Positions 1 through 40,197 of a stretch of 40,197 nt of DNA are shown piece by piece. The position numbers and the translations under genes were made by a program. Below the pieces are notes generated by a model, which was not told the origin of the DNA, did no database searches, and saw only the letters and a list, made by a program, of their open reading frames with translations. Origin of the DNA: an uncultured Chloroflexota bacterium (lineage in GTDB: Bacteria; Chloroflexota; Dehalococcoidia; Lucifugimonadales; GCA-002694895). Numbering within the stretch: position 1 is the first letter of the stretch; each line of letters starts with the position of its first letter. The stretch lies in the NCBI GenBank assembly GCA_950054395.1, contig CATLOZ010000004.1, positions 1 to 40,197 of the forward strand, given 5' to 3'.

Positions 1-83
1 GGCATATGTTTGCTACTTTCTTACTTCAAAAGAATACACATGCTAAAGTTGTGCAAGAATTGCTTAGACATAGCACTCTTTGA
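1..83 (+). pseudogene. Tyrosine recombinase (phage-type integrase) C-terminal remnant
   Basis: The reading frame is open from the window edge to a TGA at 81-83. It encodes a tail containing HMFATFLLQK followed by KVVQELLRHS. This matches the end of tyrosine recombinases, where an (R)HxxAT helix is followed by a KVVQELLGHS-like segment. In the family a catalytic tyrosine follows about 9-10 residues after the HS; here the frame stops two residues after it and no tyrosine follows in this frame. The visible piece is therefore either a truncated gene or a decayed one whose N-terminus lies outside the window. Together with the tRNA fragments nearby it suggests an old integration site. Confidence 0.6.
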
Positions 84-205
84 GCAGAATAATAAATAAT
101 ACTGCCCACTTGCGTATTAATAACTGTTATATGCTATTAAGTTGAGATTGGTGTATACTATAGGGAATTAAGAAATGTTATGAGATATTAAGACTACAGT
201 TTATA

Positions 206-243
206 ATTCAAAGTCCTTCCTGACACCACTACACCACCGGGCA
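206..243 (-). other. 5' tRNA-like fragment (resembles tRNA-Gln UUG), truncated at the anticodon loop
   Basis: Read on the minus strand, the segment starts with TGCCCGG (acceptor-like), continues with TGGTGTAGTGGT (a D-arm consensus) and reaches AGGACTTTGAAT, which resembles an anticodon stem-loop with anticodon TTG. After the loop the sequence no longer complements the 5' stem, the second half of the D-stem pairs poorly, and no T-arm follows. I read it as a degenerate 5' tRNA piece of the kind left by an integrase that recombines in an anticodon loop. A chance resemblance is possible. Confidence 0.35.
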
Positions 244-479
244 TTGTTCTCTTCAGTATATCAATATTTAATTAAAGATTTGATATTGTCTTTGTCCAAT
301 ATTTTGTTTAAATAAACTTATTTAATTGATTGTTGCGTTAGTAGGTTAGTTAGTTGTTCGGCAGTTGTAATAGTAATAGATAGAAGGAGTTAGTAGATAG
401 GGGCAAGGCTTAGGATTTATTGATGATAGGTTAAACATGTGCATGACAGATTTAAAAAACAAAAAAAGGTTTGTTTTGT

Positions 480-567
480 AAGTGTCCCATTACACACTTT
501 ATATAACTATAAAAAAGATGCACAAGTTGCACATAGTAAAAAAAAGAAGTGGCACAAATGTCACATA
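480..567. repeat. Three small hairpins with two near-identical 16-mers spaced 32 nt
   Basis: The inverted repeats are AAGTGT (480-485) with ACACTT (494-499), TGCA (519-522) with TGCA (528-531), and GTGGCA (549-554) with TGTCAC (559-564, one G-T pair). The 16-mers at 520-535 and 552-567 match at 13 of 16 positions and are offset by 32 nt, close to three helical turns. This is the usual layout of paired protein-binding sites, but no regulated gene is obvious: the nearest gene (738-2096) points toward them from the opposite side. Confidence 0.35.
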
Positions 568-737
568 TAAAAAAGAAAATATAAAAATTAAAGAAGAAAA
601 TTAAAATGACAAATATTAAAAAAATTATAAGAAAATATAAATATAAGATACGAATTAAATTATCAGATAGAAAAGATAGTAAAAGAATTGAAATATTATT
701 TAAAAAATAATATTAATAAAGAGTAAAGGTTGCAGAT

Positions 738-2096
738 CTAAGAATTTATCTTTGATTTAAAGGGGGTATGTTTTAGAGTTTCTGTGTTTGGATTTTTACA
801 TATTATCATTCTTCTTATTGCTTCTACATTCATAACTACAGCAACAAATATCAATATAAATTTAACCTGATTTAATAAAGCACCCAATAGCATAACAAAT
901 ATACGCATATCTCTTCCAATACGTATGTTTCTTGTGTTTATATAAATTTTCATTAAATTATCATATTTATCTGCTGTATAACTAAGCATAAAAGAACCTG
1001 TAATTGCAAAAAAGCCTATTATTAAATATAAATTTCCACCATCATTAGAATATAGATGCCACGTCAAACCAAACAATAAGAAAGCATCTGCGTAACGATC
1101 CAAAACAGCATCAAACCAACCACCATAACTACTTTCTTGATATTTTAAACGTGCCACTTCTCCGTCACAACCATCGATAATAGATGAAATTTGAGCTAAT
1201 ATTCCTCCTATAATTAATGGGATATATGAGCCCATAGAAAATAAAAGTGAAGCAATGCATGCAACGCTAAATGCAAATATTGAAATTTGATTTGGCGTAA
1301 TATTGGTAACAGATAATTTCTTTGAAATCCAAATAGAAATAGGTCGATTAAAATATCGTGCTATAATTCCATCATGTTGTTTATTCAGATTTTTTAATAC
1401 CTCAGATTCAGCCTTACGATATGATTCCGGATCATTGACATCAGCCCAAAACTTATCATCAATCTTAAAAATGTTAACTTTACTTTTGTCTGCTAGATAT
1501 TGTATTGCATCTGTTAAAAACCCCATGTCTTTTTTTATACATATTTCCAAGGCTTTGAAAATTGAAGGTTTGCAATAAAATATTCCTGTATCAAAGCCAT
1601 CGTATTCTTTTAAATTTTTTCCTATTTTAGTTATTTTATTATTATCAACCTTAACTTTGGTAACACAATTTAGGGCAATCATTGGATTTTTAATTTTTGT
1701 ATCTATTGCCAAAACAACATCAGATTTATTTGATTGTGAAAATAAATTTCTGACTATAGATGGATCAAACAGATGATCTGACATTAATAATAAAAAAGGT
1801 TCCTTTATTTTATCCTTAACACTGAGTACAGAAAAACCATTTGCCCCATTTTCCCATTCAGAATTATAGATAGTATGTATTACTAAACCTGTGTCTTCAC
1901 TTAATTTTTTTAAAATAGCTTCTAAAGGATCTTTTTCATGCCCGGTTACCACAAAAAATTCATTCGCACCAGCCTTTTTAGCTGTACGAATAGTACGTTC
2001 TATTAATGGTAATCCAAGAAAATTAACAAGCGGTTTGCTAGTTCCTTTTTCTTGTAATCTTTCTCCCTTTCCAGCTGCAATTATTACACATTTCAT
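738..2096 (-). CDS. Bifunctional sugar/inositol-phosphate nucleotidyltransferase - CDP-alcohol phosphatidyltransferase (IPCT/DIPPS-like)
   Basis: Two domains are fused in 452 aa. Residues 1 to about 235 form a nucleotidyltransferase with the N-terminal signature IIAAGKGERL and Lys21-Pro. From about 245 to 430 there is a membrane CDP-alcohol phosphatidyltransferase with the full motif D308-x2-D311-G-x2-A315-R316-x8-G325-x3-D329-x3-D333 and several hydrophobic segments. This order and length match the archaeal and bacterial enzymes that make CDP-inositol from inositol-1-phosphate and CTP and then join it to a second inositol-phosphate (di-myo-inositol-phosphate pathway). The exact alcohol substrate cannot be read from the sequence; a phospholipid headgroup role is possible. 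No inositol-phosphate synthase lies nearby. The gene sits alone between integrase and tRNA remnants, suggesting transfer. Confidence 0.8.
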   Translation of the reverse strand: MKCVIIAAGKGERLQEKGTSKPLVNFLGLPLIERTIRTAKKAGANEFFVVTGHEKDPLEAILKKLSEDTGLVIHTIYNSEWENGANGFSVLSVKDKIKEPFLLLMSDHLFDPSIVRNLFSQSNKSDVVLAIDTKIKNPMIALNCVTKVKVDNNKITKIGKNLKEYDGFDTGIFYCKPSIFKALEICIKKDMGFLTDAIQYLADKSKVNIFKIDDKFWADVNDPESYRKAESEVLKNLNKQHDGIIARYFNRPISIWISKKLSVTNITPNQISIFAFSVACIASLLFSMGSYIPLIIGGILAQISSIIDGCDGEVARLKYQESSYGGWFDAVLDRYADAFLLFGLTWHLYSNDGGNLYLIIGFFAITGSFMLSYTADKYDNLMKIYINTRNIRIGRDMRIFVMLLGALLNQVKFILIFVAVVMNVEAIRRMIICKNPNTETLKHTPFKSKINS

Positions 2097-2157
2097 AATA
2101 TTCTTTATATCTTATAAAAAAGTTACTCAAAGCAAAATTACAAACAAGTTACCTTTT

Positions 2158-2170
2158 GTTTCTTAAAATC
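2158..2170 (+). repeat. Direct repeat copy 1 (candidate att core), 13 bp
   Basis: The sequence GTTTCTTAAAATC is identical to 2375-2387. The second copy covers the anticodon loop of the tRNA-Leu(UAA) fragment, so this copy may be the other end of an excised or replaced insertion. The interval between the two copies is only 217 bp. Confidence 0.45.
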
Positions 2171-2374
2171 GTTGACTATGCCACTGTCTGTGATCATAAC
2201 AAATGTAAAAACCAATAATATTCAGTAATATTAGTTAAAAATAACAGATAGATAATTGACTAACTTTGCGTTGGGTTGAAATTAATTAAATTATATTATC
2301 GAGGATTATTAATGATAAATTTAAATAACTAATACCTATATCCTGATTCTATTATATTCCATGCATTCCTGCAA

Positions 2375-2387
2375 GTTTCTTAAAATC
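2375..2387 (+). repeat. Direct repeat copy 2 (candidate att core) spanning the tRNA-Leu anticodon loop
   Basis: It is identical to 2158-2170 and includes the anticodon-loop bases of the tRNA-Leu fragment. Tyrosine recombinases often cross over in an anticodon loop, and such a core repeat flanks the inserted DNA. Confidence 0.45.
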
Positions 2388-2430
2388 TGTTGGTCTTAGG
2401 GTGGTGCGAGTTCAAGCCTTGCCCACTAAG
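2379..2430 (+). tRNA. 3' half of a tRNA-Leu(UAA), 5' half missing
   Basis: The loop CTTAAAA (2379-2385, anticodon TAA at 2381-2383) is followed by a long variable region as in tRNA-Leu. Next comes a T-arm that folds: stem GCGAG (2406-2410), loop TTCAAGC (2411-2417) and stem CTTGC (2418-2422, one G-T pair). About 8 nt of acceptor-like sequence ends it. The bases before the loop do not pair with the 3' side of the anticodon stem, and no D-arm is found upstream. It is therefore a half-tRNA starting at the anticodon loop, not a functional gene. Confidence 0.6.
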
Positions 2431-2532
2431 TAATTGATCTTATAAACTATTTTAATTTTGTTAGTGATTTTAATAATTATTTCTTTATTGCTATATCTTT
2501 ATTTAGAAAAATAAATAATATGATAGAATTTT

Positions 2533-3774
2533 ATGATGAAATTTTTACCTGAAGCATTAAGATCTAGACATTTTAAAATTTATTTTATAGGAAATATTTT
2601 TTCCTATCATGCTGTTCAGATCTTTATTTTTGCAGAATCTTGGATTGTACATGAGTTGAATAAAACACCTGAAGCATTAGGTATGTTAGGTTTATACGCT
2701 TCATTGCCAACAATCATTTTCAATGTATTTGGAGGAGCGGTAGCAGATAGATTTAATAAAAAATTGCTTGTTTCAATGTCTCAGATATTTCAGGCAATAA
2801 TATTTATTATTTTTGCTTATTCTTATGCGAATGGGCATCTTGAATATTGGCATGTTTATATTATTGCTGCAATAATAAGTTTTTCAACTGCTTTTGAATT
2901 ACCTGCAAAAATGTCATATTTCCCATCATTACTTGATAGAACAAATTTATCTAGTGGTGTAGTAGTGGATTTATTTGCATGGCAGGGAACCAGAGTTATT
3001 GCTCCATTGATAGCAGGTTTTATTTTTGCAGTGTATGGTGGAAGCTTTGCTTTACTTTGCTCATCTTTACTTATTTTAATTTTTATTATTTTGTTTAATA
3101 CAACTAAACCTTTATATAATCCTAAAAAACCTATTGATGGAAATCCAATTTCTGATGCATTTGATGGATTGAAATATATATATCAAAACAAACCTATGCT
3201 AGTTTTACTTAGCCTTTCATTTTTAGTTTATTTATCAGGTTATGCTTATTTGAACATGCTGCCATATATTGGAGTACAAATTTTTAAAGTTGGATCAAAA
3301 GGGACAGGTTTATTAATGACTGCAGCTGGTATTGGTTCAGTTTTACCAACAATCATTTTTGCAAAATCAGGAATTCCAAATAAAAGACTAGGAGTTTGTT
3401 TAAGTATGCTATTTTCAGGATTCTTTTTAATTCTTTTTGCCGGATCTTCTATTTTGTATCAATATATACCATTGGCAGCTATTATTATTTTAATTATTGG
3501 TTTTGCAAATTCTTTGTACGCAACCTCAGTGATGAGTGCAATACAGATTCATGTTTCTGAAGAATTCAGAGGTAGAGTTGTAGGTATTTTTATTATGTCT
3601 TTTAGTTTTATGTCTCTTGGGAGTTTATGGGTTGGAACATTGGGAGGATTTTTAGACAAAGTTCTGTTAACTGAACATTTTGGAGTATTAATTTCTTTAA
3701 TGTTTGGAGGTGTTATTTTACTTTTTGCAGGAATAATAATGTATTTATTTAATACTTCTCTTAAAAAAATATAA
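2533..3774 (+). CDS. MFS transporter, EntS-like exporter family
   Basis: This is a 413-aa integral membrane protein with about 12 hydrophobic segments. The N-terminal segment YFIGNIFSYHAVQIF followed by a short loop containing GGAVADRFNKK (near residues 62-74) is the typical TM2-TM3 signature of MFS proteins of the enterobactin-exporter type (MFS_3). The sequence is continuous and of normal family length. The start could be ATG 2533 or the adjacent ATG 2536; no strong ribosome-binding site separates them. It stands alone beside the tRNA-Leu scar and converges with the aminotransferase gene. The substrate cannot be read from the sequence; export of a small molecule or drug is typical for the family. 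Confidence 0.8.
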   Translation: MMKFLPEALRSRHFKIYFIGNIFSYHAVQIFIFAESWIVHELNKTPEALGMLGLYASLPTIIFNVFGGAVADRFNKKLLVSMSQIFQAIIFIIFAYSYANGHLEYWHVYIIAAIISFSTAFELPAKMSYFPSLLDRTNLSSGVVVDLFAWQGTRVIAPLIAGFIFAVYGGSFALLCSSLLILIFIILFNTTKPLYNPKKPIDGNPISDAFDGLKYIYQNKPMLVLLSLSFLVYLSGYAYLNMLPYIGVQIFKVGSKGTGLLMTAAGIGSVLPTIIFAKSGIPNKRLGVCLSMLFSGFFLILFAGSSILYQYIPLAAIIILIIGFANSLYATSVMSAIQIHVSEEFRGRVVGIFIMSFSFMSLGSLWVGTLGGFLDKVLLTEHFGVLISLMFGGVILLFAGIIMYLFNTSLKKI

Positions 3775-3828
3775 ATAAAATACAAATTTTATAAATATAA
3801 TTTTAATAAATCACCTTAACTTTAATTA

Positions 3829-5169
3829 TTAAATGGTACCTTGATTTCTTGCTTCAATAAATGCATTCTCCATAGCTTCGACAGTTATATTAACATCATC
3901 TTCACTATGTTCTGCCATCATTATAAATCTTGATGCTGACCAAGTGTCTATTCCTTGATTAATTAAAGATAATCCTAATTGATTATGTATTGCACTATCA
4001 TAAGATTTTGATTCATCTTCTTTAGACAAATTGATAATATCTTCTACAGAATTTGCTTCAATTCCTAATCTGAAATGAACTAATGAATCATTTCCGTATG
4101 CCAATCCTGGAATTTCTAATTTTGATAATACTCCATTTAATCCGGATATTAATTGTTGACCTCTTTTTGCAGCAATTTCATTAACATTAGTAGTTCTTAC
4201 TATGGCTAGAGCTTTTGCCCCTGCCGCAGCAGATAATGGATTAGCATTAAATGTACCAGGGTGATATATTGCTTTTCCTCCAGGTTTTTTTTCTAGAATT
4301 TCCATAAATCTAGCTTTTCCAGTAACACAACCCCCTGGTAATCCTCCTCCAAGTATTTTAGCCCATGAGCTTATATCAGGTGTTATCCCAAGCAGTTCTT
4401 CTGCTCCTCCTTTGGCAACTCTAAATCCTGTTACAACCTCATCAAACATAAGAACAATTTTCTTATCAGTACATAATTGTCTGAGCTCTTTTAGAAAAGA
4501 AGGTTTTATTGGGTATTGCCCCATATGAGCACCAGTTGGTTCTAACATTACGCCTGCAATATCATCATCTTTATCTAATAATGATTCAAGAATAGAAATA
4601 TCATTTGGAGGTATAACAATCATTGTATTTAAAATTTGGGCTGGAATACCAAATTCCCAATTGTCATCAGCTCCACCTGTGGCTGATGCTCCGTCACTCC
4701 AGCCATGAAAATGATCTTCAAATTTAATAATTCTATTTTTGCCTGTATAAGCTCTCATTATTCGCATTCCCAGCATATCAGCTTCTGTTCCGGAACTTGT
4801 AAATCTTATTGTTTCCGCTGATGGTATTAAATTTTTTATAGCTTTTCCCCAAGCAATTTCAAGTTCAGTAGATGCTCCAGGTAAACTACCTTTTGCTATT
4901 GTTTCCCTAACAACTTTAACTATTTCAGGGTGAGCATGGCCTAATAACATTGCCCCATGACCTGATTTGTAATCAATGTATTCATTTCCATCAATGTCCC
5001 ATTTTTTAGATCCTTGAGCATTTGTGATGTAATAAGGAAAAGGTTTTGTCATCCTAGCATCGTGTGTAACTCCGTTTGGAAATAAATTCATTGCTTCTTT
5101 AAATTTCTGCTCTGATTTAGAGTGTTTTTCTTTATATATTTTTTCTATTGGAGTTGTCATATTTGTCAC
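3829..5169 (-). CDS. Class III aminotransferase, glutamate-1-semialdehyde aminomutase type
   Basis: This 446-aa PLP enzyme has the phosphate-binding SSGTEA segment (near 125-130), the ring-nitrogen aspartate in FDEVVTGFR (D243) and the Schiff-base lysine in SSWAKILGGGLPGG (K271). The layout is that of HemL/GSA aminotransferases, which move the amino group of glutamate-1-semialdehyde to give 5-aminolevulinate. Many homologs act on other omega-amino or beta-amino substrates, and the C-terminal part here (TWSASRFIMMAEHSEDD) is not decisive, so I do not assign hemL. The longest frame opens with GTG at 5169; an ATG at 5160 (codon 4) is an equally good start. It is divergent from threonine synthase. 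Confidence 0.8.
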   Translation of the reverse strand: MTNMTTPIEKIYKEKHSKSEQKFKEAMNLFPNGVTHDARMTKPFPYYITNAQGSKKWDIDGNEYIDYKSGHGAMLLGHAHPEIVKVVRETIAKGSLPGASTELEIAWGKAIKNLIPSAETIRFTSSGTEADMLGMRIMRAYTGKNRIIKFEDHFHGWSDGASATGGADDNWEFGIPAQILNTMIVIPPNDISILESLLDKDDDIAGVMLEPTGAHMGQYPIKPSFLKELRQLCTDKKIVLMFDEVVTGFRVAKGGAEELLGITPDISSWAKILGGGLPGGCVTGKARFMEILEKKPGGKAIYHPGTFNANPLSAAAGAKALAIVRTTNVNEIAAKRGQQLISGLNGVLSKLEIPGLAYGNDSLVHFRLGIEANSVEDIINLSKEDESKSYDSAIHNQLGLSLINQGIDTWSASRFIMMAEHSEDDVNITVEAMENAFIEARNQGTI

Positions 5170-5312
5170 GGATTATATTGTCTTATTAATTAATAATAAA
5201 AATTATATAAGACTTTTAATTATTTTGTAACTATATTGTTTTAAATGGTAAATATTTATATTAAATATATTCTATAATCTTTTTGTATTAAAATATTTGC
5301 AGGTTAATTTTT

Positions 5313-6485
5313 ATGAGAAGTTTTGTCGTTAATCTTGAATGTACTTACCCGGGTTGTGGAGAAGAATATTCTATAGATGAATTAAATAAATTATGTATTA
5401 AATGTGGCAGAGTATTGTATGCACGATATGATATTAATGCAGTAAAAAAATCATTATCAAAAGAAGATCTTATTCATAGGGATCCTAACATGTGGAGATA
5501 TTTTGAGATGATGCCTGTAAAAGATCCTAAAAATGTTATTACGTTAGGTGAAGGATTTACTCCAATATTTCACGCAGAAAATTTAGGACAGATTGAAGGC
5601 TATTCAAATCTTTACATAAAAGATGAAGGACTTAATCCTACTGGCTCTTTTAAAGCGAGAGGTTTATCTGCAGCTTTATCAAAAGCAAAAGAACTTGGAG
5701 TTAAAAAAGTAACAATGCCTTCAGCAGGGAATGCTGCTGGAGCAATGGCAGCATATGCAGCAGCAGGGAATTTAGAAGCCCATGTATTTATGCCCAAAGA
5801 TGCTCCTATTATGAATCAGAAAGAAACAGAACTTGCCGGGGCTTCTTTGAATTTAATAGATGGTTTAATTAATGATGCAGGCAGAATTTCAAATGAATTT
5901 GCTGATAAAGAAAATTTATTTGATGTATCAACTTTAAAAGAACCATATCGACAAGAAGGTAAGAAAACAATGGGTTATGAAATTGCAGAGCAGTTTAAAT
6001 GGAATTTGCCTGATACTATCGTTTATCCAACTGGAGGTGGGACTGGAATTGTAGGAATGTGGAAAGCATTTAATGAAATGGAAGAACTGGGCTGGATTGG
6101 TTCTAAAAGGCCAAAGATGTTTTCTGTTCAGGCAGTAGGATGTGCTCCTATAGTAAAAGCTTTTAGAGAAAATAAAATGCATGCAGAATTATGGGAAAAT
6201 GCTTCTACAAAAGCAGCAGGGATGAGAGTGCCTGTTGCAGTGGGAGATTATTTGATATTAGAAGCTTTAAGAGAAAGTGGTGGTGGTGTAGCGGCGATAG
6301 AAGATGAGGATATGATTCATACTATGAGATTAATTGCAAGTAAGCAAGGCATCCTCCCGGCACCGGAAGGAGCTGCAACTTATGTTGGTTTAAACCAACT
6401 AGTAAGCGAAGGAAAAGTAGATAAAGATGAAAAAATTTTATTAATGAATACAGGTTCAGCATTTAAATACTTTGAATTAATGTAA
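5313..6485 (+). CDS. thrC: Threonine synthase
   Basis: This 390-aa fold-type II PLP enzyme converts O-phosphohomoserine to threonine. An N-terminal zinc-ribbon-like segment has C10, C15, C28 and C31, as in one branch of threonine synthases. The PLP lysine is K114 in NPTGSFKARG, and a glycine-rich phosphate loop PTGGGTGIVG follows near 240. The C-terminal MNTGSAFKYFEL ending is also typical. Some homologs with this architecture are cysteate or threonine/serine-type synthases, so the product is likely but not certain. The gene diverges from the class III aminotransferase and is followed by the respiratory operon, which has its own promoter. Confidence 0.85.
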   Translation: MRSFVVNLECTYPGCGEEYSIDELNKLCIKCGRVLYARYDINAVKKSLSKEDLIHRDPNMWRYFEMMPVKDPKNVITLGEGFTPIFHAENLGQIEGYSNLYIKDEGLNPTGSFKARGLSAALSKAKELGVKKVTMPSAGNAAGAMAAYAAAGNLEAHVFMPKDAPIMNQKETELAGASLNLIDGLINDAGRISNEFADKENLFDVSTLKEPYRQEGKKTMGYEIAEQFKWNLPDTIVYPTGGGTGIVGMWKAFNEMEELGWIGSKRPKMFSVQAVGCAPIVKAFRENKMHAELWENASTKAAGMRVPVAVGDYLILEALRESGGGVAAIEDEDMIHTMRLIASKQGILPAPEGAATYVGLNQLVSEGKVDKDEKILLMNTGSAFKYFELM

Positions 6486-6502
6486 AAAATCCTTATACTT
6501 TA

Positions 6503-6531
6503 TTGACAGTGGATATTTAGCTGTGTGATAC
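6503..6531 (+). promoter_or_regulatory. Sigma-70-type promoter of the alternative complex III operon
   Basis: A perfect -35 box TTGACA (6503-6508) is separated by exactly 17 nt from the -10 box TGATAC (6526-6531). It lies 30 nt upstream of the first operon gene and just after the threonine synthase stop. This is the best promoter match I found in the window. Confidence 0.65.
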
Positions 6532-6561
6532 TTTTCACTAGAGTTTTTATGTGAGGTAAAA

Positions 6562-6852
6562 TTGGATCCGATTCCATTAACACAACAAGATTGGAAAGAA
6601 CTACATCTTATTGTAAATAACATTTGGTTAATGTTGGTTTGTGCCTTGTCATTCTCAGGGAATATGTTATTGGCTCATGCTATTATACCTTCTCTGGTTG
6701 AATCAGGATCAGTTAGCAAATATTGGAAAATTTTGAGAATTTTATTTTATATGGGGGGTTTTGGATCAGCGGCACTATACATTGGTTTGGCTGTATGGGC
6801 AATTATAGCGGGAGATGTATTAAATAAATTCTGGCCAAACTTTTGGATTTAA
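6562..6852 (+). CDS. Small membrane protein heading the alternative complex III operon
   Basis: This 96-aa protein has two clear hydrophobic segments (about 21-45 and 63-86) and no cofactor motif. The start is TTG at 6562, preceded by a GAGG-type ribosome-binding site at 6553-6556; no in-frame ATG gives a better start. It is the first gene after the promoter and lies 18 nt before actA, so it probably belongs to the complex as an accessory or assembly subunit. I do not recognise a named family. Confidence 0.7.
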   Translation: MDPIPLTQQDWKELHLIVNNIWLMLVCALSFSGNMLLAHAIIPSLVESGSVSKYWKILRILFYMGGFGSAALYIGLAVWAIIAGDVLNKFWPNFWI

Positions 6853-6870
6853 TTATATGAAGGGGAAAAA

Positions 6871-7467
6871 TTGATACCTGGTGATTTTAGAGTTCCAAAA
6901 ATAAGTCCAAAGATCTTGTTGATTTCATGTTTGGGGACTTTAATAACTTTAGTAATATTAATAATTGCTGTTTTATTCGTTGGGTCTGCATGGTGGACTC
7001 AACCACTTTTTGGTTTTGATGAAGGTCCTGATCAACCGATAGCTTTTAAACATTCTCCCCATGTAAAGGACCTGGGTATGAAATGTACTTATTGTCATCG
7101 TTTTGGAACAGAAGGTGCAGCTGCAGCTGCTATACCACCTGTTGAATTTTGTATGTCTTGCCACAGAGTAGTTGGTGATGATAATAAAGAAATCAAAAAG
7201 ATCAGAGATGCATATAACGGAGGCAAACCGATTGATTGGGTAAGGGTACACAGACTTCCTGATCATGCTAAATTTTATCACCCGCCACATATAAAAAAAT
7301 TATCTGAGAAAAATAATATAGAAGCAAGCGAAGTTTGTTCTACTTGCCATGGAGATGTGGCATCTATGAATAAAGTAAAACAAGTTTCTCCTATGAAAAT
7401 GGGATGGTGTGTCGATTGCCATAGAGCAAATGGTGCTTCAACTGATTGTACTACTTGTCATTATTGA
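6871..7467 (+). CDS. actA: Alternative complex III pentaheme cytochrome c subunit (ActA)
   Basis: This 198-aa protein has one N-terminal membrane anchor (about 16-38) followed by a periplasmic domain with five CxxCH heme c sites at C72, C94, C156, C180 and C193. Five hemes, one anchor and a position before the Fe-S/Moco-like subunit are the hallmarks of ActA. In the complex ActA takes electrons from the Fe-S subunit toward the monoheme ActE or an oxidase. The start is TTG at 6871, with AAGGGG 7-12 nt upstream as a strong ribosome-binding site. It is spaced 12 nt from the next gene. Confidence 0.9.
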   Translation: MIPGDFRVPKISPKILLISCLGTLITLVILIIAVLFVGSAWWTQPLFGFDEGPDQPIAFKHSPHVKDLGMKCTYCHRFGTEGAAAAAIPPVEFCMSCHRVVGDDNKEIKKIRDAYNGGKPIDWVRVHRLPDHAKFYHPPHIKKLSEKNNIEASEVCSTCHGDVASMNKVKQVSPMKMGWCVDCHRANGASTDCTTCHY

Positions 7468-7479
7468 GGAATATATAAT

Positions 7480-9708
7480 ATGGATTTAACCAGAAGAGAT
7501 TTTATAAAATTAATTGGTGGAGGAGCTACAGGAGCTATAATTTTTAGTGCTTGCGGAATTCCTGAAGAAGAATTATATTTTCAGTCTCCTAACAAACTTC
7601 CTGAAGACCAGGTTACTGGAATAGATAATTGGTACGCTACACTTGGATCTAATGGCGAAGGCCTTGCAGTCAGGATAATGGAAGGAAGAGCAAAAAAAGT
7701 AGAAGGTAATTCAGATTATCCTAGTAATACAGGTGCTCACAGTTATTCCAATGAAGCCGAATTGCAAATTTTATATCACCCTGAAAGATTAGAGTCACCT
7801 TTAGTAAGAGATGGAAATAGAGGCAGTGGTAAATGGATTGAAATAGGATGGAATGATGCTTATCAGCGAATCAATGATCAATTAAATACTTTGGGGTATG
7901 ATAAATCTCGATTTGTAACTAAACCGCTTGGAGGAAGAAGTAGTTCTGTTATTAGTGCTTTTTCAGATGAGCTTGGGAATAAATTATTAAGCTATTCTTT
8001 TTTTGAAGATACTAATTTAATTAATGCTTTAAATATAATTACTGGTTCAGGTAATATACCAAAATTGGATATTGGTAATTCAGATATGGTGCTCAATTTT
8101 GGAATGGATTTTTTGAATTCCTCTTATTCACAGGCAATGTTTGGAAGAGAGTATGGAAAATTCAGAACTTCACCAAGAGGTAATTTATATCATATCGAGC
8201 CTAGATTGTCCTTAACAGCTACCAATTCTGATGAATGGATATTTTGTGAATTAGGAACTGAAGGTATGATTGCTTCTGCAATAGCATATGTTTTGATTTC
8301 TGAAAAATTAGTAAATACAGATTTTGCCAAGAAGATTAATTCAAATGATCTTTCAGATTTTATGCCTGAGAAAATTTCTAAAATAACTGGTGTAAAACCA
8401 GATAAAATAGTTGACTTGGCTCATAAATTGGCTAAATCAAAACATCCTTTAATTATCGGAGGTGATACTGCTTCCGCCAATACAAATGGCTCATCTAATA
8501 TGATAGCTATATATGCATTAAATTTGCTTTTGGGGAATATTAATAAAGAGGGTGGATTGGTATTAAATCCCGATTCACCTTTAGCAGATTTGCATTCTTC
8601 AAGGACAACTAGTTCTTATCAGGAAATTTTATCTCTTATTGGAGATATAGATTCAGGCACTACTAATTCATTATTTATTAATCAGGTAGATTTGAATTAT
8701 TCAGTGTCTGGTAATATAAATCTTAAATCATCTTTGAGTAAATTAGGATTTATAGTTTCAATGAATTCATTTATTGATGATACTTCTCAATATGCAGATA
8801 TTATTCTCCCTTTAAATACTCAGTTTGAATCATGGGGAAATGATGTTCCTGTAATTGGTCCGGGATACGAAGTTGTAGGATTTCAGCAGCCAATAGTAAA
8901 AAGTCGATTTTCTAATAAGGGAAGACAATCGGGGGCTAAAAGTGCAGAAGAGATTATTATGGAATTATCTAAAATTATGGATTTTAAGAATAAATATTCA
9001 GGCAAAACTATGAAAGATGTTTTGATGGATGATGCAAAAAATATTATGAATTTAAACAGAGGTTCTATAAGAGCAAATGATCTGAAAACTTTTTGGAATG
9101 GTTTATTATCTAGAGGTGGATGGTGGGATGTAAAATCAAAAGTCTCCAAATTGGAAAAAACAAAATTGAAACAATGGCCAAAAATTAACAGTCCTGAATT
9201 TTCAAGTTCCAAATCTTCTTATCATTTAATCCCTTTTAAAACCACAGTTTCTGATGGAAGCTTAGCTAATTTACCTTGGTTGCAAGGATTAACTGATCCT
9301 ATGACAACTATTGCATGGGAAACATGGGTTGAAATTAATGAGCAGGAAGCAGATAAATTAAAAATCAAAGAAGGTGATGTTTTAGAGATTGATAATGGTA
9401 ATGGACGTAAAATTAAAGCAGTAGCTTATCCTACTCCTGCTACTCCTCCAAATGTTTTGTCAGTGCCAGTAGGAAGAGGACAGAAGACAGGTAGATATAC
9501 ATCAGGATTTGGTACAAATATTTATTCTATTATGAATACATCGTATGATCCTAATACTGGTGCTCATGCGTGGGCTTCAAATAAAGTCAATATAAAGAAA
9601 ACCAAGAGCAATATTAAAATACCTAAATTTGAGGGTAGATTTGAGGAAACAAAACGGGATCCTCATAATCATATTATTAAAATAAAATCATCAGATTCTG
9701 ATCATTAA
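7480..9708 (+). CDS. actB: Alternative complex III molybdopterin-oxidoreductase-like subunit (ActB1)
   Basis: This 742-aa protein begins with a twin-arginine signal (TRRDFIKLIG, R5-R6) and a possible lipobox with Cys25 (FSAC). The body matches the molybdopterin oxidoreductase fold, with a C-terminal molybdopterin-dinucleotide-binding-like beta domain (EADKLKIKEGDVLEI region, about 625-640). No cysteine cluster motif for an N-terminal Fe-S centre is present, as expected for ActB, which keeps the fold without binding molybdopterin. In many bacteria this domain and the four-cluster ferredoxin domain are one polypeptide; here they are separate genes 15 nt apart. It is exported folded by Tat, presumably with the Fe-S partner. 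Confidence 0.88.
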   Translation: MDLTRRDFIKLIGGGATGAIIFSACGIPEEELYFQSPNKLPEDQVTGIDNWYATLGSNGEGLAVRIMEGRAKKVEGNSDYPSNTGAHSYSNEAELQILYHPERLESPLVRDGNRGSGKWIEIGWNDAYQRINDQLNTLGYDKSRFVTKPLGGRSSSVISAFSDELGNKLLSYSFFEDTNLINALNIITGSGNIPKLDIGNSDMVLNFGMDFLNSSYSQAMFGREYGKFRTSPRGNLYHIEPRLSLTATNSDEWIFCELGTEGMIASAIAYVLISEKLVNTDFAKKINSNDLSDFMPEKISKITGVKPDKIVDLAHKLAKSKHPLIIGGDTASANTNGSSNMIAIYALNLLLGNINKEGGLVLNPDSPLADLHSSRTTSSYQEILSLIGDIDSGTTNSLFINQVDLNYSVSGNINLKSSLSKLGFIVSMNSFIDDTSQYADIILPLNTQFESWGNDVPVIGPGYEVVGFQQPIVKSRFSNKGRQSGAKSAEEIIMELSKIMDFKNKYSGKTMKDVLMDDAKNIMNLNRGSIRANDLKTFWNGLLSRGGWWDVKSKVSKLEKTKLKQWPKINSPEFSSSKSSYHLIPFKTTVSDGSLANLPWLQGLTDPMTTIAWETWVEINEQEADKLKIKEGDVLEIDNGNGRKIKAVAYPTPATPPNVLSVPVGRGQKTGRYTSGFGTNIYSIMNTSYDPNTGAHAWASNKVNIKKTKSNIKIPKFEGRFEETKRDPHNHIIKIKSSDSDH

Positions 9709-9723
9709 ATAGAGAGGTCATAA

Positions 9724-10455
9724 ATGAAACAATCAAAATGGGGAATGGTAGTAGATTTAGATAAATGCACAGGCTGTCAGGGATGTGTCGTGGCATGTCA
9801 AGCTGAGAATAATATACCATCAAATGAAAAATCAGATTATGATGAAGACAGGGTAATACAATGGATTAGGGTAGAGAGATATTGGGAGGGAACTTTTCCT
9901 GATGTTAAAGCAAGATTCATCCCTATTATGTGTCAGCATTGTGATGAAGCTCCTTGTGAACCAGTATGTCCAGTATATGCTACGTACCACAATAGCGAAG
10001 GCTTAAATGTACAAGTTTATAATAGATGTATTGGTACCAGATTTTGTGCTAACAATTGCCCTTATCAGGTTAGATTTTTTAATTTTTGGGAGGCTGAATG
10101 GCCTGATTCTTTGAAAAATCAACTTAATCCTGATGTGACAGTTAGATCAAGAGGTATTATGGAAAAATGTACTTTTTGTATTCAGAGAATTAGAAGAACA
10201 AAGAGAGATGCTAATGTAAATGGGTTTGAAATAGATGATGGCTCTAGAGCAATTAATCCGGCATGTGTAAATGCTTGTCCAACAGAAGCTTTAGTGTTTG
10301 GAGACATGAATGATTCTAATAGTAAAGTTTCTAAAATAAAAGAAAAAGAAAGTAAAAAAAGTGGCAGAGGATATCACTTGATGGAACATTATGGCACGTC
10401 ACCTAATGTTATATATTTAAAGAAAATAGAAAAAAATAAATCACATTCAAATTAA
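9724..10455 (+). CDS. Alternative complex III Fe-S subunit (ActB2), four-cluster ferredoxin
   Basis: This 243-aa ferredoxin of the NrfC/DmsB type has cysteine sets C15-C18-C21-C25; C70-C73-C78-C82; C102-(T105)-C108-C112; and later CTFC and CVNACP. The third set carries Thr105 where a [4Fe-4S] cluster would have its second cysteine, giving three ligands. This agrees with one [3Fe-4S] plus three [4Fe-4S] clusters known for complex III alternatives. It lacks its own signal and probably travels with the Tat-exported ActB1. It passes electrons from the quinol site in the NrfD-like membrane subunits to the ActA hemes. Confidence 0.9.
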   Translation: MKQSKWGMVVDLDKCTGCQGCVVACQAENNIPSNEKSDYDEDRVIQWIRVERYWEGTFPDVKARFIPIMCQHCDEAPCEPVCPVYATYHNSEGLNVQVYNRCIGTRFCANNCPYQVRFFNFWEAEWPDSLKNQLNPDVTVRSRGIMEKCTFCIQRIRRTKRDANVNGFEIDDGSRAINPACVNACPTEALVFGDMNDSNSKVSKIKEKESKKSGRGYHLMEHYGTSPNVIYLKKIEKNKSHSN

Positions 10456-10461
10456 ATAAAT

Positions 10462-11889
10462 ATGAAATTAGAATACGATAGCAAAACTAGAAAAGGGAAA
10501 TTAATATATCCTGAGAAAGTTATCGAAAGATCTCTTGGAAAGGTCCCTCCTTCAAAAGACCTGATAGATAAACATTTGCATAAAAGAGGGGGCATGTTTA
10601 GGATTTCTTTGATGCTTACTGCAATTTTTTCAGTCATAGGTATATTAGGAACTATCCTTAAAGTTATTAATGGTTTTGATAATTTAAGTGACTGGTCAGT
10701 ATATGTTACTGCTTGTGTTTTTATATTCACTACTTTTATGGGAGCACCTATGTTATCTATGGCTACAAAAGTTGCAAGAGGTAACTGGAGCCGTCCTGTA
10801 TCTAGATTGTCCGAAATATTCTGTATTTCAGGTATAGCCGGACTCTTAATGTTTTTACCAATCTTATGGGTATTGCCAAGCCTTGAAGATGGAAGAAATA
10901 CATTATGGTTTTATGATCCAGGTAAAGTTCCTGCTTATTCCCCGCATATCTGGACTACCATTGTAATGATTGCATTTATACTAACTGCCTTAGCACTTTT
11001 ATGGATAAATGCCCGTCCTGACTTTGCGATTTTAAGAGACAATTCAAAAGGAAAAAATAAAATATATTCATTTTTGTCTTGGGGCTGGGTAGGTTCAACT
11101 AAACAGTGGAATTCGTTGAGGCAAAGAGTAAGTATTTTGGGTATTTTTTATTTTATGCTTTTAATAACTGTTCATTTTTGTTTGGCTTCAGATTTTTTGA
11201 TGACATTACTTCCAGGCTGGATTGACTCATTATATCCTGTAACTCAAGCTCATAATGCAATTCAAGGTGGTGTGGCTGTATTAATTATTGCTGTATTTAT
11301 TGCTTGGAAGTGGGGTGGGTATAAGCAATATATAGGTTTAGATCAATTTTGGGGATTAGGTAAATTATTATTTGGCATTTCATTATTGTGGGTTTGGTTT
11401 TTTATATCTAGCTTGATGGTTTTATGGTATGGTAAAAAACCTAATGAACGAGATGTTTTACAAATTTTAATGTTTGGCAAATATCTTCCTGTATTTTTGG
11501 GTACAATATTTTTTGTTTTTATAATTCCTTTTACATTATTAATATTGAATAATGTAAGAAAATCCTTTTATGGTCCGCCTATTATTGCTATCAGCGTTTT
11601 AATTGGGAACTTTTTAGATAGATTCAGACATTATTCTTCGGCTTATTCTTTAGATAGAACAATAGATGAAAATACACATAGATTTGCCAATTTACCCGAA
11701 ATCTATGTTCCAAGTATTGTGGATATAATGGTTCTTTTAGGAGCAATTTCATTACCAATATTTTTAATTTTAATTATATCTAAGTATGTTCCTATTATAA
11801 GCTTATGGGAAAATAGGGAATATATTCTTTACGGGAGTCATGAAAAATACCATCATACTGAAGTTTTGGTAGAGGGTAAGCCTTATTAA
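10462..11889 (+). CDS. NrfD-like membrane subunit of alternative complex III (ActF/ActC paralog)
   Basis: This 475-aa protein has an extended cytosolic N-terminus (about 1-45) and then around ten hydrophobic helices, the polysulfide-reductase/NrfD fold. A conserved NrfD-type segment lies near 95-130 (APMLSMATKVARGNWSRPVSRLSEI). Complex III alternatives carry two such homologous subunits; since the next gene fits ActC better, this one is more likely the ActF-type partner. That assignment is inference from motif similarity and order, not alignment. It is separated by 6 nt from actB2 and 17 nt from the next gene. Confidence 0.78.
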   Translation: MKLEYDSKTRKGKLIYPEKVIERSLGKVPPSKDLIDKHLHKRGGMFRISLMLTAIFSVIGILGTILKVINGFDNLSDWSVYVTACVFIFTTFMGAPMLSMATKVARGNWSRPVSRLSEIFCISGIAGLLMFLPILWVLPSLEDGRNTLWFYDPGKVPAYSPHIWTTIVMIAFILTALALLWINARPDFAILRDNSKGKNKIYSFLSWGWVGSTKQWNSLRQRVSILGIFYFMLLITVHFCLASDFLMTLLPGWIDSLYPVTQAHNAIQGGVAVLIIAVFIAWKWGGYKQYIGLDQFWGLGKLLFGISLLWVWFFISSLMVLWYGKKPNERDVLQILMFGKYLPVFLGTIFFVFIIPFTLLILNNVRKSFYGPPIIAISVLIGNFLDRFRHYSSAYSLDRTIDENTHRFANLPEIYVPSIVDIMVLLGAISLPIFLILIISKYVPIISLWENREYILYGSHEKYHHTEVLVEGKPY

Positions 11890-11906
11890 ATATGGAAATT
11901 ATATAA

Positions 11907-13301
11907 ATGCAAGAACATACACAGTTATCGGATAAGGAAATAACGGATGATTTATTATCTCCAGTTATAAGATCACCAAAATGGTTTTGGATGACAATAG
12001 GTTCCCTTGGTTTGATTATGTTATTAGGTTTATCTGGATATGTATGGGAATTATATAGTGGTTTAGGTGTCACTAATGTAAAAAGACCAGTATATTGGGG
12101 TGCATATATTACTAATTTTGTTTTTTGGATTGGTATTAGTCATGCAGGAATTATGGTTTCAGCTATATTAAGATTAACTCAGGCAGAATGGAGAAGATCT
12201 ATAACTAGAGCAGCTGAAGTTTTAACTTTATTTTCTTTGATTGCTGCTCTTAGTAATATTTTATTTCATGTTGGTAGACCCTGGAGAATATATTGGATAA
12301 CACCTTTGCCGCCAGTAGTAATAGGATATGATTTTGCGAGAGGAATTTGGCCTAATATTAGATCTCCTTTTGTATGGGATCCTGTAGCAGTTGGAACTTA
12401 CCTTTTAAGCACTATTTTGTTTATTTATACTTGTCTACTCCCTGATATAGCATTAGTTCGAGATAAAGTTAAATCTAAAATTCCAAAAATTATATATAGT
12501 GTCCTTGCCTTAGGATTTAGAGGAACACCAAGACAGTGGAAAATTCAAGCCACAGCTCCAATTTTATTATCTGCACTAGTACTACCTATTTTCGTTTCTG
12601 TACATAGTATAGTTTCATGGGACTTTGCAGTTTCCATTGCAGTTGAAGGCTGGCATTCCACGATTTTTGCTCCTTACTTTATTATTGGAGCTATTCATTC
12701 AGGTGTTTCAGCTGTTGCTTGTTTAATGGCAGGATTGCTATGGCTATATAAATTGGACAAATATATTAAACCTGATCACTTTGATGCTATAGGGAGATTA
12801 TTGGTAATTGTAGCAACCATATGGCTTTTCACATTATTTTTAGAATGGATTTTTGCTTTGTATCCTTTGGAAGATCCTGAAATAGCATTGAGAAATATGC
12901 AGGTTTTCCAATCTCCATGGAATTACTTATTTATTTTGTTTTTATTCACAGCTTATATAATACCGGTAAGTGCATGGTTATTTAAAAATATAAGAAGAAG
13001 TGCTAAGTGGATGTTCTTTACAACGATATTAGTTAATGTAGGTATGTGGTTAGAACGTTTTTTGATTATTATACCCGGATTATCCAGAAGAACAGAATTA
13101 AGCTTTAATTGGGGATCTTATTCACCTAGTCTTGTTGAGATGGGCTTGGTTGCATTTACATTTGCATTTGTTATTTGCGGTATATTGGTTTTTGCAAGAA
13201 TCTTTCCTATAATCCCTCCTTTTGATGTCAAAGAAGGAATGAGGTTCAGGCATATAATAAAAATAGGTAAAAGAAATATTTCAGCAGTAGTAAGGGAGTA
13301 A
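11907..13301 (+). CDS. actC: NrfD-like quinol-binding membrane subunit (ActC)
   Basis: This 464-aa protein of about ten transmembrane helices has the NrfD fold. The segment FWIGISHAGIMVSAILRL followed by WRRSITRAAEVLTLFSL (about 74-112) is characteristic of ActC: the HAG helix and the helix after it line the quinol pocket near the 3Fe-4S cluster. It probably forms the quinol-oxidising and possibly proton-moving membrane core. It follows its paralog by 17 nt and precedes actD by 3 nt, so translation is likely coupled. Confidence 0.82.
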   Translation: MQEHTQLSDKEITDDLLSPVIRSPKWFWMTIGSLGLIMLLGLSGYVWELYSGLGVTNVKRPVYWGAYITNFVFWIGISHAGIMVSAILRLTQAEWRRSITRAAEVLTLFSLIAALSNILFHVGRPWRIYWITPLPPVVIGYDFARGIWPNIRSPFVWDPVAVGTYLLSTILFIYTCLLPDIALVRDKVKSKIPKIIYSVLALGFRGTPRQWKIQATAPILLSALVLPIFVSVHSIVSWDFAVSIAVEGWHSTIFAPYFIIGAIHSGVSAVACLMAGLLWLYKLDKYIKPDHFDAIGRLLVIVATIWLFTLFLEWIFALYPLEDPEIALRNMQVFQSPWNYLFILFLFTAYIIPVSAWLFKNIRRSAKWMFFTTILVNVGMWLERFLIIIPGLSRRTELSFNWGSYSPSLVEMGLVAFTFAFVICGILVFARIFPIIPPFDVKEGMRFRHIIKIGKRNISAVVRE

Positions 13302-13304
13302 ATT

Positions 13305-13820
13305 ATGGCTAATAAAAGTGTTTTAGGATTGTTTGTAGATGAGAATGTAGTAGGAGATACATTATCTTCTCTTCGTAAATCAGGTTATAAAGATAACGAA
13401 TTAGAGGTTATGACCGGATCACCATATCCTGAAGGTACATTTGGCGAGGCAGAACCACATCATAAATTATTTAGATATCCAATATTTGGAGCTGTAATAG
13501 GATTTACAGTAGCATTGATAATTACTGTTGGAACACAATTAGCATATCCTTTGGTAACAGGGGGAAAACCAATTTTATCTATTCCTCCAATGCTTGTTAT
13601 CTTTTATGAAATGACATTGTTATTTTCAGTTATTGTAACTATCCTAGGTGCATTATTTGAATCAAGATTACCAAGGATATTTATGGGAGCTTATGATGAA
13701 CGTATTATGACTGAAGGGTATATTGGTTTAGTAGTGACTGTTAGTGAATCGAGAATTAAAAAAGCTGAAGATACTTTAAAAAAATTTGGAGCGGAATCTA
13801 CTAAAAGAGGATGGGAATGA
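13305..13820 (+). CDS. actD: Alternative complex III subunit ActD (DUF3341 type)
   Basis: This 171-aa protein has a short soluble N-terminal domain (KSVLGLFVDENVVGDTLSSLR), two hydrophobic segments (about 65-85 and 98-122) and a soluble C-terminal tail. Domain order, length and place between actC and actE match ActD. No cofactor motif is seen, which fits its structural role. A good ribosome-binding site (AGGGAG) lies within the end of actC. Its end overlaps the start of actE. Confidence 0.85.
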   Translation: MANKSVLGLFVDENVVGDTLSSLRKSGYKDNELEVMTGSPYPEGTFGEAEPHHKLFRYPIFGAVIGFTVALIITVGTQLAYPLVTGGKPILSIPPMLVIFYEMTLLFSVIVTILGALFESRLPRIFMGAYDERIMTEGYIGLVVTVSESRIKKAEDTLKKFGAESTKRGWE

Positions 13821-14485
13821 CAAATTATTTAGGTAAGAGATATACATTTCTTTTATTCTTATTTTCAATATTACTTTTAACAGCTTGTGCTGCGAATATC
13901 AAAACAGGTGAACTTAACATTTTAGGAGAGACTGCGACTTTAGATATGCCTGCAGTTCCTAGATCAGGAAGTCATGCAATAGTGATATTTAGTGAAATGC
14001 ATTATCAGCCATCTTATAAGAGTCAGGAGATTCCAAGGATTATGCCAAATCCTGAAGCAGTTCCTATGAATGGGAAAGAAATAAATCGAACTCCTGAAGA
14101 ATATAAATCTTTAACTATCCCTTCTGAGTATGATGATGACGAATTATCCAGTCAAGGAGCTTTGTTATATGCTGAGAATTGTGTGTATTGCCATGGAGAA
14201 CAATTAGATGGCAATGGAAAATATAGGAATTATGTAAATAAAAAATTAGATGATGGTAAAGTCATTAATAAAGGTGCGTATCCTGCAAATTTATTATCTG
14301 ATAAAACAGTACAATCTACTAGTGGTGAGATTTTTGCATTTATATCTAAGGGATCTAGAACAGGTTTGGCTCAATATTCTAATGATTTACCTATTGCATC
14401 AGGTATGCTTCCCTATGATTCAATTTTAACAGAGGAAGAAAGATGGGCTTTAGTTTCATATATTCGTAGAATTCAAGGGAGGTAA
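13811..14485 (+). CDS. actE: Alternative complex III monoheme cytochrome c lipoprotein (ActE)
   Basis: This 224-aa protein has a signal sequence ending in lipobox LLTAC (Cys26) and a single heme c site C124-V-Y-C127-H128. A likely sixth ligand Met199 lies in ASGMLPY, and the ending EERWALVSYIRR is typical of class I cytochromes c. ActE is the electron exit of the complex. Its start overlaps actD; ATG 13817 forms an ATGA overlap with the actD stop and may be the true start rather than ATG 13811. The stop is followed after one base by the ATG of a Cys-rich micro-protein. No oxidase genes follow, unlike in many ACIII operons. Confidence 0.88.
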   Translation: MGMTNYLGKRYTFLLFLFSILLLTACAANIKTGELNILGETATLDMPAVPRSGSHAIVIFSEMHYQPSYKSQEIPRIMPNPEAVPMNGKEINRTPEEYKSLTIPSEYDDDELSSQGALLYAENCVYCHGEQLDGNGKYRNYVNKKLDDGKVINKGAYPANLLSDKTVQSTSGEIFAFISKGSRTGLAQYSNDLPIASGMLPYDSILTEEERWALVSYIRRIQGR

Positions 14486-14486
14486 T

Positions 14487-14558
14487 ATGTCAGAAAAAAA
14501 ATGTGTCAACCCAAATTGCAAATGCGTAGATTGCGCTTGCGATCCCTGCAATTGTTAA
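14487..14558 (+). CDS. Cys-rich 23-residue micro-protein, metallothionein-like, coupled to actE
   Basis: The ATG at 14487 opens a 23-codon frame ending at TAA 14556-14558. Seven of the 23 residues are cysteine, at 6, 11, 13, 16, 18, 21 and 23, giving C-x4-C-x-C-x2-C-x-C-x2-C-x-C with a C-terminal Cys. CxC and CxxC pairs at this density are typical of metallothioneins and small metal carriers, binding soft metals such as Cu(I) or Zn(II). The actE stop ends 1 nt before the ATG, and a strong GGGAGG ribosome-binding site (14478-14482 plus the adjacent base) lies inside the last actE codons, so co-translation is likely. I know no named family for it; the metal role is inference. Confidence 0.75.
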   Translation: MSEKKCVNPNCKCVDCACDPCNC

Positions 14559-14629
14559 ATAACTAGCATAAAACTTATTTTATTTTATTTAAATTTTATA
14601 TATTTTACTTAAAAATTCTATAAGATATT

Positions 14630-15777
14630 ATGCCTGCAATTAATCAGAGGTTTCATGGTTTAGATGCTCTAAGAGGTTTTGCCATGCTGCTTGGAATTAT
14701 TTTACATGCAGCATTACCATACATGGGTTTTGGTGAAAGTATGATTTGGCCTTCTGATAATGATGATTCGAGATTAATTGCTATCATTTTTCAATTTATA
14801 CATTTGTGGCGTATGCCTGTTTTTTTTATACTTTCAGGATTTTTTGCTAGCTTATTTGTCAGTAGATATGGTTGGACCTATTGGTGGAAAAACAGATTTC
14901 TACGCATAGTGTTACCTTTAATTATTTTTACTTTTATAATGAGTGCAACTATCCCATGGATATTTAAATATGGATATACGGAAAAATTATCTTTATTTTA
15001 TTCTAATGACATCAACCCCATCATTTATGGTTTTTGTGGCATTTAATTATAATCACTCTATTTATTATATTTTATAAGTTTTATTCTCTGATTTTTTTAA
15101 AATTATTGAATATATTGAAATTTTCAAAATTAATAATTTTTTTTAATTTTATAAAATCATTAATCGCAAAAAATTTATTTGATTTCCAAATCCCAATCAC
15201 TTTAATAATAATTTTAACTATATGTAGTCTCAATGATATGGGGACAGAATTAGCTGGTAATCCGATTTCCACTGGTATTTATTTTGCCTATGGATACAGT
15301 TTGTATAAAAATACAAAATTATTTCATAATATTATTCATAATTGGAAATATTATTTTTTATCAGCCATATTATTTTTCTTGATTCACACTTTGATTGAAG
15401 AGGAATACATTTCAATTGATTTTGAGCAATTCCCTGTTTTTTGGATTCCTTTTATATTTATAAAAATTTCTAATTCAATATTATTTTCCTTTTCATTTAT
15501 TGGCTTGGCCGAAAATAAATTTGGATCTTATAATTCAATTTTAAGATTTTGTTCAGATGGAACATATTGGATGTATTTAATTCATTTACCAATTGTTACA
15601 TTTATTACATTTTTCATGTTTCAATTTGAGCTTTTTGCAGAATTTAAATTTCTTTTGGCAATTATTTTAACAACATTTATATGCCTGATAACATATAAAT
15701 TCTTTGTTAGATCAACCTGTATAGGAATATTGTTAAATGGAAGAAAATATCAATTTAAATGGAATAATTTTAATTAA
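14630..15777 (+). pseudogene. Acyltransferase family 3 membrane protein, single-base frameshift
   Basis: The first frame (14630-15046) encodes a typical acyltransferase-3 start: HGLDALRGFAMLLGIILHA with the conserved His, then FFILSGFFASL and several helices. It ends at a TAA in mid-domain. The second frame carries the rest, with hydrophobic helices and the ending SDGTYWMYLIHLPIV. Read in the second frame, 15020 onward gives HHLWFLWHL, the family motif that should follow. The switch maps to a run of four C at 15016-15019; one extra C would join the two parts into one protein of about 380 aa. Either the gene is inactive or this is a homopolymer sequencing error. Family members O-acylate extracytoplasmic glycans. 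Confidence 0.75.
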
Positions 15778-15778
15778 T

Positions 15779-16513
15779 TTAAATGTTTTTCACCCATATA
15801 GTTTTCGCAATATTTAATCCGAGATCTACAGTACTTTTATTTATTTTAATAGTAATAATCCCTCTTGTAACAGACAGTTCTTTTATTGAAATTTTATTAC
15901 CTGGAAGAACTTTGTTTTTGTTAAGGAATTCTACAAATTCTGGATTTTCTGGAGGAATTTTAGAAATAATATATAATTCATTTGTAATTGATTTAGTAAG
16001 AGGGAAATTTTGTTCATTTCCATTGAAATTCACACCGGGTATAGTTTGTCCAAAAGGATCTTTGTTAGGATAATTAAGTAATTTATCAATAGAATTTTCT
16101 ACTTCCTGTGACATTGCATGTTCTAATCTATGAGCTTCCTGAAAGACATCTTTAAGTTCAATTTTTAATATTTCATGCAAAAATTTACTTGCAAGTCTAA
16201 ATCTTTTAGTTTGTTCTTTAGCTGAAATTTTGCCGTATTCAGTTAAGAATATTTCATTATTTTTATCTTTTGTTATTAAGTGATCTCTTGTCATTCTCTT
16301 AAGCATTCCAGTAACAGTTGGCAGGCTTGTACCTAAATTTTCGGAAGAAGGTAATTGTTTAATGTATTCTAATAAAGTACTTGCTGTGATTTTTTCGTTT
16401 TTTTCATTTAGTAAATACATTGCATATAAATAGTTTTCGGTATTGTGAGATAATTTTCTATGTACAGGGCAATTTATATTTTCCCATTTTCTAATTTGTT
16501 TTTGTTGATTCAT
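15779..16513 (-). CDS. DtxR/MntR-family metal-responsive repressor with unusual metal site
   Basis: This 244-aa protein has an N-terminal winged helix (about 20-90; TVTGMLKRM is the recognition helix), a dimerisation domain and a C-terminal SH3/FeoA-like domain (about 195-244). The metal helix reads EAHRLEHAMSQEVE, with H128, E131 and H132 where DtxR has C102, E105 and H106. By hand alignment DtxR M10 becomes N27, and the ancillary ligands H79, E83 and H98 become F105, S109 and F124. A metal-responsive repressor of iron or manganese genes is the family norm; which metal fits this site is unclear. It diverges from proline dehydrogenase across 80 nt of AT-rich sequence. Confidence 0.8.
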   Translation of the reverse strand: MNQQKQIRKWENINCPVHRKLSHNTENYLYAMYLLNEKNEKITASTLLEYIKQLPSSENLGTSLPTVTGMLKRMTRDHLITKDKNNEIFLTEYGKISAKEQTKRFRLASKFLHEILKIELKDVFQEAHRLEHAMSQEVENSIDKLLNYPNKDPFGQTIPGVNFNGNEQNFPLTKSITNELYIISKIPPENPEFVEFLNKNKVLPGNKISIKELSVTRGIITIKINKSTVDLGLNIAKTIWVKNI

Positions 16514-16593
16514 TTGTTAACTTTTATTATTTTAATAATATAATATATATATAATTGTTTATCTCAGTATAATTTATTTTTTATTTTTCTAAA

Positions 16594-17511
16594 ATGTCAT
16601 TAATACGAAATATACTTTTGTGGTCTTCTAAAAATTATTGGATTTCACATAAATTACCCAAATATAAATTTGTTCAGAAATCTGTTTTAAGATTTATGCC
16701 AGGAGAAACATTGGATCATGCTTTGAGCAAATGCTCAGAACTTGAAGATATTGGTTATGGAACAATTATTACTTATTTAGGTGAAAATTCCTTAACTAAA
16801 ACTCAAACATTAAATACTGTTAAACAATACAAAGATGCTTTAGGAAGTATAGATTCTCGTTCACTTAAATCAGTTATTTCAGTTAAATTAACACAGCTTG
16901 GATTAGATATTGATGAAGAATTATGCGTTGATAATTTGAAACAATTATTAAATATGGCAGATTTAAAAAATACTTTTGTTTGGATTGATATGGAAGAATA
17001 TATATATTTGGAATTAACATTGAAAATTTATAAAAAATTAATTCAAAAACATAACAATATTGGTATTACTTTACAATCATACTTATATCGCTCTGAAGAT
17101 GATCTTGAATCATTGTTAGATATTGCTCCTTATATCAGATTAGTTAAAGGTGCTTATGCTGAAGATTCAAGTGTATCAATGCATAACAGGAATGAAATAT
17201 ATGATAATTATATTAAATTAGCTAATATTATGCTTGAAAAAAATATACTTAAAAATGGTTTGATACCCTCTTTTGCAACTCATGATCACCAAATTATTTA
17301 TTCCTTAATCAATAAGATAAATGCAGATAAAATTGATAAATCCCATTATGAATTTAGTATGCTTTATGGAATTAGAAGGGATTTGCAGGATGAAATTTTA
17401 AATTCTGATCAGAATTTAAAAATTTTAATTAGTTATGGTGAAGAATGGTTTCCTTGGTACGTGCGAAGGCTTGCAGAAAATCCAAAGAATTTAATTTTAC
17501 TTATTAAATAA
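16594..17511 (+). CDS. Proline dehydrogenase
   Basis: This 305-aa FAD-dependent TIM-barrel enzyme oxidises proline to pyrroline-5-carboxylate and feeds electrons to quinone. Motifs in order are RLVKGAY (182-188), ATHD (228-231), EFSMLYGIRRDLQ (253-265) and YGEEWFPWYVRRLAE (281-295), whose paired arginines bind the proline carboxylate. The length equals single-domain bacterial ProDH; no pyrroline-5-carboxylate dehydrogenase gene is in the window. It stands alone and ends 2 nt from the convergent gene. Confidence 0.9.
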   Translation: MSLIRNILLWSSKNYWISHKLPKYKFVQKSVLRFMPGETLDHALSKCSELEDIGYGTIITYLGENSLTKTQTLNTVKQYKDALGSIDSRSLKSVISVKLTQLGLDIDEELCVDNLKQLLNMADLKNTFVWIDMEEYIYLELTLKIYKKLIQKHNNIGITLQSYLYRSEDDLESLLDIAPYIRLVKGAYAEDSSVSMHNRNEIYDNYIKLANIMLEKNILKNGLIPSFATHDHQIIYSLINKINADKIDKSHYEFSMLYGIRRDLQDEILNSDQNLKILISYGEEWFPWYVRRLAENPKNLILLIK

Positions 17512-17513
17512 AT

Positions 17514-17831
17514 TTATCCTCTTTCTTCGATTTTATCTTCTGTTGCAATTTCGAAAAATTCTATATCGTAGGATTGAATTAATTCCATAAGTTTAGGTGC
17601 ATTTTCTTTTACAGCTGAAGGTACATTTGGCATTCTGTTTGCAGCAATTGTTTCTTGAGTCCATTCAGCACAAACTGTAATTTCTGCAGCTGGTGTTCCC
17701 GCACCACCTATGTAAATTGTTGCTTTATCTCTACCGTTTTCTTCATAAGCATTGCATATTTTGGTCAGTAGATTAGCTACTTTCCAAGCATTTACTCTTT
17801 CTGTACGACATACCCTTCTTACTAAAAACAT
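17514..17831 (-). CDS. Hypothetical protein, possibly dimeric alpha/beta-barrel fold
   Basis: This 105-aa soluble protein has no signal or membrane segment and no motif I recognise. Alternating strands and helices (MFLVRRVCRT, ITVCAEWTQ, IEFFEIATED) resemble small dimeric alpha-beta barrel proteins such as NIPSNAP or antibiotic-monooxygenase-like folds, but this is only an impression. It lies 27 nt after the RidA-family gene on the same strand, with a GGAAA ribosome-binding site, so the two are likely co-transcribed. Confidence 0.65.
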   Translation of the reverse strand: MFLVRRVCRTERVNAWKVANLLTKICNAYEENGRDKATIYIGGAGTPAAEITVCAEWTQETIAANRMPNVPSAVKENAPKLMELIQSYDIEFFEIATEDKIEERG

Positions 17832-17858
17832 GTTTTCCTTTAGAAATATTATTAATAA

Positions 17859-18314
17859 TTAATCTTCTATTTCTACAATCATTTCTATTTCAACAGGAAT
17901 ATTACCTGGAAGTGATCCCATGCCAACAGCAGATCTTGCATGTTTCCCCTTATCACCAAATACTTCCACCATAAGGTCAGAGCAACCATTTGCCACTGTT
18001 GGTTGATCGACAAAATCAGGTGTGCAATTTACCATGGTTAATAATTTTACTATTCTTTTAACTTTATCAAGATCGCCTACTTGGCCTTTTAACCTTGCAA
18101 TACATCCAATTCCTGTAGATTTTGCAGCTTCATAGCCTTCATCTTTTGTTAAATCTTTACCGACTTTACCTAGCATACTTGGATCGCTTGGACCTAATCC
18201 TGAAAGGTATAATAAATTCCCTGTTCGAACTCCTGGTACATAGTTGGCTATAGGTTGTGGTTCTACAGGTAATTCAATTCCCATTTTATTAAGTTTATCT
18301 TCAATTTTTCCCAT
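17859..18314 (-). CDS. RidA/YjgF-family protein
   Basis: This 151-aa protein is of the YjgF/YER057c/UK114 fold. The features are GNLLYLSGLGP (33-43), the LDKVKRIVKLLTMV helix-strand and the ending RSAVGMGSLPGNIPVEIEMIVEI, with the conserved arginine (R122) that binds the carboxylate of imine or enamine substrates in RidA. It is slightly longer than canonical RidA (about 128 aa) because of an N-terminal extension, as in the YjgF-like subgroup often annotated separately. Hydrolysis of reactive 2-aminoacrylate-type imines is the family role, but not all subgroups have it. It heads a two-gene operon. Confidence 0.85.
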   Translation of the reverse strand: MGKIEDKLNKMGIELPVEPQPIANYVPGVRTGNLLYLSGLGPSDPSMLGKVGKDLTKDEGYEAAKSTGIGCIARLKGQVGDLDKVKRIVKLLTMVNCTPDFVDQPTVANGCSDLMVEVFGDKGKHARSAVGMGSLPGNIPVEIEMIVEIED

Positions 18315-18413
18315 TTTATTCTCCGTTAATGCAGTTTCTTTTATACATTATAATACTTTTTATAATTAATTGTTAAGAGATTAATTTAGTGTCATAATAC
18401 CTATATAATATTT

Positions 18414-18419
18414 TACTTA
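18414..18419 (+). promoter_or_regulatory. Possible -10 element for the NHL-repeat gene
   Basis: TATAAT sits 14 nt before a GGAGG ribosome-binding site. The -35 position (18391-18396, TTAATT) matches TTGACA at only three bases, so the call rests on the -10 box and position, in AT-rich sequence where chance matches are common. Confidence 0.3.
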
Positions 18420-18433
18420 TTTGGAGGTAATAG

Positions 18434-19369
18434 ATGCTAAGTTATATTTCAAAAATTGATTGGTATAAAGTTCCAGATGAAATTGTATGGGATGAAGTTG
18501 CAGGAATATCGATAGATCATGAAAATAGACTAATTGTATTTGTAAGAGGAGAAATTCCTGTAATTATTTTAAGCACTAATGGTGAATATATAGGCAGTTT
18601 TGGCAAAGGTGAATTTACAAAACGAGCTCATTCAGTAAGAGTTGATTCTGAAAATTTTTATTGGTTTGTAGATGATGGAAATCATACAGTCAGCAAATAT
18701 AATTCCAAAGGAGAAAGATTACTTACTATAGGCATTCCTGACAAACCATCTAAACTTCATTCAGGAATTCCATTTAATCGCTGTACTGATATAGCAGTTG
18801 ATTACAGAAATGGAGCTCTATTTATAAGTGATGGTTACGGAAATTCATCTGTACATAAATATAATTTAGATGGCGAGCTTATTACTTCTTGGGGAGCTCC
18901 TGGAACTGATCCTGGGCATTTTAATATTGTACATAATATAACTATGGATGATTCAGGGCTGCTTTATGTTGCTGATAGAGAAAATCATAGAGTACAAATT
19001 TTCAATCAGGACGGTAAATTTATTAATCAAATTGTTAATATGCATAGACCTTGCACTGTAACAATTTTTGATAGCAAATTATATGTTGGGGAATTGGGTT
19101 ATGGATTACCTGTTAGTAAAGATGTTCCCAATATAGGGCCAAGAATTAGTTTGTATTCTTTAAATGGAGAATTAATAGATAGATGGGGAGAAGGATTTGG
19201 ATACGGTGAAAAGCAATTAATGGCTCCTCATGGACTTACAGTTGATAGTGATTATAATATTTATCTTGCCGAAGTCTGTGTCGCAGTTTTGGGTAGCTTA
19301 GGGCTAGAAGTTCCGCATTATAACGGAACAGTTTATAATGGCCTAAGAAAATTGGAGAAAGTTAATTAG
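18434..19369 (+). CDS. NHL-repeat beta-propeller protein
   Basis: This 311-aa protein is built of NHL-type repeats: several copies of a strand pattern like VDxxxxxYVADRENHRVQIFNQDGKFI (about 175-200) and HGLTVDSDYNIYLAEV near 258-273. The pattern predicts a six-bladed propeller. There is no signal peptide, and closely similar bacterial proteins are annotated as peptidylglycine alpha-amidating lyase-like, but lyase activity cannot be inferred from repeats alone. GGAGG 7 nt upstream supports the ATG at 18434. It ends 2 nt from the convergent DUF4340 gene. Confidence 0.8.
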   Translation: MLSYISKIDWYKVPDEIVWDEVAGISIDHENRLIVFVRGEIPVIILSTNGEYIGSFGKGEFTKRAHSVRVDSENFYWFVDDGNHTVSKYNSKGERLLTIGIPDKPSKLHSGIPFNRCTDIAVDYRNGALFISDGYGNSSVHKYNLDGELITSWGAPGTDPGHFNIVHNITMDDSGLLYVADRENHRVQIFNQDGKFINQIVNMHRPCTVTIFDSKLYVGELGYGLPVSKDVPNIGPRISLYSLNGELIDRWGEGFGYGEKQLMAPHGLTVDSDYNIYLAEVCVAVLGSLGLEVPHYNGTVYNGLRKLEKVN

Positions 19370-19371
19370 GA

Positions 19372-20295
19372 TTATTCTTGTAAAATAAAATCTTTTTCTC
19401 TTAATAATATTTCTCGTGCTTTTGAAATGGAAATATAATAAATTATTGGTATATTTCCATTTTTAACAGCAACTCTTTTTTCATCTAATTGTTTTAATCT
19501 TAGTCGTGTTATCCTTGATGGTGAATTGGGTTTTGGAACTAAAGTAATTAGTGCATCAGACTGATTGAAATCTATATCTTTTGATTCTGAATCATTTAAA
19601 AACCCATCAGCTAAAAGTAATTGTGTAGTATTTGCAAACCTTGCAATTTTATATGAATCAATATCTATATTATCCTGATTGTTCAATTGCCATCCTTTTT
19701 CAGTTAAATTTAATTCAAATTGTTCACTTGGATAGGAAAATCTGATGGCAGCTAATTCATCTGCTGGGAAATTTGAGATAATAGGATTTCTCCACATATC
19801 TGGATTTGTTGCAAATATATCTGGGTATGGGCAGGTAAATCCAAAAACTTCATCAAGGTTAATTTTTTTAATAAAACATGTTTTTGTTTCCGGTTCCCAT
19901 TTTCCAACTATGAATTCTTCTTGTAGTGTTGATTGTAAAAAGAATTGAACTAAAGTACTTTCATTTTCATTAAGACCTATTCTATTAAAATTTTTGGGGT
20001 TTACTGATATCAATTCTGATTTTTGAATATTGTTTACTGCTTTCCAGAACAATGAAAGCTTTGGTTTAAATACTTCTTGTTTGCCAATTCGCCATGAATT
20101 ATTTACCTTATATAGTTGTGAAGACTGAGATTTGTTACTGATTGTGACCCTGTCAATTATTTTTTGATCAATGAAAATGATGCCTGAATCATCGTAAAGA
20201 TTATTTGTATTTGATACTAATATTTTTACACCAGCAATTGCTATACTTAGTATGATAAATATAGAGAATAATATAAATGTGGGTTTATTTTTCAT
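19372..20295 (-). CDS. DUF4340 membrane-anchored protein, Gld-like ABC system copy 1
   Basis: This 307-aa protein has one N-terminal membrane helix (about 6-27) and an extracytoplasmic domain with the DUF4340 pattern: DRVTISNKSQSSQLYKVNNSWRI early, then repeats of the same two-stranded module. DUF4340 proteins commonly close operons of Gld-like ABC exporters. It overlaps the upstream permease/GldG fusion by 11 nt, so it is translationally coupled to it. The function is unknown; it may be a periplasmic partner. It is the counterpart of 28366-29448. Confidence 0.8.
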   Translation of the reverse strand: MKNKPTFILFSIFIILSIAIAGVKILVSNTNNLYDDSGIIFIDQKIIDRVTISNKSQSSQLYKVNNSWRIGKQEVFKPKLSLFWKAVNNIQKSELISVNPKNFNRIGLNENESTLVQFFLQSTLQEEFIVGKWEPETKTCFIKKINLDEVFGFTCPYPDIFATNPDMWRNPIISNFPADELAAIRFSYPSEQFELNLTEKGWQLNNQDNIDIDSYKIARFANTTQLLLADGFLNDSESKDIDFNQSDALITLVPKPNSPSRITRLRLKQLDEKRVAVKNGNIPIIYYISISKAREILLREKDFILQE

Positions 20296-22519
20296 CGCTA
20301 AAAGTTTTCTTTTGAATTGATTTTCTTTTTAAATATCTATAAAAACCAATGATAATAAATATAATTGGTGTTAGTACATAATTTAGATTTTTTGTAAGTG
20401 TTTGATGGCTGAAAAATTCACCTTTTGAACTCCAGTCAAGTTTCCTTTCTCTAATTACTTTTGATCTTATATCTGCTAATTTATTTTCTTGTGCTAACCA
20501 ATCTACCATGTTCATACCTAAAGCAAAATTTGATTGATTTGAACTTGCAATAAAATCTGAAAGCCAATCTGAGTCGGCTATTAGAATTGCTCTGATAGGA
20601 ATGTTACTTGATTTGTCATTATTTTGTATTTTGACTCCAATTACCTGAACACCTGTATTATCTCGACTTGCTTCAAAATTTGCCCCCGGACTTAAATCTT
20701 GATAGTCATATTGTATTGAAGCTGTAGGAGATGTAGTGATTAATGGTTCTACAATAATATTATTAATTAATGGTTTGATTAATTCTATTGAACTAGTCCA
20801 AGGAAATAAAATAGAATTTACCTTCCCTGTAGATTTAGAATCCAATGGAGGTGTTCGTAACCAATAAGGATAAGGTAATAATACTTCTCCTGACTGCGTG
20901 CTAAATGGCAATGTTTCATAAGAATTCATATCAAATAAAATATTGTTTTTTACAATTATTCCATAATTTTCCCAATATTTAGATCCACTAAATTCGTTTT
21001 GATAAGCAATCATTCTGTTGGTATCAATATTTACAGTATCAATCAGTATTAAGAAACTAGTTCCTTGATTAATATAGTTTTGAATTGTTTGGATAGAATC
21101 AATCTTCATATTTTCATAACTACCTCCAGGCAAAATAAAAACATCTGGTAGATTTTGAATTCCTTGCAGTTCATCAGGGGAAACTATATTTATGTTATAT
21201 TGTTGAGATAATAAAGATATAAATGAACTCATACCATATTGATCATTTTTAGATGAAGGGAGATTGATAAAAGTTATGGTTTTTTTTGTGTCATTTAACA
21301 TCTTAAATGTTAAAGATGTAATTTTATATTCTAATCCATCAAGTGATTCTATAAATGGAATAACTTCTTTGTTATTTGCATAGGCAATGGTCATACCTAA
21401 ATATCCTGTTTTAATCTGAAATTCCCCTTGCCTTCGGATATTAAACTGTACAGGAGGTATGCCTAATATTTCAGATTCTTCAGCATCTTTTTCATTAGCG
21501 TCTGGATATCTATGCTTAATTCTTACAAATTTAGATCTTGCATTTAAATCAGATAAGAAGTCATTAACATCCCTGGCTGTTAGAGCAGTATTAATGGGAT
21601 GATCTTTTGATTCAAATAAAGTAATTGTTACATAATCATCTAAATTATCAAATATATTTTTCGTTGAAGGAGCTAAAGAATATATTTTATCTTCAGTGAA
21701 ATCTACTCTCCCTTGTATAGAGTTCCCAAACCAAGCAAATACTAAACTTAATATAACTAAACTTCCCACACCGATACGTAAATTTCTGTATTGCATTGAG
21801 TTAGTATTTAAACTTTTCCCTCTTATACTAAGGTAAGTAAGACTTAGAAATGCGATATCAATGGAAATAAAATAAAGTACATCCCTAAGGTCTATTAACC
21901 CCCTGGTTATAGAAGAAAAATGTGTGATCGGACTAAGATCTTGTAATAGTATTGATAATTCAGATGGTAAAGTTATATTTATAAACTCTAAACCAATAAT
22001 AATTAATAATATGCTTATACTTAACGCAATCATAAAAGCTACAATTTGATTTTTTGTAAGACTTGAACTAAATATTCCTATGCTTACTAATGATGAGGAT
22101 AAAAATATAGCACCTAAGTACTGAGCAAGTAATGCTCCAAAATCTAAATTCCCAGCAAATACAAGGCTAAAAGGAATTATCAAAGTTCCCAAAATTCCTA
22201 TAACTACAAATATTAAGCCAGCAAAAAATTTAGATAAGATTACTATTACACCTCGTACTGGTTGAGTAAACAATATTTCTAAAGTTCCGTCTCTTTGTTC
22301 TTCAGAAAATAATCTCATTGTTGCTGCTGGTATATATATAGACAGAATCCATGGGAGCATAGAAAACATTGGTCTTAAAGAAGCTTCATTTGTAGTTTCT
22401 ATGGTTCTAAAAAACATAAATGAAATAGTAACTACAAATATTATATTTAATATATATCCTGTAGGTTGATCAAAATATGACTTTAGGTCTTTATTTAATA
22501 TTGTTAATAATGATCGCAT
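20285..22519 (-). CDS. Fused ABC-2 permease (GldF-like) and GldG-like auxiliary protein, copy 1
   Basis: This is a 744-aa two-part protein. Residues 1 to about 260 are an ABC-2 permease with six helices and the cytosolic loop RLFSEEQRDGTLEILFTQPV (64-83). After another helix (about 250-268), residues 270-700 form the extracytoplasmic GldG-type domain (DUF/ABC_transp_aux; the FTEDKIYSLAPSTKN start is characteristic). A final helix near 712-728 ends in a basic tail. In Bacteroidota, GldA, GldF and GldG are needed for gliding; elsewhere the role is unknown. It is separated by 2 nt from the ATPase. The second copy at 29480-31912 has the same parts as two genes. Confidence 0.85.
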   Translation of the reverse strand: MRSLLTILNKDLKSYFDQPTGYILNIIFVVTISFMFFRTIETTNEASLRPMFSMLPWILSIYIPAATMRLFSEEQRDGTLEILFTQPVRGVIVILSKFFAGLIFVVIGILGTLIIPFSLVFAGNLDFGALLAQYLGAIFLSSSLVSIGIFSSSLTKNQIVAFMIALSISILLIIIGLEFINITLPSELSILLQDLSPITHFSSITRGLIDLRDVLYFISIDIAFLSLTYLSIRGKSLNTNSMQYRNLRIGVGSLVILSLVFAWFGNSIQGRVDFTEDKIYSLAPSTKNIFDNLDDYVTITLFESKDHPINTALTARDVNDFLSDLNARSKFVRIKHRYPDANEKDAEESEILGIPPVQFNIRRQGEFQIKTGYLGMTIAYANNKEVIPFIESLDGLEYKITSLTFKMLNDTKKTITFINLPSSKNDQYGMSSFISLLSQQYNINIVSPDELQGIQNLPDVFILPGGSYENMKIDSIQTIQNYINQGTSFLILIDTVNIDTNRMIAYQNEFSGSKYWENYGIIVKNNILFDMNSYETLPFSTQSGEVLLPYPYWLRTPPLDSKSTGKVNSILFPWTSSIELIKPLINNIIVEPLITTSPTASIQYDYQDLSPGANFEASRDNTGVQVIGVKIQNNDKSSNIPIRAILIADSDWLSDFIASSNQSNFALGMNMVDWLAQENKLADIRSKVIRERKLDWSSKGEFFSHQTLTKNLNYVLTPIIFIIIGFYRYLKRKSIQKKTFSDEK

Positions 22520-22521
22520 TA

Positions 22522-23505
22522 TTATTTTTCTTCTTCTCCAATTGTTAAAAATTTAAATACATCTTCAAGTTTTGGGCTAGTTTTGCTCATTGTAAGTAAA
22601 GTCCAATTTTCTTGTACTGCTTTTTTAAATATATCTTTTCTTGGGTCGGAATTTTCTTCTATTGATATAATAAATTTTTTAATTGTTTCTTCATTTTCTA
22701 TTATTTCTATATCTTCAATACCATTAATTGAATTTAGTTTTGTATGAATATCTTTTCCTATAATTTCTAATTGAATTGTTTGATTTTTATTCTGACTATT
22801 TAAAATTTCTTCAACAGTACCTTCAGTAATGATTTTGCCTTTATTGATTAGAATTATTCTAGAACATGTTGATTCTACTTCTTGTAATACATGAGTTGAT
22901 AACATAATAGTACGTTGTTTCCCTAAAGATTTAATAAGATTCCTCATACTTACCCTTTGATTGGGATCTAACCCTTCAGTTGGTTCATCTAAAATCAGTA
23001 TTTCAGGTTGATGTAATATTGCCTGAGCTAATCCTACTCTTTGTCTATAGCCTTTGGATAATTGATTAATTGGGCTATAGTAATATTCGTGAATGCCTGT
23101 TTCATCTACAGTATCTGTTAAATTGGTTTTATAATCTTTTGGTGACAAATTTCGCAAATCACTAATTAATTTCAGATAATCTTTAACAATCATTTCGCCG
23201 TATAAAGGATTATTTTCAGGAAGGTAACCTATTTTTTTTCTTGTTTCAATATCAGAGTCTTTTGTGTTTATTGAATCAATAAAAATCTCCCCTGAGTTTT
23301 GTGTGTAATAAGAGGTTAAAAGTCTCATCGTTGTACTTTTCCCAGCTCCATTTGGCCCTAAGAACCCAACAACTTCCCCTTTGTTTATAGAAAAATTTAT
23401 TGAATTTACAGCGACTCTGTCACCAAATGTTTTTGTGACATTTTCTACTACAATTTTGGCGTTATTATTTTCCATGATATGCTTTATTATATAAAAGTTA
23501 ATCAT
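22522..23505 (-). CDS. ABC transporter ATPase, GldA-like, copy 1
   Basis: This 327-aa nucleotide-binding subunit has Walker A GPNGAGKST (about 54-62), signature LSKGYRQRVG (about 148-157), Walker B ILILDEPTEGLDP and the switch histidine in LSTHVL. A C-terminal extension (about 235-327) is typical of the GldA/CcmA-like export group. The frame opens at 23505, but family alignment favours the internal ATG at 23475 (codon 11, MENNNAKI), giving 317 aa; neither has a clear ribosome-binding site. It powers the fused permease gene downstream. Confidence 0.88.
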   Translation of the reverse strand: MINFYIIKHIMENNNAKIVVENVTKTFGDRVAVNSINFSINKGEVVGFLGPNGAGKSTTMRLLTSYYTQNSGEIFIDSINTKDSDIETRKKIGYLPENNPLYGEMIVKDYLKLISDLRNLSPKDYKTNLTDTVDETGIHEYYYSPINQLSKGYRQRVGLAQAILHQPEILILDEPTEGLDPNQRVSMRNLIKSLGKQRTIMLSTHVLQEVESTCSRIILINKGKIITEGTVEEILNSQNKNQTIQLEIIGKDIHTKLNSINGIEDIEIIENEETIKKFIISIEENSDPRKDIFKKAVQENWTLLTMSKTSPKLEDVFKFLTIGEEEK

Positions 23506-23641
23506 ATTTTATCAGAAATTCTGTAAACCTATAATTTTTTTATATATATCAAATAATTAATTCACGAGTAGATATTTGTAGATAAGGAATTTATAATTAC
23601 ATATCAATAAATATAAATGATCATTTTTTAGGAAAGAACAA

Positions 23642-24523
23642 ATGACTAATAAAACCCAAACATTATATAAAAGTTATATAATTGAAGAATATTTTGCTAC
23701 AAAAAAACCTTACTATGTTTCAATTTCTGATGAAATAGAATTATTTGAAGCGGCTTATAAACAAAAACTTCCAGTTCTTTTTAAAGGACCAACTGGTTGC
23801 GGAAAAACAAGATTTATTGAATATATGGCATATAAGATTGGACAGGAAATGAAAAAGTCCAAAAAAAATAACAACTCTCAAATAAATATTCCATTAGTAA
23901 CCATTGCATGCCATGAAGATTTAACTGCCAGTGATTTGGTTGGCCGTTATTTATTGGAAGGAGATTCAACTGTTTGGCTGGATGGGCCATTGACAAGAGC
24001 TGTGAAAGCTGGGGGTATTTGTTATTTGGATGAAGTAGTAGAGGCTAGAAAAGATACAACAGTAATAATTCATCCTCTAACAGATCATAGAAGAATTTTG
24101 CCTGTTGAAAAGAAAGGTGAATTATTAGAAGCAGCTGATGGATTTTTATTAGTTTTATCTTATAATCCGGGTTATCAGAGCGCTCTTAAGGATTTAAAAC
24201 ATAGTACTCGTCAACGGTTTATAGCCATAGAATTTGATTATCCTTCTGTGGAAAAAGAAACAGAAATTATTGCTCACGAATCTGGCCTTGATGATGGTAC
24301 TTCAAATAAACTTGCTATACTTGGAGAAAAAATCAGGAACTTAAAGGAACATGGACTACCAGAAGGAGCAAGTACTAGACTTTTAATTTATGCCGCAAAA
24401 ATGATTTCTCAGGGTATTAAACCCGTTAGAGCTTGTCAGGTTGCTGTGAATTGGGCAGTAACTGATGATTCCCTGTTACATCAGGGTATACAGGAAGTAA
24501 TTACATCAATATTTCCTGAGTAA
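23642..24523 (+). CDS. MoxR-type AAA+ ATPase, NorQ/CbbQ family
   Basis: This 293-aa AAA+ protein has Walker A GPTGCGKT (about 56-63), Walker [12 protein letters not shown] (about 124-134) and a sensor-1 asparagine in [10 protein letters not shown]. The [12 protein letters not shown] segment and the C-terminal lid ([16 protein letters not shown]) identify the NorQ/NirQ/CbbQ branch, which works with a VWA-domain partner to insert metal or remodel an enzyme. Its VWA partner is two genes downstream. The usual clients (NO reductase NorBC, RuBisCO) are absent from the window. AGGAAAG 6-12 nt upstream supports the ATG. Confidence 0.9.
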
Positions 24524-24532
24524 CTTAAATTA

Positions 24533-25099
24533 ATGGATTTAAATTTAGTTATTGATAGGTTTAAAACTGACAGAGATACATTGGAGATTAATGATATTCA
24601 GTATATTTCTTCAGCAGTATTATTACCTTTAGTAATTGATTCAAATCAATTATGTGTCCTGTTACAAATTAGAAGTGAAAACCTGAACCATCATCCAGGT
24701 GAAATTGGTTTTCCTGGTGGTGCTAAAGAAAATTTTGATTCAGATTTTGTAGAGACGGTTTACAGAGAAACAAAAGAAGAAATTGGCTTGAATCAAAATG
24801 AGATAGAAATCATTGGTAAATTAGATGATGTTATAACTTCAACCAGATTTTTGATAAAACCTTATGTAGGAATAGTTAAAGACCCAGGGGATTACAAATT
24901 ATCTTCTGAGGTCAAAATGGTTATAAATGTTCCTGTTTCAGATTTAAACAATCCAATTAATTGGAGAAATGATTATATTATTCATGAAAAATGTCTTATA
25001 AAATTAAAAACGTTTTACTATGATGGTAATATTATTTTTGGAGCGACTGCTAAAATTCTAAATAATTTTTTTAATATCATTGATTCATATAAAAAGTAG
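24533..25099 (+). CDS. Nudix hydrolase, CoA pyrophosphatase type
   Basis: This 188-aa protein has the upstream UPF0035 motif LLQIRS...HHPGEIGFPGG (43-63), which marks the CoA-pyrophosphatase branch (NudL/YeaB, Pcd1), directly followed by a complete Nudix box ending REtKEEIGL (to residue 85). The metal-binding glutamates are present. Such enzymes cleave CoA and its derivatives to 4'-phosphopantetheine and 3',5'-ADP. It lies 9 nt after the AAA+ gene and 8 nt before the VWA gene, an unusual insertion into a normally contiguous NorQ-NorD pair. Confidence 0.85.
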   Translation: MDLNLVIDRFKTDRDTLEINDIQYISSAVLLPLVIDSNQLCVLLQIRSENLNHHPGEIGFPGGAKENFDSDFVETVYRETKEEIGLNQNEIEIIGKLDDVITSTRFLIKPYVGIVKDPGDYKLSSEVKMVINVPVSDLNNPINWRNDYIIHEKCLIKLKTFYYDGNIIFGATAKILNNFFNIIDSYKK

Positions 25100-25107
25100 T
25101 ATTAATA

Positions 25108-28100
25108 ATGAGTAATATTTTTGAAAAGTATCCTGAGAATTTAAATATTGAATTTGATAATTCATTTAAAGTATTAAAAGATAACTTTTCTGATGAACAA
25201 AGAAATGAATGGGAAGATTTAATTAAAAGTATAACTGATTCAGGAGTACGTTCATGGGAAATTACTACTGCATTATTAAAAAAATCTGTGGATTTATCTA
25301 AGATATTAAAAGGAGCTGAATTAATACAATGGGCTAAGATGATAAGCAATTTAGTTAATTTATCACATGTTTTAGCATCTTCATATATTCAAAACTCTGA
25401 CAAATTCCTTAGTATTACTAAGGGCAGACATATAGATTCTATGAGTGTTATGGCGGAAAATATATATGATGGAAGTTGGAAATCCGGGAATTTTGCTTCC
25501 AAAGTTTTTGATCATTCACCAAAATTTTTAAAAGTTTTAACTTTTGCTGAATTTGAAAAAATAATGTATTTCCTAAATGAAATTACAACTCAGTCATATG
25601 ATATGGCTGTAGAATGCTTAGATTATAGCTATAACTTTTTAACAAAATTTCATTCCAAACATACAGGAATAGAATTTTTGAGTAATTTAAAAAGTAAGTC
25701 TAGTAGAGATTTAAAGAATATATTAGAAACATCCCCGAAATTTTTAGTCAAATTTGATGAAAATCAAAGAGTAACTTTGATGGAATTGATATTATCGATT
25801 ATTGATGCTGGTGGTTATTCTTCAAGTACTATAATGGATGATGTTGCCACTCCTTTTACATTGATTCATAGAAATAGTTATGATGAAATTTTAGAATTAT
25901 GTAAAGAACTGGGGCAAGTACAGCCACAGGTGATAATTGGTTTTCTTACAAAAGTTCCGGAAATTTTGAATAAAATTGATATTAACCAAATGAAAGAATG
26001 GTTTGATGAAGGAATTAAGCTACTTAATCTAAATAGAGATGCCGGAGTGGCATATTTTAAACTTGAATCATTGACTAGTGAAACATCACTAAGTCGTATA
26101 AGTTCATCTGTTGAATATGATTCTGTTAAAGATATATTACAATTATATTGTTCAGCTTTGGCTGGTGTTGATCTTGAAATACTTCCATCTTCTGAATTAG
26201 TAGATAAAAATATAGGTTGGTCTTCAACTATGAATCCTACTACTGAAGGAAAATCTATCTATGTCCCTGAAATAATAAATAGATATGATAGTAAAATTAT
26301 AAATTATAAATGGTTTAAAGTTATTTCAAGTCATCAGGTTGGCAGACTTGAATTTGGTAGCTTTAAATTTCACTTTGATTCTGAGAGTATTTATTTTAAT
26401 AATATGAGAGAGGATTTATATAATGATTTTTCAAAAAAAATAAAAACACAAGAGCAAATTCATTTTCCTCTAGAAGATGAAAATTCAGAAAATAAAATTG
26501 ATCCTGTTATAACTAAGAAAACTGACTTTAATAAATTTTTCGAATTATTTCAAAGCAGAAAATTGGTATCAGATATTTTTGCTATTATTGAAGACACTCG
26601 TGTGGAAAATCGTATTAAAAATAAATATTCTGGTTTAATAAAAGATTTTGATGATGTTAAATTACAAGCTTTAGAAAAAAGACCTAATATTAATACTCTT
26701 AATGCACAGGATGCAATGGTAGAATTTTTAGTGCAAATTAGTTTGGGAAAATCAGATAAAACCAAAGTACCAAAAAAATATTTAGATAAGTTTAAAAATA
26801 TGTTTATTATCTTAAATAAAATCGTGAATAATGATTCAGATGTTCATGATTCTTCTGAGGCTACAATAAGAATTTATAAATTAATACACTCTACTGAGAA
26901 TGAGAATACAGAGAATGAAGAAACTGAAGATCTTGATTTAGATCAAAATCAGGATCAAGATTATTATGAAGATGATAATATTTTGCAAGAAATAATGCAA
27001 TTTATGATGAATCAGGATTCTATGGATATACACAGTGAGTCTGACGATTATCAGTCTCCTGAACAGGTAGATTACAGAGGTGATTTCAAACCTGAATTAG
27101 TTCAGTTATTAGAGAATATGCGAACTATGGATAGCGAAGATTCTGAATTTTCACAAGAAAATATTACACCAGAAATGCTTAAGGAATTATTAGATCAAAT
27201 GGAAGATTTAGATATTGAAGCTACTGAACGTCCGATTGATTCTTCTACAGATATGATAGCTGAAAATATATTAAAAGAAATAAGTGCAGAATTAAGTGAA
27301 AATTCTAAACACAATCCTGGTGATACAGATAATTCTGAAGATTTTGAAGAACTTGAAACTGATGATCCTGAATCTTATATATATGATGAATGGGATTTTC
27401 GTTCAAACGATTATAAACCAAGATGGTGTATTGTTAAAGAACGAATAATGGGAGAAGGAGATAAATCGTATTATGATGAAACATTATTAGACTATAGTAC
27501 TATTGTTAATAATTTAAGAAGACAATTTGAAATGATTTCTCCTGAAATGTTAAAAAAAGTAAATAGATTAGAGGATGGGGAGGATTTTAATATTGATGAT
27601 GTTATAGAAGCATTTGTTGATATTAAAACAGGAGTGAGTCCTAGTGAAAAGCTGTACTGGAGAAGAAATAAAATACAAAGAGACGTTGCCTGTGTTTTTC
27701 TATTAGATGTGAGTGCTTCTACTGCAGAATCAATAGAAGATTCTAATACAAGCAATGATTGGGATGTTCCGGACGATCCTGTTGATTATATGAAATGGAT
27801 AAAATCAAGAAGGAAATCAGGAATTGTAAGAACCTACAAAAGAATTATAGATGTTGAAAAAGAAGCATCAGTATTATTAATTGATGCTCTTGAAAATTTA
27901 GGTGATCAGTATGGTATTTATTGTTTTTCCGGATACGGAAGAGAGAATGTAGAGTTTTATACTGTTAAAGATTTAGATGAAAATATGAATGATAATATCA
28001 AAGCTAGAATAGATAAAATGTCTCCATTACATGCAACTAGGATGGGGCCAGCAATTAGGCATGCTACTTCTAAACTTGAAAAAGTACAGTCAAGAACTAA

Positions 28101-28365
28101 ATTATTATTTTTAATCAGTGATGGCCGACCTCAGGACAGAGGATATAGCAGAGAGGGAGTGGAAAAAGAGTATGCAGTTCATGACACGAAAATGGCATTA
28201 ACCGAGGCAAAAAATAAAGATATTATACCTTTTTGTTTAACCGTAGATAAAAATGGACATGATTATCTTAAAACAATGACTCAGGATATGGGCTATGAAG
28301 TTTTAGATGATGTTACAGATTTGCCAGAAAGATTATTGGATTTGTATAGAACTTTAACAATGTGA
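25108..28365 (+). CDS. Giant VWA-domain protein, NorD/CbbO-like, partner of the MoxR ATPase
   Basis: At 1085 aa this is much longer than NorD (about 640) or CbbO (about 770). Residues 1 to about 380 are helix-rich repeats. About 400-600 resembles the NorD central region (IEDTRVENRIKNKY). About 590-765 is acidic and low-complexity. The C-terminal VWA domain has the complete MIDAS: D867-x-S869-x-S871, T977 and D1005. In this family MoxR-VWA pairs act as a metal-dependent chaperone. The extra helical N-terminus may bind the client. No signal or membrane helix is seen, so it is cytoplasmic. Its stop directly abuts the stop of the convergent gene (0 nt gap). Confidence 0.85.
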   Translation: MSNIFEKYPENLNIEFDNSFKVLKDNFSDEQRNEWEDLIKSITDSGVRSWEITTALLKKSVDLSKILKGAELIQWAKMISNLVNLSHVLASSYIQNSDKFLSITKGRHIDSMSVMAENIYDGSWKSGNFASKVFDHSPKFLKVLTFAEFEKIMYFLNEITTQSYDMAVECLDYSYNFLTKFHSKHTGIEFLSNLKSKSSRDLKNILETSPKFLVKFDENQRVTLMELILSIIDAGGYSSSTIMDDVATPFTLIHRNSYDEILELCKELGQVQPQVIIGFLTKVPEILNKIDINQMKEWFDEGIKLLNLNRDAGVAYFKLESLTSETSLSRISSSVEYDSVKDILQLYCSALAGVDLEILPSSELVDKNIGWSSTMNPTTEGKSIYVPEIINRYDSKIINYKWFKVISSHQVGRLEFGSFKFHFDSESIYFNNMREDLYNDFSKKIKTQEQIHFPLEDENSENKIDPVITKKTDFNKFFELFQSRKLVSDIFAIIEDTRVENRIKNKYSGLIKDFDDVKLQALEKRPNINTLNAQDAMVEFLVQISLGKSDKTKVPKKYLDKFKNMFIILNKIVNNDSDVHDSSEATIRIYKLIHSTENENTENEETEDLDLDQNQDQDYYEDDNILQEIMQFMMNQDSMDIHSESDDYQSPEQVDYRGDFKPELVQLLENMRTMDSEDSEFSQENITPEMLKELLDQMEDLDIEATERPIDSSTDMIAENILKEISAELSENSKHNPGDTDNSEDFEELETDDPESYIYDEWDFRSNDYKPRWCIVKERIMGEGDKSYYDETLLDYSTIVNNLRRQFEMISPEMLKKVNRLEDGEDFNIDDVIEAFVDIKTGVSPSEKLYWRRNKIQRDVACVFLLDVSASTAESIEDSNTSNDWDVPDDPVDYMKWIKSRRKSGIVRTYKRIIDVEKEASVLLIDALENLGDQYGIYCFSGYGRENVEFYTVKDLDENMNDNIKARIDKMSPLHATRMGPAIRHATSKLEKVQSRTKLLFLISDGRPQDRGYSREGVEKEYAVHDTKMALTEAKNKDIIPFCLTVDKNGHDYLKTMTQDMGYEVLDDVTDLPERLLDLYRTLTM

Positions 28366-29448
28366 TTATTTTTTTATTGGTGGATTATCATATAATCCAA
28401 TAATTGCATCAACCCATTTTGCATCAATCGCTAGAACAGGTTTAATATATTCATTGTTTTCTGAATACGCATAATAGCTTTTGCCATCTTCAGTTTTATC
28501 ACCTATCTTAAATAAGATGCCATCAATAAATTCAGTTCCTTTAGCTGAAAAAGAATTAAATCTTAATTCAATTGCATCACTTGTTTTGTTTATTCCGTAT
28601 TTTATGTAATCTTCTGCTTCACTGGCATCTGATTTAACAACAGTGATACTATTTGGCCCAGGTAATAAATGAGTGGATTGAGCCCATAATTCTTTATTAA
28701 GTGAAATTTTCTCACCTACTTTCAGGAAAGCAGCATAGCCCATTCCAGGTTCTTTATTTAGTGAATTAGATGTTTTTTCATCATTTGGATCAGTCAAATC
28801 CATAAAATACCAGTCTTTATTGTTTTTAGTTTCAAACTTTTTAGCAGGAGTAGCTTGGGATTGAATATCCCCTTTATATATTGCAAGCCCTACTATAGTT
28901 TCAGGGTTTCTTTTGACATACCATTTTGGAATTGGAGGGTCATCAATCAATCTTCCAAGTACATCATTCCATGATGAGGCAATGATGAATAATTCCTCAA
29001 AATCATTTATTTGACAATAATAATGTTTGAAATCTGAAGTAGCATCACCTAGTTTTAAACTTAAGTGTCTTCCTCCAATTAAATCAAAATTAATTATTAA
29101 TCTAGGGTCATCCAATCCATATTCTGCAGGATTATCAATTTTGTCTGCAACGAGCAGTCTTTCAGTTTTAGGACCACTTAATAATAAGGTTACACCACCC
29201 CATCTTGTATAACTAGGAGGTATTCCTTTAGGATCTACAAATGACCATCTATTAACTTCGTTTTTGTAAAATGATAATGATTTGTCTTTTTTTGTGAGTC
29301 CAATATAATTTATATCATCCATAGATACTTGGTAAAACCAGGGAGGATCTATTTCTACATCTTCACTTTTATAATTAGTAGTGTAATAAAAGAAAGCTCC
29401 TATACTTATTGCTATTATTGATAAAATAATTGTTATTTTAAAATTCAA
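28366..29448 (-). CDS. DUF4340 membrane-anchored protein, Gld-like ABC system copy 2
   Basis: This 360-aa protein has an N-terminal helix (about 4-23) and an extracytoplasmic part with DUF4340 modules (VSMDDINYIGLTKKDKSLSFYKNEVNRWSFVDP and later YCQINDFEELFIIASSWNDVLGR). The start is TTG at 29448. It is the last gene of the second Gld-like operon, 31 nt after the GldG-like gene. Compared with copy 1 (307 aa) it is longer by one loop region. Confidence 0.8.
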   Translation of the reverse strand: MNFKITIILSIIAISIGAFFYYTTNYKSEDVEIDPPWFYQVSMDDINYIGLTKKDKSLSFYKNEVNRWSFVDPKGIPPSYTRWGGVTLLLSGPKTERLLVADKIDNPAEYGLDDPRLIINFDLIGGRHLSLKLGDATSDFKHYYCQINDFEELFIIASSWNDVLGRLIDDPPIPKWYVKRNPETIVGLAIYKGDIQSQATPAKKFETKNNKDWYFMDLTDPNDEKTSNSLNKEPGMGYAAFLKVGEKISLNKELWAQSTHLLPGPNSITVVKSDASEAEDYIKYGINKTSDAIELRFNSFSAKGTEFIDGILFKIGDKTEDGKSYYAYSENNEYIKPVLAIDAKWVDAIIGLYDNPPIKK

Positions 29449-29479
29449 AGTTTATTCCTTAGTTTTAATATAGGTTTAT

Positions 29480-31183
29480 TTACCTTCTTCTCCACCATAC
29501 AACTATACTAGTTGCAAACATTAAAATAAATGGTAACCCACTACTCCATTTTAAAAATTCTCTTTCTCTTCTGTTAACAACTAAAGATCTAAAAGGGACA
29601 ATTTTTGGACGTATTGATATAATTTCATAATCTTCAGCAAGCCATGCAAGGGAATTTAAAATTATGTCACTGTTTTGATTGCTATAGAACCATTTATTAG
29701 TAACAAAATCAGAATCAGCAAAGATCATCATTTTACTTAGATCAAAAACTGGAATATTTGAGTTTACTGGGCCTTTAGATTCTATGATAGTTATCAAAGA
29801 GAAAGGGCCTCTAATGTCTGTGTCTGGATCAAATTTTGGGTTTTCTATATCGGATTCAAGCCAGCTAATACCTGTAGAAACTGCAATTTGAATATTTTTA
29901 ACATGCGGAGGTCTGTCAGCTGGAGCTATTGTTTCTAAAATAGCTCCTGAGCCTGGGAAAAATACAGCGTTGATTTGATCAGTGATAGATTGGATTCTTT
30001 TAGTTTCTGATTTGTCGTTTCCTGTAAATTCTAGCAAGTTTATTTCAGGTACAAATTGGTTATTTGATTTTTGTATTAATGGTGTTAAAAAATTACTCCC
30101 AGCCAAGGAGCTTAATGGATCGGCTACAGGTTGTTGGGATACAATAATTCCCCAATTATTTATTAAATCATTCCAAGATATGTGAGGATTTGGATCAAGT
30201 AAAAACGCAACTCTCCCTCCTGTTGCGATATAGTCTACTAATATTTGTGCATGTTTTTTTGGCAATGCTGATGTTGGTCCAATAATTATAAGTGCAGCTG
30301 CGTTTACTGGTATTTTTTCAATTTGGTCAAAATTTATAGATTTGACATTATAATTATCTCTTTTCAATCCATCAACAAAATAGTCTATCCCAGAATCACT
30401 AATTTCGTTTGTAGTTGTGTCTCTAGATAAACTTTTTTCTTTATGTCCTGTGGAATAATAAATAACTTTTTGTTTGTCCCCCATTGATATTAACATTGCA
30501 GTTACAAAATCTTGTTCACTAAATGGATTAAAGCCTTTTTCATAAACGGGTTGTAATTTTCCTGTAGATAGATCCTCAAATATAATTGCAGGATATTGCA
30601 TAACTCCATATTTGATTGCAAGAGTTTTATTTAATTGTGGATCTGTAAATCTATAACTAAATTTATTTGAATTTTTTGCAAATTCACCTAATAAATCTTC
30701 AGCATTGGTTTTTAATTTTTCTTGTTCAGGGTCATTAGGTACAAAAAATGCATTTGCCCTTACAGGAGTTTCAAGGTTGGATATTATTTTTTTTGTTTGT
30801 TTAGATAATGAGAATACTCTGGTTGCTGTAGTATCTAATCTGTATGAATTAAGTATAAAGAAGCTATTTGTTAATATAACAATTGAAATAAAAGCTATTA
30901 ACATTATTAATGTATTAGTTCCATATCTACCTCTTCTTCCTTTAAATATTAATGTAGTAGATTTTGGTGATATTAAAATTCCAAGAAGTGACAAAGTAGC
31001 ACCAGCTATAATGACAGATAGTGCAAAATCTTTGATTTCAATAATTAAAAAATAACTTACAGATCCAAATATTATAGATAATGCTCCGGATATTAAAAGA
31101 AGGATACTCCAATAATTTAAATTTGTAACGAATGGCTTTACATCAGCGCTTATATTTTTAATATTATCAAGATATTTATTCAA
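29480..31183 (-). CDS. GldG-like auxiliary protein, copy 2
   Basis: This 567-aa protein has three N-terminal helices (about 26-48, 51-70 and 91-112) and then a large extracytoplasmic ABC_transp_aux/GldG-type domain. The domain opens with DTTATRVFSLSKQTKKIISNLE and contains the YYSTGHKEKSL segment; a C-terminal helix (about 547-563) ends in RRR. The start is TTG at 31183, preceded at 9-12 nt by GGAG inside the permease's last codons. It equals the C-terminal two-thirds of the fusion at 20285-22519. The role outside gliding bacteria is unknown. Confidence 0.85.
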   Translation of the reverse strand: MNKYLDNIKNISADVKPFVTNLNYWSILLLISGALSIIFGSVSYFLIIEIKDFALSVIIAGATLSLLGILISPKSTTLIFKGRRGRYGTNTLIMLIAFISIVILTNSFFILNSYRLDTTATRVFSLSKQTKKIISNLETPVRANAFFVPNDPEQEKLKTNAEDLLGEFAKNSNKFSYRFTDPQLNKTLAIKYGVMQYPAIIFEDLSTGKLQPVYEKGFNPFSEQDFVTAMLISMGDKQKVIYYSTGHKEKSLSRDTTTNEISDSGIDYFVDGLKRDNYNVKSINFDQIEKIPVNAAALIIIGPTSALPKKHAQILVDYIATGGRVAFLLDPNPHISWNDLINNWGIIVSQQPVADPLSSLAGSNFLTPLIQKSNNQFVPEINLLEFTGNDKSETKRIQSITDQINAVFFPGSGAILETIAPADRPPHVKNIQIAVSTGISWLESDIENPKFDPDTDIRGPFSLITIIESKGPVNSNIPVFDLSKMMIFADSDFVTNKWFYSNQNSDIILNSLAWLAEDYEIISIRPKIVPFRSLVVNRREREFLKWSSGLPFILMFATSIVVWWRRR

Positions 31184-31186
31184 TAC

Positions 31187-31912
31187 TTATCTCCATCTCC
31201 GCATTTGTAATATTACAATTGTAAAAAAGAGAAATACTGAAGCTGTTGAAAGATAATAAACTATATTTCTAATGTCAATCACTCCTTTAGTAAAATCTCC
31301 ATAATGATAATTGAGTGCTATTTCATTAAATATAGTGGATGGTATTCCGTCTATCATTGCTCCTAAAGAATCTAGGAATGAAAGTAATAATAATATAACA
31401 ATCCCAACTACTGCAGATACAATTTGATTACTACTAAGTGAAGATGCAAATACCCCTACACCAAGAGTAGCAATACCATAAAGAATTATTCCTAAATATG
31501 CACTAAGTAATGGACCGAAATCCGGTGTACTGTATATAGAAATCAATATAACGTAGAAAAAAGTGCACAGTAAAGTTGAAATGAGAATTACAGTCGAAGC
31601 AAGATATTTACCCATGACTATTTCCCAATCTTTAACAGGGGAAGTAAGTAGTAATTCTAAGGTACCTAATTTTTCTTCTTCCGAAAATAAACGCATTGTG
31701 ATTAGAGGGGAAAATATAATAAATAACAAAGTTGTGGGTTCCAGATATCCCCTGACATTAGATTCTGTAATTGGATTTGACTCACCTGGTACTATGCTTG
31801 TATTAAAAAACAACCATGTTAATCCCAAAAACATACCTCCAACTATATATGCCATTGGACTAGCAAAGTATGTTTTAATTTCTTTAGAAGTTATTAATAT
31901 AATGTTTCTCAA
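31187..31912 (-). CDS. ABC-2 permease, GldF-like, copy 2
   Basis: This 241-aa permease has six hydrophobic segments and the cytosolic motif RLFSEEEKLGTLELLLTSPV (about 73-92), nearly the same as in the fused copy. The start is TTG at 31912, with AGGGAAA upstream. It lies 12 nt from the ATPase and 3 nt from the GldG-like gene, so it is part of one operon. Confidence 0.87.
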   Translation of the reverse strand: MRNIILITSKEIKTYFASPMAYIVGGMFLGLTWLFFNTSIVPGESNPITESNVRGYLEPTTLLFIIFSPLITMRLFSEEEKLGTLELLLTSPVKDWEIVMGKYLASTVILISTLLCTFFYVILISIYSTPDFGPLLSAYLGIILYGIATLGVGVFASSLSSNQIVSAVVGIVILLLLSFLDSLGAMIDGIPSTIFNEIALNYHYGDFTKGVIDIRNIVYYLSTASVFLFFTIVILQMRRWR

Positions 31913-31924
31913 ATTAATTTCCCT

Positions 31925-32863
31925 TTATTCGGAAGTTGTTATTTGCAAGAAAATATCTTCTAATGACATTCCTATGGATTGTAAACGGATTAATCCCCAT
32001 CCATTATTTATTATAATTTTTGAAATTTCAGATCTAATATCACTATTAACTTCAGTTTCTATTGTAAAGGTAGAGAATTCGCTGGAAGATTTATTAATAG
32101 AAAATTCTACTGATTTTATATCATTGATTTTTTCTAATTCAGTTACTATTGATTGTGGGGATCCAATAATATCTGCTTCGATTTTGTTTTTTCCTGACAT
32201 AAGTGAACTTAGATTTTTAATAGTATCGGAAGCTGCTATTTCACCTTCGTGAATAATTAAAACTCTTTCACAAATTGAACTAACTTCAGGGAGTATATGA
32301 CTACTTAATAATAGTGTGTGTTCACCAGAAAGATTTTTTATTAGTTGTCTTGTTTCAACCACTTGATTGGGATCAATCCCGATTGTTGGTTCATCTAGAA
32401 TTAGTACTTCAGGGTCATGAATTATTGCCTGAGATATACCCACTCTTTGTCTAAATCCTTTAGAAAGTTTTGAGATTAAACTGTTTCTATAATCTTCTAA
32501 TTTACAAATTTCTATAACATTATCTACTTTAGATTTAATATTTTTCTTATTAAGTCCTCGGAGTAATCCCATGTATTCAATATATGAGTACACAGTCATG
32601 TCCGTATATAAAGGAACAGTTTCTGGTAAATATCCGATTTTTCTACGTGCTTCTATAGACTGGGTTACAATATCATAACCACCAACAGAGAGTTCCCCGT
32701 TAGTTGGTGGCATAAACCCCGTTATCATTTTCATGATTGTAGATTTCCCAGCACCGTTTGGTCCTAATAATCCTACTATTTCTCCCTTTTCAATTTTGAA
32801 AGATATATTGGTTACAGCCGGGAAATCACCGTAATATTTAGTTATATTTTTTAATTCAATCAA
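31925..32863 (-). CDS. ABC transporter ATPase, GldA-like, copy 2
   Basis: This 312-aa ATPase has Walker A GPNGAGKST (about 34-42), signature LSKGFRQRVG, Walker B VLILDEPTIGIDPNQ and LSSHIL. It carries the same C-terminal extension as copy 1. The start is TTG at 32863; the residues that follow (IELKNITKYYG) align with the usual beginning of the family, so a later start is unlikely. It is the first gene of the second Gld-like operon, divergent from peptide deformylase. Confidence 0.88.
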   Translation of the reverse strand: MIELKNITKYYGDFPAVTNISFKIEKGEIVGLLGPNGAGKSTIMKMITGFMPPTNGELSVGGYDIVTQSIEARRKIGYLPETVPLYTDMTVYSYIEYMGLLRGLNKKNIKSKVDNVIEICKLEDYRNSLISKLSKGFRQRVGISQAIIHDPEVLILDEPTIGIDPNQVVETRQLIKNLSGEHTLLLSSHILPEVSSICERVLIIHEGEIAASDTIKNLSSLMSGKNKIEADIIGSPQSIVTELEKINDIKSVEFSINKSSSEFSTFTIETEVNSDIRSEISKIIINNGWGLIRLQSIGMSLEDIFLQITTSE

Positions 32864-32938
32864 ATATTGTACCTATAGTAATGGAATTACCATTCACGAA
32901 ATGAAATGATAGTATATTCTATACGTTGTAACCATGTA

Positions 32939-32982
32939 TAACAATATTATTAACTATATATATTGTTATTTTTTTAACAATA
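32939..32982. promoter_or_regulatory. Three TAACAATA boxes, one inverted, in a divergent intergenic region
   Basis: TAACAATA occurs at 32939-32946 and 32975-32982, with its inverse TATTGTTA at 32961-32968. The last two form an 8-bp inverted repeat with a 6-nt T loop. Three copies of one 8-mer in 44 bp between divergent genes looks like an operator or an RNA hairpin in the deformylase leader. AT richness makes this tentative. Confidence 0.35.
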
Positions 32983-33003
32983 GAAAAAGATATAAGGAAA
33001 TAT

Positions 33004-33528
33004 ATGGCATTATTAAATATATTACATTATCCAAATCCATTACTTAGAAAAAAGTGTAATAAAGTGACTGAAATTACTAAAGATATCATTGGATTGGCAG
33101 ATAATATGTGTGAAACTTTAGCTTATCATAAAGGATTAGGCCTGGCTGGCAATCAAGTTGGGCATTTAAAAAGAATAATTGTTATTAATTTACCTGAAGA
33201 AGAAGAATTTAGAGTTTTGATTAATCCGGAAATAATTCAATCTTTTGGAATAAGAGAAGTAGAAGAAGGATGTTTAAGTGTGCCAGGGTATACTGGGATT
33301 GTAAATAGATCTATTTGGATACGAGCAAAAGGATTAGATATGAAGTGGAAGAAATGGAAAATAAAAGTAGAAGGCTTATTGGCTCAAGCCTTAGAACATG
33401 AAATTGACCATTTAAATGGAATTATGTATTTTGATCACCTGGTTGCTCACAGTGAAGGTGAATGGCATGATGGGTTGGTGAAGATTCAAAATTCAAATCC
33501 TGCAAATCACTCTTCAATAACTAATTAG
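33004..33528 (+). CDS. def: Peptide deformylase
   Basis: This 174-aa metal enzyme removes the formyl group from nascent N-terminal methionine. The three catalytic motifs are G44-LGLAGN-Q51 (motif I, GxGLAAxQ in most homologs; the second Ala is Gly49 here), E88-GCLS with ligand Cys90 (motif II) and H132-E133-x2-H136 (motif III), the iron or zinc ligands. Length is normal. AAGGAAA precedes the ATG. The following genes encode tRNA end-processing and Sec translocase parts. Confidence 0.92.
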   Translation: MALLNILHYPNPLLRKKCNKVTEITKDIIGLADNMCETLAYHKGLGLAGNQVGHLKRIIVINLPEEEEFRVLINPEIIQSFGIREVEEGCLSVPGYTGIVNRSIWIRAKGLDMKWKKWKIKVEGLLAQALEHEIDHLNGIMYFDHLVAHSEGEWHDGLVKIQNSNPANHSSITN

Positions 33529-33580
33529 TCAAAATATGCAAATTTAATTAATTATATTTCTATAATTTAGATAGAAAAAA

Positions 33581-34999
33581 ATGTTTAATAATAAAATTAG
33601 TAAAAATATTATAGATTTACTTAATCTAATTTCTTCTTCCAGATTTAACACTTATTTGGTAGGTGGATGTGTTAGAGATATTATTTTAGGTTACACTCCT
33701 AAAGATTTAGATATTTTGGTAGAAGATGAAATTGATGAATTTTCTATATTTTTATCTACATCATTAAATAGCAAGGTTATTAAGTTTCAAAACCATGGTT
33801 TTGAAACTTTTAGAATTATTAATACTAAAACTAAATTAAATATTGATATTACAAAATATTCTAATGGTAATGACGGACTTCTTAATGATCTTTCTATGAG
33901 AGATTTTACAATAAATTCTATGGCTATTAATTTAAATGAGGGGCAATTTGATTTTAATGATATTGTTGATCCGTTTCATGGACTCGAAGATTTAAATAAT
34001 AATTTGATTAGATATGTTTCTAAAGACTCAGTCTTATTTGATCCTCTAAGATTATTAAGGTCAGTGAGATTGTCATCTAAACTTAATTTTAATATTGAAG
34101 AAAATACTAAAAAGTATTTTATGACTAATAGTGAAAAAATAAATATTGTAAGTAATGAGAGAATTAGAGATGAAATTATTGATATATTTGCTTTAAATAA
34201 TTCATCTAAATATTTGATATTGATGGAAGAGTTGAATATTTTAAATCAAGTATTTCCTGAGATTCAAGTAACTAATGGAATAAATCAAGGTGGATTACAT
34301 GATAAAGATGTGTACATGCATTCCTTAGCCACTTTATATTTTATTGAAAATATTATTAATGAAAATTTATTTCCTGAGATAAGTTTGAATAATAGTATTT
34401 TCGCACATGAAAATACTATTATTCCTTACATCAAATTAGCTGCTTTTTTACATGATATTGGGAAACCTGATACTAAAAGTTTTATTCAATCTCGTACTAG
34501 ATTTTTTTCTCATGATGAATATGGTTCAAAAATTTCGGAAAAAATTACAACACGATTAAAATTTAGTTTGAAAGTCAAAAAATACATATCCTGCTTGATT
34601 AAAAACCACTTGAGATTAGGACATTTAATTTCATTACCAGATTTGCCATCTGATAGAGCAATTAGAAAGTTATCTAGAGATTGTTATGATGTTATAAATG
34701 ATTTAATTTATTTAGATTTTGCAGATTATTTAGCTACTAGTCAAAATAATTTTGATAATTACCTTGATCATTATAATGATTTAAGAAAAATCTATTTTAG
34801 AATTATGCAATTTAGATCTGATAAAATCGAAAAATACGATAAGATTATAGATGGTAAAGAAATCATGGAAATTTTTGGATTGAATGAAGGTCCAGAAGTT
34901 GGTAGGGTTCTAGATGCTATTCAAGATGATATTATTAATAATGGTAATATCAAAAAAAGCGAAGCTATTAAATTGGCAAAAAAAATATTAAATAATTAA
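33581..34999 (+). CDS. CCA-adding-type tRNA nucleotidyltransferase with HD domain
   Basis: This 472-aa class II nucleotidyltransferase has LVGGCVRDIILG (26-37) and the metal pair D42-x-D44 (KDLDILVED). The RNA- and nucleotide-binding head follows: ALNxxDFTINSMA-like RDFTINSMAI, then DPLRLLRSVRL. An HD domain contains LAAFLHDIGKP. It adds or repairs the CCA end of tRNA, or acts as the A-adding or poly(A) polymerase type; sequence alone does not separate these. It ends 18 nt before secD. Confidence 0.87.
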   Translation: MFNNKISKNIIDLLNLISSSRFNTYLVGGCVRDIILGYTPKDLDILVEDEIDEFSIFLSTSLNSKVIKFQNHGFETFRIINTKTKLNIDITKYSNGNDGLLNDLSMRDFTINSMAINLNEGQFDFNDIVDPFHGLEDLNNNLIRYVSKDSVLFDPLRLLRSVRLSSKLNFNIEENTKKYFMTNSEKINIVSNERIRDEIIDIFALNNSSKYLILMEELNILNQVFPEIQVTNGINQGGLHDKDVYMHSLATLYFIENIINENLFPEISLNNSIFAHENTIIPYIKLAAFLHDIGKPDTKSFIQSRTRFFSHDEYGSKISEKITTRLKFSLKVKKYISCLIKNHLRLGHLISLPDLPSDRAIRKLSRDCYDVINDLIYLDFADYLATSQNNFDNYLDHYNDLRKIYFRIMQFRSDKIEKYDKIIDGKEIMEIFGLNEGPEVGRVLDAIQDDIINNGNIKKSEAIKLAKKILNN

Positions 35000-35017
35000 T
35001 TTCTTGGAGTCTGGTAA

Positions 35018-36760
35018 ATGAGAAGGTATTGGAAATCATCTTTATTTTCATCTCTCATGATTTTAATTGCGGTCTTTGTTGTCTTTAATCAAAAATTTAG
35101 TTTGGGAGGTATTGAAATAGGATCTGATGCTGTTTTAGGATTGAAGTTGGGATTAGATTTACAAGGAGGTAGTCATCTTGTCTATCAGTCAGATTTAAAG
35201 AATGAAATTGGAGAATCTATTCCTCCTACCAAAACACAAATGCAGGCATTGATTAAGACTATTGAGAGGAGGGTAAACTCTTCAGGTCTTGGCGAACCAA
35301 TAATACAATTATTAGGTGATGATCGCCTATTAATACAATTACCCGGTATTGTTGATCCTGAAAGAGCTAAGAAGTTGATTGGGGAAACAGCCAGATTGGA
35401 ATTTAAACATCGTTTTACAGATGCGAGTGATCCCGTTGATGCAGTAATTAATGAGGGAGTATTAAACTCTTATATAGGTTTATATCCAACTTCAACTTCT
35501 GAAGTTGATGCTAGGAATAATTCTACTGATAAGAAAGATAATGGCACTGATCCAGTAGCACCTCCTTTAGGGGTGTTTGTAAAATTTTCTGAAAATTCGT
35601 ATTCAGTTTTTAAACAACTTCATGAAAATATAGTACAAAGTTTAGAATCTCCTGGATATGATCGTTTGCAAGTAGAAGTTTCTGGGAATGATGATGCAAG
35701 AAGATTTGAATTATTGGGGACATTTATTACTGAAACTTCAGAAAAAAGTGAATTTGTATTTATGATTCCATCGAATTACTATAAAACAGTTGAAGAAGCA
35801 AAAAATGCATTAGGAGAATCACCAAAATTTGAGTTATTAAGTATTTTGTTGGGTCAAAGAGATGAAGTTATTGGATTGACCGGAGAAGATCTTAAAAGAG
35901 CGTATCCTGGGCAACATCAGACAACAAACAAGCCAATAATTAATATAGAGTTTAATGAAGGTGGAACTAGAAAATTTGCTGAATTAACAACTGATATTGC
36001 AGGAACAAATGATAGAATTGCTATTTTCTTAGATCAGAATGAGTTAATTAGCCCTGTTGTAAATCAACCTATTTTAGGAGGTGCGGCATTCATTGATGGG
36101 CCTACCTTTACAATTGATAGGGTGAATGATTTAGCTCTGATGCTTGAATCAGGGAGACTACCTGTGCCAATAAAATTATTACAAGAAAGAGATGTGGATG
36201 CAGTATTGGGGGCAGATAGTTTATCTAAAAGTTATTATGCCGCTGGCGTCGGATTGCTTTTAGTTGTAGTGTTTATGATTCTTTATTACAGAATTCCAGG
36301 CCTTTTTGCTTCTATAGCATTATTCTTTTATTGTTTATTGGTTATAGCGGTTTTCAAATTATTATCTGTAACATTAACACTTAGTGGGATAGCTGCAGCA
36401 ATTTTATCTGTAGGTATGGCTGTAGATGCGAATATTCTTATTTTTGAAAGATTGAAAGAAGAATTAAGACTTGGAAGAACGTTATCAATGGCTGTAAATA
36501 TGGGATTCTCACGGGCATGGCCTGCTATTAGAGATAGTAATGTATCAACCCTTATTACTTGTTTAATTTTATTTTGGTTTGCAGATCAATTAGGAGCTAC
36601 AATCGTGAAGGGATTTGCAGTAACTTTATCTATTGGAGTTATTTTAAGTATGATATCAGCACTAATGATAACCCAAACAATACTAAAAGTAGCATCAAAT
36701 TCTTTTTTATCTAAGTTTTTATATTTATATGTTCCTGCTGGGCGTAAAGATATTGGTTAA
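35018..36760 (+). CDS. secD: Protein translocase subunit SecD
   Basis: This 580-aa protein has one N-terminal helix (about 9-26), the conserved GLDLQGGSHLVYQ (about 47-59), a large periplasmic P1 domain and five C-terminal helices (about 405-560) of the RND-like SecD fold, including GMAVDANILIFERLKEELR. SecD works with SecF to pull exported proteins through SecYEG using the proton gradient. A 14-residue N/S/D/K-rich loop in P1 near residue 165-178 seems an insertion. GGAG upstream supports the ATG. It is 11 nt from secF. Confidence 0.92.
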   Translation: MRRYWKSSLFSSLMILIAVFVVFNQKFSLGGIEIGSDAVLGLKLGLDLQGGSHLVYQSDLKNEIGESIPPTKTQMQALIKTIERRVNSSGLGEPIIQLLGDDRLLIQLPGIVDPERAKKLIGETARLEFKHRFTDASDPVDAVINEGVLNSYIGLYPTSTSEVDARNNSTDKKDNGTDPVAPPLGVFVKFSENSYSVFKQLHENIVQSLESPGYDRLQVEVSGNDDARRFELLGTFITETSEKSEFVFMIPSNYYKTVEEAKNALGESPKFELLSILLGQRDEVIGLTGEDLKRAYPGQHQTTNKPIINIEFNEGGTRKFAELTTDIAGTNDRIAIFLDQNELISPVVNQPILGGAAFIDGPTFTIDRVNDLALMLESGRLPVPIKLLQERDVDAVLGADSLSKSYYAAGVGLLLVVVFMILYYRIPGLFASIALFFYCLLVIAVFKLLSVTLTLSGIAAAILSVGMAVDANILIFERLKEELRLGRTLSMAVNMGFSRAWPAIRDSNVSTLITCLILFWFADQLGATIVKGFAVTLSIGVILSMISALMITQTILKVASNSFLSKFLYLYVPAGRKDIG

Positions 36761-36771
36761 AGGGAAAATAT

Positions 36772-37647
36772 ATGCAACTTTCAAAATATAGATTATCTTT
36801 TTTTAGTATATCTGGGCTTGTAATAATTATAGGTTTTATTTTTATTATTTTAGGGGGGCTTAATCCGGGGATAGACTTTACTGGTGGTTCAACTTTAACT
36901 TTAAAAATTCCAAATGTTGATTCTTCGTCTGAAGTTAGAAATTCATTATCAAATACCCAATATGATAATTCCATAATACAAAATTTTGGAAATAATACAT
37001 TTTTTATTAGAACTGTTATGATCGACGATGATCAAAAAAAGAATATATTACAGAATTTAGATACCATAACTCCAGATAAGGATGTAGAAGTATTGTCTTT
37101 TGATCTAATATCTCCACTCATAGCTAATGAAACTGTTGTTAATGCAATATGGGCTGTTTTAGCAGCTACTATAGGTATATTTATATATATATGGTGGGCA
37201 TTTAGAAATGTTCCAAACCCTGTAAGATACAGTGTGGTTGCAATTATTGCATTATTGCATGATACATTAATTGTTGTTGGGATCTTTGCTCTACTTGGTT
37301 TTTTCTTGGATTATGAGATAAATACAATGTTTATTATTGCGTTCTTGACTGTTTTAGGTTACAGCGTAAATGATTCAATCGTTGTTTTGGATAGATTGAG
37401 GAGTAATATAATTGATTTTGGGGGTATGAGATTGAGCCAGATGGTAGATTTAAGTATTTCTCAAACATTTGGAAGATCGTTAAATACAAGTATTACTTTA
37501 TTAGTTACTTTATTGGCAATGTATATATTTGGTGGAGATACTCTGAAACCATTTATTTTAGTATTAATGGTTGGAGTGATTTCAGGGACTTATAGTTCTA
37601 TCGCAATTGCAACACAAATCTTAGTTATTTGGGATGAAAGGAATTAA
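36772..37647 (+). CDS. secF: Protein translocase subunit SecF
   Basis: This 291-aa partner of SecD has one N-terminal helix, the signature GIDFTGGSTL (about 33-42), a short periplasmic domain and five C-terminal helices with GYSVNDSIVVLDRLR (about 195-209), the SecF core motif. AAAGGGAAA precedes the ATG. The SecD-SecF order and tight spacing match most bacteria. yajC is not next to them. Confidence 0.92.
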   Translation: MQLSKYRLSFFSISGLVIIIGFIFIILGGLNPGIDFTGGSTLTLKIPNVDSSSEVRNSLSNTQYDNSIIQNFGNNTFFIRTVMIDDDQKKNILQNLDTITPDKDVEVLSFDLISPLIANETVVNAIWAVLAATIGIFIYIWWAFRNVPNPVRYSVVAIIALLHDTLIVVGIFALLGFFLDYEINTMFIIAFLTVLGYSVNDSIVVLDRLRSNIIDFGGMRLSQMVDLSISQTFGRSLNTSITLLVTLLAMYIFGGDTLKPFILVLMVGVISGTYSSIAIATQILVIWDERN

Positions 37648-37658
37648 TTAAGGTCAGA

Positions 37659-38522
37659 TTATTTTGAATTAATATTTAATTCATTCATAAGATTTGACAG
37701 ATCTTTAATTTCTTTGTTTTCTATTAAAGATACTAAACTGTAGATATATGCTGAATTATCGAACGATCCGGAGTTTAGGCTTTGTGATACATACGTACTA
37801 GCTATTTCTTGCATTTCTGCTATCCATCTCCCTGATTTTAATGGAAGTTTAGGGAGTTGATTTTTCATTTTTATCAAGGTATCTTTCTGGCTATAATCTA
37901 ATTCCTCGATTAATTCATCAAATATGTTTAATTTCTTTGATAGGAGTAACAAAGATATCCATAATGCACTGGTTCCTTTTGTAAGAGATGCATAACACAT
38001 TTTAATACTTGATGCTGCTTCTAGTTTATCTCCTAAATTTATTATTTGAAATGCTTTTGATTTTAAGAATTCAATTTTATTTGCATATTTTCCTGATATA
38101 TATAATTTTGGTTTATATGTATCAGTTGGCGCAGTTCCAATTATAGATCCATCAATATATTTGCTATTTTTAAAAGCTGTAGCAATAAATGATTTTTCAA
38201 TAAATTTAGTTGTATCTGGAGAAATAGCATTACATTCCACATATGTAATAGGTTTTAGAGTTAATTGTGATAATTTACTTAAATTATTTGCCACTTCTAC
38301 CGAAGAGCTAGGAGGGATAATAGAGAGAATGATATCACTTCTATTTATTAAATTAGATAGAGTTACGTTTGTAATATTATTAGTATTAGTATTCTTGATT
38401 GTTGTTTGACTTCGTCCATCAAGATTTGTAAGAACTTCAATTCCAGAGTTTAATAAAGCTATACCTACTGAAAGCCCCATATTCCCCATACCGATTAATC
38501 CAATTGTATTAATTTGATTCAA
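37659..38522 (-). CDS. NAD-binding dehydrogenase of the 6PGDH/HIBADH superfamily with DUF1932-like C-terminus
   Basis: This 287-aa protein starts with a Rossmann motif GLIGMGNMG (8-16). A 6-phosphogluconate/3-hydroxyisobutyrate dehydrogenase-type N-terminal domain (about 1-165) is followed by a helical C-terminal domain ([25 protein letters not shown]) resembling DUF1932 proteins. The substrate is unknown; beta-hydroxyacids are typical. The start is TTG at 38522, overlapping the bL36 stop in TTGA. Its end lies 11 nt from the convergent secF stop. A 7-bp palindrome with 3-nt spacer (37666-37682) falls in its last codons. Confidence 0.8.
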
Positions 38523-38644
38523 CCTTGCCTGACTTTCATCCTAGGATTTTTTTTGTTTATAATATATAAACGTCCTTTACGTCTTACAACCCTATTATTT
38601 CTGTCTCTTCCTTTTACAGATTTTAAAGAATTGAATATTTTCAA
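38519..38644 (-). CDS. rpmJ: 50S ribosomal protein bL36, zinc-ligand-free (C-minus) form
   Basis: This 41-residue basic protein contains the family core [19 protein letters not shown] followed by [15 protein letters not shown], unmistakably bL36. The zinc ligands of the C-plus form (three Cys, one His) are absent. The start is most likely TTG at 38644, which gives MKIFNSLKS as in other 41-aa C-minus bL36 proteins and has GGGTGA 5-10 nt upstream. An in-frame ATG at 38656 would add four residues. It is a standalone copy outside the usual ribosomal operon, and its stop overlaps the TTG start of the next gene (TTGA). Confidence 0.85.
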
Positions 38645-38713
38645 TTTTTCACCCATTAATTTATATCGAAAGAATATTATAAATATAAAGCTTTAATTAA
38701 TCTATGTGTTTAC

Positions 38714-38762
38714 TATTTATTTAATACTGATTTTTTTTACATAAATCAGTATTAAATAAATA
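38714..38762. terminator. Perfect 20-bp hairpin at the end of the lipoprotein gene
   Basis: The arms 38714-38733 and 38743-38762 are perfectly complementary (20 of 20), with a 9-nt T-rich loop. The hairpin covers the last codons and the stop of the lipoprotein gene (38721) and precedes rpmJ on the same strand. No T-tract follows on the minus strand, so it is a weak intrinsic terminator; an mRNA-stability or processing element is equally likely. Confidence 0.5.
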
Positions 38763-39470
38763 TTCTTTATTAGCTTGATAAAAATAATAATCCACATTAT
38801 CGGTATCTTTAAGTGATTTTTGTCCAGTTATTTTTTTTGCAAGATCTTTCATGTGGTGAAGAAGTATTGGTTGGGTCATATCATCTGAGTAATGACGTAA
38901 TGTTGAGCCCGTAGGACCAACATTAGCATTTCTAAGATAACCGTACCTGGTTATTGCGTAGTGTAATTTTCCAGATATAGATTCTTGTGAGTCATTTTCA
39001 TTAACCATTAAGATTTCACTTTCCCATTGATATGTTGGGGTTTCAGTTGTATATTCGCTATTTTTGAATTTTGTTGCAACAAAGCTAGTAAAATCTATTA
39101 ATGTAACAATATATTCAAGTATTGCTTTATTTAAGTCTGGATCGGTTGATTTATATGTATTTTTATATTCAGATTCAAGGTGCATTAAATCATTTGCAAT
39201 TGTTTCTTCTAAAAAAATACCTGCCCACTGTGAGACGCAAGATTTAATTTTTAACCCCTCACCATCTACAGGCATATTTTGTTTACTTAGCTCAAAAATC
39301 CTAATTGGTGCCCAGATTTTTGAATTATTATATGCCATTGTTAGATCAAATTTAATGAGTTGAGTTGATGCTATAGGATTTTTTTCGTATTGAGGGTATA
39401 TGTAAGTATTGCAATTAAGGATTAATAGTGAAACAGGAAGCATACATAACATTAATATTTTTTTATTCAT
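38721..39470 (-). CDS. Predicted lipoprotein of unknown function
   Basis: This 249-aa protein begins with a short lysine-containing signal and a hydrophobic run ending in LLILNC (Cys20), a plausible lipobox. The rest is soluble, mostly helical and shows no family I recognise. A likely ligand-free scaffold or envelope role is speculation. It lies downstream of a 344-nt gene-free stretch and ends within the perfect hairpin. Confidence 0.7.
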   Translation of the reverse strand: MNKKILMLCMLPVSLLILNCNTYIYPQYEKNPIASTQLIKFDLTMAYNNSKIWAPIRIFELSKQNMPVDGEGLKIKSCVSQWAGIFLEETIANDLMHLESEYKNTYKSTDPDLNKAILEYIVTLIDFTSFVATKFKNSEYTTETPTYQWESEILMVNENDSQESISGKLHYAITRYGYLRNANVGPTGSTLRHYSDDMTQPILLHHMKDLAKKITGQKSLKDTDNVDYYFYQANKEYLFNTDLCKKNQY

Positions 39471-39814
39471 GATTATTGAGTATAAGTTTGATATTTTTGA
39501 TGGTTTTACTAAAGATTAAATGAATATAATTCAATTTGTGTTAAGTCAATAATATAATAGTAACATTAATATTTACTTTATTTAAATTAAATTATATTAA
39601 AGTTTATATATGAATTTTATAGTTGGAGATGAAAAAGATTTATTTGATTCATATTGAAATGAAATTAATTTTTAATTTGTTTTCTATTAATATAGACCTT
39701 ATACATAATTTAAATCATTAATATAAAATGTCATTAATATTGGTGATTTAAATTAAATGAACTTAAAATTTTCTTGATATTAATAAGTTATTCTTTTATT
39801 TATTTTATAAAAAA
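39471..39814. other. AT-rich intergenic stretch with an 11-bp inverted repeat
   Basis: No gene was found. AATTTAAATCA (39707-39717) pairs perfectly with TGATTTAAATT (39744-39754) across a 26-nt loop that carries ATTAATAT twice. It may be the terminator of the upstream membrane-protein gene or a regulatory site; there is no G/C-rich stem. Confidence 0.45.
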
Positions 39815-40197
39815 TTAACCAAATAAAATTGATGTGAACAATAATAAACAAAGTATTAAAATTATTAATTCTAAATCGGAATATTTTTTTACTAAATTAA
39901 AAATCTTATTTTTTGTTTTGTAAAGCTGGTTAATTATCAGGTAAACACCATAAACAGCCGGGGCAACGCCAACTATTAATAAGATTGGTAGAAATAGTAA
40001 GCTGGGAACAATAGTCATATTGGTAGTAAAACTAATTATTAAGCTTACAGGATAGAGCCAGAAAAATATTTTAAATATTCTATCAAATATTTTGTTGATA
40101 AATACATAAATAAAATGCATTATTCCTATACCCATATACAGCCAAAAAACAGATACTAATCTCAGATAATATATGGGGGTTTCATTGGGATAGAAAT
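39815..40197 (-). CDS. Small integral membrane protein, 5' end outside the window
   Basis: The frame is open from the right window edge to a stop at 39815. The first ATG in view (40135) is not necessarily the start: 20 further codons upstream (FYPNETPIYYLRLVSVFWLY...) read through without a stop and continue the same hydrophobic style. The visible part has about four membrane segments, including WLYPVSLIISF and LELIILILCLLLFTS. No family is recognised. Confidence 0.6.
   Translation of the reverse strand, partial: FYPNETPIYYLRLVSVFWLYMGIGIMHFIYVFINKIFDRIFKIFFWLYPVSLIISFTTNMTIVPSLLFLPILLIVGVAPAVYGVYLIINQLYKTKNKIFNLVKKYSDLELIILILCLLLFTSILFG

What the first reader, a model, noticed from the sequence alone, without database searches (positions are those of the whole stretch)
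2158..2430. Half tRNA-Leu(UAA) starting at the anticodon loop with a repeated 13-bp core
The 3' half of a tRNA-Leu is present while its 5' half is absent. The 13 bp spanning its anticodon loop recur exactly 217 bp upstream. This is the footprint expected of a tyrosine recombinase that crosses over in the anticodon loop. The short distance between cores suggests that a larger insertion was lost or that tandem sites remain.
Basis: partly seen in the sequence, partly recalled or inferred. Interest (0 to 1): 0.6.

Follow-up and report, generated by a model that had tools for sequence, protein, structure and literature searches.

The report
Orphan tRNA-Leu half beside an inserted gene
The half tRNA is real: it is a worn attachment site left where a DNA-integrating enzyme cuts tRNA genes in the anticodon loop, and in related bacteria the same kind of half-tRNA separates a row of small gene inserts, like spacers between beads on a string.

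Summary
Confirmed: window 2379-2430 is a 3' half of tRNA-Leu(UAA) starting at the anticodon loop (85% to genus copies), with no 5' half. The 13-mer occurs only at 2158 and 2375 in the 1.26-Mb MAG. The host has an intact, non-identical tRNA-Leu(UAA) elsewhere. A same-genus genome gives the empty site: about 1.75 kb (an IPCT-DIPPS gene plus the half) was inserted between tRNA-Gln and an MFS gene. In a second relative the same gene and leader (81% DNA identity over 302 bp) sit elsewhere, beside a more decayed half. That genome also carries, downstream of intact tRNA-Leu(UAA), a tandem array of four more halves separated by small cargo units without integrase. Across the order, halves cut at the anticodon loop recur, and a tyrosine-integrase family lies beside such sites. 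The two-core reading does not: the 217-bp spacer is the leader of the IPCT gene, and its second core is absent in the relative. The window also holds an integrase C-terminus and an orphan 5' half of tRNA-Gln(UUG). Best class: a new variant of tRNA-targeting tandem genomic islands (integrase-less mini-units).

The parts
3..80 (+). C-terminal fragment of a tyrosine recombinase (HMFATFLLQKNTHAKVVQELLRHSTL, then stop), lacking the catalytic Tyr; the contig begins inside it
   Evidence: PF00589 positions 134-158, E 0.045
206..243 (-). orphan 5' half of tRNA-Gln(UUG), nt 1-38, cut just after the anticodon loop; matching upstream sequence to 263-268
   Evidence: 92% to host tRNA-Gln(UUG) at G000:C40:292-362
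564..717 (.). left flank of the insertion, conserved in the empty site G002:C56 (82%) and at G001:C19:918-1066 (90%)
738..2096 (-). inserted cargo: bifunctional IPCT-DIPPS (inositol-phosphate cytidylyltransferase / CDP-inositol phosphotransferase); below the curated cut-off of the equivalog model
   Evidence: NF041135, E 3e-89, 300 bits, cut-off 580; 85% aa to G001:C24:194952-196256
2097..2378 (-). 5' leader of the cargo gene, conserved in G001 (81% over 302 bp), homology ending at the half's core
2158..2170 (+). upstream copy of the 13-mer; inside the leader, not conserved in G001, probably coincidental
2375..2387 (+). 13-mer at the start of the half: GTTT of the leader plus CTTAAAATC, the anticodon-loop core
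2379..2430 (+). orphan, degenerate 3' half of tRNA-Leu(UAA) = displaced attachment site
2431..2477 (.). sequence absent from the empty site, possible remnant of the older unit to which the half belonged
   Evidence: inference
2533..3774 (+). MFS transporter, right flank; ortholog (89% aa) is next to tRNA-Gln in the empty site G002:C56

Best explanation
The half is a worn attachment site (core plus 3' half) of tRNA-targeting integrative DNA. A tyrosine recombinase crosses over in the anticodon loop (core CTTAAAA with its stem bases). Incoming DNA carries its own 3' half, rebuilds the tRNA and displaces the old half to the far side. Repeated events leave tandem units of cargo separated by halves, and halves no longer in use decay. 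In this genus many units are 0.5-1.8 kb, carry one or a few genes and no integrase, so they would have to be moved in trans. In the window, an IPCT-DIPPS gene with its leader abuts such a core at a non-tRNA-Leu site; the unit that owned this half has almost vanished. Shown: the half, the insertion relative to G002, the homologous unit in G001, the tandem array, and the anticodon-loop breakpoints with their linkage to an integrase family. Inferred: trans-mobilisation, the order of events, and that this integrase family moved these units.
For: Same-genus array G001:C33/C24: intact Leu(GAG)-Cys-Leu(UAA), then TM2, half, GNAT, half, DUF2779, half, lipoprotein and M55 peptidase, half (C24 end and C33 start overlap by 55 identical nt). 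Empty site G002:C56 has SDR, tRNA-Gln, MFS, without IPCT or half. The IPCT leader is homologous up to the core, with a decayed half in G001 (9.7 bits, E 5.5e-4 in 200 bp). Halves starting exactly at CTTAAAATC occur in other families of the order, often 0.6-3.5 kb from intact Leu(UAA). A full-length integrase (PF14659+PF00589) lies 124 bp from a Leu half, and 26 of 30 integrase loci examined have a tRNA or tRNA fragment within 500 bp of the integrase's 3' end, nearly all at about 85-170 bp. Cargo families recur beside such sites: TM2 (G001, G067, G145), a 190-aa family (G002, G067, G145), GNAT (G001, G002, 80% aa).
Against: No half or core is detectable at the IPCT 3' end in either genome, so one boundary of the insertion is unexplained. 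No member of the integrase family was found in the five genus genomes at E 1e-40, which are 65-89% complete; the other tyrosine recombinases looked at there appear to be chromosomal Xer proteins or contamination. Genomes are MAGs, and several relevant contigs end at or near the tRNA-Leu(UAA) gene or a half.
Confidence: 0.78

Rival explanations
1. Ordinary decayed genomic islands: larger autonomous elements integrated in turn at tRNA genes and then lost most of their genes including the integrase; the small units are remnants, not mobile cassettes. (This shares the attachment-site reading of the half and differs only on what the units are.)
For: Integrase remnants lie next to intact tRNA-Leu(UAA) in G051 and G069, and an integrase C-terminus at window 3-80. 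Halves decay. G228 has an element with primase and full integrase at the site.
Against: Units in G001 are compact with open reading frames of ordinary length; stop codons lie 8-123 bp from the preceding tRNA or half. The same cargo families recur beside such sites in different genera, unexpected for random deletion.
Confidence: 0.35
2. One reading: two 13-bp cores 217 bp apart bound a lost or tandem insertion.
For: The 13-mer occurs exactly twice in the genome; P about 0.002 by simulation.
Against: The spacer is continuous, conserved leader in G001, where the upstream core is absent.
Confidence: 0.05
3. A functional split tRNA made from separate halves.
For: A 3' half of Leu and a 5' half of Gln lie 2 kb apart in one window.
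Against: The halves belong to different tRNAs; both are degenerate; intact Leu(UAA) and Gln(UUG) genes exist. Trans-splicing of tRNA halves is known from archaea, not bacteria (own knowledge).
Confidence: 0.01
4. Pseudogene left by segmental duplication of the host tRNA-Leu, no recombinase involved.
For: Similarity to tRNA-Leu(UAA).
Against: Breakpoints cluster in the anticodon stem-loop in 38 of 39 3' fragments across many tRNAs and families; linked integrases; the half is not closest to the host's own gene.
Confidence: 0.04

Closest known systems
tRNA-targeting genomic islands with anticodon-centred att sites (Islander survey, PMC4383910)
   Same: Intact tRNA plus displaced fragment mark the ends; tyrosine recombinase; anticodon-centred sites are about half of the survey (2083 of 3919); 5' fragments occur (159).
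   Different: Survey requires an integrase and at least 2 kb per island and lists only 4 tandems of three or more; here units are often below 2 kb and integrase-free, and one array holds four halves beyond the intact gene.
Dehalococcoides ssrA genomic islands (PMC3146451), same bacterial class
   Same: Several tandem islands downstream of one RNA gene, each bounded by a copy of its 3' end; 15 islands lack the integration module.
   Different: Target is tmRNA with a 20-bp repeat, and the recombinase is of the serine (CcrB-like) family.
Additive flexible islands of 'Ca. Methylopumilus' (PMC10872708)
   Same: Repeated 3' end of a tRNA (tRNA-Lys) precedes variable inserts of 330 bp-42 kb with 1-63 genes.
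   Different: Repeat is the last 20 nt, not the half from the anticodon loop; unrelated host.
Tycheposons (as described in PMC10872708)
   Same: tRNA-bordered cargo elements with a tyrosine recombinase in aquatic bacteria.
   Different: Large (4-200 kb) with their own recombinase.
Integron gene cassettes (own knowledge)
   Same: Tandem small gene units separated by recombination sites (works like).
   Different: No IntI or attC shown; the site is a tRNA half; units carry long leaders.

Membership tests
tRNA-targeting tyrosine-recombinase islands (anticodon site) | displaced tRNA fragment beginning or ending in the anticodon stem-loop | tested here: met
   window halves nt 32-77 and 1-38; population of breakpoints
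tRNA-targeting tyrosine-recombinase islands (anticodon site) | regenerated intact tRNA at the other end of the same element | tested here: inconclusive
   Met for the G001 array and for G067, G069, G051. For the window's Leu half no intact tRNA adjoins; for Gln the intact gene is on contig C40
tRNA-targeting tyrosine-recombinase islands (anticodon site) | integrase within the element | tested here: not met
   None in the window's IPCT unit or the G001 array; only a truncated C-terminus at 3-80 next to Gln
Integron cassette array | IntI integrase and attC sites | not tested
   No model for IntI or attC was run; the repeated site is a tRNA half
Integron cassette array | tandem small units each with a recombination site | tested here: met
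   G001:C33/C24
Dehalococcoides ssrA island | ssrA 3' end as repeat | tested here: not met
   the repeat is tRNA-Leu(UAA) 3' half

The most novel reading that the evidence does not exclude
An integron-like cassette economy built on tRNA halves: small, integrase-less gene units carrying core plus 3' half are moved in trans between anticodon-loop sites of tRNA-Leu(UAA), Leu(CAA) and other tRNAs across families of this Dehalococcoidia order, drawing on a shared cargo pool (TM2, a 190-aa family, GNAT, DUF2779, IPCT-DIPPS).
Probability: 0.35. Interest if true: 0.68.

Novelty: new variant of a known kind. Interest (0 to 1): 0.45.

Why it matters
Sub-2-kb, integrase-free units fall below the filters of the tRNA-island survey read here, so a route by which small-genome bacteria gain single genes may be largely uncounted. 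The displaced tRNA half gives an easy marker with which to count them, and the integrase family with its sites makes the mechanism directly testable.

Tried and rejected
Rfam scan of the first 4 kb found nothing. Viral contigs hold no exact genus half and only one remote integrase relative. Phage records hold only relatives below 60% identity (35% for the best listed). A search for a second half at the IPCT 3' end found none. TM2 relatives in many genomes have no tRNA fragment within 1.5 kb, so TM2 is not exclusively such cargo. The breakpoint sample is biased because many of its loci were fetched for carrying the half or the integrase; a less biased comparison set, IPCT loci from other phyla (542 kb), still held four tRNA fragments. 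The tRNA library was drawn from the loci themselves. Defence-system models gave only weak or partial hits to cargo.

Full report
Observation. Window 2379-2424 matches tRNA-Leu(UAA) nt 32-77 at 85%, and no intact tRNA lies in the window. The host's intact tRNA-Leu(UAA) is at G000:C22:22-104, beside Cys and Leu(GAG), and is only 86% identical to the half over 35 nt. The half is therefore real but not a recent copy of the host gene.

Surroundings. Window 3-80 is the C-terminus of a tyrosine recombinase, cut short before the catalytic tyrosine. Window 206-243 (-) is a 5' half of tRNA-Gln(UUG) ending just after the anticodon loop. The host's intact tRNA-Gln(UUG) lies on contig C40 next to an SDR gene. 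In relative G002 the order is SDR, intact tRNA-Gln, a short conserved stretch, MFS. So in G000 the Gln locus is split. The simplest reading is that an element integrated in the anticodon loop, brought a new 5' half and upstream sequence (C40), and left the old 5' half in the window. This is inferred, since the contigs are not joined. The same pattern is clear on one contig in G041: integrase, intact tRNA-Thr(CGU), and an orphan 5' fragment (nt 1-41, 97.6%) 14.6 kb away.

Empty site. G002 has neither IPCT-DIPPS nor a Leu half between the short conserved stretch and MFS; aligned to it, the window carries about 1.75 kb extra, from about 717 to about 2475. In G001 (JAPYRX010000001.1, Dehalococcoidia MAG) the same gene (85% aa) sits elsewhere. 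Its leader is 81% identical over 302 bp and homology stops at the core. A decayed Leu half follows in G001 (nhmmer 9.7 bits, E 5.5e-4 in the 200-bp orthologous stretch). The leader runs uninterrupted through the place of the upstream 13-mer, where G001 has no core. That removes the two-core reading.

Array. In G001, downstream of intact Leu(GAG)-Cys-Leu(UAA), come TM2 protein, half, GNAT, half, DUF2779 protein, half, lipoprotein plus M55 peptidase, half. The last unit crosses contigs C33 and C24, which overlap by 55 identical bases. The first three cargo ORFs are antisense to the tRNA, with stops 44, 123 and 8 bp from the preceding tRNA or half and leaders of about 155-203 bp up to the next core. 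No integrase lies in the array. PF00589 hits in the genus are one to three per genome; those examined look like chromosomal Xer-type genes or contaminants. G002:C25 carries a half followed by a GNAT 80% identical to the G001 one. G000:C35 begins inside another half.

Order-wide. A pattern search of 250 genomes of the order found Leu(UAA) 3' halves beginning at CTTAAAATC in several other families, often 0.6-3.5 kb from an intact copy. Intervening genes include TM2 (G067, about 0.6 kb), HigB-like toxin with an HTH partner (G224), methyltransferases (G164), and a staphylococcal-nuclease homologue (G039). G145 has a comparable array at tRNA-Leu(CAA). In all fetched loci, 38 of 39 orphan 3' fragments start at nt 22-33 and all five 5' fragments end at nt 38-42. 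A full-length integrase in G228 lies 124 bp from a Leu half. Of 30 loci of this family examined (the G228 locus included), 26 have a tRNA or fragment within 500 bp of the integrase's 3' end, nearly all at about 85-170 bp; the tRNAs include Leu, Lys, Thr, Pro, Arg, Glu, Gly, Trp and Ser. Integrase remnants lie beside intact Leu(UAA) in G051 and G069.

Cargo pool. TM2 proteins lie beside such sites in G001, G067 and G145 (and near tRNA-Leu in G240 and G241); a 190-aa family in G002, G067 and G145; GNAT in G001 and G002; DUF2779 proteins in G001 and G000:C35, though only 27% identical.

Mechanism. Shown: anticodon-loop halves, insertion relative to G002, tandem units, integrase linkage. Inferred: each unit carries core plus 3' half, integration rebuilds the tRNA, and older halves are displaced and decay; units without integrase are moved in trans. 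By this polarity the window's half belongs to an older unit that is now nearly gone, and the IPCT unit should have its own half at the other end. None was found there in either genome; this is the main gap.

Comparison. Islander (PMC4383910) describes tRNA islands with anticodon-centred sites, requires an integrase and at least 2 kb, and reports only four tandems of three or more in 2168 genomes. Dehalococcoides ssrA islands (PMC3146451) are tandem and partly integrase-free but use a serine recombinase at tmRNA. Methylopumilus additive islands (PMC10872708) show repeated 20-nt tRNA-Lys ends with inserts from 330 bp. The present case fits this kind; the integrase-less mini-units bounded by anticodon-loop halves are the variant.

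Noticed in passing
window 3-80 and 206-243; G000:C40 (L078:1-362): Integrase C-terminus and orphan 5' half of tRNA-Gln(UUG) in the window, intact Gln on C40: a 5'-half-restoring insertion, which would have to bring the tRNA's promoter.
   Followed up: partly
L316:3755-3795 and 18349-18423 (G041): 14.6-kb stretch with intact tRNA-Thr(CGU) beside an integrase and an orphan 5' fragment (nt 1-41) at the far end.
   Followed up: partly
L035:1528-1567 (G000:C57): Orphan 5' fragment (nt 1-40, 100%) of tRNA-Gln(CUG) in the host genome.
   Followed up: no
L324:4584-4761 (G220): tRNA-Val 5' fragment and tRNA-Lys 3' fragment about 90 bp apart, with Leu halves nearby: mixed tRNA halves in one region.
   Followed up: no
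L242:6517-6561 (G001:C24): tRNA-Gly(CCC)-like 3' half (nt 31-75, 80%) about 2 kb beyond the last Leu half of the array.
   Followed up: no
L103:2799-2858; L134:8418-8467: tRNA halves within a few kb of IPCT-DIPPS genes in other phyla.
   Followed up: no
L241/L259:122-173 (G110, another family): Leu half identical over 52 nt to the genus type (G003/G004), followed by a lipoprotein gene: transfer between families or contamination.
   Followed up: no
window 606-710; L174:955-1059: 34-codon basic ORF in a stretch with 90% DNA identity, near tRNA-Gln in G000 and tRNA-Ala in G001; frame broken in G002.
   Followed up: no
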